A DNA stretch of 64,000 nt from an uncultured Schlesneria sp. (lineage in GTDB: Bacteria > Planctomycetota > Planctomycetia > Planctomycetales > Planctomycetaceae), in contig CAIULL010000233.1 in the NCBI GenBank assembly GCA_903899985.1, forward strand, positions 1-64,000, given 5' to 3'. Position 1 is the first letter of the stretch. The number at the start of each line of letters is the position of its first letter. This document shows positions 1-64,000 of the stretch, piece after piece. The notes beneath the pieces are model-generated. The model ran no database searches. It saw only the letters and a program-made list of their open reading frames with translations, and was not told the DNA's origin. The position numbers and the translations under genes are program-made.

Positions 1-1844
1 CGCACGTTGTTGAACCGGAAAAAGTCGAGTCGGTCCATGCCGAGCCACTGGTGTGTAAAGGGGACGACAAATCCAGCCGATCGCGGGTCATCGATTAATC
101 GATCCGTCTGTTCCAGTAACACGTCCGGTTTCAACAATTCTCCGCTCGTGGCAAGGTCACGTAATGGTTTGTCCGGTGGTGCGCCCCAAAGGAAGAACGA
201 AAGGCGCGTGGCGAGTTCAAGGCCGCTGAGTTCGCGGTTCTCCTGATCACCCGCTTGTTCGACGAGGTAAAGAAATCGAGGCGAAGCGAGCACGACAGCC
301 AGTGTTTCCTTCAGTGCGGAACCGTGTCCGGAACCACTCATTCGTCGTTGGTTGTAGATGTTAACCAGTTTGTCGAGGAAGGTGGGTGAGACCGGATTCC
401 CTCGACAAGCTTCCGTGGTGAATCGTTCGAGTGCAACTCTCAAATCACCGTCGGAGATCGCCGTGGCATCGTCACCGAGTGGGATACCGAGTGCGCGAAT
501 GCTGGGAGGAATCTGCTGTTCTGAAATCGTTTTGCGTTCGACTTCGGTCCAGTCGACCCATAACGCGAACTCCGGCCCAATCCCATTTTGCTTTTCTCCT
601 TCTGCGAATACACGATGCCCCTGCTCGTTGCTGTCGAACGTCCCTTTCTCTCGGATAAAGAATGAACCCCCACGGCTTTTTGTCAGATTGAATGGGATCT
701 CGATGACCTGAGGTGCTTCCATCGTCCCAGAGACTTCGTGAGTACTCAGGTGAGTCGATTGCACACCGAATTCGACAAATCGACGTGCAGGAGTTGCCTG
801 CTTCGTGGCTGCAATACGAATTCGGACAATACATTCGCCTGATGGCCAGCCACCGATTCCAAAGTATTGAAGCGGATTGACTCCATTGTCTCGGATGGTC
901 AGAAACGCACCGTTTTTCACTTCGGGTTGCGAAAGGAAATAGGCTTGATACGGAAGCAGATTCCAGGCACTAATCCCTTCGTGCGTAGCATGTTCGCCAT
1001 CGGCAAAACCAAACTCGGTCGGCGAAGGGACGTCCTTCAGTTTCTGCCAGGAGTGGTAGAAATTCCAAGGAGGCTGATTGGTCAATCCCTTTCGAATCTC
1101 TGTAGCGATCGCCTGATTCTGAGGCCGATCTGCTGCGGCATCGATGGCCTTGGTCCAGAGATTGTACTTGCGTCGCAGTTCGATCCGATTCGCCAGATTG
1201 CTTTTGACTCGATCAACGACATCTTCGGCTTCGAATCGTTGTTTGTTGTTGGAAGAGGCATGAGCCACTCGTTCGAAAGCTTCGGCCAGCGCTTCAAGAC
1301 CCAATGCATGATATTGCTCGAACTGATCGCTCGACATGAACAGATTTGACCCGCTGGTATCGAAACCTCCGTTGCCGGTGTCGGCCGGAAGTTCGCTGAC
1401 GTCGATCTGAACTCCGAGAAGTTCTCGCAGCGAATTTCCATACTCGCGGCGATTCAGTCGCCGCATGGTAATGACGCCATGCTGATCACGCAGGTTTCGC
1501 CTGACGACCGTCATGACATTGATCAGATCATCGAGTAAATCCGTTTTTTCCCCTTTCGCTGGCTGCGTTTCGTCTGCTGGTGGCATGGAACCGGAGTTCA
1601 GCGCATTAAGTACTTTCTGCCATCGCTCGGCTGATTCGTTATCAGCAATCTGAAAAGGAAGAGTATCGACGCGGAACTTCCCTTCTGGCTTCTCGGCATT
1701 GTGGCACTTCAGGCAGTATTCTTGCAGCAACGCCTTGTGCTGAACGTTTATGGATGCAGGCGCATCAGTATCGGCAGAACATGCCGAGTGACATACCAGA
1801 AGCAACATGAGGCCAATCAGAGGACGGCGAATGTCACGACCCAT
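1..1844 (-). CDS. DUF1592-type planctomycete cytochrome-like protein (3' end outside window)
   Basis: The reading frame opens at the ATG at 1844 and stays open to the left edge, so the C-terminus is missing (614 codons visible). A short hydrophobic leader (PLIGLMLLLVCHSACSA) precedes a cytochrome-c-like haem motif CLKCH and an MPPADE motif, as in the planctomycete cytochrome domain. The motif RRLNRREYGNSLRELLGV fits DUF1587, and SPRFLYLVE followed by RLSFFLWGAPPD fits DUF1592, with the edge cutting near the DUF1588 part. Family members are large exported proteins of unknown biochemical function, often paired with DUF1552 or DUF1501 proteins. It lies 49 bp downstream of selO on the same strand. 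The family assignment is firm; the function is not known. Confidence 0.9.
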   Translation of the reverse strand, partial: MGRDIRRPLIGLMLLLVCHSACSADTDAPASINVQHKALLQEYCLKCHNAEKPEGKFRVDTLPFQIADNESAERWQKVLNALNSGSMPPADETQPAKGEKTDLLDDLINVMTVVRRNLRDQHGVITMRRLNRREYGNSLRELLGVQIDVSELPADTGNGGFDTSGSNLFMSSDQFEQYHALGLEALAEAFERVAHASSNNKQRFEAEDVVDRVKSNLANRIELRRKYNLWTKAIDAAADRPQNQAIATEIRKGLTNQPPWNFYHSWQKLKDVPSPTEFGFADGEHATHEGISAWNLLPYQAYFLSQPEVKNGAFLTIRDNGVNPLQYFGIGGWPSGECIVRIRIAATKQATPARRFVEFGVQSTHLSTHEVSGTMEAPQVIEIPFNLTKSRGGSFFIREKGTFDSNEQGHRVFAEGEKQNGIGPEFALWVDWTEVERKTISEQQIPPSIRALGIPLGDDATAISDGDLRVALERFTTEACRGNPVSPTFLDKLVNIYNQRRMSGSGHGSALKETLAVVLASPRFLYLVEQAGDQENRELSGLELATRLSFFLWGAPPDKPLRDLATSGELLKPDVLLEQTDRLIDDPRSAGFVVPFTHQWLGMDRLDFFRFNNV

Positions 1845-1893
1845 TTTTGTGGGCTTCGAACACTCGACCCATCCTACGGTTTTCCGATCCATT

Positions 1894-3378
1894 CTAAGTC
1901 CCACAGAATGTTCTGTAACTGCCATTGTCGGACGGAAGCTCTTGATACTTTCTGGAACTTACATCGACTTCGTTTGGCGTTGCTAATACTTCCAGCAGTC
2001 GGTGAAGTACAGAAAGGTCACCGTGATCCTCAGCCGCGGCGAGTGCTTCCTCGACACGGTGGTTGCGTGGGATGACGGCTGGGTTGACGAGTCTCATCCC
2101 TGCTTTGATCAGCGCGATTGATCGGCTCTCGCGACTGAGGCGTTGCTGCCATTTCGTATACCATTCCAGGAAGTCCTGACCGGCATATTGGTCTTTCGCC
2201 GGAAGTTCATCTGCAGAAAGGTCACGAAACGTGTTTGTAAAATCTGCCTTGGATTTCTCCATCCAAGCCTGCAAAGACTGGACTAATTCCAGGTCATCCG
2301 CCTCGGCGCTTTGCATTCCCAGCTTGGCCCGCATTCCATCCAGCCAATACTCTTGAAACAGAGCGGGATATTCGCCGAGGACCTCTGTCGCAATAGCGAT
2401 GGCTTTCTCCTGCTCAGGATCGATCAGCGGGATCAGGGTTTCACCGAACCGGGCCAGGTTCCACTGCGCAATGGCGGGTTGGTTGCGATAAGCGTAACGC
2501 CCGGCGTGGTCGATCGAACTGAAGACAGTGTCCGCGCGGTAGGTGTTCATGAACGCACAGGGACCATAATCAATGGTCTCACCTGAAATGGCCATATTGT
2601 CGGTATTCATCACGCCGTGAATGAAACCAACAAGTTGCCAGCGTGCGATGAGTGCCGCTTGTCGATCCAGAACTGCGCGAAAGAATTCCAAATACCGATT
2701 CGGTGTGTCGGCCAGTTCCGGGTAGTGCCGATTGATTGTATAGTCCGCCAGCACGCGAAGGTTGGTTTCGTCACCTCGGGCGGCGATATACTCAAACGTC
2801 CCGACCCGAATATGGCTGGCTGCCACACGTGTGAGAATCGCCCCTTGCAGCCGGGTCTGCCGATAGACAGTTTCACCCGTAGTGACGACCGCGAGACTTC
2901 GCGTGGTCGGAATACCAAGTGCAAACATCGCCTCGCTGATGATGTACTCACGCAGCATCGGCCCGAGAGCCGCATAGCCATCACCGCCACGTGAAAACGG
3001 GGTCCGCCCTGCCCCTTTCAACTGAATATCAAACAGGTTGCCATCAGGGGAACGGTGCTCGCCCAGCAGGATCGCTCGACCGTCGCCGAGCATGGTAAAG
3101 CCGCCAAACTGATGCCCCGCATAGGCCTGTGCAATTGGTTGGGAGCCTTTCGGAAGATTCTGGCCCGCGAAAAGCGACGCGGCAGCTTCTGGCGAAATGC
3201 TTTTCAGGTTGAGACCGAGATCGTCTGCCAGTTGACGATTGAGGATCGCCAATTGAGGTGATTTCGCCGTGGCTGGCTGTGCCGGAGAATAAAAGCTGTC
3301 AGGCAACCGCGAATAGGTATTCTCGAACCTCCAACCGATTTGGTCTTGATCGGAAATTTCTTTATTTTCATTCACCAT
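1894..3378 (-). CDS. selO: Protein adenylyltransferase SelO (YdiU/UPF0061 family)
   Basis: A 494-residue protein that matches the full family length. SelO is a kinase-like enzyme that transfers AMP from ATP to hydroxyl side chains of proteins and is linked to redox stress. Visible landmarks are the glycine-rich segment around 91-106 (GGFTMLGDGRAILLGE), QLKGAGRTPFSRGGDG near 119-134, the NTDNM motif at 258-262 and the metal-binding DYGP at 270-273. The chain ends in FCGT, with Cys492 at the place where eukaryotic homologues carry selenocysteine. One small deviation: FMN instead of the more usual FMD follows the DYGP motif. It precedes the DUF1592 gene on the same strand by 49 bp, but no functional link between them is evident. 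Confidence 0.95.
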   Translation of the reverse strand: MVNENKEISDQDQIGWRFENTYSRLPDSFYSPAQPATAKSPQLAILNRQLADDLGLNLKSISPEAAASLFAGQNLPKGSQPIAQAYAGHQFGGFTMLGDGRAILLGEHRSPDGNLFDIQLKGAGRTPFSRGGDGYAALGPMLREYIISEAMFALGIPTTRSLAVVTTGETVYRQTRLQGAILTRVAASHIRVGTFEYIAARGDETNLRVLADYTINRHYPELADTPNRYLEFFRAVLDRQAALIARWQLVGFIHGVMNTDNMAISGETIDYGPCAFMNTYRADTVFSSIDHAGRYAYRNQPAIAQWNLARFGETLIPLIDPEQEKAIAIATEVLGEYPALFQEYWLDGMRAKLGMQSAEADDLELVQSLQAWMEKSKADFTNTFRDLSADELPAKDQYAGQDFLEWYTKWQQRLSRESRSIALIKAGMRLVNPAVIPRNHRVEEALAAAEDHGDLSVLHRLLEVLATPNEVDVSSRKYQELPSDNGSYRTFCGT

Positions 3379-3658
3379 CGCATTCCTTCTGTGGTGTTTC
3401 CTGACCGAGAGAGTATAGGTTCAAAAATGAAACAGTGAGAGTCTGGACGTAAAATATTGCATCAGTTTCGAGAGCCGATGAAGGAGAGCCTTCAAATGAT
3501 CAGTTCGGTTTTTGAGACATGACTTTGCTCCGGCGTTGGTTTTGGGGGGGGGCACGATCAACGCTCCAGCCGTCGCGGTTTGCATCGGAACATCGCGCGG
3601 CCGTACCATCTGGCTGTCATTTCGAATTCCCAGACTGGTTTAATGAAGGACTCGGCCC
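3379..3658. other. Intergenic region with G9 tract
   Basis: Divergent spacer between selO and the secreted hydrolase. It must hold promoters for both, but I cannot place them with confidence. A run of nine G occurs at 3544-3552. No convincing small gene is seen. Confidence 0.4.
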
Positions 3659-4990
3659 ATGCCAACGTGTCTTCGATGGCTTTATCTTGCTTTGTGTGTC
3701 CTGGTCGTGGCTGGCGAAGCGACCGCTGCAGGCCATTATCTGGAAGTGAAATACCCCGCGTCTGAATTGCCGGGCGAACTTCAGATGGGCGTGACCTTTA
3801 CGCTGTGGCTGCCGGATAATGTGAAGACGATTCGCGGGATCATTGTTCATCAGCACGGGTGTGGGACCGGCGCCTGCAAGGGTGGAGAGACCGCCGCTTA
3901 CGATCTGCACTGGCAGGCGTTGGCAAAGAAATGGGATTGCGCTTTACTCGGACCTTCATATCAACAGGCCGAGCAGCAGAATTGCCGACTCTGGTGTGAT
4001 CCTCGTAATGGGTCTGCCAAAACATTTTTGAAATCGCTGGATGACTTTGCCGTTCAGTCGCAACATCCAGAATTGAGCGCTGTGCCGTGGTGTCTGTGGG
4101 GACACTCGGGAGGTGCGTTCTGGGCCAGCCTGATGCAGACGATGTATCCCGAACGGATTGTGGCGTTGTGGTTCCGTTCTGGAGGTGCGATCAACGCGTG
4201 GGCCAAGGAGGAAATTCCTCGACCGCAATTCCCGGCGGCGGCGTTCGGAATTCCGGCGATGTGTAACCCCGGCATCAAGGAACGGGACGATCCGAAGATG
4301 GTCGGAGCGTGGACCGCTGGTACGGGACTGTTTCTTCTCTATCGTACCCAGGGCGCGCCGATCGGGTTCGCGGCCGATCCTCGCAGCAGTCATGAATGTG
4401 CCGATAGCCGTTATCTCGCCATTCCATTTTTCGATGCCTGCCTGGAACAACGATTGCCAGAAGCGGGTACGACTTCAAATGTGTTGAAGCCGATTGATAA
4501 GAAGCAGACTTGGTTAGCGCCGTTATCGACATTATCGCCAGACAAACCGGTTCCGGCCGCCGAGTACAAAGGTCTCGAAAATGAATCAGTCTGGCTGCCG
4601 AATGCAAAATTCGCCGCGATGTGGGAAGAATACATCCGTGTTGGCTCGGTCAGCGATACGACGCCTCCACGTGCGCCGACCGAAGTCAGGAAGAAAGCGA
4701 ACTCGGACGGTTCAATTGAAATTGCGTGGGATGCTGCCGCAGATTTTGAAAGTGGTCTGAAATGTTTCATCATCCGCCGCGATGGCAAAGAGATCGGTCA
4801 GGTGCCCGAAAAGCCTGTCGGCAAATTCGGTCGCCCGCTGTTTCAATCCATGAGCTACCACGACACCCCCGAAAAGCCGTTGTTGGAAATGAAGTTTGTG
4901 GACAAGACAGCCAAATCCGGCGAAGCCCATCATTATGAGGTGATCTCTGTCAATTCCGTCGGCCTGGAGTCGGAACCGGCGAAACCGTGA
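3659..4990 (+). CDS. Secreted alpha/beta hydrolase with C-terminal fibronectin-III-like domain
   Basis: 443 residues. Residues 1-23 form a signal peptide (hydrophobic LYLALCVLVVAG, then ATAAG). Residues 25-330 look like an alpha/beta hydrolase: an oxyanion-type HQHGCGTG segment near 64-71 and a nucleophile elbow GHSGG with Ser150. From about residue 335 (TPPRAPTEV) the sequence reads like a fibronectin type III domain, a common accessory module in secreted planctomycete enzymes. Cysteines are frequent, which fits an exported, disulfide-bonded protein. The start is supported by GAAGGA nine bases upstream. The substrate cannot be told; an esterase-like role is an inference. Confidence 0.85.
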   Translation: MPTCLRWLYLALCVLVVAGEATAAGHYLEVKYPASELPGELQMGVTFTLWLPDNVKTIRGIIVHQHGCGTGACKGGETAAYDLHWQALAKKWDCALLGPSYQQAEQQNCRLWCDPRNGSAKTFLKSLDDFAVQSQHPELSAVPWCLWGHSGGAFWASLMQTMYPERIVALWFRSGGAINAWAKEEIPRPQFPAAAFGIPAMCNPGIKERDDPKMVGAWTAGTGLFLLYRTQGAPIGFAADPRSSHECADSRYLAIPFFDACLEQRLPEAGTTSNVLKPIDKKQTWLAPLSTLSPDKPVPAAEYKGLENESVWLPNAKFAAMWEEYIRVGSVSDTTPPRAPTEVRKKANSDGSIEIAWDAAADFESGLKCFIIRRDGKEIGQVPEKPVGKFGRPLFQSMSYHDTPEKPLLEMKFVDKTAKSGEAHHYEVISVNSVGLESEPAKP

Positions 4991-5023
4991 TTGAATGATA
5001 ACGTTTGTACGACGACATTCTCT

Positions 5024-5092
5024 TCCGGCCCAAGGGGCCATCAGTTCGAATAGCCTAGCCCATCGGGCGAATGGCACTAGGTTAAGGAATTC
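5024..5092 (-). repeat. Dispersed repeat, left copy
   Basis: Read on the minus strand it begins GAATTCCTTAACCTAGTGCC, continues through CATTCGCCCGATGGGCTAGG and ends in a small palindrome GGCCCCTTGGGCC. The first part recurs in the opposite orientation at 8860-8898 and the second part at 9119-9171. The copies are therefore inverted around a 3.7 kb segment that contains a transposase gene. Confidence 0.8.
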
Positions 5093-5189
5093 ACCCATGA
5101 ATTATAGGCAAAAACAGGGATTGTTTCCAAAATTGAATCCGGTGATAATCTGTGGTTTTTGATTACGGATTTATCAAAGGATTGATGTC

Positions 5190-5432
5190 ATGAGTGAGAT
5201 TAAGATCGCAACCGCCCCAGCAGGAACACTCATCAAAATCGACGGAGCCGGGTTTCTACTCGTCGATGATACGCTAATTTCCGGCGCAACGCCGTGGCCG
5301 CTGAAGGATTATTTCTCTAAGCGAGACAGTCGTGAGAACCATGAATCAAATGTTCCGTCACCACCGCCGCAGGCGAAGTCGGCACCGTCGTCAATTTCCG
5401 AAACCGTGACGACTGATTCTTTCTTGCAGTGA
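5190..5432 (+). CDS. Small hypothetical protein of the island
   Basis: 80 residues beginning MSEIKIATAPAG, with a folded-looking first half (IKIDGAGFLLVDDTLISG) and a proline/serine-rich tail (SPPPQAKSAPSS). A ribosome binding site AAAGGA lies seven bases before the ATG. I do not recognise a family. Its 3' third overlaps the oppositely directed frame 5309-5578 by 124 bp; both look protein-like, so either one may be spurious or the two genes overlap tail to tail. It lies in the island flanked by the inverted repeats. Confidence 0.5.
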   Translation: MSEIKIATAPAGTLIKIDGAGFLLVDDTLISGATPWPLKDYFSKRDSRENHESNVPSPPPQAKSAPSSISETVTTDSFLQ

Positions 5433-5578
5433 GGAGTGATCGCTTCGACAATCTTCGCCGCAGTTTTGCTTGTGGTCACAATCCACACCGCATCAAAAAC
5501 GCGGCGGCTATCTTCGAAATTTCGGAACGCATCAAAAATAGCATCGCGATTGTCATTATCTACGATGTCATAGAGCAC
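5309..5578 (-). CDS. Putative SinR/Cas2-like small protein
   Basis: 89 residues with a GTG start. The pattern is a first strand LYDIVD, a helix, then VFDAVWIV, a second helix starting TSKTAAKIVEAI, and a strand SVVTVSEI. This resembles the ferredoxin-like fold of the SinR/Cas2-like family (strand, helix, W-containing strand TTWLV-like, helix, strand LLVV-like). No cas genes or repeats are nearby, so it is not a CRISPR component. The stop TAG lies two codons before the GTG, so the start cannot be further upstream. It sits 60 bp after the frame 5639-6040 on the same strand. The fold assignment rests on pattern reading only. Confidence 0.4.
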   Translation of the reverse strand: MLYDIVDNDNRDAIFDAFRNFEDSRRVFDAVWIVTTSKTAAKIVEAITPHCKKESVVTVSEIDDGADFACGGGDGTFDSWFSRLSRLEK

Positions 5579-5638
5579 AAACTACTTCTTTATTGGTGTT
5601 TCTTCGTTGCAAACGATATGAGTGAGTGGCAAGTTGCT

Positions 5639-6040
5639 TTACGTTTGCGATTTCTGTGACGGAGGTCTTGATCGCTCAGCTTCTAACATGCCGACAACAA
5701 GACTCTGCACTATTGGCGGGATTCTGTTGATCGCGGCTTCAAGAATCTCTGCTTTAGGGTCGACGCTCGTTGCCAATGTCGTTACGCGGTTTTCGTCATT
5801 GAAATGCGCGATAGCCGCCGCTGGTACTGCCGTCGCGATTGCCTTTGGTGAGAGCAGAAGTAACGCGCGAACAATCTCCACTGGGTCTATATGGACGCAG
5901 AATTCGCGATCTCCGATAGCGGTGAGCATCACACGCTCTTCTTCGCCATAATTACGCATGGCGATTGAAGCGACGCCGTTTACTTCCTGTCTGTCATTTT
6001 TGTCACTTGCACGTTCGGTCGTCCTGCTGGCGATGAACAT
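5639..6040 (-). CDS. Hypothetical protein of the island
   Basis: 133 residues starting MFIASRTTERAS. A GGAAGG ribosome binding site stands ten bases before the ATG. The sequence is mostly amphipathic with an alternating hydrophobic middle (EEERVMLTAIGD, VEIVRALLLLSPKAIATAVPAA) and looks like a real soluble protein rather than antisense noise, but I recognise no domain. It may form a two-gene operon with the SinR-like frame 60 bp downstream. Confidence 0.45.
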   Translation of the reverse strand: MFIASRTTERASDKNDRQEVNGVASIAMRNYGEEERVMLTAIGDREFCVHIDPVEIVRALLLLSPKAIATAVPAAAIAHFNDENRVTTLATSVDPKAEILEAAINRIPPIVQSLVVGMLEAERSRPPSQKSQT

Positions 6041-6177
6041 TACGTAGATACCTTCCCATCAAAGAAACAAAACAGATCGATATTGACTACAGCGTGATCG
6101 AATATACAATCCTCCCACCAGGTTGGACATTCGACAGTATTGATGAGTCAATTTTCCCGCAAGGGATTTGAGAATAA

Positions 6178-6216
6178 GCCGTCTCTCCAGCCTGGTAACT
6201 GTGGGACGGCTTTTTT
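6178..6216 (+). terminator. Intrinsic terminator, first of a tandem pair
   Basis: Stem AGCCGTC/GACGGCT (6178-6184 with 6205-6211) followed by a run of six T. It ends with the same string GGCTTTTTTCGTCT as the next hairpin. Confidence 0.7.
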
Positions 6217-6245
6217 CGTCTCATAAATTAGGTAACGTGAAAACG

Positions 6246-6279
6246 AGCCGACCGCCATTCGTGGTGAGTCGGCTTTTTT
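6246..6279 (+). terminator. Intrinsic terminator, second of a tandem pair
   Basis: Stem AGCCGAC/GTCGGCT (6246-6252 with 6268-6274) followed by six T and CGTCT, nearly the same tail as the hairpin at 6178-6216. Confidence 0.7.
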
Positions 6280-6300
6280 CGTCTTTGGAGTTCAGCAAAA

Positions 6301-6337
6301 GAAAAAACCAGTCATTAACACGGGGCTGATGACTGGT
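6301..6337 (-). terminator. Minus-strand intrinsic terminator
   Basis: Perfect 9-bp stem ACCAGTCAT/ATGACTGGT (6307-6315 with 6329-6337). On the minus strand it is followed by TTTTTTC, so it would stop leftward transcription coming out of the transposase region. Confidence 0.6.
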
Positions 6338-6697
6338 TCTCAAGATTGCCCCGAAACTACTTGCTCAAACGTGCCGTAACTTTGACCGGTTTCACACACG
6401 CAAGAGCACATTACGGAAGGCAGATAATGCTTAAAGGATCGCGGTACGTCTATTGGTTTCTTCAGTGCCTTTCGCGTCGGCAGTTTCGATCAATGACCGG
6501 GCTGTTGATCGGCTGCATATCCTATGGCGGAGCAAGATGCAAATCAATCTCACTTCTCATGCTTTGCGGGCCGTCGAATGACAGGCGATTTGTCGTAATC
6601 GACTTGAGTAAATATCCATAAATTTACGCATAAACCATGATCCGACAAGGATTAAATCCGTTTACAACTGTGTCGGGACGCCAATCCTGACGAAACG

Positions 6698-6731
6698 AAA
6701 AAACCTCGATCAGACGCCAATCCAATCGAGG
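6698..6731 (-). terminator. Minus-strand intrinsic terminator next to the transposase
   Basis: Stem CCTCGAT/ATCGAGG (6704-6710 with 6725-6731), followed on the minus strand by six T. With the plus-strand terminator at 8244-8282 it insulates the transposase gene on both sides. Confidence 0.6.
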
Positions 6732-6815
6732 CCCAGTTCAGTCCGGCGAACCGCCAGAATGCCTGTGAAGCAACAACATTCTAACGCGATTCGCCCAAAC
6801 CAAAAGGGCGAAACC

Positions 6816-8201
6816 ATGCCACGCAAAAACTTTGACGTCGTGCGAGATACTTTTGCGAACGATAGCGGACTTCCATTCGGTCGAATCTTAACCCGCGACC
6901 ATGTCTTGGGAGTTCTCGAAGACGAGGGACACAAATACCGTCAACGAGTCTTCTGCCCACTCGTCACATTGTGGGCATGGCTAAGCCAGTCGCTTAGTCA
7001 AGATAAGTCGCTTAATGAGGCGGTATCTCGAATCTTGGCGTTCCGTGTGGCAAGCGGTCTTCCAGCTTGCTCGGCCTCGTCCGCAAGCTATTCCGACGCC
7101 CGTATAAGGTTTCCATTGCCGGTGTTGTCTCGACTTGCAAAGGAAATCGGAAGAAACGTTCACAATAAGGCTTCTGATTCGTGGCACTGGCGAGGACATG
7201 AAGTGTTCCTTGCAGACGGAACCACACTTTCAATGCCCGATACTCCTGAAAATCAACTGGATTTTCCACAAATTAAAACTGTCGCTCCCGGACTTGGATT
7301 TCCAATTATGCGGGCAGTTGCCTTGATCTCTCTTTCGACTGGTTCGGTCGTCGATTTCAAATGTGGCCCATACGAAGGAAAGGGAACTGGGGAAGGTGCT
7401 TTGCTTCGTGGCATGCTCGACACAATGAATCATGGAGACATCCTTGTTGCCGATCGTTACTACCCCAGCTATCGAACGCTGTCAGCATTGATTCCTCACG
7501 GGATTCAATTGGTTTCCATCAGCAACGCTTCACGCAAGATCGATTTCAGCGAAGGCATCTCGCTTGGCGAGAACGATCATATTGTCGAATGGCAGAAACC
7601 AACTCGCCCACCAGGAATCAGCGACGAAGAATTCCGAGCATTCCCCGACACGATTCAGGTTCGGGAGTTTCTAATAGATATCGAAAGTCGTGAGGGGGGA
7701 ACTGAGCAAGCCATCGTCGTTACCACAATTATTGATCCGTCCATTCCACAAAACGAAATCTCCGAACTCTATTGGAGACGATGGAATTGTGAGCTTGATA
7801 TCAGATCAATCAAGCAAAGTATGCATCTGGACGTTCTTCGCGCCAAGACGCCTGACATGGCGAGAAAAGAAATCTTCGCCCATTTGCTTGCCTACAACCT
7901 GTTGCGTGGCACGATGACAGAATCGGCGAAGAGAACTGGACTGATGCCACGGCAACTGAGCGTCAAAGGTGCCATGCAAGCCATTGAATCTTTCACGCCC
8001 GCGATGATGGTTACGGATGTTGGCGACGTACTGTACGACGCGATGCTGATTACCGTATCAACCCATCGCGTTGCTAACCGGCCTGGACGGGTTGAACCGA
8101 GACTCAAGAAGCGTCGTTCAGGCTGGAGAGAAATGATGACCAAGCCACGGAATTCGTACCGCCGGAAACTGAACGCAAAAACGGCAAAAACGAAAGTGTG
8201 A
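6816..8201 (+). CDS. IS4-family DDE transposase
   Basis: 461 residues from the ATG at 6816, which has AAAAGGG eight bases upstream; an in-frame ATG at 6759 without such a site would add 19 residues. The IS4 signature Y-x2-R-x3-E-x6-K is complete in the segment YWRRWNCELDIRSIK. The catalytic triad is Asp134 (FLADGT), Asp213 (LVADRYY) and Glu326. The frame is intact, so the enzyme could be active. The 3' end is lysine- and arginine-rich. I could not identify clear terminal inverted repeats or target-site duplications, so the limits of the insertion sequence stay open. It lies inside the segment flanked by inverted dispersed repeats. Confidence 0.92.
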   Translation: MPRKNFDVVRDTFANDSGLPFGRILTRDHVLGVLEDEGHKYRQRVFCPLVTLWAWLSQSLSQDKSLNEAVSRILAFRVASGLPACSASSASYSDARIRFPLPVLSRLAKEIGRNVHNKASDSWHWRGHEVFLADGTTLSMPDTPENQLDFPQIKTVAPGLGFPIMRAVALISLSTGSVVDFKCGPYEGKGTGEGALLRGMLDTMNHGDILVADRYYPSYRTLSALIPHGIQLVSISNASRKIDFSEGISLGENDHIVEWQKPTRPPGISDEEFRAFPDTIQVREFLIDIESREGGTEQAIVVTTIIDPSIPQNEISELYWRRWNCELDIRSIKQSMHLDVLRAKTPDMARKEIFAHLLAYNLLRGTMTESAKRTGLMPRQLSVKGAMQAIESFTPAMMVTDVGDVLYDAMLITVSTHRVANRPGRVEPRLKKRRSGWREMMTKPRNSYRRKLNAKTAKTKV

Positions 8202-8243
8202 TCACACTCGCATTGCAGTTAAACCTGAATCGTGGAAAATAGA

Positions 8244-8282
8244 AACGCCAGCAACGGAAATTGCTGGCGTTCTTTTGTTTCT
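8244..8282 (+). terminator. Strong intrinsic terminator after the transposase
   Basis: Perfect 11-bp stem AACGCCAGCAA/TTGCTGGCGTT (8244-8254 with 8261-8271), loop CGGAAA, then a T-rich tail. Confidence 0.9.
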
Positions 8283-8365
8283 TTGTTCTCGGGAGAGAAC
8301 CATACAGTCGTGGCGACAGTATGGTAACGACTCCCGGTTCGTAGTCAATTGGGAGTTGCTGCATC

Positions 8366-8698
8366 ATGCCGAAGCGAGAAGATCAAATATTGTTAACGTT
8401 CCCGATTTGGACAATTGTTATTGGCGCGACAACAGTGCAGTTGAATTATAAAGGGGGCGTAGCCGCAATTGGTCTTTTCACGGACAAGGATCTTGCTGAC
8501 AGGTTCGTGTCGCATATGGGTGATGCGAGCGCCAGATCGATCGCATTACAGTCAGACACCTACATGATTCAGGTTCTAAAAACCCTTAAATCAGAACATG
8601 GATACACACATGTCGTCATCGACCCAATCAACGTATCAATCACAAATCAACCCAGCATCTCAATTGATGACTTCATCGCAAGTCTTAGTCCCGCATAA
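8366..8698 (+). CDS. Small hypothetical protein of the island
   Basis: 110 residues beginning MPKREDQILL. A GGGAG site lies ten bases upstream of the ATG. The sequence alternates strand-like and helix-like stretches (WTIVIGATTVQLNY, LFTDKDLADRFVSHM, THVVIDPINVSI), consistent with a small soluble alpha/beta protein, but no family is recognised. No signal peptide or membrane segment is seen. It lies between the IS4 gene's terminator and the right-hand repeat copies. Confidence 0.6.
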   Translation: MPKREDQILLTFPIWTIVIGATTVQLNYKGGVAAIGLFTDKDLADRFVSHMGDASARSIALQSDTYMIQVLKTLKSEHGYTHVVIDPINVSITNQPSISIDDFIASLSPA

Positions 8699-8859
8699 AG
8701 CCGTGACATCGAATGCTTCTCGGTGGACGCCGAAGCGAACAATGGAACTGATTGGATGGAATGCCGTTGGGGTCGACATCACAGAAGAGCCACTTCTACC
8801 AACACAGTTTCAAGACAGCACAAAGACGCTAATTCATGGATCGTCGGTTTTTCACGACT

Positions 8860-8898
8860 GAATTCCTTAACCTAGTGCCATTCGCCCATCGGGCTAGG
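8860..8898 (+). repeat. Dispersed repeat, right half-copy 1
   Basis: GAATTCCTTAACCTAGTGCC followed by ATTCGCCCATCGGGCTAGG. The first 28 bases match the minus strand of the left copy (5092 to 5065). The palindromic core is flipped: CCCATCGGG here, CCCGATGGG in the left copy. Confidence 0.8.
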
Positions 8899-8921
8899 AG
8901 GTCGGAAGTTTAACGAATCAG

Positions 8922-9099
8922 AAGGCCTGAAGGGCCGACCATTCACGGAACTTGACTTGACGACGAAGTGCAACAGAATCGACATCAGACCCGTCCGTCG
9001 TTTTAGGATGAATTTTGGGAATCCTACAAAAAACAAGAGGTTGGGTTTAAGAACAACACGCCTGGTATCGACGTCGAATGGTCGGCCCTACATGCCTTT
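8922..9099. repeat. Nested inverted repeat pair
   Basis: AGGGCCGACCATTC at 8931-8944 and its exact reverse complement at 9076-9089, extending imperfectly to about 23 bp per arm. The arms enclose about 130 bp without a gene. The size and architecture would fit a small non-autonomous element or a structured RNA, which is an inference. Confidence 0.65.
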
Positions 9100-9118
9100 T
9101 GGATATTTCGATGATTGT

Positions 9119-9171
9119 ATTCCTGGCCCGATGGGCTAGGCTATTCGAACTGCTGGCCCTTCGGGCCGGAT
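9119..9171 (+). repeat. Dispersed repeat, right half-copy 2
   Basis: Contains CCCGATGGGCTAGGCTATTC followed by GAACTG and the palindrome TGGCCCTTCGGGCC. This matches the second half of the left copy read on the minus strand. Confidence 0.8.
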
Positions 9172-9249
9172 TGCTGTTGATCACTGTCAACCAGCCACAA
9201 CTTCGACCTGCTTACATCTTCGCCAACGATTCCTGGATCAGGGTTACCA

Positions 9250-10200
9250 ATGTCCCCTCGCTTCAGTCTTAACCGACGCCATTTTTTGTCTGCCGGCATC
9301 GCAGCTATTGGAGGCCTGATGACAACCTCAACAAACGCCGCCGAAGCTGATCTCCCCTGGATTGACGCTCATTCACACATCTGGCCGCCGGAGACTGACA
9401 AATTTCCGCTCGTCGCGGGACAGACGAAGAAGGACTTAAATCCACCCAGTTTTACCGACGACGAACTGATGGCAATCGCCAGGCCGGAAGGGGTTGGTCG
9501 AGTCGTGCTGATTCAGCATTCGGTATATCACCTTTTTGACAACTCGTATCTGATCGACGCGGTGCGACGCCATCCAAAGCTGTTTCGAATTCAGGGGATG
9601 GTTGATGACCACCTGCCGAATCCCGGCGAGTCGATGAAAAAGCTGTTGCCGCAAGGAGTGACAGGGTTCCGCATTACGCCGTTCATTCGAAAGCCGGAAG
9701 ATCAGCCAAAATGGCTGGATACCCCGGGAATGGTTGAGATGTGGAAGACCGGAGCGTCAACTCGGCAGGCGATGTGCCTGCTGATCAACGCATCGGATTT
9801 GCCAGCCACCGACCAGATGTGCGAGCGGCATCCTGACACGCCTGTTGTCATTGACCACTTTGCGAGAATTGGTGTCGATGGCCAGATGCGCGACAGCGAC
9901 ATTAAAAACCTGTGTCGATTAGCTCGGCATCCACACACCAATGTCAAGATCTCGGCATATTATGCGCTTGGCCAGAAGAAGCCGCCGCATGATGAATTGA
10001 TTCCCATGATCAAGCGATTGAACGAGGTATTCGGACCACAGCGCCTGATGTGGGCCAGTGATTCGCCGTATCAGATTCAGGGTGTGAATAACTACAAGGC
10101 ATCCATCAGCCTCGTCCGAGATCGCCTCGATTTCATATCAAAAGAGGACCGCGAGTGGTTGCTCCGAAAGACTGCAGAACGAGTGTTTTTCTACGCGTGA
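9250..10200 (+). CDS. Tat-exported amidohydrolase-2 family protein (COG3618-like)
   Basis: 316 residues. A twin-arginine-type leader (NRRHFLSAGIAAIGGL) points to export in folded form. The metal-dependent TIM-barrel hydrolase pattern is seen as DAHSHIW (His41, His43), VIDHFAR in the middle and WASDSPY near the end. The closest general type is the amidohydrolase-2/TIM-barrel group that includes lactonases such as 2-pyrone-4,6-dicarboxylate hydrolase; the true substrate is unknown. It begins immediately right of the repeat-flanked island and is followed by a palindromic element. Confidence 0.9.
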   Translation: MSPRFSLNRRHFLSAGIAAIGGLMTTSTNAAEADLPWIDAHSHIWPPETDKFPLVAGQTKKDLNPPSFTDDELMAIARPEGVGRVVLIQHSVYHLFDNSYLIDAVRRHPKLFRIQGMVDDHLPNPGESMKKLLPQGVTGFRITPFIRKPEDQPKWLDTPGMVEMWKTGASTRQAMCLLINASDLPATDQMCERHPDTPVVIDHFARIGVDGQMRDSDIKNLCRLARHPHTNVKISAYYALGQKKPPHDELIPMIKRLNEVFGPQRLMWASDSPYQIQGVNNYKASISLVRDRLDFISKEDREWLLRKTAERVFFYA

Positions 10201-10255
10201 AGAGGACGCGGCAAACTTGTTTGACCAACTGGTTACCGAGCCCCCGCTTTAACTC

Positions 10256-10313
10256 GTTACCAAGCTACAGCTTGGTGACGCTCATCATCGAAGCTCCGCT
10301 TCGCAACCGTCGC
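10256..10313 (+). repeat. Bipartite palindromic (REP-like) element A
   Basis: Two palindromes in order: GTTACCAAGCT-a-CAGCTTGGTGAC (10256-10279) and CGAAGCTCCGCTTCG (10289-10303). The whole unit matches the reverse complement of element B. Confidence 0.8.
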
Positions 10314-10502
10314 ACGGCAATGTCGTTGTTTGAACCATCAGGTTAAAAAACGGCCAATCAGTCGGTACGCAGTGAATTCCCGGCTTCCGATTGTCCGAGC
10401 GACGAATGCACGCGGCGGATACAAGCGTTACCAGTCTTGGATTGTGCAGAAAAAACGAAACTCGTTAGAGTCTCAACAAAACATTATCCCAAGCGTTATT
10501 AC

Positions 10503-10557
10503 CGACCGCGAAGCAGAGCTTCGAAGAGTTGCGTTACCAAGCTGGAGCTTGGTAGCG
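10503..10557 (-). repeat. Bipartite palindromic (REP-like) element B
   Basis: CGAAGCAGAGCTTCG (10509-10523) then TACCAAGCTGGAGCTTGGTA (10535-10554), the same two palindromes as element A in inverted order and orientation. Substitutions mostly fall in the loops and the linker. Confidence 0.8.
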
Positions 10558-10602
10558 AGTTACTGACGAACGAGTTACTAACGAGTTTTTTTCTACTCGT
10601 GA

Positions 10603-11694
10603 TTGAGGTCTGTATACGAATTGGATGCAAAAGATAAGCCGTGTTTTTCCGGCATCTCGATGGCCGACACGACACGAGCTGCGTTTAATGACTCCGCGAC
10701 TGCGGAGGATTTTCGTGAGCTTGCGAAACAGCCGCTACTCACCGTGTTGCAGTGCTCAGAACCGGTCCGCGATTCTGTGTGGAGTCTGGTCAACGAGCAT
10801 TTCTGCAGGGTGCGACCTGATGTTTGTTTGCGAGTCTTTGCCCACTATCTATCCGAGTGCGATTTGTCGTTCACTCGTCTGCTGACAAACGTTCGCCACT
10901 TTTCCGCAGACTGCCTGATGACTGCAAAAAATGTCGATGCGATTGCCGCCATGACCGAACTCGAGTCATTACACATCGGCATCTTCGAATTGAATGACTT
11001 CAGTTTTCTCAATCTCATGACACCACAGCTGACGTCTTTGAGTTTATTCGCTACGCGATCAAAAAAGCCCAGTCTTGCTCCGCTAAGCCGATTTCGTTCG
11101 CTTCAAGAACTCTATCTCGAAGGGCATCACAAACAGATCGAAGTGTTGAGCGAGTTGTCTGAACTGGCAGATGTGACACTCAGATCAATCTCGACACCTG
11201 ACGTGGATTATCTGTCTCGCCTCACGAAACTCTGGTCACTCGACATCAAACTGGGGGGAATTCAAAACTTCAGAGGAATCGAAGGGAAAGAGAGCATTAA
11301 GTACCTCGAATTATGGCAGGTACGGGAACTTGGCAACATTGACTTCATATCGAATTTGCCCGGCCTGCAAAACCTCTTTCTCCAGTCGCTACCGCAAATT
11401 CATTCGATTCCGTCGCTGAGGAATTCAATGAATCTGCGTCGGGTTGTGATCGAGAACATGAAAGGGCTGACAGACTTCACCGCTTTAGAGTCTGCTCCGG
11501 CACTTGAGGAGTTTGTTTTGATGGACGGACGCAAGCAGAGTCCTCAACAGCTTCTGCCGGTGTTGAATAACCCGAACGTCCGCCGAGTCAGTGCGTACTT
11601 TGTTTCTCTGCGCAATTACAGCGCGTTCCTGCAAATGCGAGAGAAATATGGAAAAGAGGAAATGAACCGTTGGGATACATTTGAGTACCGCTAA
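10603..11694 (+). CDS. Leucine-rich-repeat-like protein
   Basis: Up to 363 residues. From about residue 120 there are at least eight degenerate leucine-rich repeats of 22-24 residues (examples LESLHIGIFELNDF, LQELYLEG, IKYLELWQVRELGN, LQNLFLQSLPQ). The N-terminal 100 residues are helical and unassigned. No signal peptide is visible, suggesting a cytoplasmic protein interaction role. The start is uncertain: the longest frame begins with TTG at 10603, a TTG at 10621 follows a GAGG by 12 bases, and the first ATG is at 10660. It stands alone after element B. Confidence 0.75.
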   Translation: MRSVYELDAKDKPCFSGISMADTTRAAFNDSATAEDFRELAKQPLLTVLQCSEPVRDSVWSLVNEHFCRVRPDVCLRVFAHYLSECDLSFTRLLTNVRHFSADCLMTAKNVDAIAAMTELESLHIGIFELNDFSFLNLMTPQLTSLSLFATRSKKPSLAPLSRFRSLQELYLEGHHKQIEVLSELSELADVTLRSISTPDVDYLSRLTKLWSLDIKLGGIQNFRGIEGKESIKYLELWQVRELGNIDFISNLPGLQNLFLQSLPQIHSIPSLRNSMNLRRVVIENMKGLTDFTALESAPALEEFVLMDGRKQSPQQLLPVLNNPNVRRVSAYFVSLRNYSAFLQMREKYGKEEMNRWDTFEYR

Positions 11695-11890
11695 GGGCGC
11701 CGTGATGAATTGATTGACTCGCTAAGAACTGGTGCCGAGCGACAATTTGCGGAAATCACAAAATGAGTACTGGCGTGCAGGTCTGACGAATGAATACGAT
11801 CGTAATAACGGCAATGCCCAATTGCTCAGTTGCCATGACCGGAATTTCATTAGACTTTAATTTGTCACTCCAATACTGACCGAGCGATTA

Positions 11891-12652
11891 ATGGCCCGAG
11901 CCTATCTTGAATTAAGCGAATTCGCCCCTCTTGTTCAAGAGGTTGCGAATCGGCGCCGGCCCCTGCTATCAAAGACGATGAGCCAAGGACCGCAGCCGCT
12001 GCAAATTCACCTCGATGTCACCCTGCACGCTCTGGAGTCGATCGAGTCCGAAGGTCCGATCACGGTCGAGTCCACTTTCCAGCCGGGTGAGGCTTGGATC
12101 AAGTTCAAAGCGGACGTACCCAGAATCAACTTGAAGATTCAAACCACGTTGACGCGAGGTACATTCTTAATCAAAGACGGCGATTGGCCGCTCGAAGTCA
12201 ATTTCGAATGCTGCGTCACCGGACAAATCCACCTGACTGGCGGGCCGCATGATGAGCCAAGCGCAACCTCTTCGAAGCGCCCTGTTCAGGTCGCTTTCAA
12301 AAACCTCCAAGTCCGTTGCCTGGCGTTCCCTCAGTGGATGGAACGACCCATGCAGCCGATCCTGGAGCGAATGTTAGAGTCGATCATCGGAGAATTGATT
12401 CCCGTCGAGTTACGTCGGCCGTTCACAAGTGCCGATCAAGTGCCCGCCGAAACGCAGGTCGCAGGCCTCGTCCAACAGTCACGATCGCTTGCTGGCGGAC
12501 AACAGCCTTTCCAGAAGGGGATCGTCTATTGGTCGGCCTATTATTTGGGCTATGGATTGACGGTTCCAACTGCATGGATTTCCACCGTTTTTCAGCGGAA
12601 CACCAAAGTTGAGGCAGCGTTGATACGGCCTCGAACGCAGCCCGCCGGTTAA
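11891..12652 (+). CDS. Conserved-looking hypothetical protein
   Basis: 253 residues, no recognised domain. Residues 30-160 are rich in alternating hydrophobic strands (LQIHLDVTLHALESI, ITVESTFQPGEAWIKF, VNFECCVTGQIHLTGG), suggesting a beta-sandwich or barrel; the C-terminal part is more helical. There is no signal peptide. The start ATG lacks a good ribosome binding site. The nearest gene downstream is the response regulator, 154 bp away on the same strand, but no operon can be proven. Confidence 0.6.
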   Translation: MARAYLELSEFAPLVQEVANRRRPLLSKTMSQGPQPLQIHLDVTLHALESIESEGPITVESTFQPGEAWIKFKADVPRINLKIQTTLTRGTFLIKDGDWPLEVNFECCVTGQIHLTGGPHDEPSATSSKRPVQVAFKNLQVRCLAFPQWMERPMQPILERMLESIIGELIPVELRRPFTSADQVPAETQVAGLVQQSRSLAGGQQPFQKGIVYWSAYYLGYGLTVPTAWISTVFQRNTKVEAALIRPRTQPAG

Positions 12653-12806
12653 CTGGTTCCCAAGCGACGGCATCATTCACCAGATCTCAAAATGAGCACG
12701 AATTTATCTTCTGCTCATAGGATATTCAGCGGAAGCGAGTATCCTTGTCGCTACGAATAGACGACTGGTTCGCGTCGTGGATGATGCCTGTTTACGAGAA
12801 GACGCG

Positions 12807-13487
12807 ATGAGCGTACGTATTCTATTGATCGAGGATGAAGACGAGATCGCCGACTTCGTGGTACGAGGCTTGCGGGAAGAAGGATTCGTTGTCGAACGTG
12901 CTGCCGACGGTCAGGAGGGCTGGCATCAACTGAAGACCGGTTCCTGGGACGTCGTGCTGCTGGACTGGTGGCTCCCTGTGACCGACGGATTGGCCCTGCT
13001 CCGAAGATTTCGCCTACAGAATCAGGCGACGCCGGTCCTGTTCCTGACTGCCCGTGATGCGGTTTCTGACCGCGTGAAAGGGCTGGACAATGGAGCCGAC
13101 GATTACCTGTGTAAGCCGTTCGCCTTCGATGAGCTACTTGCTCGAGTGCGAGTCCTGGCACGTCGACAAAGCCAGTCGGGTTCCACGGCGTTGTCATATC
13201 AGGAGTTGAGTGTGAACCTGGCATCTCAGCGGGTTGAGCGGTCTGGTCAAAGGATTGAATTGACTTCCAGGGAGTACGCCTTGCTGGTTTTCCTGCTGCG
13301 ACATCCGGGAGAAGTTCTCAGCCGGACTCGAATCTACGAGCATGTGTGGGAAGAACGATACGACGGACTCTCGAACACGCTCGAAGTGCATGTCATGGAA
13401 TTACGTCGAAAGCTGGAAGCTTACGGACCTCGCCTGATCCACACACTGCGTAACCGAGGCTATCGTTTTGGTGGGGAAGATGCCTGA
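12807..13487 (+). CDS. OmpR/PhoB-family response regulator
   Basis: 226 residues with a receiver domain (acidic pair E9-D10, phospho-acceptor Asp53 in LLDWWLP, Lys in CKPFAFDELLARV) and a C-terminal winged-helix DNA-binding domain (ELTSREYALLVFLLRHPGE to HTLRNRGYRFG). The start at 12807 puts the first strand VRILLIEDE in the usual place; an earlier in-frame ATG at 12777 would add an atypical ten-residue tail. It overlaps the histidine kinase gene by eight bases (ATGCCTGA), so the two are translationally coupled. Confidence 0.95.
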   Translation: MSVRILLIEDEDEIADFVVRGLREEGFVVERAADGQEGWHQLKTGSWDVVLLDWWLPVTDGLALLRRFRLQNQATPVLFLTARDAVSDRVKGLDNGADDYLCKPFAFDELLARVRVLARRQSQSGSTALSYQELSVNLASQRVERSGQRIELTSREYALLVFLLRHPGEVLSRTRIYEHVWEERYDGLSNTLEVHVMELRRKLEAYGPRLIHTLRNRGYRFGGEDA

Positions 13488-14913
13488 CACCATGACTCTG
13501 ACAACTCGACTTTCCCTGTTCTTCCTGTCGATGCTCGCCGTTGTTCTGCTCGGCTTTTCAACGGTGCTCTATTGGCTGGCGGATCAATATCTGCATCGAC
13601 AGTCTCAAGAACGACTGGACGCTGTCCTTGGAACGCTGAGTGCTGCTTTCGATATCGGAACCGAAGGGGTTGAATGGGAGCCAGCCGCGCGTCATATCAA
13701 CCTGGAGACCCCCGCTTACACTGATCCTGTGGTGTGGCTTATCGGTGACCATCGGGGGGAAGTGGTGGATCAATCAAAGACCGCTGGGACTGAACAATTC
13801 GTCGAACAGGTTTCGCCCTATCTGTATCCGTCCAATCGTGATGGGATATCTCGCCAGGGGAATTGGAACATTGGGCAACGATGGGTCAAAGGAATTGGCG
13901 AAAATGCCAATGTCATGGAAACGACGGAAGAAGGGGACAAGTATCCGAAAATGTCGATCACGGCGGGCGTTTCGCTTGTCCCTGTTTATACAACGTTACG
14001 CCGATTAGCGGTTTACTTAGCTGGCTTGTCACTGGCGGTCTGGGTCACGGCACTTTTTCTGGGTCGCTTCATATGTGGTCGTGCATTGTTGCCCGTAAGG
14101 AACATGGCCGCGATCGCTTCCGAAATGCAGGCCAGTGATCTCGCGGGGCGGTTACCGGTCCTCACGAGTCAGGATGAACTGGAAGACTTGAGCCGCGCGT
14201 TCAACAGTCTGCTGGACCGAGTCCAGGAAACGTTCGAACGTCAACGCCGTTTTACTGGTGATGCCTCACACCAGTTGAGGACGCCATTGACGGCAATTCT
14301 CGGCCAGATTGATGTTGCCCTGCGTAAAGACCGCACCAACGACGAGTATCAGCGAGTCCTTTCGACAGTGCACTCAAAGGCCCATCGCCTCAGTCGGATT
14401 GTGGAATCATTACTTTTCTTGGCGCGAGCAGATTCCGATGCCCCCGAGCCTCGATTAGAGTTGCTTGATCTTGGATCGTGGTTACCGACGTATTTCGAAT
14501 CCTGGGAAGACCACGACCGTGCGAAGGATATTTCGCTCGAAAACCATTGTTCAGGGAAATGCGTGATTTCGGTGGACCCCGAACTCTTTCGAGAATTGCT
14601 TGATATCCTTTTAGATAACGCCTGCAAATACAGTCCACCCGGAACTGGGATTCATGTGAGGTTGGAATGCAGTGAAAGGCAGGTCGCAATCCATGTTGTT
14701 GACCACGGCTTTGGGATCGCAGAAAGCGAACTTCCGAATCTTTTTGTTCCGTTTGTTCGTTCTGAAGAATCCCGACTGAGGGGGATCGAAGGAATTGGCT
14801 TGGGATTATCGATTGCCAGACGATTAACCGCCGTGTTCAAGGGTGAGTTAACGGTGACCAGTCGAAAAAATGTTGAGACATGCTTCACAGTCAGGTTGCC
14901 TTGCACCCGTTGA
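13480..14913 (+). CDS. Membrane sensor histidine kinase
   Basis: 477 residues. Two transmembrane segments (about 9-32 and 173-198) enclose a periplasmic sensor of about 140 residues. A HAMP linker leads into the HisKA domain with His264 (DASHQLRTPL) and the HATPase domain (N box LLDNACKYSPPG, G1 DHGFGIAE, G2 GIGLGLSIARRL). Partner of the overlapping response regulator. The signal is unknown. The PSD1/DUF1501 pair starts 220 bp downstream on the same strand, which makes those genes possible targets, an inference from position only. Confidence 0.95.
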   Translation: MPDTMTLTTRLSLFFLSMLAVVLLGFSTVLYWLADQYLHRQSQERLDAVLGTLSAAFDIGTEGVEWEPAARHINLETPAYTDPVVWLIGDHRGEVVDQSKTAGTEQFVEQVSPYLYPSNRDGISRQGNWNIGQRWVKGIGENANVMETTEEGDKYPKMSITAGVSLVPVYTTLRRLAVYLAGLSLAVWVTALFLGRFICGRALLPVRNMAAIASEMQASDLAGRLPVLTSQDELEDLSRAFNSLLDRVQETFERQRRFTGDASHQLRTPLTAILGQIDVALRKDRTNDEYQRVLSTVHSKAHRLSRIVESLLFLARADSDAPEPRLELLDLGSWLPTYFESWEDHDRAKDISLENHCSGKCVISVDPELFRELLDILLDNACKYSPPGTGIHVRLECSERQVAIHVVDHGFGIAESELPNLFVPFVRSEESRLRGIEGIGLGLSIARRLTAVFKGELTVTSRKNVETCFTVRLPCTR

Positions 14914-15133
14914 TTTGAAGTCTTTTCACCTGCGTCAAACAGATTCCTTCATTTCTGTTGTCCTGATGGCAATAAATCGTGTGTGGCTATTCCTGGGCAC
15001 ACAGCAGGATTTCCAAGTTTTGCTTTCGAATCGACGTCAGATAAGGTATAGTTGATGGGTGCCACGATGCGCCCCCAGCGAATACCCCACCCCCCCCCTT
15101 CGGCATTTATCCCACCGTTTCGAAGAAGTCATC

Positions 15134-18001
15134 ATGAACAATCTCACTATTTCCCGTCGCGCACGCGCAGGATTTTTCCAGTTGTTTGGAATCATCTTCT
15201 TTGCGTCGCTTAACGGAAAAATCCTTATTGCTCAGGTCGATTTCAATCATGAGATTCGACCGATTTTGGCTGAGAATTGTTTTCAGTGTCATGGTCCCGA
15301 CGCAAAAAAAAGAAGCGGCGACTTACGGCTGGACCTGGAAGCCGATGCAAAAAGGTCGGCCATCAATGCGGGTGCGGCTGTCGACAGCGAACTTGTGAAG
15401 CGTATTCAGTCGAATGATCCTGAAACGGTGATGCCTCCTCCTGCTACTGGAAAAGTGCTGACAGCAGCGCAAAAGGCGATTCTCAGTCAATGGATTCAGG
15501 AGGGGGCAAAGTATTCCAACCACTGGGCGTTTCAGCCGATTGCCAATTCGCAAGTTCTTTTAGATGCTCTCCCCGCGTCAGAGGTTGGCACATCACCCGT
15601 CGATCGTTTCTTGCTGGATAAACTTAAGAAAGCTGGCCTGAGTTACTCACGGCCAGTCAGTCGAGCGCAATACATTCGTCGTGCGACCTTCGATTTGACC
15701 GGGCTTCCTCCCACTTGGGCTGAAGTGGAAGCCTTCGAGAACGATATAGCACTTGGAAGCGAACAGCGATTGATTGACCGTTTGCTGGAATCGCCTCGCT
15801 ACGGCGAACGCTGGGGACGCCACTGGCTGGACATTGCCCGGTATGCAGATACTCATGGAGGGGCGGCGATTGGTTTCACGACTTTTCCGTTCTCGTATAC
15901 CTATCGAGATTACGTAATCAATGCATTCAACAAGGACTTGCCGGTTGATCGTTTTCTGCTTGAGCAGATCGCGGCGGATCAGCTTGGACTGTCGGACGAA
16001 GATCCGTCATTGGCGGCTCTCGGATTTCTGACGGTGGGGATGCAGTTTCGAAACTTTCACGACACGATCGACGACCAGATCGACGTGATCACTCGCGGGC
16101 TGATGGGACTAACTGTCACCTGTGCTCGCTGTCATGACCACAAGTTCGATCCGATCCCGACGTCAGACTATTACTCACTGTACGCTTCGATTGCTCCCAG
16201 CAAGTCCCCTTCGCAACTTCCAGTGATCGGAACCGTCGCCGATCAGAATGCTCGCCAGCAGTACGAACGGCAACTCAGCGAACTGAAATTTAAATTTCAG
16301 CAGTTTGCTCGTGAGCAGAACGAAATCATGCGGAATCGGCTGCGAATGCAGGTCGGTCTTTACCTCGCGGAAATTGCCAAAGGGGTCGGCGAACAGGATC
16401 TGTCAACGCAGTTTCTTTCGTACCGGACCGACGATATTCGGCCTTACGTTTTTAATCGCTGGCTTGCCTACCTGAAGGGACTTGGCAAAGACGATCCTGT
16501 GTTTGGTCCGTGGCTCGAGATGCAGTCGTGGGGCGCGATCCCTGAAGCAGAATTTCAGAAACGTCGTGATGAATTCCTTGGCCGTCTTTCCGGCGAACTG
16601 GATGCCGCTGGTCGAACCCCCGACAAACTGTACGCGCTGCGAGCTGAGCCCCCAAAATGGAGTCCGTTTATCGTCGATGCGCTGGTGACCCAGAAACCCA
16701 ATTCCCTGAGTGACGCCGCTGCGGTCTACGGAAAAGTGTTTGCCGAGCAGCAGCGATTGTGGTTGCAATCGCTACTGGAAACTGCGAATGAAGCCGCGCC
16801 GGGTGGCACGGTCCTGCCAGACGATCATCCAGGACATCAGGTGATCAACAGTGCTTCACACCGACAGATTCGGCATCACCTTTATGCACCAGAATCACCG
16901 TTTAATGTTCCTGACGAAGAAGCGGTAAAACTGACGAATCGAACAATCAACGATTTGATCAGCGGAAAGAAGGGCGCGATTCATCAGTTGAACCTGGCAT
17001 CGCCGGGATCACCTCCACGAGCGATGATTGTTAAGGAAGATCCGACTCCTAAAGAGACTCATATTTTTCTGCGAGGAAATCCGCTCGCACGTGGGGAAAC
17101 CGTACAGCCAAGGTTTCTGTCAGTCTTGTCGGGCGACCAAAGTCCCGTTTACGAAAATGGAAAACGCCGCCTGAGTCTTGCTCGCTCTGTCATTTCCGAC
17201 AGCAACCCACTGACGGCTCGCGTGCTGGTCAACTGGGCATGGCAGAATCATTTTGGTTCCGGACTTGTCCGGACGCCTGATGATTTCGGTACTCGTGGTC
17301 AGTCTCCGACACACCCTGAATTGCTCGACTACCTCGCCGATCAGTTTCGGAAAAATGGATGGTCAATGAAGTGGCTACATCGACAAATCATGCTCAGCCA
17401 GGCGTATCACCAGGCAGCGATGGAAAGCGATCAAAGCCGGCAGGTTGATCCCGAGAATCTGCTTCTTTGGCGCATGCCGCGTCGACGATTGGATTTTGAA
17501 TCGATGCGTGATTCCATGTTGGCTGTCTGCGATGAATTGGATACTACCATGGGTGGCCGTCCGATTGATTTGAATGCTTCTCCGGCGATCCCGAGACGCA
17601 GCGTATATGGATTCACCAATCGTGACATTATCGCAAACCTGATGAGCACCTTTGATACGGCCAATCCGAATGCGTGTACGGCCAAGCGGCCTGAAACTAC
17701 GGTCCCGCAGCAAACGCTGTTCGCACTGAACTCAGACTTTATTCAGGACCGAGCATCGCGCCTGGCGCAACTGACAAAGCAGATGAATCCGGGTTCGGAT
17801 GAAGATCGAATCGTCACGATGGTACGAAGAGCACTTTGCCGAACCCCGACTGAATCGGAAATTAGCCAGGCCAAGAAATTCCTGGGCGAAGCGATTCCCA
17901 TAACGACGACAGCGGACGGTTCTGCAGCCGATCCTGAACGAAGCTGGAGGCTTCTCGCTCACGCGCTGATGGCTTCGAACGAGTTTACATTTTTGGACTA
18001 A
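15134..18001 (+). CDS. PSD1 and planctomycete cytochrome C domain protein (DUF1549/DUF1553)
   Basis: 955 residues from the ATG at 15134, preceded by GAAGAAG six bases upstream; an upstream in-frame GTG at 15059 runs through a C-rich tract and is not used. An N-terminal hydrophobic leader (GFFQLFGIIFFASLNG) is followed by a cytochrome-c-like motif CFQCHG at 49-54, the DUF1549 domain (ERWGRHWLDIARYADTHG) with a second CARCH-type motif, and the DUF1553 domain (ARVLVNWAWQNHFGSGLV, PTHPELLDYLA). These proteins are presumed exported haem-binding proteins of unknown role. The next gene encodes a DUF1501 protein, the usual partner. Confidence 0.95.
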   Translation: MNNLTISRRARAGFFQLFGIIFFASLNGKILIAQVDFNHEIRPILAENCFQCHGPDAKKRSGDLRLDLEADAKRSAINAGAAVDSELVKRIQSNDPETVMPPPATGKVLTAAQKAILSQWIQEGAKYSNHWAFQPIANSQVLLDALPASEVGTSPVDRFLLDKLKKAGLSYSRPVSRAQYIRRATFDLTGLPPTWAEVEAFENDIALGSEQRLIDRLLESPRYGERWGRHWLDIARYADTHGGAAIGFTTFPFSYTYRDYVINAFNKDLPVDRFLLEQIAADQLGLSDEDPSLAALGFLTVGMQFRNFHDTIDDQIDVITRGLMGLTVTCARCHDHKFDPIPTSDYYSLYASIAPSKSPSQLPVIGTVADQNARQQYERQLSELKFKFQQFAREQNEIMRNRLRMQVGLYLAEIAKGVGEQDLSTQFLSYRTDDIRPYVFNRWLAYLKGLGKDDPVFGPWLEMQSWGAIPEAEFQKRRDEFLGRLSGELDAAGRTPDKLYALRAEPPKWSPFIVDALVTQKPNSLSDAAAVYGKVFAEQQRLWLQSLLETANEAAPGGTVLPDDHPGHQVINSASHRQIRHHLYAPESPFNVPDEEAVKLTNRTINDLISGKKGAIHQLNLASPGSPPRAMIVKEDPTPKETHIFLRGNPLARGETVQPRFLSVLSGDQSPVYENGKRRLSLARSVISDSNPLTARVLVNWAWQNHFGSGLVRTPDDFGTRGQSPTHPELLDYLADQFRKNGWSMKWLHRQIMLSQAYHQAAMESDQSRQVDPENLLLWRMPRRRLDFESMRDSMLAVCDELDTTMGGRPIDLNASPAIPRRSVYGFTNRDIIANLMSTFDTANPNACTAKRPETTVPQQTLFALNSDFIQDRASRLAQLTKQMNPGSDEDRIVTMVRRALCRTPTESEISQAKKFLGEAIPITTTADGSAADPERSWRLLAHALMASNEFTFLD

Positions 18002-18032
18002 CGCCAGTTTTAATGAATAGAAATCTTTGTGC

Positions 18033-18062
18033 CACTGCTTGACCGTCCTCGGTCAAGCAGTG
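18033..18062. other. Perfect hairpin between PSD1 and DUF1501 genes
   Basis: CACTGCTTGACCG, loop TCCT, CGGTCAAGCAGTG: a 13-bp stem without mismatch. No T-run follows, so it is not a classic terminator. It could act in mRNA stability or partial termination within the operon. A degenerate relative (GCTGCTTGACCG, then TCGATCAA) lies at 25206-25228. Confidence 0.75.
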
Positions 18063-18153
18063 CTCTTCGATCCGTTTGAAAACACGAAAGACACTGCGTC
18101 TCCGATCAACCCGATGCAGTGGCACAGATGCCAACGCGATAAGGATAACAACC

Positions 18154-19542
18154 ATGATCAATCAGACACGCCGACACTGGATGCAGCAATGCGGGATGGG
18201 ATTCGGTGGCCTCGCACTGGCGAATCTTCTGGGGAATACAGCCTCGGCCGAATCGTCAGGTTCGTCCCATTTTCATGGGCGAGCGAAACATATCATTCAC
18301 GTCTTCCTGAACGGTGGCGTCTCTCAGGTCGACACGTTTGATCCGAAGCCGGAGCTAACTCGTCGAGCGGGACAGATGCTTCCGTTCGAAAACCTGCAGA
18401 CCGAGCGAAAAACGGGTGTGGCATTGCCCAGCCCGTTTAAGTTCGAACAGCATGGCGAAAGTGGAATCCCCGTCAGCGAAATCTTTCCAAACCTCGCTAA
18501 GTGCGTTGATGAGATGACGGTCATCCGGTCGATGTATGCGGAACTTCCCAGCCATGAGATGTCGCTCATGCTGATGAATACGGGAGATATGCGACTGGTT
18601 CGTCCCAGTCTCGGTTCGTGGCTGACGTGGGGGATGGGATCGGTCAACGAGGATCTTCCCGCTTTTATTGCGCTCGTTCCTGGCGGCATGCCAGTCGGCG
18701 GTGCCGGCAACTGGCGATCAGCTTTTCTGCCCGGTTCGTACCAGGGGACTCGTGTCGATACGTCGAACCCCGATCCAACGCGACTGATCGACTTCCTGCA
18801 GAACAAACGGGTCACTTCCGCAGAACAGTCGAAACAGTTCGAATTTTTGCAGCAACTGAATGCGAAACATCTTGGCGACCGACCGGGTGAAGCCGCGATT
18901 GAATCACGTATCAAATCGTTCGAATTGGCGTTTCGCATGCAGACCGAAGCGAGCGATGCCTTTGATGTTTCACAAGAACCAGAACACATTCAGAAGATGT
19001 ATGGGCCTGGGCCACAGAATCGTCAGTTGCTGATGGCGCGAAGACTGATTGAACGGGGTGTTCGCTTCGTACAGACATGGCATGGTGACGGACAACCCTG
19101 GGACAGCCATTCGAATATCAAAGACGAACATCGCAAGGTTGCCAGTGAATGTGATTCGGGTCTGGCCGCGCTAATCATTGATCTCAAACAGCGAGGACTT
19201 CTCGATGAGACTCTGATCCTGTGCACCGGCGAGTTCGGTCGGACCCCGTCCGTCGAAATGGGCCAGGACGGTACCGGAGCCAGCCAGGGTCGCGACCACA
19301 ACCACTGGGGCTTTTCGCTCTGGATGGCGGGCGGCGGAATCAAGAAAGGGACGATCTACGGAGCGACCGACGACTTCGGGTTCAAAGCGGTGGAAAACCG
19401 GGTCTCAGTCCATGATCTTCACGCGACGATTCTGCACCTGATGGGCTACGATCATCAGCGGATGACTTATCGTTACGCTGGCCGTGACTTCCGCCTGACC
19501 GACGTTCACGGTGAAGTCATTCGACCAATCATTGAGAGTTAG
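18154..19542 (+). CDS. DUF1501 domain protein, Tat-type leader
   Basis: 462 residues from the ATG at 18154, which has AAGGA eight bases upstream. The leader TRRHWMQQCGMGFGGLALANLL looks like a twin-arginine signal. The alkaline-phosphatase-like core of DUF1501 is visible as HVFLNGGVSQVDTFDPKP, GEFGRTPS and RDHNHWGFSLWMAGGGIK, followed by DLHATILHLMGYDH. Such proteins are encoded next to PSD1 cytochrome-like proteins throughout Planctomycetes and are thought to be periplasmic metal-dependent enzymes, with no proven reaction. It is separated from its partner by 152 bp that contains a perfect hairpin. Confidence 0.95.
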   Translation: MINQTRRHWMQQCGMGFGGLALANLLGNTASAESSGSSHFHGRAKHIIHVFLNGGVSQVDTFDPKPELTRRAGQMLPFENLQTERKTGVALPSPFKFEQHGESGIPVSEIFPNLAKCVDEMTVIRSMYAELPSHEMSLMLMNTGDMRLVRPSLGSWLTWGMGSVNEDLPAFIALVPGGMPVGGAGNWRSAFLPGSYQGTRVDTSNPDPTRLIDFLQNKRVTSAEQSKQFEFLQQLNAKHLGDRPGEAAIESRIKSFELAFRMQTEASDAFDVSQEPEHIQKMYGPGPQNRQLLMARRLIERGVRFVQTWHGDGQPWDSHSNIKDEHRKVASECDSGLAALIIDLKQRGLLDETLILCTGEFGRTPSVEMGQDGTGASQGRDHNHWGFSLWMAGGGIKKGTIYGATDDFGFKAVENRVSVHDLHATILHLMGYDHQRMTYRYAGRDFRLTDVHGEVIRPIIES

Positions 19543-19627
19543 CACGAAGTTGAACCACAATTCAAGGTTTTGATTCCGATGGCTTCTCGCCAATTGGCGA
19601 CAGGTCGAATCCGATCCGTGCGATATC

Positions 19628-21613
19628 TCATCGCTGGCTTGGATTTGTCAGTCGATAAAACCTTCCATCCTCCGCTCCGCCGAGGAAATCAGGGATTCCA
19701 TTTCCGTTGAAATCGACGGTTGTCGGACTGACGTCGTGGCCTTCGATATTCTGCTGTGCAAGCGTCCCTTCACGTTGAAAACGCCATACGCCATCCTGTT
19801 TTCCCAGTCCGCGATAGAAGTCGGCATTCGCGGAATTGAGCAAGATGTCCAATTGGCCGTCACCATCCCAATCGACCACCGCAATCTTGCGTCGTCCGCT
19901 CGCTCCCGCTGTCCGGTCATTGAAACGTAACGGCTTTTGATTGGCGTCGGTAAAAACTCGTTGGGGTGGTTTGAGTAATAATTGCCCGTTCTGCCGGAAT
20001 CGTTCGAACAGTGCGAAGTACCCTTCCCTGTCCAGGGCCGCGAGATCGAGCAACCCGTCGCCTGTAAAATCGTGGACGACCGGTGTTGTTCGCCATTGAG
20101 TGACAAGCTCTTTGCCTGCCGGTTGCCACCATGTCCACGAGGGCTTTTGTGGGCCAGCCGGCCATTCGACTTGTATTGGTTGGGGAGCAGCCAGTTCAGG
20201 TTTCGTGCGAGTGCCGATGTTCTTCATCCATTGAACTCGGCCTAGAATCGAATTCAGAACGATATCAGGCAGGCCATCCCCATCCCAATCGGCAACGTTG
20301 AGCGTTGTGTATCCCCACTTGGCTTCAGCGGGGCCCTGAACGCTGCCATTCGGTCCCGCCATGATCCTGAAGATGTTTCCGTCGACCTGGAGCCTGACGG
20401 GGGCTGCCCATTTTGGTTGAGCAATCCCAACGCCACTCAGGTTCTCGAAAAACTCAAGGTAACCTGCGGTGTTTCCCGAAACGATATCCATGTCGCCGTC
20501 GCCATCCCAGTCGACACCGCACGGCGTTGCCAGTGCTCCGCATTTCAGCGTGTCGGCTTCTTGTTGAAAGTATCGGGGACGCGCAAAAATGAGCGTCACC
20601 CGAGGTTGTTGATTTCCTTCGTTGCGACTTTGGCGAGTCAGGTTTTCAATAAAAGCAACGCGTCCATCTTCATCGCCGACGATTAAATCCAGATCGCCGT
20701 CTTTGTCCCAGTCGAATGCGATCGGAACAATCATTTCGAGATCCATCTGCAGCGGTGCGTCGTCTGACGTCGTGAGACGCTGTCCAGTCCGGTAGTCAGG
20801 CCTGGTTCTGGAGCCAATATTTTCGAAATAAGTGAAGCCGTCCAGGAACTCTCCACAAAGAAGATCAAGATCACCATCATTGTCGAAATCGGCGAAGTTG
20901 GGAGAAGGACAACCAAACGTATCGATCGGTTTGCCGCCCGCTTCGAGTTTACGCGGAGGTTCGTATTTCGGAACTTGGGTCGTTCCGATATTGCGATGCA
21001 CCAGGACAAATCCATGCAATGGTCCGTTGGTCCATTCACCACGTGAATTGAAGGCGTCATCCCAGCCGTATTCGCTCCAGTCCTCGATTCCGGTTACGAG
21101 ATCGAGTGCGCCATCACCGTCTTCGTCAACGTATCGCCACTGGTTGTGCCGGACTTTCGGGCCTTTTGTCTGTGACCAGCCTGGCTGATAAAAGTCCTTT
21201 CGCAGGGGGAGTTCAATCCGCTGTTGTAAACCAGTTTTCTCAAAGTTCAGGTATTCAAAACCCGGTGTCAGTATCCGGAGCGCGCCGTCGACATAACTTG
21301 GCATCACGTAATGGACCGTGGGGCTCAAGCGACGAGCGGCCTTAAAGACAGGCATCTTATTGGCTGAAGTGTCGCCGGCTGTGTTCTCAAACAGCCAGAC
21401 TCCATTTGACGGCTTATCTGGGCAAGAGACGATCAAGTCGAAGTCACCGTCACCATCGGCATCACAGGGCACCGGCCACGCCCACAGTCCGACGCCAAGA
21501 TCCACCGTCAGCCCCGGATTGTTGTAGGTTATCCTTTCGAGGCCGTCTCCGAATAGCGATTCCGTAACCAACATCACGCATAATGCGGATAACCTAACCG
21601 ATTTTGAGGACAT
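19628..21613 (-). CDS. Secreted VCBS/FG-GAP repeat protein
   Basis: 661 residues with an N-terminal signal peptide (SVRLSALCVMLVTESLFG). Nine DxDxDG-type calcium-binding repeats are visible (DADGDGDFDLI, DEDGDGALDLV, DFDNDGDLDLL, DWDKDGDLDLI, DWDGDGDMDIV, DWDGDGLPDIV, DFTGDGLLDLA, DWDGDGQLDIL, DFNGNGIPDFL), expected to fold as a beta-propeller. It is exported and probably binds surface or matrix polymers. The start at 21613 was chosen because it begins the signal peptide; a TTG 42 bases upstream would extend it. Divergent from the acyl-CoA dehydrogenase with 66 bp between starts. Confidence 0.9.
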   Translation of the reverse strand: MSSKSVRLSALCVMLVTESLFGDGLERITYNNPGLTVDLGVGLWAWPVPCDADGDGDFDLIVSCPDKPSNGVWLFENTAGDTSANKMPVFKAARRLSPTVHYVMPSYVDGALRILTPGFEYLNFEKTGLQQRIELPLRKDFYQPGWSQTKGPKVRHNQWRYVDEDGDGALDLVTGIEDWSEYGWDDAFNSRGEWTNGPLHGFVLVHRNIGTTQVPKYEPPRKLEAGGKPIDTFGCPSPNFADFDNDGDLDLLCGEFLDGFTYFENIGSRTRPDYRTGQRLTTSDDAPLQMDLEMIVPIAFDWDKDGDLDLIVGDEDGRVAFIENLTRQSRNEGNQQPRVTLIFARPRYFQQEADTLKCGALATPCGVDWDGDGDMDIVSGNTAGYLEFFENLSGVGIAQPKWAAPVRLQVDGNIFRIMAGPNGSVQGPAEAKWGYTTLNVADWDGDGLPDIVLNSILGRVQWMKNIGTRTKPELAAPQPIQVEWPAGPQKPSWTWWQPAGKELVTQWRTTPVVHDFTGDGLLDLAALDREGYFALFERFRQNGQLLLKPPQRVFTDANQKPLRFNDRTAGASGRRKIAVVDWDGDGQLDILLNSANADFYRGLGKQDGVWRFQREGTLAQQNIEGHDVSPTTVDFNGNGIPDFLGGAEDGRFYRLTNPSQR

Positions 21614-21679
21614 CAAGACATCTCGATTGGGAAATGTATTTTCTCTGGTGCGCAACCCGGCTCATGATACACTTCGGGC

Positions 21680-22909
21680 ATGAAACCGACGAATACAACT
21701 CCTTTTCCCGATTATAAGATGTCCGAGGATCTTGATCTTTACCGGCTTGATGATCTGATTTCGGCGGAAGACAAGGAACTACGAAGGCGGGTCCGGCATT
21801 GGGTTCAAACCCGGTTTGTGCCGCAGATCAACCGCTGCTGGAACGCGGGGACGTTCCCGCTGGAGCTTCTTCCCGAAATTGCTGAATTGGGCGTTTTTGG
21901 AGCCAATATTCAGGGCTATGGTTGCGCGGGTTGGAGCCCCTTACGATATGGGTTGGCGCTGGCGGAATTGGAACGTGGCGATACGGGCTTACGGACATTC
22001 GTTTCGGTCCAGGGTGCTCTGGCCATGACCGCGATTCATCTATTCGGCAGTGAAGAGCAAAAGCAACGCTGGCTACCCGAGATGGCCCGTGCGCGGAAGC
22101 TGGGTTGTTTTGGATTGACCGAACCACTGCATGGGTCTAATCCGGGCGGCATGGAAACTCGAGCCGTGAAAACGTCGGATGGGTATGAACTGACCGGGGC
22201 CAAGATGTGGATCGGCGGCGGGACACTGGCTGATGTCGCCGTGGTCTGGGCCAAGGTCGACGGAGAACCGGGGCTCGACCCGAACAGTCCCGCTGCTGTT
22301 CGGGGCTTTCTTGTGGAGCGAGGGACACCGGGGTTCAGTGCCTCGGTGATCGAAGGGAAATACTCTTTGCGGATCGGAATCACCTGCCGGCTGGAATTCA
22401 ATCATTGCAAAGTTCCTCACAACGCTTTGCTGCCCGGTACGAAAGGACTGAAATCCCCACTGCAATGTCTGAACCATGCGCGCTATGGAATTGCCTGGGG
22501 GGCAATCGGTGCGGCTAAGGCCTGTTTAGAAGAGGCTCGTGACTATGCACTTCGCCGAATCCAATTCGGTAAACCTTTGGCGTCATTTCAAATGGTGCAG
22601 AGCAAACTGGCGCGGATGGCAACCGAGATTACGAATGCTCAACTGATGGCGTTCAGGCTGGCTCAATTGAAAGAGGCGGGACAAGCAACGTTCGTGCAGA
22701 TTTCGATGGCTAAGCGAAACAACGTAGCGATGGCATTACAGGTCGCTCGTATCGCTCGTGAAATTCTGGGTGGCGTGGGCATTCTCGACGAACATGTTTC
22801 GTTTCGTCACATGTGCAACCTCGAAAGTGTCTATACCTACGAAGGGACTGACGACATGCATCTACTGATTCTGGGAGAGTATCTCACGGGGCTGTCAGCA
22901 TTTGTATGA
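21680..22909 (+). CDS. Acyl-CoA dehydrogenase, glutaryl-CoA-dehydrogenase-like
   Basis: 409 residues, full length. FAD-dependent alpha,beta-dehydrogenation of an acyl-CoA. Landmarks: GCFGLTEPLHGSNPGG (flavin-binding region), KMWIGGGTLADVAVVWAK, RIQFGKPLASFQMVQ, and the C-terminal NLESVYTYEGTDDMHLLILG with catalytic Glu388 in the YEGT context typical of the glutaryl-CoA dehydrogenase branch. The glutaryl specificity is an inference from overall resemblance; no lysine or tryptophan degradation genes stand nearby. Its last 15 bases overlap the 3' end of the convergent VOC gene. Confidence 0.9.
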   Translation: MKPTNTTPFPDYKMSEDLDLYRLDDLISAEDKELRRRVRHWVQTRFVPQINRCWNAGTFPLELLPEIAELGVFGANIQGYGCAGWSPLRYGLALAELERGDTGLRTFVSVQGALAMTAIHLFGSEEQKQRWLPEMARARKLGCFGLTEPLHGSNPGGMETRAVKTSDGYELTGAKMWIGGGTLADVAVVWAKVDGEPGLDPNSPAAVRGFLVERGTPGFSASVIEGKYSLRIGITCRLEFNHCKVPHNALLPGTKGLKSPLQCLNHARYGIAWGAIGAAKACLEEARDYALRRIQFGKPLASFQMVQSKLARMATEITNAQLMAFRLAQLKEAGQATFVQISMAKRNNVAMALQVARIAREILGGVGILDEHVSFRHMCNLESVYTYEGTDDMHLLILGEYLTGLSAFV

Positions 22910-23284
22910 GGCTAGTGCGAGAACGTTATTGTCGGGGTCTTTAAAGAAGGCCATCCATTCCTCTCCACCTGCGCCAAAAGTTCCTTTCTCGTCGCGATAA
23001 ATCAGATGCGGTGCGGAGTCAAACTGGATCCCTTTTGACTTCAGGTTGGCGTATGCCACTTCAATATCCGGGACTTCAAAATACAATACGGCATCGCTCG
23101 CCCTTCCAGCAGCAGAACGTTCCAACAGCAAGCGGGTCGAGCCCAGACGAAAGAAGGCGAGACCGGGCGGATCGTATTGGACGATGAACTCGAGCCCGAG
23201 CTGATCCCGGTAGAACTGAATCGTTCTTGAAAGATTTCCCGATGGAAGGGCGACTTGACGAAGCGGGCCTAGCTTAACTTCCAT
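22895..23284 (-). CDS. VOC (glyoxalase/bleomycin-resistance fold) family protein
   Basis: 129 residues with paired beta-alpha-beta-beta-beta modules: LRQVALPSGNLSRTIQFYRDQLGLEF in the first and VLYFEVPDIEVAYANLKSKGIQF with FFKDPDNNVLAL in the second. The first metal-site His of the classic glyoxalase pattern is not seen in the first strand (Gln instead), so the activity may differ. AAGGAG lies eight bases before the ATG. Ends overlap with the acyl-CoA dehydrogenase gene tail to tail. Confidence 0.85.
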   Translation of the reverse strand: MEVKLGPLRQVALPSGNLSRTIQFYRDQLGLEFIVQYDPPGLAFFRLGSTRLLLERSAAGRASDAVLYFEVPDIEVAYANLKSKGIQFDSAPHLIYRDEKGTFGAGGEEWMAFFKDPDNNVLALASYKC

Positions 23285-23658
23285 CTACGTTTCTCCTTGA
23301 TTTCCTGCAGGCCGCTCAATTGCGGATTATCGCAATGCGCGTTTCATCTTCGATGCAGAATGAATTTTCATGCGCACCGATCATCGGGGGTTTCATTAGA
23401 ACATTTTGAAGCGAACCAATCGGGCTGTCAAATTTTCCTGGGCGATCGCCGCCGCGTCATCGTGCGATTGCAGTTGCTACGCCTTTTGTGACGACCGTAT
23501 GTCGTCTAAATCTTTTCAAAAAGTCTCAACCTGGCGATGTGAAATAAGACGAGTTTGTCCACAAAGAGTTGACAACTCAACGTCAGACGGGTACACAACC
23601 GGATACAGGGACGTTTCTGTTTTGTCCGCCTGAAAAAACTCAAATTAAGGTGTGCCCA

Positions 23659-24285
23659 ATGAAGAAATTGATTTGCATGACGGTTTTAGCAGCATCAATG
23701 GTGCTGTCCGTTGTTGGTAATAACGCGTCGGCGAATCTGATCGTTGGCCCCACTTCCGGTTACAATATTGGTATTGTTGGTGGAAGTGTGAGTAACACAC
23801 AGCCAAGTACTTGGGGAATCCAATTTACGGCGAATCAAAGCTCAAACTTCGTCAGTTTTGACTTTAATCAGAAAGCAGGCCTGACTGGAAGTGACACAGC
23901 AGGAACGATCAACCTGAAGGATGTCACTTCAAGCACAACCATTGACACTTGGGACGTACCTCAAATTTCCGGGCCTGTCGCTGGAACAGTCACTTTTTCT
24001 GGATTCGATGATAGCCTTAAATCGGGTGACATCTATCAACTTGTTTATACACAAACGGCGGGTGCCTACAGTAATGAAGCGCTCATCGCAATTTACAGTA
24101 CTCATTACACACCATATACCAACGCCGATATCACGGTAACGAATGGTATAGAAAACAGTACCACTTCGACTGGCATTTGGTACGCTTTCGGCAATCTCCA
24201 AACCGTTCCAGAACCATCAACGTTCGCCATGCTTGGACTTGGCGGATTGGTTTTGGCGATCAGACGACGACGGACCATTGCCTGA
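23659..24285 (+). CDS. PEP-CTERM sorted exported protein
   Basis: 208 residues. Signal peptide at the start (LICMTVLAASMVLSVVG, then ASA), a serine/threonine/asparagine-rich beta-type middle, and a C-terminal sorting tail: VPEPSTFAMLGLGGLVLAIRRRR, that is PEP motif, hydrophobic helix and arginine cluster. Proteins of this type are processed by an exosortase and linked to the cell surface or extracellular matrix. AAGGTG lies seven bases before the chosen ATG; an earlier in-frame start at 23569 would break the signal peptide position. A terminator follows. Confidence 0.9.
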   Translation: MKKLICMTVLAASMVLSVVGNNASANLIVGPTSGYNIGIVGGSVSNTQPSTWGIQFTANQSSNFVSFDFNQKAGLTGSDTAGTINLKDVTSSTTIDTWDVPQISGPVAGTVTFSGFDDSLKSGDIYQLVYTQTAGAYSNEALIAIYSTHYTPYTNADITVTNGIENSTTSTGIWYAFGNLQTVPEPSTFAMLGLGGLVLAIRRRRTIA

Positions 24286-24318
24286 AATGCGTCCGAATAA
24301 CGGAATCTCATCCTATAA

Positions 24319-24352
24319 AAAGCCGCCCGGGAACTCGGACGGCTTTTTTTGT
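24319..24352 (+). terminator. Intrinsic terminator after PEP-CTERM gene
   Basis: AGCCGCCCG and CGGACGGCT pair across a short loop with one mismatch and are followed by seven T. Confidence 0.85.
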
Positions 24353-24557
24353 TTTGTCGTTCTTGAAAGTCAAATATCGAAATGATTGGTCGCGCCAAAC
24401 TCACCATGACTTCTTCGCGCGCCGGTGACAATTTGCCGAAACGTCGTTTGCTTCACTTTTGTGAGGGAAACGTTGTTACAATGATGGAGAGAGGGCGGCG
24501 TTTCGCTTTTTTCGAAATCGTCGGAAGGTCGGCGCAGCAAATGGTGATGGGTTCACT

Positions 24558-25199
24558 ATGGATTCCCTGGAAAAATCTTTTAACCCGTTGAGATCATTCC
24601 GATGGCCTCGGGCGATCGACATCGCCGCTGCGATCTGGATCTTCGGCGTCGTTGCGGGGATCGTACTGCTTGCCAGGTATAGTTCAGCGCCGGGGCCTGC
24701 GGCAGAACCTCCGCGTTCATGGCCGGCGATCCCTGGATTGCCGCGCCAAACGTCGCGACCCTTACTTTTAATGTTTGTTCATCCGAAGTGCCCCTGCTCA
24801 AGTGCAAGTATTAATGAACTGGCGCGACTTACGGCACGGTGTCGTGATCGAATGGATTTGATTGCGTTATTCGTTGTTCCACCGGGCTGTCCGCCAGAAT
24901 GGCATAAGTCAGCGCTTTGGGAGAATGCAAATGCGATACCGGGATTGCGAGTCATCGATGATCAGGGAGGAATGCTCGCCTCGGCGTTCGGTGTCACGAC
25001 ATCAGGGCACTGTCTCGTTTATGACGCTAAATCAAATTTGATTTTCAGCGGTGGAATCACCTCTGGAAGGGGCCATGAAGGGGACAGCCCCGGTCAAGCG
25101 ATCGTCACAGGAATTGCTTTACATTCAAATGCTGAAGTCTCTCATGAGTGCGCAACTTACGGATGTCCCCTGACAGTCAACGAGCATCGAACAAATTAA
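24558..25199 (+). CDS. Membrane-anchored thioredoxin-fold protein, RedB-like
   Basis: 213 residues. One transmembrane helix (about 21-41), a proline-rich linker, then a thioredoxin-like domain beginning LLLMFVHPKCPCSSASINEL. The active-site position carries Cys78-Pro-Cys80, a CxC instead of the classic CxxC. The overall layout recalls RedB proteins, an annotation used for similar membrane proteins with HPKCPC motifs. An extracytoplasmic redox role is inferred from topology. It stands alone on the plus strand after the terminator at 24319. Confidence 0.75.
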   Translation: MDSLEKSFNPLRSFRWPRAIDIAAAIWIFGVVAGIVLLARYSSAPGPAAEPPRSWPAIPGLPRQTSRPLLLMFVHPKCPCSSASINELARLTARCRDRMDLIALFVVPPGCPPEWHKSALWENANAIPGLRVIDDQGGMLASAFGVTTSGHCLVYDAKSNLIFSGGITSGRGHEGDSPGQAIVTGIALHSNAEVSHECATYGCPLTVNEHRTN

Positions 25200-25510
25200 C
25201 GCGCCGCTGCTTGACCGCCGTCGATCAACCATTGCCATTTTACGAATCAAACAAGAACAATCGACGGTTTCTTCGAAGACGCTAAAGAGGCTTCGCCTCA
25301 GGTCGAAGTCGTACACTCGCTCCGCGAACGGATCGCTGAATTGCAGCTGATGACGACTGGAACTTGAAAGACCTGATGGATCCAACGGTCAATGACGATC
25401 TGGCCTTTCTCTCGGCGGAGCAAGGAGGAGTTTGGTAGAAACCCTGAAACCTGTCTGAATGAACGCACGTTTCAAATTTGCGGAAGGCTTAGGACAGAGC
25501 ACAGCCCGAA
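25200..25510. other. Intergenic region between convergent genes
   Basis: Between the RedB-like gene and the hybrid kinase (tail to tail). It contains at 25206-25228 a degenerate relative of the hairpin at 18033-18062. No gene seen. Confidence 0.4.
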
Positions 25511-28500
25511 TTAGACGTTTGAGATAACGCGCGCCTTGGTTCCCGCGTCGCCTAACGGAATTTCTGACTTCTTCAGGTGGTTCTTCAATGCAATCATCAG
25601 GCGATCGACTTCTCGTATCAGACCTTGAGTGCCGTCCTCCAGTTGCGTCAGCTGTTGCTCATGGCAAATCTGTTCTAACCGCATTGCGGCGTGGTAAGTC
25701 GGTTCGGCGCAAAGATTCGAGACACTCCCTTTAATAGTATGGACTGCTTTGCCTGCCGATTCGCAGTCTTGTTTTGCGACGGCCGACTTCAGGGATGTGA
25801 TCAGGTCCGGGATCGAATTGAGAATCAATTCACAAATTTCATTCACGAATCCGTCGTCGCCTTCAAATCGCTTGAGCGCCGCGGGAAAGTCGAAAACCTG
25901 TTGTTCTGGTACAGCTTCCGTGGATTGTTGAGATTGATGGCTGACTGCCGGGTCGACGGATGCTCGATTGAATTTATGAATCAGAGAACATGCCTTGGCC
26001 ACCGAGGCTTCGTTGATCGGCTTGCTCACGTAATCGTCCATTCCAGCCGCAAGGCAGCGTTCTCGGTCTCCGGACATTGCGTAGGCGGTCATCGCAATGA
26101 TCGGAATATGGCGTCCCGTCAATTCTTCCTGTTTGCGAATGGCCATCGTCGCTTTGAATCCGTCCATCACGGGCATTTGGATATCCATCATGACAACATC
26201 GAACTCGCCCTCCTGCAAGGCGTGGAGCGCCTTTTCACCGTTTTCGACAACGCGGACCGAGTGACCAAGCTTGTTCAGAAAACGAGTTGCCACTCGCTGA
26301 TTGATCAGATTGTCTTCCGCCATCAGGACACGCAACTGCTGGACGGTTGATGGCTCAGGAGTGATTTGACCTGCCGTGAGACCGGCTTGTTGCCGATCAG
26401 TCAGGCCGAGGGTCTTAATGATCGCTTCACGCAATTCTGACTGCTTCAGTGGCTTCAAGAGCGTTGCTGCAATGCCGAGGTCGGTGCAATGTGCACTCGC
26501 ACCCGGTCGATCTGACGATGTCAGCATCATGATGACAGAACGTGCCAGCTCGGGGAACTTTTTCAGTTCTTCAACGAACATGAACCCGTCCATCTTGGGC
26601 ATATGGCAATCGGTCAGGATCAGGTCAAAAGCTTTGTTCTCATTCGCCGCTTTGTGCAATTCGTCAAGTGCTGTCGCGCCGCCATCGGCCAGTGTAGGAA
26701 TCATGTTCCAGCCGAGAAGGACTTCTTCCAGAATGCGCCGATTGGTTGGATTGTCGTCGACGACCAAAACCCGCAAACCCTCGAGTGCCACAGACTGAGT
26801 GGGGTCGCCGGTTTGTTCTGGAGCGACCGTCACTGGCAATTCAATCGTGAAATAGAATGTACTTCCTGCGTTCTCTGCACTGGTTAAGGCAAGGTCACCA
26901 CCCATCAATTGGACAAGCTGTTTAGAAATTGATAAACCCAATCCCGTGCCGCCGTAAGAGCGGGTTGTGGAAACATCTGCCTGAGTAAACGCATCGAAGA
27001 TGAGCGACTGCTTATCTAACGGAACGCCGATGCCGGTGTCCCGTACCGAGAAGTGCAAAACTGCAATTGAATCTGTGCGACTGACCATTTCGACCATCAC
27101 TCCAACTTCACCCTGATCGGTGAACTTGATGGCATTGCCGACCAGATTGACCAGAATCTGTCGCAGGCGTCCAGCGTCCCCGATCAACCAGTCCGGAATG
27201 TCTGTTGAGATGTGCCAGTACAACTCGAGATGCTTCTCATGAGCCCGGGCGGCGAGTGTTTTCATCGTTTCGCCCAGGGATTCTCGCAGCTGAAACGTCT
27301 GGGGATCGAGTTCAAATTTCCCTGACTCGATCTTCGAGAAGTCCAGGATATCATTGATAATTCGCAGCAGTGAATCGGCTGACAGCTTGACACTCTCGAG
27401 AAATTCACGTTGCTCGGTGTTCAATGGCGTGTCAAGGGCCAGATCGGTCATCCCGATAATTCCATTCATGGGAGTACGGATCTCATGACTCATGTTGGCG
27501 AGGAATTCACTTTTCGCTCGATTGGCATGTTCAGCGGCGACAAGAGCTCGCTTGACTGCCGTATCAGAAAACTTGCGTTCGATGCCAAGACTGATTCCAT
27601 CCGCAATGGCCGTTAGCGATTCAAATTCCGTGTCGGACAACGGACGCCACGCATACATTCCCATTACGCCGACGAGTCGGTTGTCAACGATTAGCGGGTG
27701 CCCGGCGAAGGAGATCAGCCCTTCTCGTCGAGCCCATTCCCGTTCTTCCTTTTCTTGGGATTGATGGATCACATCGTTCGTTAAAAAAGGCTTTCGCTCC
27801 TGCGCGATCTTACCAATCTTGAACTGACCGACGCGGATGCGAGCGTGTGTACCATTCAGATGTGTATAAAGGCCTGCACTTGCCTGCAATTCTAACTCAT
27901 CACCTGAATCTGAAATCGTCCAGATCCGAACGAACGCCGCATCGAGGTGCTGTATGATTGATTCTGCACACGACTGCAAAGTCTTCTGCAGAGGACCACT
28001 CGCCGTGAGTGCGATTCCAATCCGGCCCGTCAATTCAGCCAGCATCGTCCGTTCGCTGATGGCTGCGGCAAATCGCTTGCGGTCTGTGATATCGCGGACG
28101 AAGCTTGTGAAGATGCGCCCGGTATCCAGTTCCACTTCGCTGACGGTGAGCTCCGCATGAAAAATGGTTCCGTCCTTGCGTACGCCATCAACCTCGCGGC
28201 CAATCCCAATGACGTGTTTTTCTCCGGTTAACTGGTATCGAGCCAGGTAACCGTCGTGCTCGGTGCGAAACGGTGCGGGCATCAACTTGTTGATGTTTTT
28301 TCCCACGAGTTCTGTCGGGTTGTAACCGAACAGCTTTTCGGTTGCGGGGTTGGCTGATTCGATGATGCCGCGGGCATCGATCGTGATGACGGCATCAACG
28401 GCCGCATCGAGAATCGCCCGTATCCGCTGTTCGCTGTCTCTCAGCGATAGCTGATTTCGAGTGATTTCGGCAGTGCGCTGATAAACTTCGTGCTCAACAA

Positions 28501-29161
28501 TTTCGTTCGTTTTTTCCAGCTGACTTTGACGCTCGGCGAGGATATTTGTCTGGCGATTACTTTGTAAGCAGGCGAAGACGAGGAAGATATCCTCGAAAAT
28601 CACCCAGCCTGCATGTTCGATCCAGCGCACATGGCTGACCACTTCGTCACCATAGATTGACATCGGCCAGAGATAACCTCGCAAAAAGTGGTCCGTCGCA
28701 GTGACCAGCGAAGCGGTGATCAGTACTCGCCAGTCCCGATAGAACATGAGAAATGCGAGTGATCCAAACACAAGAAAGTGAGTCTCGATCCGTCCACCAG
28801 TAAGATGAATCAGTAAGCCGGCCATGAGCATTTGCGCGATGGCAATCACGTGCCTGGTTTGGCTTAGTCCCGAATGAAACCTCGCTAGAAAAATTGGAAG
28901 GCTGATAATCAGCGATCCGAGTAGCACGGCCGCAAGGACGTGTGGATGCAGCTGCCGTTCCGTCCCCGCCCAGGCATAGGGCGAAATCCAGAGAGCTGTT
29001 GCGATTCCCGCCACAAACTCAAATGCAAGCAATCCTGCAAGTAATCGGTCGGTGACCCGATATTGACGATTCAACTGTTCCAGGGCGAGCTGTCGACCTC
29101 GTTCCGTCGAAAAGAATTCGACGGAACTTGCACTGGATAAAAGGTCAAGCAATTTGCTCAT
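25511..29161 (-). CDS. Hybrid sensor histidine kinase with PAS, GAF, two receivers and HPt
   Basis: 1216 residues. A multi-helix membrane sensor covers about 36-200, with a conserved-looking patch [25 protein letters not shown] cut here by helices and several histidines. A coiled coil (205-245) leads to PAS (245-362), GAF (375-530), HisKA with His559 ([11 protein letters not shown]), HATPase (N box [21 protein letters not shown]), receiver 1 with Asp851 ([11 protein letters not shown]), receiver 2 with Asp993 ([11 protein letters not shown]) and a C-terminal HPt domain with His1141 ([11 protein letters not shown]). All phospho-acceptors are present, so a full His-Asp-His-Asp relay is possible. 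It is preceded 58 bp upstream by a REC-HATPase gene that could be the output. Confidence 0.95.
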
Positions 29162-29219
29162 GTCAATCCGGCCTTCAGGATGTCGAGTTGGCCACGGCGG
29201 ACGACGGATCGGAGTTCCC

Positions 29220-30110
29220 TTACAAGCCCCGTTTCACCATCGTAATTTCATTCCCCTGCAAGTTATGGGTCACTTCGTCCATAAAACTATGAATCAATAG
29301 CGTTCCTCGGCCTTCGATCCCCTCCAGATTGATCGTGCCGATTGAGTTTGGCCGCTCTAACGGTTTGGTACCTGAGCCGTCATCAGAGACGATAAAGCGT
29401 GCTTCGGCACCAGAGAATCGCGAAGACAACCTGACTCGACGTGAAGCATACGGCTCATCCCGACGACGTTCCACCACCAAGCGGCAAAAAATGGCTTCAT
29501 CACCTTGCCTCAGTTCCGTGTCCAATTCCAAATTACCATGAAAGATAGCGTACGTCAGCGATTCGTAAATCGCCATTCCAATTCGCGTAATTTGCAATTG
29601 ATTGGAATGTCGCATGGTTTCGAGTTGATCCTGGAGGTAAGCAATCAGTGGACTGATTAACGAGGGATCATTTTCCAGAGTAAAATGCGATTCGAGCACG
29701 TCCAGTGTCGTAGGAACCTGGCTTTGATTCCGTTGCCAGTGGGACACGGAAAGGACATGTTTGACGGTCTCAACCAGATGTTTGTCGAGGGCACTTTTGG
29801 GTACGTAGCTGGTCGCCCCTGCTTTCAGTGCCTGGATGGCAATCTGCTGCGTACCAAAGCCTGTCATCAGAATCACAGGTGCACTGCATCCTTGCGATTT
29901 GATTTGTTCCACCAATTCCAGCCCGTTCATCCCGGGCATTTGCAGGTCCGTAATGATCAAGTCTGGAGTTTCAGAAGCAATCGCCGCAATCGCCTTTTCA
30001 CCATTTTCCACGCTCAAAAGTGTGACGTCGGCGATCCCCTTTTTCAGGAAAAACTCGACCAGCCTCCGATCAATAGCTGAGTCATCAACAATCACAATGC
30101 GATTCGTCAA
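29220..30110 (-). CDS. Response regulator fused to an anti-sigma-type HATPase
   Basis: 296 residues from a TTG at 30110, chosen because GGAGG stands nine bases upstream and because the receiver strand RIVIVDDSA then begins at the usual place. The receiver domain carries the phospho-acceptor in [11 protein letters not shown] and the Lys in VPKSALD. After a linker, residues from about 175 on read as an RsbW-type HATPase ([40 protein letters not shown]). Known relatives control partner-switching cascades by binding or phosphorylating STAS proteins. First gene of an operon with the large hybrid kinase. A STAS gene exists in this window at 63410, but pairing with it is speculative. Confidence 0.88.
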
Positions 30111-30442
30111 TCGGAAATTCCTCCCAAAACTACCGTTCGTCAGTTCACACGTACACAAAAACTCAGCGACGCCGAGTCTCTCCAGAATAGCAATAAAAAC
30201 CAGAAAAACATCAAAATTAATGTGAATTTCCACTCATCAATCGGCAACTCTCGTTTGCAATTCGCTTCGATTGCATTTTTGCAGGATTGTCAGCCCTCTC
30301 TGGAGATGAGCATTACAAAATGGTTGACCATTGGTCATTTCCACGCGTCAAATTTCGGTCTCGCCTCTGCGGCTTTGGCCGACGCTGCTAGCGTCGGTCT
30401 GGTGACGGAGACCAAAAATTCTTGCCACGTTCGTGCGACGAA
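30111..30442. other. Intergenic region with nested hairpin
   Basis: Upstream of the REC-HATPase gene and downstream of the Rrf2 gene. At 30358-30413 GGTCTC and GAGACC enclose CCGACGCT/AGCGTCGG. It may end the Rrf2 transcript, but no strong T-run follows on the minus strand. No gene seen. Confidence 0.45.
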
Positions 30443-30874
30443 TTACTTCAGTTTCGGCCCTGGTGCTTTTTGAAATTGCGCCAGCGTCGTTTGTTGAAGA
30501 AAGTCTGACATCTGCTGGCGAAATTGGACAAAATGATGATGCAGCGGGCAATGCGGACCAGTACCGCACCAGTCTTCGCCAAAGGGGCACATCAGCGTTG
30601 TGTCGAGTCGTTCGAACGGAGAAATTACATCGTTGAGGGTGATTTCTTGCGGAGGGCGAGCAAGCCAATAGCCACCGCCAGGCCCGGGGGCACCATTGAC
30701 CATTCCCGCCTGCGAAAGCGTCGTCAGCACCTTAGCGACGATCGCTTGGGATAGTTTGCGGTTCTCAGCAATCTCCCGTGAATTGAGCCGCCTTCCCCCC
30801 TCTCCCGTGTAGTGCTCTGCCAGAAGGCTGGCAGCCGAGACCGCAGCTTGAGCGACCTTCCCATAGTGTGTCAT
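30443..30874 (-). CDS. Rrf2-family regulator with Fe-S-type cysteines (NsrR/IscR-like)
   Basis: 143 residues from the ATG at 30874. Winged helix-turn-helix at the N-terminus (KVAQAAVSAASLLAEHY, SREIAENRKLSQAIVAKVL), wing GAPGPGGGYWLARP, then a cysteine cluster Cys96-x6-Cys103-x5-Cys109 in LMCPFGEDWCGTGPHCPLH, close in position and spacing to the cluster ligands of NsrR and IscR. Divergent from the hybrid-cluster protein gene, a classic target of NO-sensing NsrR, which suggests it represses or activates that gene. A 10-5-10 inverted repeat between them is a candidate operator. NO sensing is inferred, not shown. Confidence 0.9.
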   Translation of the reverse strand: MTHYGKVAQAAVSAASLLAEHYTGEGGRRLNSREIAENRKLSQAIVAKVLTTLSQAGMVNGAPGPGGGYWLARPPQEITLNDVISPFERLDTTLMCPFGEDWCGTGPHCPLHHHFVQFRQQMSDFLQQTTLAQFQKAPGPKLK

Positions 30875-31071
30875 ACGACAGTTGTTCCGAAAATTGATGG
30901 GTTCGCGAGCGCGATGAAGATGTTCGTTTCGCAGTGGAGACTTTCCGTCTCCATCGATCATTTCTGTCTGTGGCAGGAAGTCGCAGCGACGACGCGTAGA
31001 CCACTGTTTCCAATTTGCAAAAACTGACAACCACGATTGGCTGAAGATAGCTGATTTCCCGTTTATGAGCA

Positions 31072-31096
31072 AATAAAGAAAAAACATTCTTTATTT
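31072..31096. promoter_or_regulatory. Candidate Rrf2 operator in the hcp divergent region
   Basis: Perfect inverted repeat AAATAAAGAA - AAACA - TTCTTTATTT (10-bp arms, 5-bp spacer, 25 bp in all). The size fits the 23-25 bp dyads bound by Rrf2 dimers such as NsrR. It lies 77 bp before the hcp start; a weak promoter-like TTGAAT (31099) with TATCGT 17 bases further follows directly, so binding would touch the promoter. Confidence 0.6.
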
Positions 31097-31173
31097 CTTG
31101 AATGCTGGGCGCATGGCGGTTATCGTGTCGACATGAGCACTGACTTCATTCTCCTTTCACCAAGGAATCCAAG

Positions 31174-32460
31174 ATGTTCTGCAATCAATGTGAACAGACT
31201 CAGAACGGAACCGGCTGCACCGATATTGGAGTTTGCGGCAAAGATGCGGATGTGCAGTCACTGCAAGAAATCCTGCTTTATGGACTGAAAGGGATGGCGG
31301 CGTACGCCAATCACGCGCGCCGTCTCGGCAAGACCGATGAGAACGTCAGCGCGTTTATCGAAGAGGGGCTTTTCGCCACAATGACCAACGTCAACTTCGA
31401 CATCCCCACTTTGCTCGAAATGGTCCTGGAGTGCGGTCGACAGAATTTGCGCGTGATGGAACTGCTGGATCAGGGTCACTGTGAACGATTCGGCAAGCCG
31501 GTACCGACAACCGTCAGGGAGGGGACCATTGCCGGGCCAGGCATCCTTGTCACGGGACACGATCTGGTCGACCTAGCCACGCTGCTGGAACAGACCGTCG
31601 GCACCGGAATCAACGTTTATACACATGGCGAGATGCTTCCCGCTCACAGTTACCCAGGCCTTAAAAAGTACCCTCACCTTGTTGGGCACTTTGGTGGTCC
31701 GTGGCAGAACCAGCAGTGGGAATTCCCCATGTTTGCGGGGCCGATCGTGGCCACAACAAATTGCGTTCTGATTCCGTCCGATCTTTATGCGGACAGGCTT
31801 TTTACGACCCGCGTCACGGCGGTTCCTGGCGGTACACGGCTCAAGACAGACGACTTCTCTCAAGTGATCGCCACGGCCCGGACTTGCGCATCCCTGACGG
31901 AGAACTTTGTCCGCGAATCAACAATCGGGTTCCATCACAGCGTGATCCTCAGTCTGGCAGACAAGGTCGTTGCGGCGGTCAAATCGGGTGACATCAAGCG
32001 TTTCTATCTGATCGGTGGCTGCGATGGAGCCGAAGCAGGACGCAACTACTATACGCAGGTGGCAGAACAATCACCCGAACAGTCGGTGATCCTCACGCTT
32101 GGATGTGGAAAATACCGCATCCGCAACCATGATTATGGAACCGTCGCGGGCATTCCGCGTCTACTTGATATGGGACAATGCAATGATGCCTATGGTGCGG
32201 TTCAAGTGGCCCTGGCACTCGCTAACGCATTCGAATGCGGAGTCAACGACTTGCCGTTGGAGATTGTTCTTTCCTGGTTCGAGCAGAAGGCGGTTGCTGT
32301 GTTGCTCACGCTGCTAGCGTTAAATGTCAAAGGGATTCGGGTCGGGCCAGTTGCACCGGCCTTCATTACACCCAACATCTTCAAAGTCTTGCAGGACAAG
32401 TTTGACCTGAAACTGATTGAATCCGAACCGCCAACGGACCTGGTTCAGCTTGCTGTGTGA
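31174..32460 (+). CDS. hcp: Hybrid-cluster protein (hydroxylamine reductase), short form
   Basis: 428 residues. The N-terminal cluster ligands Cys3, Cys6, Cys15 and Cys21 (MFCNQCEQTQNGTGC, GVCGK) are present. Hybrid-cluster ligands are recognisable: GHDLVDL, HGEMLPAH, TTNCVLIP, LGCGKYR, GQCNDAYG and SWFEQKA. The usual length is about 550 residues; here about 110-120 residues are missing from the helical first domain, as in the class III proteins described from archaea and thermophiles. The enzymes reduce NO or hydroxylamine and function in nitrosative stress. AAGGA lies eight bases before the ATG. Divergent Rrf2 gene and downstream protoglobin support an NO-response role. Confidence 0.93.
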   Translation: MFCNQCEQTQNGTGCTDIGVCGKDADVQSLQEILLYGLKGMAAYANHARRLGKTDENVSAFIEEGLFATMTNVNFDIPTLLEMVLECGRQNLRVMELLDQGHCERFGKPVPTTVREGTIAGPGILVTGHDLVDLATLLEQTVGTGINVYTHGEMLPAHSYPGLKKYPHLVGHFGGPWQNQQWEFPMFAGPIVATTNCVLIPSDLYADRLFTTRVTAVPGGTRLKTDDFSQVIATARTCASLTENFVRESTIGFHHSVILSLADKVVAAVKSGDIKRFYLIGGCDGAEAGRNYYTQVAEQSPEQSVILTLGCGKYRIRNHDYGTVAGIPRLLDMGQCNDAYGAVQVALALANAFECGVNDLPLEIVLSWFEQKAVAVLLTLLALNVKGIRVGPVAPAFITPNIFKVLQDKFDLKLIESEPPTDLVQLAV

Positions 32461-32735
32461 GCCTCGTGAGGGGAGTCCCTTTGAAACGGAACGCAGCGGA
32501 ACTGGGTGCCACGGCTTTACCGTCTACGGTTTCAAGCCCTGCTCTTCAGACACGTTGTCGAACCACAGGGACACAGCCATGTCGAAGGCTCAAAGTCCAT
32601 AAAACACCATGTTTCGGCCGCGATGCGATTCAAAAGGCGTAATCTCAACACCCTTCATCGCATTATCCGGATTTTCCACTGCTGTTTGCTTCAGATTCTT
32701 GACCCCTCCCTGGACTATTTCCAAGGCCGCGTATC

Positions 32736-33323
32736 ATGCAAACCATTGACGAATCTCGTCTCGAAACCGATTCGCAATATCGTTTCGAATTTCTCGCCAG
32801 CTTCATCGGTTTCGGTCCGGAAGATGTCAAGCTGATTCAGGGATCGGCTCCGCATCTGGGGCCGAGAGTGTCACAGCTTGTTGATCAGACTTACCAGAAG
32901 CTGCTTTCATTCGATGCGACCGCGCGTCATTTTGTCCCTCGTCAACATGGCTTCGAGGGTCCAGTCCCTGCGGATCTCCAGTCACTTTCTGAAGATCATC
33001 CGCAGATCAAGTTCCGCAAAGACCACTTGAACCGGTACTTCGTTCAACTGATCGGTCGAGCCTACGACGCAAAGATGGTGCAGTACCTCGACATGGTTGG
33101 TCGTATCCATACACCGAAAGCAGGAAGTCAGGAAATCAATGTTCCGCTCGTGCAGATGAATGCTCTGCTGGGAGTTGTTTCTCACACGTTGTTCAATTCG
33201 ATTTCTGAATGGCCCCTCGCCACAGAATTAAAGTTTCGCACCATCATGGCGTTTAACAAGTTGTTATGGATACAGAACGACTTCATCAGTCGTCACTATC
33301 AGTCAGCGATGTCTGAATCTTGA
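32736..33323 (+). CDS. Protoglobin (globin-coupled-sensor-like haem protein)
   Basis: 195 residues, the same length as archaeal protoglobin, with no transducer domain after the globin. Features are FEFLASFIGFGPEDVKLI at the N-terminus, Tyr53 in the probable distal B-helix position, and a likely proximal His125 in MVGRIHTPKAG. Protoglobins bind O2, CO and NO. It follows hcp by 275 bp on the same strand; that spacer contains no gene and no clear terminator, so co-expression is possible. Role in NO scavenging or sensing is inferred from the neighbours. Confidence 0.9.
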   Translation: MQTIDESRLETDSQYRFEFLASFIGFGPEDVKLIQGSAPHLGPRVSQLVDQTYQKLLSFDATARHFVPRQHGFEGPVPADLQSLSEDHPQIKFRKDHLNRYFVQLIGRAYDAKMVQYLDMVGRIHTPKAGSQEINVPLVQMNALLGVVSHTLFNSISEWPLATELKFRTIMAFNKLLWIQNDFISRHYQSAMSES

Positions 33324-33454
33324 TCCGTTGATCCCTATCCCGTAAAACGATTTCGATCCCAGTTCCGGCCAGCGTCAGTGTTCGACGCGAGGGCAAGTTG
33401 CGATAAAATTTCGCCTTGAATTGGGGGTGACATTTCACTCATTAGGGGGTGGCA

Positions 33455-34138
33455 ATGAGACGGATGTTTGCGAAGTTCATGTTGGCGGTCGCGATCACAT
33501 TGGTGATTCAATCGGGAAACGCTGGGGCTGGTGTCATTGTCGACAATACCAGTCAGTCGCAGGTAGGTAATGGACAAATTGGAGGAGGCCAGTTCGAGGG
33601 GCAGGAGTTCAACACGGGAAGTTTGAGCTACACTCTGGATTCGATCGTCGCTCAGGTGGGCGGGTTATCAGGTACAATTAACGGGATTGGGGCTCAACTG
33701 GTCCAGGACAATGGTGGCACCCCCGCTGGTGGGACTGTACTGACCACGTTTACGGTCCCCTCAATTGGAAGTTCCTTTGTCAACGAAGAATTCGATCCGA
33801 CAACGAGTGGTGTTGTTTTGGCCGCCAACACGAACTACTGGTTTATTTTGAACTATTCCTCGGGAAGTGGTACGTTCGGTTGGAATTACGCGGGGACCCA
33901 ATCGGCCAGCGGACCAGGCTCTTTAGGTGCTTACGCGACGAGTTTCGATAATGGGTCGACCTGGATCATCAACAACTTCGGACCCGGCACGCCCGACCTG
34001 ATCCAGGTCAATGGAACCGTGGTCGCGGCCGTGCCAGAAACTGGTACGCTGACTATGGCAGGGACTGCCGGCCTGTTTGGCCTCGCTATCTGGTGCCGAC
34101 GCCGGTCGGGAAATAAGTCGAAAAAGAGTTCCAACTAG
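33455..34138 (+). CDS. PEP-CTERM-like exported protein (choice-of-anchor R type)
   Basis: 227 residues from the ATG at 33455, with GGGGG six bases upstream; a GTG two codons earlier is possible. Signal peptide FAKFMLAVAITLVIQSGNAGA. The body (VIVDNTSQSQ, QEFNTGS, LDSIVAQVGG, LAANTNYWFILNY, FGWNYAGT) matches the pattern of the choice-of-anchor R domain. The C-terminal sorting tail is VPETGTLTMAGTAGLFGLAIWCRRR, with PET in place of PEP. Likely surface-anchored by an exosortase. A terminator follows. Confidence 0.85.
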   Translation: MRRMFAKFMLAVAITLVIQSGNAGAGVIVDNTSQSQVGNGQIGGGQFEGQEFNTGSLSYTLDSIVAQVGGLSGTINGIGAQLVQDNGGTPAGGTVLTTFTVPSIGSSFVNEEFDPTTSGVVLAANTNYWFILNYSSGSGTFGWNYAGTQSASGPGSLGAYATSFDNGSTWIINNFGPGTPDLIQVNGTVVAAVPETGTLTMAGTAGLFGLAIWCRRRSGNKSKKSSN

Positions 34139-34168
34139 AGCTAGCGTTTTGAGCGTTGAAAATCCGAT

Positions 34169-34205
34169 GACCCGGAACGAGCAATCGTGCCGGGTCGTCT
34201 TTTTT
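34169..34205 (+). terminator. Intrinsic terminator
   Basis: GACCCGG (34169-34175) pairs with CCGGGTC (34190-34196), followed by GTCTTTTTT. Confidence 0.85.
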
Positions 34206-34242
34206 AACTTCTCTGTCACATGCTTCAAGGAGATTGAGAACG

Positions 34243-34731
34243 ATGATGAGACCAGCCGTTTTTCAAAATCTTGATCACGATCGGTTTATGCAGGAAGCAA
34301 TCGTTTGCGCGAAACAAGTTGCTACCCGCCCGTTTGGCGCAGTCATTGTCGTCGCCGAACGAGCTGAAGTGATTGCGAGAGGTTTCAATCGTACCGACGT
34401 CAGCCCGACGTTTCATGGAGAAATCGATGTGATTAACCGTTGTGCTGAAAACAACCCGAACGTCCAATGGAGCGGGCTGGTCCTTTATACAACGGCCGAA
34501 CCCTGTCCAATGTGCCAGTCGGCCATCGAATGGGCTGGCATCTCAATGGTTGTGTTTGGTTCATCGATTCCATTTCTCAAAAGTCTGGGCTGGAATCAGA
34601 TTGACATCCGCGCGGAAGAAGTTGCCAAACGGACGCTGTTTAACAAATGCGAGATCCTCGGTGGCGTCTTGCAAAAGGAATGTGATGCGCTTTTTCAAGC
34701 TGCCTCAGCATCTGTTGTCAGTAAAAAGTGA
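34243..34731 (+). CDS. Cytidine/deoxycytidylate-type nucleoside deaminase
   Basis: 162 residues from ATG 34243, with AAGGAG ten bases upstream; a TTG at 34234 sits too close to that site. The zinc-deaminase motif is complete: His58-x-Glu60 (FHGEIDV) and Pro-Cys88-x2-Cys91 (EPCPMC). The RPFGAVIV and WAGISMVVFG patterns are closest to guanine deaminase/tRNA-adenosine deaminase relatives; with HGE rather than HAE and E-I-D after it, a purine base deaminase is more likely than TadA. Substrate not certain. It stands alone after the terminator at 34169. Confidence 0.9.
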   Translation: MMRPAVFQNLDHDRFMQEAIVCAKQVATRPFGAVIVVAERAEVIARGFNRTDVSPTFHGEIDVINRCAENNPNVQWSGLVLYTTAEPCPMCQSAIEWAGISMVVFGSSIPFLKSLGWNQIDIRAEEVAKRTLFNKCEILGGVLQKECDALFQAASASVVSKK

Positions 34732-34880
34732 CAGCTGGTGGTGTGCCTGAGAAATCTGCACATGAATTTTTGCATTTGGACGGTTTTCCTGTCGTTTTCG
34801 ACGCTACGACCTTCGGGTGTGTGACGGACGCCAGATGTTGACGTCATTTCGATCGAAGCGAAAAAGCGTTGTCCTGAGTC

Positions 34881-35375
34881 CTATTTGCGTTTTGCCGCCG
34901 GGGGCGTATCGATATCCTTTGAATTGTTCATGTACTTGGCAATCGGAATCACATGGTGGAGCCGGGTTAATCCGTCCATTTTCCCGTCGATGGTATGTGT
35001 ATTGAGCTGAATCTGTCCTCTTTCGGCAAGCTCCTTCAACAGATGCACGCGACCAACGCGTTTTTCGCCGTCCGACTTGACCATATCGATCGACACGACG
35101 AGGTCCATCCAATTGCTGCCGTCCTCATTTTTTTCCTGGGCTGGGATGACCAGCTGCACTTCATCAAGCGGTTTCAGTCTTCCCTCGTCGACAAGTGCAA
35201 AAACCACCGTGACACGACCAGTTTTGTGGTCTTGGACTGTCACCTCGTATTTCAACTTGAGCTCTTCCTTTGTCTCTCTAAGGTAAAAGCCAATCCCCCA
35301 CGCCCGGTCAGCCGCCCAGTAAAAGACCAGGGCCGCAAGCATCGCCAAAGGCAAACGAAGTCTTTGCTTCCACAT
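34881..35375 (-). CDS. Hypothetical exported or membrane-anchored protein
   Basis: 164 residues. One N-terminal hydrophobic segment (PLAMLAALVFYWAA) could be a signal anchor. The rest reads as a soluble beta-rich domain (LKYEVTVQDHKTGRVTVVFALVDEG, DEVQLVIPAQE, WMDLVVSIDMVKSDGEKRVGRVHLL). AAAAGGG stands before the ATG. No family recognised. It is convergent with the deaminase gene and divergent from the pentapeptide-repeat gene. Confidence 0.7.
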   Translation of the reverse strand: MWKQRLRLPLAMLAALVFYWAADRAWGIGFYLRETKEELKLKYEVTVQDHKTGRVTVVFALVDEGRLKPLDEVQLVIPAQEKNEDGSNWMDLVVSIDMVKSDGEKRVGRVHLLKELAERGQIQLNTHTIDGKMDGLTRLHHVIPIAKYMNNSKDIDTPPAAKRK

Positions 35376-35599
35376 TTGATATCCCTTTTCTTCGCATATC
35401 GTTTGGCGTTCAGCATCGCGACTCAGACGGGTGAACGAGCCATTCTGTTCCGGAAAAATGAAATTCAGGCCTGAAATTCCGGAAAACTTCGTTATAAAAT
35501 TGTGAAACAGTCATTCCATTCGTGACTTGTGGTTAGACAATTTCAATGTCGTCGTCCAGACAGGACCGGCTTCGAGTGACTTGATCGAGTCATAGTGGC

Positions 35600-36436
35600 G
35601 TGTTCCAGTCCATGGATCGTATCAGAAGTCAGCCAAAGCCGGTTCAAGTGAAAATGAATGGATGTTCAACGGAAAACACTGGCAAAGGGAAGGTAACGAA
35701 CGTGGAATTCAGGGCCCGATCGGCAACACCCTTTCGCCGGACGCCACTTTTCTCCCTTCGCATTTTTGTTTTTCTACTCATGAGCTCCGCCCTGCTCTTG
35801 CGATTCATTTCTTTCCAGCAACGCGTCGAAAGCGAACGGCGTCTACGTGAGCAACAGCTGCGCTATGCTCAGCAGGAACTGGAACGTGCCAGGGACGAGT
35901 TAAAGAATCAGCTTCGAGGTCCGCAACCGGATCGGCTACGATCGTTCTGGGAGGCAGATCTCGCAGGCTCAAAACTTGAGGGGATGACGATTGCGAGTAA
36001 CAGTAACGCCTTTCAGCGCGCTTCGTTCCGTAAGTGTAACTTGGAGGGAGCAACGCTTGAAGGTGGCGGAGCTTCTTTTCAATCCGCTCGTTTTGACGCT
36101 GCGAAGCTTGTTCGTGCCAATTTAAAAGGGGGCGTGGCGTCGTTCCAGGGGGCTTCATTCGTCGGAGCGGATCTAACGGGTGCAACCCTCGCCGGGGAGG
36201 GAAGTTCTTTTCAGGGAACGACGTTCGAGGAGGCGACCTTGATCAACGCGAATTTGTCGGGGAATTTTCAGGTCGTCAACTTCAGCGGGGCGAAGCTCGA
36301 AGGGGCGGATCTTTCGGCAATCGAGCGAGATAATCTCGCCAGTTGTTACTTTAATGACCCGCCCACGTACGACGCCAGGACGAAGTTCCCGCTGGGATTC
36401 GATCCGATTGAGCATTTATGGAGGCGGGTTGAGTAA
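35600..36436 (+). CDS. Membrane-anchored pentapeptide-repeat protein
   Basis: Up to 278 residues. A transmembrane helix (about 52-68, LRIFVFLLMSSALLLRF) is followed by an arginine/glutamine-rich coiled coil (70-108) and then 20 or more pentapeptide repeats with the A(D/N)LxX pattern (SKLEGM, CNLEGATLEGG, AKLVRANLKGG, ADLTGATLAGEG, ATLINANLSGN, AKLEGADLSAI). The repeats are grouped in blocks separated by SFQ-containing pentads, suggesting duplication of a ~30-residue unit. Predicted right-handed quadrilateral beta-helix; role unknown. The start is uncertain (GTG 35600, ATG 35612 or ATG 35654). Confidence 0.85.
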   Translation: MFQSMDRIRSQPKPVQVKMNGCSTENTGKGKVTNVEFRARSATPFRRTPLFSLRIFVFLLMSSALLLRFISFQQRVESERRLREQQLRYAQQELERARDELKNQLRGPQPDRLRSFWEADLAGSKLEGMTIASNSNAFQRASFRKCNLEGATLEGGGASFQSARFDAAKLVRANLKGGVASFQGASFVGADLTGATLAGEGSSFQGTTFEEATLINANLSGNFQVVNFSGAKLEGADLSAIERDNLASCYFNDPPTYDARTKFPLGFDPIEHLWRRVE

Positions 36437-36796
36437 ATATCAACAGGTGTCGAAAGAGCCATCGTCGTGAAATTGGTTTCCAGTTCACATGTTTCCGATT
36501 GAGCACGGGTTAAGTACGGAACGGGATCAATCCCTTGCAGCGTCGTCCCAATCGATGTTGTTGCCAGCCCTGGAACCGCAAGAGCCTTCTGAGATTTTGT
36601 GAAATCTCAGTTCACTTCACGTTACTTGGAAAAAAGTCTTGTTAACCCTCACTTTTTGGTTGAAACGCTACAGTTTTCCGATTAGCCTAATATTGTTGGA
36701 TCGTAATAAACGTCATCTGATGCAAAGACGTTTTAAAAATACTTCGTAAGCGAGGTCATTCGCTAAAGGTCGCGAATGGCCGTCGGAAGGAAAGTC
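36437..36796. other. Intergenic region with 9-bp hairpin
   Basis: At 36589-36610 a perfect stem CTGAGATTT/AAATCTCAG with loop TGTG; no T-run. The rest is A+T-rich towards the next gene and probably holds its promoter. No gene seen. Confidence 0.5.
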
Positions 36797-37435
36797 ATGA
36801 AGACGCTTCGGTCGTTAATTTCAGCGGTAGTTTTATGCCTCTGTTCCGTTGCTTCTGCGGGTGAACTCGTTCAGAACGGTGGATTCGAGGTAAGCGGTTT
36901 CAATCATTGGACGGGGTCGGCAGTTCTCGACAGCGTGAATAACTTCGTAGGCGGCAGCAGCGCTGTTGGAATAACGCCGTATGCGGGAGCCAAACAGGCG
37001 TCCTTTGCAAATTCCACGCCCGAAGTCATTTCTCAGAGTCTTTCAACAACGGTTAATGGGTCGGAAACGATCTCATTCGCACTCGCGGATCTCTCTGGCA
37101 TCAACACGGATTACGTGAAGGTCTATTTTGGAGGTACTCCATCGTCGAGTACCGTGACTGGAGGGACTTTGCTGGCAACCATCAGCAACACCGGCTCGGG
37201 GTACAACACATACTCCTACCATGCCACTGCGACATCGGGATCGACCATTTTAAGTTTCGTGATCACGAATCCATCAGGCAGCTGGGCTCTTGATGCCGTT
37301 TCAGTCTTCGAATCTGCAGGGGCAGTCGTTCCCGCAGTTCCCGAGCCCTCCACTCTCACATTAGCATGTGTCGCCTGCTTCTCGGGTCTGGGGCATGCTG
37401 CGCTTCGCCGTCGCAAGGTAAAGCTCGTCGCTTAA
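36797..37435 (+). CDS. PEP-CTERM sorted exported protein
   Basis: 212 residues from ATG 36797, preceded by GGAAGGAAA. Signal peptide TLRSLISAVVLCLCSVASA. The body starts ELVQNGGFEVSGFNHWTGS, a carbohydrate-binding-like DUF642/NGGFE opening common in this class, followed by strand-rich sequence ending in SWALDAVSVFE. The sorting tail is VPEPSTLTLACVACFSGLG and a basic end RRRK. Expected to be anchored at the surface by an exosortase. It has the strongest terminator of the three PEP-CTERM genes here. Confidence 0.9.
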   Translation: MKTLRSLISAVVLCLCSVASAGELVQNGGFEVSGFNHWTGSAVLDSVNNFVGGSSAVGITPYAGAKQASFANSTPEVISQSLSTTVNGSETISFALADLSGINTDYVKVYFGGTPSSSTVTGGTLLATISNTGSGYNTYSYHATATSGSTILSFVITNPSGSWALDAVSVFESAGAVVPAVPEPSTLTLACVACFSGLGHAALRRRKVKLVA

Positions 37436-37470
37436 CGGGGGGTGAACACAATTTCGCGAAAAAGATAGCT

Positions 37471-37518
37471 CACGGGCATTCAGGTCAGATTTGTGACCCG
37501 AGTACCCGTGTTTTTTTT
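37471..37518 (+). terminator. Intrinsic terminator after PEP-CTERM gene
   Basis: Outer stem CACGGG/CCCGTG (37471-37476 with 37505-37510), inner GGTCA/TGACC, then eight T. Confidence 0.85.
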
Positions 37519-37896
37519 GTCGTCATCTCTGAATCCTTTTTCGCTCGGCGCGCAAGCGAGCGATCGTAAAATGGTCATGTGAAATTGATGATGACGATCT
37601 TTGCCAATGTTTCGGCAACCGTGCCAAACCACTGATACGACGCAATGCACATTATTTGGCATAAACGCTGTTAACCACCTGCGCAGACGAGCTCGTGGAT
37701 GAGCCACATGTTTCATAGCATTCCCCAGCCTGAAATGTGTTAAATTCGGAGTGAGAAATATCGGATTGGCATATTCATTCGGCAGTTCGCAAGGGAGCTT
37801 CGTCTTCCCGGATAAATGCCGATAGCCCTACTACACATGGTGGCTGCGGTCTACAATATACGAGCTCGCTTTCTCGGTCCTTTCGGAAGGTTGATT
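37519..37896. other. Intergenic region
   Basis: A 7-bp hairpin TCGCTCG/CGAGCGA at 37541-37563. Otherwise nothing recognised; the promoter of the M28 peptidase should lie here. Confidence 0.4.
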
Positions 37897-39903
37897 ATGC
37901 TTCGTCTTTCGGTTGTTGTCGGTGGACTTGTCCTCGCTGTGGCTTTTGTAAATTTGCCGCTCAGAGGTGACGCTGTCGCGGAATCCAAGACGCGGTTGCT
38001 TGAGGACATCAAATTTCTGGCCTCGGACGAACTGGAAGGTCGGGGAGTCGGGACTAACGGTTTGAATGTCGCCGCACGTTTCATCAAAGGCGAATTTGCG
38101 AAAGCGGGTCTGGCGGTCGATCGGGTGAACGGCGATGCGTTTCAGAAATTTGATCTCGTGACAGGCTCGAAGCTTGGTGATTCAAATTCCCTGCAATTGG
38201 TCGGTCCCGAGGGAACGATCGTCGAGTTGAAAATCGGCGAAAACGTTGAAGTCTGTTCTTTCGGAGGTAGCGGTCCGTTTAGCGGCGAGGTTGTCTTCTG
38301 TGGGTATGGGATCGAATCGAAGGACGACAATTACAGTGACTTCGACGGTATCGAAGTCGAGGGAAAAGTTCTGATTGTGATGCGACGTAATCCTCGTCAG
38401 GCAGATGCGAAAAGTCCGTTCGGATCGTCGCACGGCGTTTCGAGACATGCCGATCTCCGTTCCAAAATGACGAACCTGGCGGCACACAAGGCGGCTGCAG
38501 TTTTGTTTGTGAACGATCCTTATGCGGCAAAGAAGGCGGCGGAAACTCGTAAAGAAGGATTGATCAAAGCAAATGAGAAGGTGACCGCGGCCGCAGAAGA
38601 ATTCCTGGCGATTGAGGCGACGGAGATTGAAAAATCGGCCGCAGCCCGCAGCAAATTGACTGAAGCGACAAACCAGTCGAAGTCGCTGCGACAAGCGGCG
38701 GAAAAGGGTGATGATGATCCGTTGATGAAATTTGGATACGCAGGCAACGGCGACAATAAAACGATGCCACCTGCCTTTCACATTTCGATCAAAACCTGTA
38801 ACCAGATGCTGTCTGCCATTAAGACCGACCTTGCGACACTTGAAGCTCAGATTGATGCTGATCTTAAGCCGAAATCTGTGGTCGTGACCGGATGGTCTGC
38901 CAAGGGAGTGACGACGATTGAAAAGGTTCGGTCGGACGTGGAGAACGTGATTGGTGTCATTGATGGTGAAGGCCCATTAGCCAACGAGACGGTGGTTGTG
39001 GGTGCTCATTACGATCATGTCGGGCGCGGTGGACAAAACTCGCTGGCCCCAGGATCATCAGAAATCCACAACGGAGCGGACGACAATGCTTCAGGGACAG
39101 TGACATTGCTTGAGTTGGCTCGCCGATTTGGTCAAAAGGCAAAAACCGCCAAGCCCGCTCGGCGACTGGTGTTTATTGCTTTTACTGGTGAAGAATTGGG
39201 GTTGCTCGGTTCCGCAAGGTACTGCAAAGAACCGGTCTTTCCTCTGGACTCGACCGTAGCCATGTTGAACATGGACATGGTAGGCCGACTGAAGGACGAA
39301 AAACTGCTTGTATACGGGACAGGGACCAGTCCTCGCTGGGAGCCTGAATTGAAGCAGTTCAACGGCGAGAACGGCTTCAAATTGATTTTCAAACCAGAAG
39401 GTGACGGTCCTAGTGACCACACGTCGTTCTACGCAAAAAAGATTCCAGTTCTACATTTCTTCACGGGTGAGCATGCCGACTATCACAAGCCGACAGACGA
39501 TTGGGAAAAGATCAACATCGAAGGTGTTTCTCGTGTCGCGGATCTCATTGAAGCGATGATCACAGCGACTGTCAGTCAGACTGCGCGGCCCGAATATGTG
39601 GAAACCAAGCGGGCCGCAGGTCCAAGTCGAGGAGGCAACAGGCCTTATGTTGGAACGATCCCGGAATTCGGCAATGAAGATCCAGGCTATGCCATCAGTG
39701 GAGTGACCCCTGGCGGTCCTGGTGAAAAGGGTGGCCTGAAAGGGGGGGATCGAATTATCAAGATCGGGCCGCATCCTGTGACGAATCTCGATGACTTTGA
39801 TGCTGCGCTTCGAAAATTTTCACCTGGTGACGCTGTCGACTTCACCGTTGTACGGGAAAAGAAAGAGCAGACTTTCAAAGTGACTCTTGATCCACCTCGG
39901 TAG
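37897..39903 (+). CDS. Exported M28 zinc peptidase with PA and PDZ domains
   Basis: 668 residues from ATG 37897, which has GGAAGG six bases upstream and begins the signal peptide (LRLSVVVGGLVLAVAFVNL). A PA domain (GEVVFCGYGI to LFVNDP) contains an unusual Lys/Ala/Glu-rich helical insert at about 205-275. The M28 aminopeptidase core shows metal ligands in GAHYDHVG, NGADDNASG, FTGEELGLLGS, NMDMVGR and PSDHTSFY. The C-terminus is a PDZ domain (PGYAISGVTPGGPGEKGGLKGGDRI). It is expected to cleave peptides outside the cytoplasm. Gene context suggests no operon. Confidence 0.93.
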   Translation: MLRLSVVVGGLVLAVAFVNLPLRGDAVAESKTRLLEDIKFLASDELEGRGVGTNGLNVAARFIKGEFAKAGLAVDRVNGDAFQKFDLVTGSKLGDSNSLQLVGPEGTIVELKIGENVEVCSFGGSGPFSGEVVFCGYGIESKDDNYSDFDGIEVEGKVLIVMRRNPRQADAKSPFGSSHGVSRHADLRSKMTNLAAHKAAAVLFVNDPYAAKKAAETRKEGLIKANEKVTAAAEEFLAIEATEIEKSAAARSKLTEATNQSKSLRQAAEKGDDDPLMKFGYAGNGDNKTMPPAFHISIKTCNQMLSAIKTDLATLEAQIDADLKPKSVVVTGWSAKGVTTIEKVRSDVENVIGVIDGEGPLANETVVVGAHYDHVGRGGQNSLAPGSSEIHNGADDNASGTVTLLELARRFGQKAKTAKPARRLVFIAFTGEELGLLGSARYCKEPVFPLDSTVAMLNMDMVGRLKDEKLLVYGTGTSPRWEPELKQFNGENGFKLIFKPEGDGPSDHTSFYAKKIPVLHFFTGEHADYHKPTDDWEKINIEGVSRVADLIEAMITATVSQTARPEYVETKRAAGPSRGGNRPYVGTIPEFGNEDPGYAISGVTPGGPGEKGGLKGGDRIIKIGPHPVTNLDDFDAALRKFSPGDAVDFTVVREKKEQTFKVTLDPPR

Positions 39904-40058
39904 TGGAGGTCAATCTGCCCAGCTGGCGGACGGGTAGCAGACCAGTTTGCTTTTTTAAATACGACTGTGTTTGAAGCCTTCCATTTGTTAAGTTGATAAT
40001 CAGACAAAATCGATTGAAGTCCATCTCCGATATATTGGTTTCTGACAGAGGTCCAGCC

Positions 40059-41279
40059 ATGCCAACATCAGATCTGCGAATGGTTTCTCGATTTCTGTTG
40101 ATCGTTTCATTCTGTACGGCGGGATGCGGTCCGTCGTCCTCTCCACCTGCTGCGGTCCAAACGGTGCCGAGTACAGTTTCGGTCCCCGCTGCCACTCCTG
40201 CCGCCCCTTCTCAGAATCCATCGACCGCTGCGAAGCCGAAGGCGAAACCCACAGAACGCAAATCGAGCGTGCCGACCAATGCCGACCCGAAAACTTTGTT
40301 CGTGGTCAGCAGCAATGGGCAACCGATGGAAGTTGAAGCGGTACGAGGCGCGTTGCCAACGGAACGGTTTGAGGTCGTCGCAGCAGACCTTCGTTACAAC
40401 TCGACGAATTATGTCGTGGATTCCAGTAAAGTTTCTGTTGAATCACAGCAGTTGTACGGAACCGGTCAGAAAAGAGCGGGGTTTACGCTGCCAAAAGGTT
40501 TTGAAGAAGTCAAAGAAAACGGCTACAGCAGCGAGGGGCTTCCGATGTGCATCCTCTGTACCAGAACCGGCTCAAAGTTGGCGCTCGTTCCAGCGGGAAC
40601 CTGCGTTGTGGGTTCGGATACAGGTCCAGACAACAGCAAACCTGCGATCACGGTCTATCTGGATACTTACTACATCGAAGTTCTTGAAGTCACCATACAG
40701 GATTACGAAAAGTTTCGCGTTGATATGCGTGAGAAAAAGAAGCCGGTCCCCCCTGCCCCATCCAATCCCTCGTCGTCCCCACAAACTCCGGCTCTCGGAG
40801 TTTCCTGGGGTATCGCTGGTAATTACGCCCGCTGGGCAGGGATGGAACTGCCGACAGAAGCCGAATTCGAGAAGGCGGCTCGGGGACCCAATGGTTTGCG
40901 TACCCCGTGGGGTGACGGAAAGTCTCTGATTTCCAGCCGATCACTGTCAACAACGGGATCGTTTCCAGCCGATCGAAGTCCTTATGGAGTTTATGATCTG
41001 GCTGGTAATGCGATGGAATGGTGTTCGGACCTTTATTCACCGACGGCACATGCCGAGGCGAGCGGTTCGGGTACTAAAGAAGTTCCTCGCAACTGGTCCG
41101 GGCCGAAGAAGGTCCGCGAAATGAACTTTCGGGTCGTGAAAGGGAACGGTAAGGACTGGAGCATTTGGGATCGTCAAGGAAAGGATATGGGTAAGGGGCA
41201 TCCCGAGGTCGGTTTCCGGTGTGTCTTGCGAATCTCACCTGATGCCAAAACGGCTGAATCCACGCGATCTTTCCAGTGA
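40059..41279 (+). CDS. Lipoprotein with formylglycine-generating-enzyme (SUMF1) domain
   Basis: 406 residues from ATG 40059 with AGAGG seven bases upstream. A lipoprotein signal ends in the lipobox TAGC, followed by a long proline/serine/alanine-rich linker. From about residue 185 on a SUMF1-like domain is seen: LVPAGTCVVGSDTGPDN, YYIEVLEVTIQDYEKF, ELPTEAEFEKAARG, SPYGVYDLAGNAMEWCSD and GFRCVL. The two active-site cysteines of true formylglycine enzymes are not evident, so a binding or other role is likely, as in many secreted members. It precedes the second PSD1/DUF1501 pair by 156 bp. Confidence 0.88.
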   Translation: MPTSDLRMVSRFLLIVSFCTAGCGPSSSPPAAVQTVPSTVSVPAATPAAPSQNPSTAAKPKAKPTERKSSVPTNADPKTLFVVSSNGQPMEVEAVRGALPTERFEVVAADLRYNSTNYVVDSSKVSVESQQLYGTGQKRAGFTLPKGFEEVKENGYSSEGLPMCILCTRTGSKLALVPAGTCVVGSDTGPDNSKPAITVYLDTYYIEVLEVTIQDYEKFRVDMREKKKPVPPAPSNPSSSPQTPALGVSWGIAGNYARWAGMELPTEAEFEKAARGPNGLRTPWGDGKSLISSRSLSTTGSFPADRSPYGVYDLAGNAMEWCSDLYSPTAHAEASGSGTKEVPRNWSGPKKVREMNFRVVKGNGKDWSIWDRQGKDMGKGHPEVGFRCVLRISPDAKTAESTRSFQ

Positions 41280-41435
41280 CATACTAGATCTTGCGTCATT
41301 CGAATTGGTGGTTACGAATTGTGATGTTCAAGCTCCGGCCAAGCCGCCGAGGAAGAAGTCATCCATATCAACCAAATAGCGCAGTGCGAGCCTTCCCCTC
41401 TCGACTGCGGGTCCTCCTGGCAAGAAACCTCCATC

Positions 41436-44015
41436 TTGACGAATTACCATACTGGTTTGTGTTCGATCACTTGTCGCGGATTTGCGTGGCAGATTTTCGT
41501 TTTTTTTGCGACGAGCCTGGGATTGTGTCTTTTTGCAGGTCGGCTTCGAGCCGAGTTGCCAACAATCGAGTTTAATCGAGATGTCGCGCCGATCCTCATC
41601 AATCATTGCCTTGATTGTCATCATCATGGTAAGGCAAGCGGTGGGTTGAATATCGCGCTCATGGAGGAAATCAAAAGGGGCGGCGTGAGCGGTCCTGCGA
41701 TCGCTGTTGACGCATCAACACCAAGCCTGCTGATGGAGAAAATCGACGCCGGTGAGATGCCCCCTCAAGACAAAGGGAAGCGTCGGCGACTCACGAAAGA
41801 TCAGATTGCAACGCTGCGGGCGTGGGTCAACAGCGGAGCTGATTGGCCAAAAAACAGGGAACTTGGCCTTCATGAGCAGACTGTTCGAGTCGATGAAGCT
41901 CGGAATTTCTGGTCGTTTCAACCGGTTCGGCGGCCGCCGGTTCCATCTTCCAGGCAAACCGTGATTACGACCCATCCGATTGATGCTTTTATTGAAGAAA
42001 AGCTTGCGAAATCGGGGATCGAGCCTGGGGAAATGGCGACCGCTCAACAACTTTTACGTCGTGCCTCGATGGATCTGGTTGGATTGCCACCGTCGCTCGA
42101 CGAACAAGAGAAGTATTTGAGCGATCCCTCGGCCACAGCGTATGAAGATCTACTTGATCTTTTGCTGGAGAATCGCGGCTATGGCGAAAGATGGGGACGT
42201 TACTGGCTTGATCTGGTTCGATACGCGGACTCAAACGGGTACGAACGTGACGGGGCGAAGCCGGGGGTCTGGCGGTACCGCGACTACGTCATCGACTCGT
42301 TGAACCGGGATAAACCCTATGATCGATTTGTACTGGAACAGATCGCGGGGGACGAGTTCCCCGATCGATCGCAGGAAACGGTGATCGCGACGGGACTTCA
42401 TGCATTGGGGGCATGGCAGGATGAGGTCGATCCACTCGAAGCAGCGCAATACCGCGCTGACGAACTCGACGACATGCTCCGCACTACGGCTCAGACGTTT
42501 CTTGGGGTGACGATTGGATGTGCGCGATGTCACAACCACAAGTTCGACCCGATTTCAATGATCGACTATTACAGCCTTTCCGCGATTTTGGCGCCACTCA
42601 AACGGCCAAATGTCGGGCGCGAGGATCGTGATCGTCCGCTGGGCTCACTCGCCGAACTGGCTGCGATAAAAATTCGGGATCAGCAGATCGCGGAGTTGAA
42701 TCAGCATATTTCGCAACGACGATCACTGACGGAAGTGGAATGGCTGGAGTCAGGAAGAAGCCAACTTCCCGTCGAAGCGATTGCCGCCTTTCGGGCACCT
42801 TCCAAAGAGCGAAGTCCGACTCAGAATCAGATGGTTCAGAGGCATGCCGCACAGTGGCAGTCGGAGATTACCGCTGCGATGCCTGAGGATCGTCGTCAGC
42901 AGATCGCCGAGATCGAACAATCGATTCAGAGGTTGCGTCAGGCGACACCTGATTTGCCGCGCGGCTATTTTCTATTTGAAGATTCACCCGATCCCGAGCC
43001 GACTTTCCTCCTGATATCAGGTCGTGCATCAAACCGAGGTCCACAGATGCAGCCGGCCGTGCCGGTTGTTCTGACTTCGTCACAACCGGCGATCGTTCCC
43101 ACATCGGGACAAACAAGTGGACGTCGGCTCGCTTTGGCACGCTGGTTAACAGATCCCGCAAATCCACTCACGGCTCGTGTGATCGTGAACCGGGTCTGGC
43201 AGCATCATTTCGGCGAGGGAATCGTTGCAACCCCGAGTGATTTTGGTCAGATCGGAGCCAGGCCGACTCATCCAGAACTGCTTGACTGGCTTTCAGACTG
43301 GTTTGTGCACGATGGCCATTGGTCGTTGAAGAAACTGCACCGTTTAATCATGACGAGTCGGACCTACCGCCGGTCCAGTACCGCGACCAGGCAACAGCGG
43401 GAACTTGACCCTGAAAATAAATGGCTCGGCCGATTTCCACAGCGCCGATTAGAGGTGGAAGCGATTCGCGATGCGGTGCTTGCCACCAGTGGCAAGTTAA
43501 ATCCCGAAATGTTTGGCCCCGCGGTGTACCTGCCGATCCCGGCAAGTGTGATTGAGGCTCATACCGATAAGGAAGCGGCCTGGCGGACTTCACCGGAGCC
43601 TGCGATCTATCGGCGGACAATCTACGCCTACGTGAAGCGAACTCTTCTCGTGCCGATGCTGGAAGTGCTGGACCTGTGTGATACGACGAACAGTACGGAT
43701 AAACGGAGTGTGACAAGTATCGCTCCTCAGGCGCTGACGCTGTACAACGGGGAATTCATGAATTCCCAAGCTTCTTTCTTCGCCGATCGCCTGATCCGCG
43801 AAGTGGGTGATGATCCAGATCGCCAGATCGATCGGGCGTATCGGCTGGCGCTATGTCGTTCACCAAATGCAACGGAACTTCAGGCGATGAAGCAATTCCT
43901 GATAGAGGAAATTCAGGCCAACGCAAACGAATCTGTTGGCGACGTCAGACGTGCCGCACTCATTCAGATTTGCCGAGTGATTTTGAATTTGAACGAATTT
44001 GTTTATGTCGAGTGA
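41436..44015 (+). CDS. PSD1 and planctomycete cytochrome C domain protein (DUF1549/DUF1553)
   Basis: 859 residues from a TTG; no ATG lies before the signal-like segment (WQIFVFFATSLGLCLFAG), so the start is the least certain part. Cytochrome-like motif CLDCHHHG follows, then MPPQDKGKRR, the DUF1549 domain (ERWGRYWLDLVRYADSNGYERD, with a second motif CARCHNHKFDP) and DUF1553 (ARVIVNRVWQHHFGEGIV, PTHPELLDWLSDW, SRTYRRSS). Exported, presumed haem protein of unknown function. Followed 11 bp later by its DUF1501 partner, so the two are co-transcribed. Confidence 0.93.
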   Translation: MTNYHTGLCSITCRGFAWQIFVFFATSLGLCLFAGRLRAELPTIEFNRDVAPILINHCLDCHHHGKASGGLNIALMEEIKRGGVSGPAIAVDASTPSLLMEKIDAGEMPPQDKGKRRRLTKDQIATLRAWVNSGADWPKNRELGLHEQTVRVDEARNFWSFQPVRRPPVPSSRQTVITTHPIDAFIEEKLAKSGIEPGEMATAQQLLRRASMDLVGLPPSLDEQEKYLSDPSATAYEDLLDLLLENRGYGERWGRYWLDLVRYADSNGYERDGAKPGVWRYRDYVIDSLNRDKPYDRFVLEQIAGDEFPDRSQETVIATGLHALGAWQDEVDPLEAAQYRADELDDMLRTTAQTFLGVTIGCARCHNHKFDPISMIDYYSLSAILAPLKRPNVGREDRDRPLGSLAELAAIKIRDQQIAELNQHISQRRSLTEVEWLESGRSQLPVEAIAAFRAPSKERSPTQNQMVQRHAAQWQSEITAAMPEDRRQQIAEIEQSIQRLRQATPDLPRGYFLFEDSPDPEPTFLLISGRASNRGPQMQPAVPVVLTSSQPAIVPTSGQTSGRRLALARWLTDPANPLTARVIVNRVWQHHFGEGIVATPSDFGQIGARPTHPELLDWLSDWFVHDGHWSLKKLHRLIMTSRTYRRSSTATRQQRELDPENKWLGRFPQRRLEVEAIRDAVLATSGKLNPEMFGPAVYLPIPASVIEAHTDKEAAWRTSPEPAIYRRTIYAYVKRTLLVPMLEVLDLCDTTNSTDKRSVTSIAPQALTLYNGEFMNSQASFFADRLIREVGDDPDRQIDRAYRLALCRSPNATELQAMKQFLIEEIQANANESVGDVRRAALIQICRVILNLNEFVYVE

Positions 44016-44026
44016 AGAGGTTTTCC

Positions 44027-45511
44027 ATGAATCGCTTTTCGCCGAATCCCACCCGGTGCGGTCAATCTCGACGGTCATTTCTGTGGGAGGTTGGGGGGGG
44101 CTTCGCTTCGCTGGGGTTGGTTGACCTCTTGTCTCGCGATGGATTCTTCAATCGCGACAATCAGTTTCTGTCCGCCGCCGAAACAGTTGCTTCGACTGGA
44201 ACGCCTGCAAGTGCTGGTAAGCCTTTGAATTTTCCGGCAAAGGCCAAGCATTGTATCTTCCTGTTTATGAACGGTGGTCCCAGTCAGATTGATACGTTCG
44301 ATCCAAAGCCGATGCTCGAAAAGTATGATGGCAAACCATATTCGGGTGATTTGAAATTTGGCTCGAACAGTCGTCCGGTTGGTTACCTGATGCGAAGTCC
44401 GTTCAAGTTTCAGCAATATGGTGACAGTGGATTAGAGATCAGTGAGCTTTTTTCACAGACCGCAAAGCACGCAGATGATCTTTGCGTGTTGCGAGCCATG
44501 TATACCGATACGGCAGCACATTCCTCCGGCTGCCTGCAAATGAACACTGGAAGCCCATTGACAGGACGTCCTAGTCTTGGCTCGTGGCTGAATTACGGGC
44601 TGGGATCGCTGAACGAAAATCTTCCGAACTTTGTGGTGATGACCGATTCACGCGGTGGACCGATCGGCGGTGCTCCGAACTGGGGGGCAGGTTACATGCC
44701 TGCTGCCAACCAGGGAACGCTCTTTCGCAGCAAAGGATCGCCTTTGCTTGACCTCGCGACTCCTGAAGGGGTCGGTGCACGCACTCAACGGCATTCATTA
44801 GACCTGTTTGCCAAGCTTAACGGGGAGCACTCTGCACGGCATCCGGAACAATCTGATCTGGCGGCTCGGATTCTTTCGTATGAACTGGCCTATCGAATGC
44901 AGACGAGCGCCGCAGACGTCGTTGACGTTGAGCAAGAGACGTCCGAGACACAGGCGATGTATGGGCTTGGTGATCCAGTCACCGCCGAATTTGGTCGCAA
45001 ATGCCTTGTCGCTCGGCGACTCGTGGAACAGGGCGTTCGATTCGTGCAGATCTACTCAGGTGGTGGCCATATTGAAGCGACCTGGGATGGCCACAATGAC
45101 TGTATCACGAATCATAAGCTGCATGCTGGGGAAACAGACAAGCCGATCGCCGCGTTGATGACGGATCTGAAGCAACGCGGTTTATGGGACGAGACTTTAA
45201 TTGTCTGGGGTGGAGAGTTTGGCAGGACGGCAACAAGTGAAGGGGTCGGCAAACCAGGGCGTGATCACAACTGGCTTGGATTTTCTATGTGGCTTGCGGG
45301 GGGGGGCGTGAAGGGCGGTCAGGCGATCGGTGCAACGGATGAACTTGGGTTCGCGGGGGTCGAAGATCGTGCGCATGTTTCCGACCTGCATGCCACGATC
45401 TTACGCTTGATGGGTTTCGATCATCGCCATCTCAGCTATTTTTACAACGGACTGGACCAGCGTCTCACCGGGGTGGACGAGCGTCACGTGATCGAGAAAG
45501 TTCTGGCGTGA
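44027..45511 (+). CDS. DUF1501 domain protein, Tat-type leader
   Basis: 494 residues from ATG 44027 with AAGAGG six bases upstream. A twin-arginine-type leader (SRRSFLWEVGGGFASLGLVDLL) precedes the DUF1501 core: IFLFMNGGPSQIDTFDPKP, WGGEFGRTATS, GRDHNWLGFSMWLAGGGVKGG and DLHATILRLMGFDH. Partner of the PSD1 gene 11 bp upstream. Two long G tracts lie in the gene, a run of eight at 44094-44101 in the leader and of nine at 45299-45306 region in the AGGGV segment; slippage there would truncate the protein. Confidence 0.95.
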   Translation: MNRFSPNPTRCGQSRRSFLWEVGGGFASLGLVDLLSRDGFFNRDNQFLSAAETVASTGTPASAGKPLNFPAKAKHCIFLFMNGGPSQIDTFDPKPMLEKYDGKPYSGDLKFGSNSRPVGYLMRSPFKFQQYGDSGLEISELFSQTAKHADDLCVLRAMYTDTAAHSSGCLQMNTGSPLTGRPSLGSWLNYGLGSLNENLPNFVVMTDSRGGPIGGAPNWGAGYMPAANQGTLFRSKGSPLLDLATPEGVGARTQRHSLDLFAKLNGEHSARHPEQSDLAARILSYELAYRMQTSAADVVDVEQETSETQAMYGLGDPVTAEFGRKCLVARRLVEQGVRFVQIYSGGGHIEATWDGHNDCITNHKLHAGETDKPIAALMTDLKQRGLWDETLIVWGGEFGRTATSEGVGKPGRDHNWLGFSMWLAGGGVKGGQAIGATDELGFAGVEDRAHVSDLHATILRLMGFDHRHLSYFYNGLDQRLTGVDERHVIEKVLA

Positions 45512-45847
45512 GGATTGTGAAATTGTGATTTGTTTTGTGCCAGCGTGTTGACTGTCTGCGGGATACGTCTAAGCTACGGTCGCTCGAACAAGATTTTCGA
45601 GCCGGCGAGGCGGGCTGAAATCACTGTGTCTCGAACGAGTGAAGTCAGCCCGTTGGCATGCCATCTTCGAGACACAGGTGATTCGTCTCGAAACGATGGG
45701 CAAGCGGGATGCTTACCTACCCCACTGAAGTGTTTAATGGCTTCAGTCTAATGCTGAAAACGAAGTCAGGGGCTGATGCGTCCTTGCTTAACTTCAGTCA
45801 CCATGTGCGTGGGACTTCCACGCGGCTTGCACCAAGGAGAAAGCCAC
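45512..45847. other. Structured intergenic region
   Basis: Three inverted repeats: CGGGCTGA/TCAGCCCG (45611-45618, 45645-45652); TCACTGTGTCTCGAA (45621-45635) with TTCGAGACACAGGTGA (45666-45681, one extra base); ACTGAAG/CTTCAGT (45724-45747). The first two overlap and are mutually exclusive as hairpins. No gene seen. Confidence 0.6.
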
Positions 45848-48481
45848 ATGTCGGCAATTCGTCACGGATATCGATGGGGTCAGTGTCTTGTTGGCTTCAT
45901 GGCCGGAGTCATTCTGCTGGCCGGGAGGCCGATCGTTGCTCAGGAGCCGATCGGACGCTTCTACGATCATGCATTCAGCGATGACTCGGGTGCTCACAAA
46001 TATGTTGTATTTGTTCCGGCAAATTATCGTTCAGATAAGCCGTCACCTGCGATCTTGTTCCTGCATGGGGCTGGCGAACGGGGTCGGGATAATCGATTGC
46101 AGTTGTTGGCAGGATTCGCACCCTACATCAAGGCTCGAGCAAAGACGTTTCCATTTCTTGTCGTGCTACCGCAATGCCAGGTGGCCGATGGGCGAATTCT
46201 GGAATCTTGGTCGGCTGATCATCCCGATGGCAAACGTGCACTTGAGTCACTTGATGATGCACGCAAGCACTACAACTTCGATGAAAAACGGGTCGTGCTG
46301 ACGGGATGGTCGATGGGAGGGTATGGAACATGGAGTCTGGCAATGGCTGAGCCCTCTCGCTGGTCGGCGCTGGTACCGGTTTCGGGAGGGGGTGATGCCG
46401 ACAACGTCGCAAACCTGAAGGAGATTCCGGTCTGGGCATTTCATGGCGCGAAAGACGCACTCGTGAAACCTGATGAGAATCGTAAGATGGTCAATGCGTT
46501 GAAAGCGGCTGGCGGAACGGCAACGTTTACCGAGTTGTCTGACGGATTTCACGACATTTGTGCCGAGGTTTATGGTAACGACGCTGTCGTTGCCTGGATG
46601 CTGAATCCCGGTAAGACATCGGCGCAATTGGGTGCGACAACAGTAAAACCCGTTGTTCCAGTGAACGTCCCGTTCGTACCGATTCTGGACATATCGCAAG
46701 CAGTCGGTGTGCGGATTGGTAATGATGTCCTGGACGCATTGTCTTACACGATCCCACAGGCCGTGTCTCCCGAATTACTGACAGGGCGACTGAACGACAT
46801 GTTCGACAGCACGGTCGCTTCAGGTCGTCAGTTCAGCATTCGGTTTTCGGGGATTTCTTACAAAGGTCAATTGGAACGCGTCGTTGCAAGAGGGCGGAGT
46901 CAGGGCCGGATTCTGGTCCAGCTTGGCATTCGAAATGTGACATTGACGATTGGTGGAACGTCTGTCGAAGGTGCTCGACATTCAGCACAGGCCGGCCCGA
47001 TCACAATCGCAATCGGACAACGGTATCCGGTCTGGTTCAATCTGGAACTGGAACCTTACATCGCTGATCGAAGGTTACGGTTACGAGTGGCTTCGTCGAG
47101 TTTTCAGATACCAAACGATAACTGGTCGATTTCGAATCCTGCGGGAGTATCCGTACGAGGGTTCGGCATGACCGAGGAGGCGGTTGTCAGTGGGTTGAGA
47201 AATGGCTTGTATGGAGCTAAGTCTCGCATTGAGAATGAGGTGACGAGTATCGCCCCACGTGTTGCGCAAGAGATTGAGAAGTCACTGACACTTCCTGAGT
47301 CTGGTTCATCGGCAACGGAGTCAGGTTCAACACTTGCACGATTCTGGCCGCTGCCAATTAACCCGCCAAGGTTCAAAGCATGGCCAGAAACGATCACGGC
47401 CGATGAGAACGGGATTTCGTTGATCGCCGGGCTGACCATTGCGAGTATTAACCCTTTTGATGCCCAGAAGCCGTTTCAGCAGAGGCCGGATACGTCTTCA
47501 TTAGTGTTTAAGCGGTCCGATGAATCGCGGATTTCGTTGGCCCAACTGCCGTTAGACAAGGCAATGCACTTAGTTGTCGCGCCCAGGATTCTCGGGTCGC
47601 TTACCGAGCTTTACGCGAACTCTGACCTGACAAAATTGGACTTGCAGGATATTCCAGAGCCACTATTTTCGCGACTCGCCGATCGCGCGACGCTGCAAGA
47701 GATCATTCCCGATTTGAAGCAGTTTGGCGAGTCATTGCTGGTTCGCTCGACGTTACGAATTCTTCGTCCGCTCGACGTGAAGGGTGCTGATAACACCGGC
47801 ACCACCGGGGCAAAAAGCTTTGAGTTTCAGCTGCCTGTCGCTCAGGTGACTGTGTCGATCAAGTCTGGTCCCGATCAAGAACAGTGGCAGCCATGTGCAA
47901 CGTTTGATCTAAAGGTTTCGGAACAAGTGAAAGCCGAACTCTTGAAGCCAAACCACGAACAGCGAGTGATCAGCCTGAATTGGTTATCGGCTGCAGATGT
48001 GACTGGAACAGGCCGGTTTGCAGAGACATACAAAGCAACAGACTCGTCGCTTAACGCGGATCGCTATGTGGAATTGTTCAAAGAAAGTTGGGCAGCCTAT
48101 TGCGCTAATTTGAAGACAGCGACCACTGACGCTCCCGACATCAGCGTCGGCCAGGCAAAGTTGCGGATGTTCGATTTCGAATGGAAATCACCGGTCCTCG
48201 ATGTCTCGTACCATATTGCACGGATCAAGCTTACGAATCTCAGCGATCAGCCATTTACCTACGAAACGAAAGCTCCGACAAGCTCGTGGGGCGCACCTCT
48301 GACTTTGAAACCAGGAGCATCCCACGAGTTTGAGATCCCCTATCCCCTGACCTATCGACGTAATCTTTCAGGTGGATCGGAGATCTACACGTTGCCAGTT
48401 GGTTCTCATTCGGAGTTTCGAGTGCCTGTCGCAGGAGGTGCTCCAAGACTTTTCGCAGCCCGAAAATCCTCAGGGACGTAA
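45848..48481 (+). CDS. Exported esterase/depolymerase-like protein with long unassigned C-terminal region
   Basis: 877 residues from ATG 45848, with AAGGAG nine bases upstream. A signal peptide (CLVGFMAGVILLAG, cleavage near VAQ) is followed by an alpha/beta hydrolase resembling PHB-depolymerase/LpqC-type esterases (30-260): LFLHGAGERG oxyanion region, GWSMGGYG with nucleophile Ser155, FHGAKDALV and a late histidine in DGFHDI. Residues 270-877 show no family I recognise; they are strand-rich, with a final beta-sandwich-like segment (YHIARIKLTNLSDQPFTYET, LKPGASHEFEIPY). It follows the PSD1/DUF1501 pair but is separated by a structured spacer. Confidence 0.85.
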   Translation: MSAIRHGYRWGQCLVGFMAGVILLAGRPIVAQEPIGRFYDHAFSDDSGAHKYVVFVPANYRSDKPSPAILFLHGAGERGRDNRLQLLAGFAPYIKARAKTFPFLVVLPQCQVADGRILESWSADHPDGKRALESLDDARKHYNFDEKRVVLTGWSMGGYGTWSLAMAEPSRWSALVPVSGGGDADNVANLKEIPVWAFHGAKDALVKPDENRKMVNALKAAGGTATFTELSDGFHDICAEVYGNDAVVAWMLNPGKTSAQLGATTVKPVVPVNVPFVPILDISQAVGVRIGNDVLDALSYTIPQAVSPELLTGRLNDMFDSTVASGRQFSIRFSGISYKGQLERVVARGRSQGRILVQLGIRNVTLTIGGTSVEGARHSAQAGPITIAIGQRYPVWFNLELEPYIADRRLRLRVASSSFQIPNDNWSISNPAGVSVRGFGMTEEAVVSGLRNGLYGAKSRIENEVTSIAPRVAQEIEKSLTLPESGSSATESGSTLARFWPLPINPPRFKAWPETITADENGISLIAGLTIASINPFDAQKPFQQRPDTSSLVFKRSDESRISLAQLPLDKAMHLVVAPRILGSLTELYANSDLTKLDLQDIPEPLFSRLADRATLQEIIPDLKQFGESLLVRSTLRILRPLDVKGADNTGTTGAKSFEFQLPVAQVTVSIKSGPDQEQWQPCATFDLKVSEQVKAELLKPNHEQRVISLNWLSAADVTGTGRFAETYKATDSSLNADRYVELFKESWAAYCANLKTATTDAPDISVGQAKLRMFDFEWKSPVLDVSYHIARIKLTNLSDQPFTYETKAPTSSWGAPLTLKPGASHEFEIPYPLTYRRNLSGGSEIYTLPVGSHSEFRVPVAGGAPRLFAARKSSGT

Positions 48482-48527
48482 CCTCTGATGGATCAATACC
48501 ATGAATGAAAAAAGTTCATCGTTAGAA

Positions 48528-49571
48528 TTAAGCGGGATCTTTCCAGTTTAAGACGACTTTTCCAGATTGTCCGGACATCATCGCGGCAAAGCCTTTTTCG
48601 TATTCGGTGTAATGGAATCGATGTGTGATCACTGGTCGGATATCAAGACCGCTTTCCAGCATGACCGACATCTTGTACCAGGTCTCGTACATTTCGCGGC
48701 CGTAAATCCCTTTAATTGTCAGCATATTGAAGACAACGATATTCCAGTCGATCGCAATTTGTTCCGAGGGGATTCCAAGCATCGCTATTTTTCCACCATG
48801 GGCCATGTTGTTCAACATGTCTCGGAAGGCAGCGGGATTGCCCGACATTTCAAGCCCGACATCGAAGCCTTCTTTCATGCCCAATTTATTCTGGACATCT
48901 GCGAGATTGCCGGTCGTTACATTGAGTGCGACTGTGGCACCCATTTTTTTCGCGAGATCCAGTCGATATTCATTCACGTCCGTGATCACGACATAACGAG
49001 CGCCGGCATGTTTGACGATGGCTGCTGCCATGATCCCGATTGGTCCGGCACCCGTGATCAGGACATCCTCACCGAGAACTGGAAACGATAATGCCGTATG
49101 AACCGCATTACCAAATGGGTCGTAGATTGAAGCAACATCCCGATCGATATCTTCGCGGTGATGCCAGACATTTGTCATCGGTAGCGACAGGTATTCAGCG
49201 AACGCACCTGGTCGGTTAACGCCGACACCCTTCGTGTCTTTGCACAGATGTCGTCGTCCGGCAAGGCAATTACGACAGCGGCCACAAACGACGTGGCCTT
49301 CTCCACTGACGACTTCACCGGGGTGGAAGTCCGTCACGTTTGAACCGACCTCGACAATTTCCCCGACAAACTCGTGACCTACCACCATGGGCACGGGAAT
49401 CGTCTTTTGTGCCCACGCATCCCATTTGTAGATATGCAGGTCAGTTCCGCAGATTCCAGTACGATCGACTCGAATCAAGACGTCGTTGATTCCGATTCCC
49501 GGTACCGGAACGTCTTGCAGCGAAAGGCCGGGCGCAGACCGATCTTTAACCAAAGCTTTCATCAGTTTCAT
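48528..49571 (-). CDS. tdh: L-threonine 3-dehydrogenase
   Basis: 347 residues of the zinc-dependent medium-chain dehydrogenase family, at the usual length of Tdh. Catalytic zinc site [11 protein letters not shown] and GHEFVGEI; structural zinc loop [18 protein letters not shown]-binding [20 protein letters not shown]. It oxidises L-threonine to 2-amino-3-oxobutyrate with NAD. The usual partner, 2-amino-3-ketobutyrate CoA ligase (kbl), is not adjacent. An ATG three codons downstream is an alternative start. Confidence 0.93.
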
Positions 49572-49724
49572 ATCCGCAGGTTTCCGTTTTTCGAGAGGTT
49601 TATGGTTTGATAGTCGAATACGGGATCGGGGCTGATTCGTTTGAGGAACACTGAGTTTTGATCGTTATGTACGAGAATGCAAGCCCGACAAGTCAACAGA
49701 CATGGCTTGAGCAGGGTTGGTTCG

Positions 49725-50798
49725 TTATCGAGTAACTACCGAATGTTCGCTGTCCGATTTCAATTGACCACAAGCGGCCATGATGTCGTCTCCGCGCGAG
49801 GCACGAATTGCCGCCGAATAGCCAGCGTCATTAATGATTCTTGCGAAAGATTGAATACGGTCCCGGGTTGAACACTGGTAAGCCGCTCCGGGCCATGGAT
49901 TCCAGGGGATGAGATTGACCTTCGCGTGGATTCCCTGCAGTCGCCGAACTAATTCCCGGGCATCCGCGTCAGAATCGTTGACGCCTTTCAGCATCACGTA
50001 TTCAAAAGTAATTCGTCGAGCATTACTGGCCGCCGGGTAATCACGGCAGGCCCCAAGCAACTCGTGAAGCGGGTATTTTTTGTTGATGGGTACCAGTTCG
50101 TCTCGTAATTCGTCATGTACCGCATGAAGACTTATCGCAAGGTTGACGCCCAGTTCAATCCCAACGCGTTTGATCATCGGGACCACACCGGCTGTCGACA
50201 GCATGATCCGTCGTCGTGAAATTCCGAGTCCGTCTCCATCCATGATGATCTTAAGTGCTGTCGAAACGTTGTCAAAATTAAAAAGAGGTTCACCCATACC
50301 CATCAGAACGATATTTGTGCAGACGCAATCCGTACGTTTTTTACCCCATTCACAAAGTTTATCTCGTGCATTCAAAGCCTGAGCGACAATCTCTGTCACG
50401 GTCAGGTTTCGGACAAGTTTCATGGTGCCAGTATGGCAAAAGGTACAAGATAGAGTGCATCCAACCTGCGATGATATACACAGCGCCCCACGATCTTGTT
50501 CGGGGATCATCACCGACTCGACTCGATGACCATCGGGAAATTGCAATAGCCACTTGCGGGTCCCATCTCTGGAAATCAGGTCACGAACGATCGTCGAACG
50601 ACCCAGGGTGAAGTGATCTGCCAGAAGCAACTGGTGCTTTCGCGAGAGAGTCGCGATTTGAGAAAAGTCGGTGGCACCTTTAACGTAGACTCCATTCCAC
50701 ACAGGTTTAACGAGAACTGAGTTGAGGCCGAGCTCGATCAGCTTTTTTGCCAGTTCCTGGCGTGTAAAACCGGTGATATCAGGTTTTAATGAGGGCAT
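49725..50798 (-). CDS. rlmN: 23S rRNA/tRNA adenine-C2 methyltransferase RlmN
   Basis: 357 residues. Radical-SAM enzyme that methylates A2503 of 23S rRNA and A37 of tRNAs. The cluster motif [11 protein letters not shown] (C-x3-C-x2-C) is complete, with [35 protein letters not shown]-type segment (VNLAISLHA) and the late methyl-accepting cysteine region [16 protein letters not shown]. Located on the minus strand upstream of tdh by about 150 bp. Confidence 0.95.
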
Positions 50799-51360
50799 TG
50801 GAAGTTGTAAAACAGGGTTGTGTACGGAACGTTTTTCCGATGGTATCGTTTACAGCTGGCGCACGACAGGCAACTCACGTGCCCTATATCTAGTGGTCAA
50901 TGTGAATTTTGGGCACAAAATCGTCGATTTGCTTTACAACGCCGGGAGGTGCAGATAAGTTCCGCCCGTCGTAAGGATGACGTTGCTTGCACCTCAAAGA
51001 ATGAGCAGAGCAACGCCAGCCACAACGATTCGATGATGTGTGCGGGGCTCTTGTTGTTCCTCGACGATCTTTCGAATTACACCTGAAGGATTCGGGTGGG
51101 AGCTGACAGAATGGATTCGAGTAATCAGTCGTTTGATGGTTTTGGTTTTCCATCATTTTTTGAGTCGAAAGAACGATTCAAAAATCATTGTGGTGGGAAT
51201 GCGAGTTTTCGTCTGCGAGTCAGGCATGGTTCGCCTGACGTTCACGGAGTCTTACGTCGGTCCGCCAGTTAAAGGGGGGTGCGTCGCGCCCAGCGGAGCT
51301 TTCCGGCGATGTGTTGGTGGGTGGTCTTGCACAGGATGTGCTACGAAAAAAGGGATTTTT
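50799..51360. other. Long intergenic leader before the amidotransferase-fold gene
   Basis: 562 bp without a supported gene, although a plus-strand frame is open from 51040 into the coding region. GTCAGGC/GCCTGAC form a hairpin at 51220-51240. I recognise no riboswitch class. Confidence 0.4.
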
Positions 51361-52125
51361 ATGAAGACGAAACCAGTTATTGGCATCAATGGTGATTATC
51401 GACCCGCTCGCAAGGACGCATTAGCGTTGAGCTGGTTCAATACCGGGTACTACGATTCCATCAACACTGCAGGAGGGCTGCCCATGCTGATTCCTCCGCA
51501 CGCCAGTGATGATGATTTGAGGCAAACCCTTGAGATGTGCGATGGTGTTGTGCTTGCTGGGTGTAGCATGGATTTAGATCCGATGCGATTGGGCATGGAG
51601 CCACATCCTCACACGCGGCCAATGCCTGTTCGACGTGAGGACTTTGATCGCCGCATGGCTAAACTCGCAGTGGAAATGCGGCTTCCAATTCTGGCCATTG
51701 GTTCCGGTATGCAGACTTTGAATGTTATTTGCGGCGGTACCTTGATTCAACACATTCCTGAAGCGATTCCGCGTGCTTTGCACCACCGTGATCCCGTTGA
51801 ACGACATAATCGGCATATTATCGAGATCGTCGAAGGGACCCGTTGCTGGGACATTTATGGGCCGGGAGAAATTCGTGTTAACAGTGAGCATCACATGGCA
51901 GTAAATCGCCTCGCAAACTGTTTTAAGGCGACCGCTCACGCTCCGGACGGCGTTATCGAGTGCTACGAGTCCATCGATTCCGACTGGTTCTGCCTGGGGG
52001 TTCAGTGGCATCCAGAAGACGACACGGCATCTGCGCTGGATATGCAAGTTTTCCAGGAGTTCATGTCTGCTGCACACGGTAGCGAGCCAACGATCCTCAA
52101 GATGCCTCAGCGGGTCGCGGCTTGA
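51361..52125 (+). CDS. Class-I glutamine-amidotransferase-fold protein (peptidase C26/PuuD-like) lacking the catalytic Cys
   Basis: 254 residues from ATG 51361, which has AAAAAGGG six to seven bases upstream. The fold is that of gamma-glutamyl-GABA hydrolases: PVIGINGDYR at the start, GGLPMLIPP, a VLAGCSMDLDP segment where relatives have a GG-D-P motif, and GVQWHPEDD with the His and Glu of the triad. The nucleophile elbow, normally ICRGMQ, reads AIGSGMQTLN: Gly114 replaces the cysteine. The codon is GGT, in a clean reading frame, so this is not a frameshift. It is probably not a hydrolase of the usual type; binding or regulatory function is inferred. Confidence 0.88.
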   Translation: MKTKPVIGINGDYRPARKDALALSWFNTGYYDSINTAGGLPMLIPPHASDDDLRQTLEMCDGVVLAGCSMDLDPMRLGMEPHPHTRPMPVRREDFDRRMAKLAVEMRLPILAIGSGMQTLNVICGGTLIQHIPEAIPRALHHRDPVERHNRHIIEIVEGTRCWDIYGPGEIRVNSEHHMAVNRLANCFKATAHAPDGVIECYESIDSDWFCLGVQWHPEDDTASALDMQVFQEFMSAAHGSEPTILKMPQRVAA

Positions 52126-52162
52126 GTTTCGGACAGGAACTTGCAATTTGGTTTGATGAGTG

Positions 52163-52195
52163 CACCCCGGTACAATTGTGTACCGGGGTGTTTTT
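52163..52195 (+). terminator. Strong intrinsic terminator
   Basis: Perfect 12-bp stem CACCCCGGTACA/TGTACCGGGGTG with loop ATTG, then five T. Confidence 0.93.
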
Positions 52196-52420
52196 GCATT
52201 TAGAGACACGGCCTGACGGTGACGCGTGCAGCAACTCGTTCTATGGCGAAATTGGCGCTGTGAATGATAGGATGTTCCAATCCACCGTAAAGACTGATTG
52301 CAATTCGGTATGTATCCTTTTCAAATATTGGAGCTTACGCAATAGTGTAAGGCTTTTGAGGATCTTTTCGTACTTCCCGGCTCGATTATTAATCAAGATA
52401 CGCAAGAGAATGGCTGCTGG

Positions 52421-55400
52421 ATGAATTCGTCTGTTGAATCTCAGAATCAATCTCTGAATTATCCGGAGCCCGGTGATGACGGTGCATCGGGAAATGCGCC
52501 GGAGCTGAATGTGATTCATCACGACGATCGTGCCTTGCCACACGAAAGGCTGGCCACGCGCAGTTTCTTAAGTCTCTTGTTCGTTCAGTTTCTTACAGTT
52601 CTCAATGACCACACGTTTCGTTGGCTGGTGGTACCAATTGCCAAACCGCATCTGGGGCAAGCGGGTGCTTTGTCATTGGGGTTGGCTGCATTCACGATGC
52701 CGTTCATTTTGTTGGCCACACCTGCCGGGTATCTCGCGGATCGTTTTTCCAAGGCCTGGGTGATTCGAGCCTGTAAGACGGCAGAAATCGTCATCATGGG
52801 TTTGGGATTCGTTGCGCTCCTCACGGGAAACATGACATTTTTGATTGCCATTGTGGCAATGACTGGTGCTCTGGCTGCTCTGTTCTCGCCTGCGAAGTCG
52901 GGTTGCGTTCCAGAACTGGTGGACGAGCCTCTGCTTTCGAAGGCGAACGGATTGATGGGACTGGTGACTGTTGCACCAGCGGCACTGGGATTTCTCGTCG
53001 GTAACATTCTTGCAGCGTCAGCACAGCCAACGCCGAAGGCGCCGATCACTTTGACCGCTTTGGTTCCTTCGATGACGGTAGTCATGGGAATTGCCGTGTT
53101 GGGTTGGGTCATCAGTTTCGGGCTTCGATCTGTTGTGGCAGCTGACCCGACGCGAACAATTCCGTGGAATCCGTTCGTTGAGACGTGGAGTTCTCTGAAG
53201 CGATTGCACGCCGATACGCCGCTGCTCAGGGCCGCATTGGGAATTGCCTTTTTCTGGATCCTCGCGTCTTTGGCCCAGTTGAACGTGGATCAACTGGGGG
53301 CTAAAGATTTGAGGCTTTCGCAAGAGAAGATTGGTGTACTCGGGATGATGCTCGTGTTGGGAGTTGGTCTCGGCAGCGTCTTAGCAGGGCTTTGGTCTGG
53401 TGGGCACGTCGAATTAGGGATTGTTCCCCTGGGAGCCATCGGTATGGCATTCTGGTCAGTCATGCTTTGTCTGGCAGGCTGGCGAGGTCAAACGTCACCC
53501 GGATCTGCGTTTGTGGCCATTTGCATTTCGCTGTTTTTTCTCGGTTTAAATGCAGGATTGTTTGATGTACCGCTTGAGTCCTATTTACAGCGACGAAGTG
53601 AAGCTCAGCATTTAGGGCAGGTTGTCGCTGCAACGAATTTTCTTGCGTTTTCCGGCATTCTTATCATGTCTGGATTGTACTTCGTCATGATTGACATCTG
53701 GAAAATATCGCCGAGCGTTGTTTTCCTGCTCGCAGGGATCGGAACGATTCCGGTCGCCGTATACATCATCCTGTTGCTTCCGAATGCCACCGTACGATTC
53801 GTCTTCTGGTTGATGGTCAAGCTGTTCTACAAAGTTCGTCCTTATGGTCTCGAGAACATTCCTCGAACTGGTGGAGCGCTCTTGACCCCCAATCATATCA
53901 GTTTTGTTGACGGTGTCTTATTGCTGATCACGGTCCCACGCCCTGTTCGATTTATCATTTACGCTGACTTTGTCCAAAACCCAAAGCTGAACTGGCTGGC
54001 AAAGATCTTTGACGTCATTCCAATTAAAGCCGATTCAGGCCCGAAAACTCTGATACAATCGTTACGTACCGCGACCGAAGCTCTTCGAAACGGTGAGTTG
54101 GTCTGCATTTTCCCGGAAGGCGCTTTGACCCGTTCAGGCCAGACTCAACCATTTCAAGGGGGAATGCTCCGGATCTTGAAAGGAACTGACGCACCAGTCA
54201 TTCCGATTTATCTTCACGGGCTTTGGGGGAGCATTTTCAGTCATCGAGGTGGCAAGGTTTTTTGGAAGTGGCCAAGGAAATGGCGTTATCCAGTTTCGAT
54301 TATCTTTGGTGAACCGTTAATTTCACCGCAATCGGCTGTTGAAGTTCGAGATCGTGTGCAACAACTGGGAGCGGACGCTGTGGAAATCGGCAAATCTCTG
54401 GAACTCACTCCAGCCCGCATGTTTCTTCGCTCATGCAAGAAAACTTTGCGTTCAATCAGATTGGTAGATTCGAGTGGCGTGGAACTGGCTGGGGGGAAAC
54501 TTTTAGCCTCGGTGCTTGCCATGCGCCGAGTTTTACTGCGAGAAGTTATCGGTGTCGACGAGCCATTTGTGGGGATTCTCTTGCCTGCGTCAGCAGCATC
54601 AGCGATTGCAAACCTCGCAGTCACGTTGGCGGGACGGAAGGCCGTTAACTTGAACTTCACCACGACTGAGGGCGATATGCGTCACTGTGTGAAGGAGGCG
54701 AAAGTCCGGCACGTTCTCACAAGTAAAAAAATGCTTGAGAAGCAACCACTCGATCTTGGTGTTGACTTTGTTTTTCTCGAAGACCTGAAAGAAAAGATTA
54801 CGAATTTCGACACGGTTGTCGCCGGAATTGCTGCATACATAGTTCCTGCCTTCCTTCTGGAACGGATGATCGGTCTGACTCGAGTTCGTCCCGACGATAT
54901 TATCGCGGTGATGTTTACATCGGGATCAACCGGTGAACCCAAAGGCGTGATGTTGTCTCATCACAATGTCAGTTCTACTGTGGACGCTGCGGACCAGATG
55001 TTCAACATCGAGTCTACGGATTGCATGCTCGGTGTCTTGCCGCTATTTCACTGTTTCGGATATGTCGCGACGTTCTGGCTGCCTTTATGTGTGACTGCCA
55101 AGGTCGTCTTCCACACGAATCCACTCGACTCTCGCAGGATCGGCGAACTCGTCCACAAATATGGCGCGACGATTATGATCGGCACGCCGACATTTCTACG
55201 TGGTTATCTCAAACGATGCGAGAAAGAGCAGTTTCGAACGTTGGATATTCTCGTCGTCGGCGCCGAAAAGTTGCCTCTCGACCTTGCAGAACAATTCCAA
55301 GAGAAGTTTGGAATCCTCCCCTCTGAGGGATATGGTACGACGGAAACTTCCGGCCCGGCCTGCGTTAACGTTGCCGACCATCGCAATGAACAAATCGACC

Positions 55401-56011
55401 AGAAAGGAACTAAACTGGGGTCCGTTGGCCGCCCGATGCCTGGAGTTGTGGTTCGTGCAATCGATCCCGATACCAGGCAACCGCTATCAGTCGGAAAGGA
55501 AGGCTTGGTCTGCATCAAGGGATCGAACATCATGTTGGGGTACTTGAATCACCCCGAAAAGACCAGGTCTGTGATTCAGGATGGTTGGTATGAAACCGGT
55601 GACATGGGATTCGTGGATGACGAGGGCTTTGTTCACATTACTGGTCGACTCAGCCGATTTTCCAAAGTCGGCGGAGAAATGGTTCCGCATTTGAGAATCG
55701 AGGAAAGTCTATTGCGGATTGTTGAGGATCCCGCAAACACCGATACGGGCATTCCACTTGCCGTCACTTCCGTTCCCGACGCAAAAAAGGGAGAGCGGCT
55801 GGTTGTTTTGCACAAGCCATTTGCGAAGTCCGTCAAACAAGTGATCGATGAACTGGCAGCCACGGGACTTCCAACGCTCTGGCTTCCGTCAGCCGACGGT
55901 TTTGTTGAAGTGAGCGAAATTCCGATCCTTGGTACGGGCAAACTGGATCTAAAGGGAGTCAAGCAGCTTGCGCTTTACGCAACCGAGAAACAGCATCACC
56001 CTCAGGCATGA
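52421..56011 (+). CDS. Fused MFS transporter, PlsC acyltransferase and acyl-ACP/AMP-forming synthetase (Aas/LplT-like)
   Basis: 1196 residues in three parts. About 45-460: twelve-helix major facilitator similar to the lysophospholipid flippase LplT. About 465-655: PlsC-type acyltransferase with the NHISFVD (H-x4-D) motif and FPEGALTRSGQ. About 660-1196: AMP-binding synthetase with MFTSGSTGEPKGVMLSH, EGYGTTETSG, YETGDMGFVDDEGF and GTGKLDLKG. The likely job is uptake of lysophospholipids across the inner membrane, activation of a fatty acid and reacylation. The next gene is a second copy of the synthetase part only. Confidence 0.93.
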   Translation: MNSSVESQNQSLNYPEPGDDGASGNAPELNVIHHDDRALPHERLATRSFLSLLFVQFLTVLNDHTFRWLVVPIAKPHLGQAGALSLGLAAFTMPFILLATPAGYLADRFSKAWVIRACKTAEIVIMGLGFVALLTGNMTFLIAIVAMTGALAALFSPAKSGCVPELVDEPLLSKANGLMGLVTVAPAALGFLVGNILAASAQPTPKAPITLTALVPSMTVVMGIAVLGWVISFGLRSVVAADPTRTIPWNPFVETWSSLKRLHADTPLLRAALGIAFFWILASLAQLNVDQLGAKDLRLSQEKIGVLGMMLVLGVGLGSVLAGLWSGGHVELGIVPLGAIGMAFWSVMLCLAGWRGQTSPGSAFVAICISLFFLGLNAGLFDVPLESYLQRRSEAQHLGQVVAATNFLAFSGILIMSGLYFVMIDIWKISPSVVFLLAGIGTIPVAVYIILLLPNATVRFVFWLMVKLFYKVRPYGLENIPRTGGALLTPNHISFVDGVLLLITVPRPVRFIIYADFVQNPKLNWLAKIFDVIPIKADSGPKTLIQSLRTATEALRNGELVCIFPEGALTRSGQTQPFQGGMLRILKGTDAPVIPIYLHGLWGSIFSHRGGKVFWKWPRKWRYPVSIIFGEPLISPQSAVEVRDRVQQLGADAVEIGKSLELTPARMFLRSCKKTLRSIRLVDSSGVELAGGKLLASVLAMRRVLLREVIGVDEPFVGILLPASAASAIANLAVTLAGRKAVNLNFTTTEGDMRHCVKEAKVRHVLTSKKMLEKQPLDLGVDFVFLEDLKEKITNFDTVVAGIAAYIVPAFLLERMIGLTRVRPDDIIAVMFTSGSTGEPKGVMLSHHNVSSTVDAADQMFNIESTDCMLGVLPLFHCFGYVATFWLPLCVTAKVVFHTNPLDSRRIGELVHKYGATIMIGTPTFLRGYLKRCEKEQFRTLDILVVGAEKLPLDLAEQFQEKFGILPSEGYGTTETSGPACVNVADHRNEQIDQKGTKLGSVGRPMPGVVVRAIDPDTRQPLSVGKEGLVCIKGSNIMLGYLNHPEKTRSVIQDGWYETGDMGFVDDEGFVHITGRLSRFSKVGGEMVPHLRIEESLLRIVEDPANTDTGIPLAVTSVPDAKKGERLVVLHKPFAKSVKQVIDELAATGLPTLWLPSADGFVEVSEIPILGTGKLDLKGVKQLALYATEKQHHPQA

Positions 56012-56134
56012 AATTCGATTTTTGGAAGATCGATTCTCCCATTTCAATATAACCACTCGACAATACGGGGTTGGCAAAAAGCACGCCGACTCCGTTGAAT
56101 CTGTCAATCAATTCAATATTCAGGATACATCGTC

Positions 56135-57760
56135 GTGAATGTTAACAAGTCTGCCGAGTTGACACCGGCTCGTCTCTTTCTGCGATCATGCAAGAAAACA
56201 TTGAATGTGGTTCGAGTCGCAGACTCAAGCGGTGTCAAGCTGACAGGAGGAAAACTCTTGTCAGCTGTGATGGCGATTCGTCGAGTGCTGCTGCGTGATG
56301 TTCTTGGGGTCGAAGAGAAGTGTGTCGGAATCCTCTTACCCGCCACGGCAGCGTCCGCGATTGCAAACCTCGCCGTCACAATGTCTGGGCGTACGGCAGT
56401 CAACCTGAACTTCACGACGACGGAAGCGGATATGCGCCATTGCGTCAAAGACGCAGGTTTACGACACGTACTCACAAGCAAGAAAATGCTGGAGAGAAAG
56501 CACTTCGATCTCGGAGTCGAGTATGTCTTTCTCGAAGATCTCAAAGAGAAGATCACGAACTTTGACAAAATTGTGGCCGGTGTTGCCGCGTATGTGGTTC
56601 CCTCAGCGTTACTGGAGCGAATGATAGGTCTGACTCGGGTTCTTCCCTCTGACATGATCGCCATCATCTTTACGTCTGGTTCCACGGGAGAGCCCAAGGG
56701 TGTCATGCTTTCGCAACACAACGTGAGTGCCACGGTCGAAGCTGCAGATCAGGTCTTCAACATCAAACATAGCGATTGCGTCCTGGGGATCTTGCCGTTA
56801 TTTCACTGTTTTGGATACGTTGCGGCGTTCTGGCTGCCCCTTTGCGTCACAGCGAAGGTTGTTTTTCATTTCAACCCTCTCGATGCTCGGCAGATTGGTG
56901 AATTAGCCGAACAGCATCAAGCCACGATCTTGTTCGGTACTCCGACATTTCTTCGAGGTTATCTCAAGCGATGCGAGAAGGAGCAGTTCCGCACTCTGGA
57001 CCTTGTGGTGGTCGGTGCTGAGAAAATGCCGCTTGATCTTGCGGAACAGTTTCTTGAAAAATTTGGAATTCAACCTTCCGAGGGCTATGGAACGACCGAG
57101 ACCTCTGGTCCGGCTTGCGTGAACGTCGCTGACCACCGCAGCGGTAACATCCAGCACAGGGGGACGAAACTCGGTTCTGTTGGTCGCCCGATGCCGGGAG
57201 TCATGGCGCGTGCGATTGATCCGGATACAAAGAAGCCCCTTCCATCGGGCGGTAACGGAATCATCTGCATCAAGGGGATCAACATCATGCTGGGCTATTT
57301 AAATCAGCCTGAGAAGACTGCGTCTGTGATCCAGGATGGTTGGTATGAAACCGGTGACATGGGATTCGTAGATGACGAGGGCTTTGTTCACATTACTGGT
57401 CGACTCAGCCGATTTTCCAAGATCGGCGGAGAAATGGTTCCGCATTTAAGGATCGAAGAGTGTCTGTTAAGGATTGTCGAAGATCCGACAAACACCGATG
57501 CTGGTATTCCACTTGCCGTGACATCCGTACCGGATGCCAAGAAGGGCGAGCGACTGATCGTATTACACAAGCCGATCGGAAAGCCCGTCAAACAAGTGCT
57601 GAATGAACTGGCAGATACAGGGCTTCCGACGCTCTGGATGCCGTCGCATGACGGCTTTATCGAAGTCGAAGAAATTCCTATCCTGGGAACTGGCAAGCTT
57701 GACCTGAAAGGGATCAAACAGGTTGCATTAGCCTTTGCGGAGAAAGATCAGCTGGGATAA
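56135..57760 (+). CDS. Stand-alone acyl-CoA/acyl-ACP synthetase, tandem copy of upstream C-terminal domain
   Basis: 541 residues from a GTG start with AGGA nine bases upstream. It begins at ELTPARLFLRSCKKTL, the same point at which the synthetase part starts in the gene before, and aligns with it to the end with no large gap (constant offset of 1755 bp). All AMP-binding motifs are kept (FTSGSTGEPKGVMLS, GYGTTETSG, YETGDMGF, GTGKLDLKG). It is therefore an intradomain tandem duplication that became its own gene. An 89-bp stretch is almost identical in DNA to its paralogue, while the rest has diverged. It probably activates fatty acids; different chain-length preference is possible. Confidence 0.93.
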   Translation: MNVNKSAELTPARLFLRSCKKTLNVVRVADSSGVKLTGGKLLSAVMAIRRVLLRDVLGVEEKCVGILLPATAASAIANLAVTMSGRTAVNLNFTTTEADMRHCVKDAGLRHVLTSKKMLERKHFDLGVEYVFLEDLKEKITNFDKIVAGVAAYVVPSALLERMIGLTRVLPSDMIAIIFTSGSTGEPKGVMLSQHNVSATVEAADQVFNIKHSDCVLGILPLFHCFGYVAAFWLPLCVTAKVVFHFNPLDARQIGELAEQHQATILFGTPTFLRGYLKRCEKEQFRTLDLVVVGAEKMPLDLAEQFLEKFGIQPSEGYGTTETSGPACVNVADHRSGNIQHRGTKLGSVGRPMPGVMARAIDPDTKKPLPSGGNGIICIKGINIMLGYLNQPEKTASVIQDGWYETGDMGFVDDEGFVHITGRLSRFSKIGGEMVPHLRIEECLLRIVEDPTNTDAGIPLAVTSVPDAKKGERLIVLHKPIGKPVKQVLNELADTGLPTLWMPSHDGFIEVEEIPILGTGKLDLKGIKQVALAFAEKDQLG

Positions 57761-57815
57761 ACAGCAGCTTAAACCGTCTTTCGAAAACTCTCTCTGATAC
57801 CTCGGCGGTGCGTCG

Positions 57816-58142
57816 ATGCTTAAATGGCTCAAACACGCGTTTTCAGTGGAGGCGTCAAGCTCGCCACGCCCCTCACCGTCACAGGAAAAAGCGATCGACG
57901 CTGTTTGTCGAGAGATCGTTCGGCGCCGTATGACACTGCCGGCTCAGATGTTTTTCGAGTCATCTGTCCCGCTTCATTTTTTAGCCGGGCAGATGCTGCG
58001 ATTCTTAGAACCGGTACTTGCTGTGGCTCTTGATCCTGCAGGAATCCGTGATTTTGCCTCGTTTCTGGAACAACGAGGGGCCCTTGAGTACATTGGCAAA
58101 CGAATGGAGGATCTGCAAGCGGATGGTGAGACTAAGGCTTGA
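57816..58142 (+). CDS. Small hypothetical protein upstream of mutL
   Basis: 108 residues beginning MLKWLKHAFSVEAS. After a proline/serine-rich stretch comes a helical domain (KAIDAVCREIVRRRMTLPAQMFFESSVPLHFLAGQMLRFLEPV) and a second helix pair (IRDFASFLEQRGALEYIGKRME). The LPAQMFFESSVPLHFLAGQ segment looks conserved. No family recognised and no signal peptide. The gap of 87 bp to the mutL-type gene and 55 bp to the synthetase suggests co-transcription with one or both. Confidence 0.8.
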   Translation: MLKWLKHAFSVEASSSPRPSPSQEKAIDAVCREIVRRRMTLPAQMFFESSVPLHFLAGQMLRFLEPVLAVALDPAGIRDFASFLEQRGALEYIGKRMEDLQADGETKA

Positions 58143-58229
58143 ATCAGCCTGACGAACCCCATTCTTTATTGCCAGATTATCCGTTACGATTTGTCATTGA
58201 CCTAACTGCCTTCAACGATCGGCGACACA

Positions 58230-60074
58230 ATGCAACCAGCTCAATCCGGTGCTTCTTCATCGCTGTCGCGTTTCCCCGATCCGGATTCTTTGCAGATCAT
58301 TCTTGCGACCGATTGCGGCAGCACCACAACAAAAGCGATTTTGATCGAAAAAATCGACGGCATTTATCGGCAAACATTTCGTGGTGAAGCCCCCACAACC
58401 GTCGAAGAGCCAACCGCCGATGTCACCATGGGTGTTGTTAATGCTGCCACCGAGGTCGGGGAGTTAGCCGGTCGTCGGTTAATCGATGAAAATGGTCAAA
58501 TCATTCGACCTGCACGGGAAAACGAAGGGTGCGATGTTTATATTTCGACGTCCAGTGCTGGTGGTGGATTGCAGATGCTGGTTGCTGGCGTCGTTCGTGA
58601 AATGACCGCAGCCAGTGCCGAAAGAGCGGCGCTGGGGGCGGGTGCAATCGTGATGGAGACTTTGGCGTCGAACGATAAACGGAAGCCGTTTGAACAGATT
58701 CAACGAATTCGCGAATTGCGACCTGACATGATTCTTCTTGCAGGTGGAACTGACGGAGGGACAACTTCACATGTCGTTCAATTAGCAGAATTAATTGCCC
58801 CTGCGAAGCCGCAGCCTCGTTTTGGCGGACAATATAAAATGCCGCTCATTTTTGCGGGAAATCAAGAAGCTGCTTCGGCTGTCACTGAGGTCCTTGGAGA
58901 GACTGTCGAATTGTCAATTGTCCCCAACGTTCGTCCAGTACTTGAACGTGAGGAACTCGGGCCAGCTCGCGATTGTGTTCATGATCTGTTTCTCGAGCAC
59001 GTGATGGCTCATGCGCCGGGATACGATAAACTCATTGATTGGGCCGACGCTCCGATTATGCCGACTCCTGGAGCGGTGGGAGATATCCTGAAAACGATTG
59101 CGGAGATCAATGGTATCAACGCAGTGGGTGTCGATATTGGAGGGGCAACAACGGACGTCTTTTCAGTTTTTGGTGGCGTTTTCAATCGAACGGTGAGCGC
59201 GAATCTGGGGATGAGTTATTCCATCTCGAATGTCCTGGCAGAAGCGACTTTGCCAAAGATTCTGCGGTGGGTGCCGTATGAATGTGATGAGCGGGAATTG
59301 CGCAACCGCGTCAAGAACAAAATGATTCGACCGACGACAATTCCACAAACGCTGGATGCACTGATGTTCGAACAGGCCGTCGCGCGCGAAGCATTGCGGC
59401 TTTCTTATTTGCAGCATCAACAGTTTGCCACGACTTTGGTCGGAGTCCAGCAGCAACGATCGATCGGTGATGCCTTTGGTCAACAAGGTGGCGCCAGATC
59501 GATCGTCGATAACATGGCTGTTGACCTTTTAGTTGGTTCAGGAGGCGTTCTCTCGCACGCGCCCCGGATGGAGCAAACGGCGATGATGTTGATCGATGCA
59601 TTTGAGCCCGAAGGGATTACTCGACTGGCAAAGGATAGCATCTTCATGATGCCTCATCTTGGAGTGCTCGCATCGGTGCATCCCCGCGCGGCAATGGAAG
59701 TTTTTGAACGTGACTGTCTCGTCTATCTTGGGACGTGTATCGCTCCCAAGGGACGACCAAAGCCAGGCCAGCTTGTGTGTCATTATGCGTTTGAAGGGGA
59801 ACTGCAAGAGTCTGGTGAATTGCGAGGTGGTGAAGTTGTCAGACTGCGGCTGGGCGTTGGTCAAACAGCGCAAGTCATCTTGCAGCCGGCGCGTGGTTTT
59901 GATGTCGGATCGGGGCCGGGAAAGGCGCGTTCGGCAACGGTTCATGGGGGAACCGTCGGTATTATCGTTGATGGTCGAGGCAGGTCACTCGAATTGCCTG
60001 AGGACCGCGCCAAGTGCCGCGAATTAGTGGTCAAATGGAACCGGGCAATCGATATGTACCCAGAGAGGCGATGA
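58230..60074 (+). CDS. glmL: Glutamate mutase L (MutL/GlmL) family protein
   Basis: 614 residues of the actin-like ATPase superfamily. Phosphate-binding motifs: ATDCGSTTTKAILIEK near residue 26-41 and GVDIGGATTDVFSVFGG in the middle, and the adenosine-site-like LLVGSGGVLSHAPR. The family is named for being encoded with the B12-dependent glutamate mutase (GlmS/GlmE) and is thought to be a reactivase or chaperone, but many members occur without the mutase. No mutase subunit is present in this window, so another client is likely here. Confidence 0.9.
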   Translation: MQPAQSGASSSLSRFPDPDSLQIILATDCGSTTTKAILIEKIDGIYRQTFRGEAPTTVEEPTADVTMGVVNAATEVGELAGRRLIDENGQIIRPARENEGCDVYISTSSAGGGLQMLVAGVVREMTAASAERAALGAGAIVMETLASNDKRKPFEQIQRIRELRPDMILLAGGTDGGTTSHVVQLAELIAPAKPQPRFGGQYKMPLIFAGNQEAASAVTEVLGETVELSIVPNVRPVLEREELGPARDCVHDLFLEHVMAHAPGYDKLIDWADAPIMPTPGAVGDILKTIAEINGINAVGVDIGGATTDVFSVFGGVFNRTVSANLGMSYSISNVLAEATLPKILRWVPYECDERELRNRVKNKMIRPTTIPQTLDALMFEQAVAREALRLSYLQHQQFATTLVGVQQQRSIGDAFGQQGGARSIVDNMAVDLLVGSGGVLSHAPRMEQTAMMLIDAFEPEGITRLAKDSIFMMPHLGVLASVHPRAAMEVFERDCLVYLGTCIAPKGRPKPGQLVCHYAFEGELQESGELRGGEVVRLRLGVGQTAQVILQPARGFDVGSGPGKARSATVHGGTVGIIVDGRGRSLELPEDRAKCRELVVKWNRAIDMYPERR

Positions 60075-60245
60075 ATGAATTCCTGGCAGGTTTCGAGGGG
60101 CGAGAAAATCTTCAGGATTGGGGTTGGAATGAGTCACAGTCCCAAGTCGCAATTCAGCCTTCTTGTTCCGTCGCGAACTTGCTGCAGGGCGCCTATAATC
60201 CGCGCGGTAAATCGAACCGTGAACATTCGAAGAGGAGTATTGTGA

Positions 60246-61184
60246 GTGGCCGACGACCAGCAGTTGATTGCGGGCTTGGAACAAAACATCGCGACGGCCA
60301 TTCTTGGCAAACCGGAACCAATTCATCTGTCACTGGTGGCGCTCCTTGCGGGAGGACACCTGTTGGTTGAGGATGCGCCGGGAGTCGGAAAGACTTCACT
60401 CGCGAAAGCGTTGGCGCGCAGCCTTTCATGTGAGTTCAAGCGGTTACAATTCACGCCTGACATGCTGCCGAGCGACATTCTCGGGTCAAACGTCTTCTTG
60501 CCGAATCGAGGTGAATTCGAATTTCGTCCAGGTCCGATTTTTACAAATGTGTTGCTGGCAGATGAAATAAACCGGACCACGCCGCGAACTCAAAGTGCTC
60601 TCCTTGAAGCGATGAGCGAAGGGCAGGTTTCTGCGGAAGGCAAAACCTACCCGCTTCCGTCACCATTTTTTGTTTTGGCGACCCAAAATCCTTTTGAGTT
60701 TGAAGGGACCTATCCACTTCCTGAAAATCAACTCGACCGATTTATGGTCTGTATCGAAATTGGATATCCATCTCGCGATGTGGAAAAGAATGTGCTGATT
60801 AATCATCGAGATGGGGAACCTGGGGACAAGCTTAAGTCCGTGGTCAATACTGAGCAATTGCGTCGGCTTCAATCAGCGGTGCGAGCAGTCAAAGTCGAAG
60901 ATTCGCTTAACGACTATATTCTCGAAATCGTGGAATCCACCAGAACGCACGAACAACTTCACTTGGGCGTCAGTACTCGGGGGGCCATTACGCTTTATCG
61001 AGCCGTTCAGGGATTAGCGTTGATCGAAGGTCGAAACTACGCCGTGACCGACGATGTCAAACGACTGGTTCTTCCCGTGTTGGCTCACCGTATTGTTGTG
61101 AAGGGTGTTTTGCACGAAGGACGCCGAGACCGAGCGAAAGCCGTTCTCAGGCAGATTATGAATAAGACGCCAGTACCGTCCTGA
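60246..61184 (+). CDS. MoxR-family AAA+ ATPase
   Basis: 312 residues from a GTG start with GAGGAG nine bases upstream. Walker A DAPGVGKTSL, Walker B LLADEINRTTPRTQSAL, sensor ATQNPFEFEGTYPLPENQLDRF, and the lid ALIEGRNYAVTDDVKRLVLPVLAHR. MoxR ATPases act as chaperones for protein maturation, often with a von Willebrand A or DUF58 protein encoded next; here the next gene is a convergent peptidase, so the partner lies elsewhere. It follows mutL by 171 bp. Confidence 0.95.
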   Translation: MADDQQLIAGLEQNIATAILGKPEPIHLSLVALLAGGHLLVEDAPGVGKTSLAKALARSLSCEFKRLQFTPDMLPSDILGSNVFLPNRGEFEFRPGPIFTNVLLADEINRTTPRTQSALLEAMSEGQVSAEGKTYPLPSPFFVLATQNPFEFEGTYPLPENQLDRFMVCIEIGYPSRDVEKNVLINHRDGEPGDKLKSVVNTEQLRRLQSAVRAVKVEDSLNDYILEIVESTRTHEQLHLGVSTRGAITLYRAVQGLALIEGRNYAVTDDVKRLVLPVLAHRIVVKGVLHEGRRDRAKAVLRQIMNKTPVPS

Positions 61185-61188
61185 TAAT

Positions 61189-61890
61189 TCATCGTTTCGT
61201 TTGAAGTGCTCCGACACTTTGCATGCAAAGCATCAACATTAAAGCGCCCGCGAACGGTTGCTGCATTTTCGTAAATAGATAATACGCAGCTGCACCGGAC
61301 ACGACTGCGCCAACTTTCAGGGCCATTCCCGAGGGGTCACGAAAACGCATCGCCTCACAGAATGACTCCAGAATATAGCCGCCATCTAAAGGAAGTACCG
61401 GCAGCAGATTGAAGAGCCCCCAATAGAGGTTCATAAAGCTCAGGAAACTCACGGCGCTCAACAGATAAAAGTAGTAATCGTTCCCCGATTCATAATGGTC
61501 GATGGCATGCATATTGTGATTCAGGCCCGTCAGGCGTTTTAGCAGAAAGACCAGTCCAAAAAGCATGAATCCCGCACAGGGACCCATCAATGAAACAAGG
61601 ATTGATCTCCAGGGGGTGTCGCCGCGATTCCGTCGCGAAATCGCCTGTCCTCCACCGAAATACATCACAATTTCTGTGGGCCAGCCAAATGATTCGGCGG
61701 TCAGAGCGTGGCCGAGTTCATGGATCAGGATCGAAACGAACGCACACACGACCCAGATGAAAACTAATTGGCTCGTCGCAAGGTTCGATCCAAATAAAAT
61801 ACTACCCAGCCAGAATGATGGGTGTACTCGAATTGGAATTCCGAATGCAACAAGCCGTACATCCAAAGGCGTTGGTTCAATTCCAATCAT
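61189..61890 (-). CDS. Site-2-protease-type M50 metallopeptidase
   Basis: 233 residues with five to six transmembrane helices. The zinc-binding motif HELGH is at 57-61 inside the first core helix; the third ligand region NLLPVLPLDGG is present. It belongs to the intramembrane-cleaving protease group of rhomboid-independent type (S2P, SpoIVFB-like short form without PDZ). It is tail to tail with MoxR, only four bases apart. Confidence 0.92.
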   Translation of the reverse strand: MIGIEPTPLDVRLVAFGIPIRVHPSFWLGSILFGSNLATSQLVFIWVVCAFVSILIHELGHALTAESFGWPTEIVMYFGGGQAISRRNRGDTPWRSILVSLMGPCAGFMLFGLVFLLKRLTGLNHNMHAIDHYESGNDYYFYLLSAVSFLSFMNLYWGLFNLLPVLPLDGGYILESFCEAMRFRDPSGMALKVGAVVSGAAAYYLFTKMQQPFAGALMLMLCMQSVGALQTKR

Positions 61891-62037
61891 GCGATCAGTT
61901 CACTTCTGTAAGAAAATCCGGTAACAAGGTTTGATTCTAACTGTGTCGTCACTTGAGGCAACTGCCTGATTCGACACACCTCGAAAAATTGCCTGGCTCA
62001 ATTCTTTAACACGTCCTGTGAACCAAAGGAAGTACCG

Positions 62038-63111
62038 ATGACGAAATGCGCCCGTCTGATTCCGGTCTCAGTATTAAAGTTGATCACAATTGTTTGTCTT
62101 TGCCTTTTGTCCACGTCGTCGTTTGCAGACGAACCTATCGTTCCGGCCGACGCAAAGCTGGAAAAGCTGTTTGAATCGAAGGTTCTGACGGAAGGTGTTT
62201 GCGTCGCATTTGATGGGACAGTCTATTTCAGTGAAATTACATTCTCTCATGTGGCTCGTGATGCTCAGGGAGTCATCGAAGCCGGGCACATCTGGAAGTT
62301 CGATCCTGCCACGAATAAGACTTCGATCTTTCGTTCTCCGAGCGGAATGTCAAATGGCATTAAATTTGATGCATCGGGAAACATGATCGTTGCGGAAGGT
62401 GCCGATTATGGCGGCCGACGTGTGACGCGAACCGATATGAAGACGGGCAAAAGTTATATTCTTGCAGGGCTTTTTGAGGGACGACCGCTCAACTCTCCGA
62501 ACGACATTACCATCGACGAAAAAGGGCGTATTTATTTCAGTGACCCACGATATCTGGGGCACGAACCGATTGACCAATCGATTCAGGCTGTTTACCGCAT
62601 CGATACCGACGGGACCCTCCACCGGATCATTACCGATGCTGGAAAGCCGAACGGGGTTGCGATTTCTCCTGACCAGAAGACTTTATATGTTGTCAGCAAT
62701 GACAATGGATCGACGGCCATCGAGCGGCTCGAAAAAGGAACGGGAACGCAAGCCGACAAGGTGATCACACCGCTGCGCAAAGGGTTTATGGCACTGATGG
62801 CATACGACCTTTCCCCCGATGGAAAGGCCTCCTTTCGAAAAACGCTTGTTGATTACTCGCCGTTCGACGGTCCGGACGGACTTGTTGTTGATAAGGACGG
62901 GAACCTTTACGTTGCTGTTCGGGCCGAGAATCGCCCCGGTATTTATGCCTACAGCCCGGAAGGGAAAGAGCTGGCGTACATCAAGACAGAAGTTCCTACC
63001 AATGTCGGTTTTGGCCGTGGTATCGAAGCCAAGACTCTTTATATTACTGCCGGATCGAGTCTCTACAGGATTCGCCTGAATCGTGAGGGATACCATCTTC
63101 CGCTTCGTTAA
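62038..63111 (+). CDS. Secreted SMP-30/gluconolactonase-like beta-propeller protein
   Basis: 357 residues. Signal peptide LKLITIVCLCLLSTSSFADE. The six-bladed propeller is recognised by GVCVAFDGTVYFSEI, SGMSNGIKFDASGNMIVAEGADYGGRRV, NSPNDITIDEKGRIYFSDPRY, GKPNGVAISPDQKTLYV and GPDGLVVDKDGNLYVAV, where the conserved Glu, Asn and Asp metal ligands of the family appear in order. It likely hydrolyses a sugar lactone or a similar ester outside the cytoplasm; substrate not known. AAAGGAAG lies five bases before the ATG. Confidence 0.92.
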   Translation: MTKCARLIPVSVLKLITIVCLCLLSTSSFADEPIVPADAKLEKLFESKVLTEGVCVAFDGTVYFSEITFSHVARDAQGVIEAGHIWKFDPATNKTSIFRSPSGMSNGIKFDASGNMIVAEGADYGGRRVTRTDMKTGKSYILAGLFEGRPLNSPNDITIDEKGRIYFSDPRYLGHEPIDQSIQAVYRIDTDGTLHRIITDAGKPNGVAISPDQKTLYVVSNDNGSTAIERLEKGTGTQADKVITPLRKGFMALMAYDLSPDGKASFRKTLVDYSPFDGPDGLVVDKDGNLYVAVRAENRPGIYAYSPEGKELAYIKTEVPTNVGFGRGIEAKTLYITAGSSLYRIRLNREGYHLPLR

Positions 63112-63409
63112 ATTCAATCTGAACTCGATTGGACGTTAGCTTCGTCGGTTGACGCCAGTATCACACTGCGAGTTGAATCCTGACATCTGGATAACAGCAG
63201 ATCGTGGATGCTTTTGAGTTTCCCGATCAGTCAATGATCGTCTTCGAAGAATCACAGTCGCGAAATCGAATGACCTGCAATTCGAATTTCAGGCGCAACT
63301 TAAGAGGCTTGTCGTATGACAACAGATCGGCGATAACTTTCAATCGTGGGCAAAAGCTTACTCACTGACAACGGACTGAGGTTTTATCAGAGTTTGAGAA
63401 GGATCGCAG

Positions 63410-63775
63410 ATGGGTGTCGCGAGCGACGCGTTTCGGATCGAGATGTCGGGGGGGACCATCGTCATTGCACCAGTTGGTGACGTTAACATGTTTTCTGCGG
63501 AGCTTCTTGCGGAAGCAGCAGATATGATGACGGAGTTGATCGAGGGGCACGAGTCACCCATGCTGGTTATCGATCTGAGCGGGGTGCCAAGTTGTGGTTC
63601 CGTATTCATGTCGTTCCTCTTACGTTGTCACAAGGCTGTCAAAAGCCGAAGTGGTGAAATGGTGTTGAGCGGTGCCAGTCAAATGTTGCGTGAGCTATTG
63701 TCGCTCACGCGATTAGACACTGTCTGGGCTCTTTACCAGACCCGTGAGGAAGCTCTTGACGCTGTTGATGGTTAA
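63410..63775 (+). CDS. STAS-domain protein (anti-sigma factor antagonist type)
   Basis: 121 residues. GTIVIAPVGDVNMFSAELLAEAADMM forms the first strand-helix unit; SPMLVIDLSGVPSCGSVFMSFLLRC carries the site where relatives have D-S-x-G (the phospho-acceptor Ser region); GEMVLSGASQMLRELLSLTRLDTVWALYQTREEALDAV closes the fold. The Asp that normally precedes the key Ser is replaced by Gly (CGS). Probably a partner-switch protein controlled by an RsbW-like kinase. GAAGGA is six bases before the ATG. The next gene begins six bases after the stop. Confidence 0.88.
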   Translation: MGVASDAFRIEMSGGTIVIAPVGDVNMFSAELLAEAADMMTELIEGHESPMLVIDLSGVPSCGSVFMSFLLRCHKAVKSRSGEMVLSGASQMLRELLSLTRLDTVWALYQTREEALDAVDG

Positions 63776-63781
63776 TATTCT

Positions 63782-64000
63782 ATGAGTTCAGATTCCACGT
63801 CACCGATTGGCCAAGATTCCGCGATTCCCTCGTCTTCAGCCAAGTATGAGCAAGACGCACGAGCGGTCTTAATTGCGGAAATCAAAGAAACCGCTGACAA
63901 ACTTAACCGCGATCAGGCATCAAGGGGTGATCTCAAGATCCTCAGTCGAGCCTTGAAAGAGCTTCGATATGCCTTCAAGGTCTTCACTCCCTTTCGCCAG
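63782..64000 (+). CDS. Start of a probable LOG-family (TIGR00730) protein, cut by window edge
   Basis: 73 codons visible, starting [14 protein letters not shown]. After a polar linker the segment [22 protein letters not shown] is present, which resembles the N-terminal extension found ahead of the FGSAR motif in planctomycete LOG-type phosphoribohydrolases; the motif itself would be beyond the edge. The spacing of six bases from the STAS stop codon suggests an operon. Call depends on the missing part. Confidence 0.55.

Follow-up and report, generated by a model that had tools for sequence, protein, structure and literature searches.

A conserved 28-bp operator in the hcp promoter of an uncultured Schlesneria, probably bound by the adjacent Rrf2-family regulator

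The window, by which we mean the whole 64,000-nucleotide stretch analysed here, belongs to the 8-Mb genome (G000) of an uncultured Schlesneria, the name under which its near relatives are also recorded. It contains a gene for an Rrf2-family regulator (P0001, 143 aa; 30443..30874, minus strand) and, on the plus strand, hcp (31174..32460), which encodes a short hybrid cluster protein of 428 aa and is the predicted target of that regulator. The Hcp assignment holds at equivalog level, with 657.7 bits for NF003658 (cut-off 367) and 613.5 bits for TIGR01703; the best stretch of the window protein aligns to the 546-position model from position 136 onward, and part of the usual N-terminal region of Hcp seems to be missing. 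Next comes a protoglobin gene (32736..33323, plus strand; PF11563, 120.6 bits), and the same order, with protoglobin after hcp on the same strand, was found in 30 of 30 hcp loci (the best 30 matches of the hcp search), so that by gene order Hcp and protoglobin form a conserved partnership. In G038, which lies outside these 30 loci, the two genes are divergent. Beyond rrf2, positions 25511-30125 encode a large hybrid histidine kinase (recognised by eye) together with a HATPase-domain response regulator; similar kinase and response-regulator reading frames were seen by eye at the same place in G034. A gap of 299 bp separates the start of rrf2 (30874) from that of hcp (31174), and the dyad that the initial annotation had placed between these two genes is indeed located there.

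P0001 belongs to the Rrf2 family, with scores above the cut-offs of both PF02082 (92.9 bits, cut-off 30) and TIGR00738 (87.4 bits, cut-off 73.3), and its start codon agrees with those of its orthologs. The candidate ligand residues C96-x6-C103-x5-C109-x2-H112 are invariant across eight aligned orthologs and are predicted to hold an Fe-S cluster; the pattern resembles that of IscR at least as much as that of NsrR. The best-scoring named equivalogs were the SUF regulator (57.0 bits) and IscR (TIGR02010, 48.6 bits, cut-off 207.55) as against NsrR (NF008240, 37.4 bits, cut-off 182), all below cut-off, and an identity as NsrR or IscR was rejected on these curated scores. In a tree of 28 regulators, built without the G038 ortholog and without L082, L085 and L091, whose starts are partial or odd, P0001 did not cluster with Escherichia coli NsrR and lay on the opposite side of a 99/90 branch; the exact positions of NsrR and IscR are unsure, both branches being long. 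We assign P0001 no further than to the Rrf2 family, as a member predicted to act in the manner of NsrR, yet not NsrR by curated score.

The gap contains a perfect inverted repeat, AAATAAAGAA-AAAACA-TTCTTTATTT, of 26 bp (31071-31096), in which the left arm AAATAAAGAA (31071-31080) and the right arm TTCTTTATTT (31087-31096) match at all positions. The initial annotation had described a 10-5-10 dyad of 25 bp starting at 31072; its perfect 10-bp arms hold, whereas the spacer has 6 nt and the start lies at 31071, one spacer A having been lost in the earlier reading, which put both coordinates and count off by one. Any perfect dyad with 10-bp arms and a spacer of 0-12 arose in 10 of 1000 dinucleotide shuffles of the 299-bp gap and in none of 1000 shuffles of 31041-31140, and the dyad thus exceeds chance expectation in the gap. 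The whole 64-kb window holds five such dyad centres, compared with 0, 0, 0, 2 and 2 in five shuffles.

P0001 orthologs were found in 13 of the 170 genomes of the order (E<=1e-25, at least 51% identity). Twelve of these carry a common operator, which lies at hcp in five (G000, G034, G151, G153, G017) and at genes for a nap-type system in seven (G027, G032, G038, G051, G061, G065, G112); in the thirteenth, G030 (locus L081), the contig begins inside nrfD. An alignment search with P0001 recovered 21 loci in titled records, three of them from Verrucomicrobiota and two being halves of a single gene. In eight loci (L078, L080, L084, L087, L089, L090, G038, G061), genes for a cytochrome with a weak NapC/NirT-like stretch, a 4Fe-4S protein and NrfD, followed by rrf2, run divergently from a gene for a NapA-like reductase, and TCAAGAA-N14-TTCTTGA lies between the two divergent units, with one arm mismatch in L090. 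The best model for the reductase is NapA (880.5 bits, slightly below the cut-off of 904), and its neighbours include NapB (PF03892), NrfD (PF03916) and the 4Fe-4S protein. The NCBIfam name for the NrfD protein is DsrP (413.2 bits, cut-off 350), which sets the electron-transfer partner apart from the standard nap subunits.

Comparison with these relatives indicates that the conserved element of the window is the 28-bp TCAAGAA-N14-TTCTTGA register at 31074-31101 (31074..31101, no strand assigned). The window copy, TAAAGAA-N14-TTCTTGA or, read on the minus strand, TCAAGAA-N14-TTCTTTA, differs from the conserved form by one arm mismatch and matches the nap operators of relatives. Its register is shifted relative to the dyad described earlier, and the corrected 10-6-10 repeat (31071..31096, no strand assigned) consists of the left half-site of the operator paired with its central TTCTTT half-site. 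Among four genomes of the genus, 26 of 28 operator columns are identical, compared with 151 of 271 columns in the remaining intergenic region, and no 28-column stretch of the aligned gap is more conserved than 31074-31101. The 10-6-10 pairs are kept at 10, 10, 9 and 9 of 10 positions within the genus, the third pair from the outside being broken in G034 and G151, and drop to 5-8 of 10 in nine other copies, so this register was rejected as the conserved unit. The same figures bear on the view that the dyad works at the RNA level, as a hairpin or terminator, rather than as an operator. A 41-nt stretch does fold at -8.6 kcal/mol (z -3.8), which 1 of 200 shuffles equalled; the dyad is, however, situated upstream of the predicted hcp start, its pairing erodes in relatives while the 28-bp register holds, and an RNA element was rejected after Rfam gave no match at gathering score in 30400-33500. 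We regard this explanation as very improbable.

The operator stands in a fixed relation to a predicted promoter, and thus an inverted-repeat operator lies close to the core promoter of the linked genes, as expected for the Rrf2 type. The promoter-like pair TTGAAT/TATCGT noted earlier was correctly identified: the predicted -35 of hcp (31098..31103, plus strand) overlaps the right arm of the operator and the predicted -10 (31121..31126, plus strand) follows after 17 bp, both calls assuming sigma-70-type elements for a planctomycete. In a gap-free alignment of 13 copies, which represent 10 distinct 28-mers (identical pairs: the window and L076, L080 and L084, L089 and L036) and from which, as from all site alignments, the G017 site with its four arm mismatches was left out, TTGNNN-N17-TANNNT faces hcp or nap in 13 of 13, with TTGNNN and TANNNT each present in all copies and the TTG within the right arm. 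Only the -10 at 17 bp counts as independent promoter evidence, since the TTG belongs to the arm pattern by which most copies were found. On the side facing rrf2 or the cytochrome gene, TTGNNN-N17-TANNNT is present in 8 of 8 nap copies and in 0 of 5 hcp copies; the latter carry TTCTTTA or TTCTTAA as the rrf2-facing arm, a change at the G of the -35, and they lack the -10 as well. These sequences are most simply read as one operator shared by two back-to-back promoters at nap loci, with hcp loci keeping the hcp-side promoter alone.

The genomes were also scanned with R1, a sequence-only profile made from both strands of eight nap operators, none of which comes from the four genomes of the window genus. 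The scan covered the 170 genomes of the order under strict filters (33 of 3260 first-look candidates were scored in G000), for which reason weak additional places may be missed. R1 reported a single place in G000 up to E 0.5, namely the 28-bp operator in the hcp promoter, with E 1.5e-5 and 7.4e-5 on the two strands; this match spans model positions 3-47, without the -10. After the training places, the best matches were the hcp promoters of G000, G153, G034 and G151 (E 1.5e-5 to 4.9e-4), and the next-best place anywhere in the 170 genomes had E 0.005. In each of G153, G034 and G151 the hcp promoter ranked first and was accompanied by a single weak additional place (E 0.15-0.31). G017 carries hcp on a contig separate from that of rrf2, and its site (E 0.0134) ends 126 bp before hcp; the site is thus tied to its target gene rather than only to the gene of the regulator. 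L086, an rrf2-hcp-protoglobin locus from a MAG not titled Schlesneria (hcp 86% identical), has an R1 site before hcp with E 7.3e-7. Applied to the best 30 hcp loci, R1 matched five, those of G000, G034, G151, G153 and G017. The exact 28-mer pattern is not enriched across whole genomes (17 of 170 genomes, 7 at nap loci, against 14 of 170 for a reversed control), and the case therefore depends on where the sites lie and on the more complete model. AT-rich islands do yield repeats, and five comparable dyad centres exist in the window; against a functionless repeat of chance origin stand the conservation in relatives, which reaches outside the genus unless the aligned sites are an artefact, the fixed promoter register and the single place in the genome scan, and we consider this explanation next to impossible.

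An hcp gene was found in 51 of the 170 genomes (E<=1e-80) and in 11 of the 13 that carry a P0001 ortholog. Among these 11, R1 reports no place at hcp in four (G027, G051, G061, G038); in G065 and G032, the operator is followed, on one strand, by napA and then hcp-protoglobin. A NapA search (E<=1e-60) gave no match in G000, G034, G151 and G153, and none of the 5 of 15 genus genomes that do match NapA, at 32-35% identity, has a P0001 ortholog. Since the rrf2-bearing genomes of the genus lack a NapA match at this threshold, hcp, probably together with protoglobin, is the only target that R1 indicates in G000. Searching relatives for the site, as the initial annotation had suggested, thus supported an Rrf2-type operator at hcp: the site accompanies P0001 orthologs and keeps an invariant distance from the -10 (13 of 13 aligned copies). 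At protoglobin R1 finds no separate operator in the window; an operator of its own was rejected, and protoglobin probably follows hcp in one transcription unit.

With up to two mismatches, the pattern occurs in 12 of the 21 loci of the alignment search, and R1 adds L083. The eight loci without pattern or R1 site comprise L079 (G017, whose site at hcp is on another contig), the three Verrucomicrobiota loci L094-L096, in which R1 found no site, L081, L085 and L088, which have no relevant upstream DNA, and L082, where the nap start is off the contig. R1 also found no site in 22 further loci of the phylum (L099-L120), which extend over 2.5-3.4 kb, such that a site 3 kb away, as at nap, would escape. 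In L092 (5926-11745) and L093 (5925-11743), orthologs of 51-52% identity precede a CxxCH protein, seen by eye, and a molybdopterin oxidoreductase (PF00384, tested in L092); a degenerate operator with two arm mismatches lies just before rrf2 in each (R1 E 0.019 in L093, none in L092). In L094 (2884-6365), from an Akkermansiaceae MAG, the gene for a regulator relative of 48% identity lies close to one for a copper nitrite reductase, which exceeds the TIGR02376 cut-off with 350 bits.

The initial annotation had also remarked that the dyad differs from the NsrR consensus, and this is upheld. The consensus given in the available text of PMC1274295, gATGyAT-N5-ATrCATc, is absent from the gap, where the best match (9/14) was equalled by 241 of 300 shuffles, and an NsrR site was rejected. 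Sites of the FNR/DNR and HcpR type were likewise rejected, the best matches to TTGAT-N4-ATCAA and TTGTGA-N4-TCACAA not rising above shuffles (300 and 58 of 300). These results are pertinent to the possibility that the operator serves another regulator, of FNR/DNR/HcpR type or a second Rrf2 protein that we call type B, and that the link to P0001 is accidental. G000 does carry a type B gene (C296:16631; locus L194:3592-4093), the type B pattern GGAY-N6-RTCC is found upstream of hcp in 14 of 30 loci, and a weak type B match exists in the window gap (10/12, reached by 18 of 300 shuffles). However, type B is widespread (136 of 170 genomes), while strong R1 places are found in genomes that have a P0001 ortholog; GGAY-N6-RTCC is absent from all four window-genus hcp promoters; and the FNR/DNR, HcpR and NsrR matches in the gap are those of shuffled sequence. 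An accidental link is therefore improbable in our estimation, though less so than an RNA element or chance.

In 8 of the 30 loci retrieved by the first search (L013, L015, L017-L020, L024, L028), type B itself (N-terminus MISQTVEYALR or similar; counted at E<=1e-25) is encoded divergently from protoglobin, and GGAY-N6-RTCC lies between the two genes in six of these eight, with two copies in five. The 14 of 30 loci with the pattern within 300 bp upstream of hcp compare with 1.7% in letter shuffles; in one of them (L155) it is inside a reading frame. In several hcp promoters the type B dyad encloses TTGACA, and in G000 a site is present 40 bp before the type B gene itself. Type B presumably binds GGAY-N6-RTCC, and the distribution of the two patterns suggests that hcp-protoglobin is under the control of one or the other of two Rrf2 proteins whose operators are dissimilar.

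Rrf2 proteins bind dyads of this sort. The earlier idea of an Rrf2-type operator for hcp gains support from the relatives, the fixed -10 distance and the single-place R1 scan, and we consider it very probable that P0001, the adjacent Rrf2 protein, uses this element as its operator and would repress hcp until its predicted Fe-S cluster meets NO or a related nitrogen oxide. We propose the following hypothetical sequence of events, in which (i) a P0001 dimer, or more than one, binds the 28-bp TAAAGAA-N14-TTCTTGA at 31074-31101; (ii) with the right arm of the operator over the hcp -35, bound P0001 would keep RNA polymerase away; (iii) an encounter of the predicted Fe-S cluster with NO (or nitrite) or a related nitrogen oxide would end repression; and (iv) hcp and the downstream protoglobin gene would then be expressed. 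In other genera, each arm would lie over the -35 of one of two opposed promoters, for nap and for the cytochrome-ferredoxin-NrfD-rrf2 unit, and one operator could close both because each arm overlaps one -35; in the genus of the window the rrf2-facing half-promoter is not recognisable, and the hcp side would remain.

Alternatively, P0001 might activate hcp, its apo or clustered form recruiting polymerase, or might respond to redox or Fe-S status instead of NO. Relative to the expected hcp start, the operator is centred near -45 (31087.5), a position that some activators also use, and E. coli IscR both activates and represses. The SUF regulator and IscR scores of P0001, above that for NsrR if all below cut-off, and the C-x5-C-x2-H ligand spacing that an alignment shows in common with E. 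coli IscR point the same way. The targets, on the other hand, are a NapA-like reductase and Hcp-protoglobin rather than Fe-S assembly, and the nap-locus site covers two opposed -35s, which is more easily read as occlusion. Activation or Fe-S sensing is accordingly rather unlikely, although it is the most serious of the alternatives, and repression relieved by a nitrogen oxide is the reading we prefer.

Several known systems resemble this repressor-operator arrangement in part. The NsrR regulon of proteobacteria and bacilli (Rodionov et al. 2005, PMC1274295, in its available text) shares with it an Rrf2-family regulator, a palindromic operator and hcp as a target; hcp belongs to NsrR regulons in that account, and nap and nrf are among the E. 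coli NsrR targets in the sections available of PMC8139620. P0001 nonetheless scores far below the NsrR cut-off, lies across a supported branch and has TCAAGAA-N14-TTCTTGA in place of the NsrR consensus. IscR of E. coli is also an Rrf2 protein, and its C-x5-C-x2-H end aligns with that of P0001; the P0001 score is well under the IscR cut-off, however, and inspection of the reading frames of the loci by eye revealed no Fe-S assembly gene. The type B Rrf2 of the same order is likewise linked to hcp and protoglobin, but is 27-34% identical to P0001 in the compared loci and has a different pattern. HcpR and DNR, of the Crp-Fnr family, control hcp and nitrogen-oxide genes in other bacteria (PMC1274295, available text), and differ in protein family and in site, none of which stands out in the window gap. 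The available text of PMC11014258 mentions NsrR homologs in magnetotactic Planctomycetota; by the words searched, that of PMC1274295 does not mention planctomycetes, and among the papers listed for Rrf2/NsrR, protoglobin, hydroxylamine reductase and NO in planctomycetes, a scope in which subscription journals are mostly not included, none was found to describe such a regulon.

More tentatively, it is possible that P0001 represents an unnamed planctomycete Rrf2 subfamily whose 28-bp operator is a shared switch, with its arms forming the -35s of two back-to-back promoters, and that at hcp this subfamily displaced type B, an Rrf2 protein with an unrelated operator, while the unneeded half-promoter decayed. 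The system described here gives planctomycetes a testable nitrogen-oxide regulon, with one regulator, one operator and either nap or hcp-protoglobin as the target. Neighbouring genera, moreover, place dissimilar Rrf2 operators upstream of one and the same pair of genes, and only a single side of a shared divergent promoter can be made out, so that the system is also a compact example, provided by nature, of how operators evolve.
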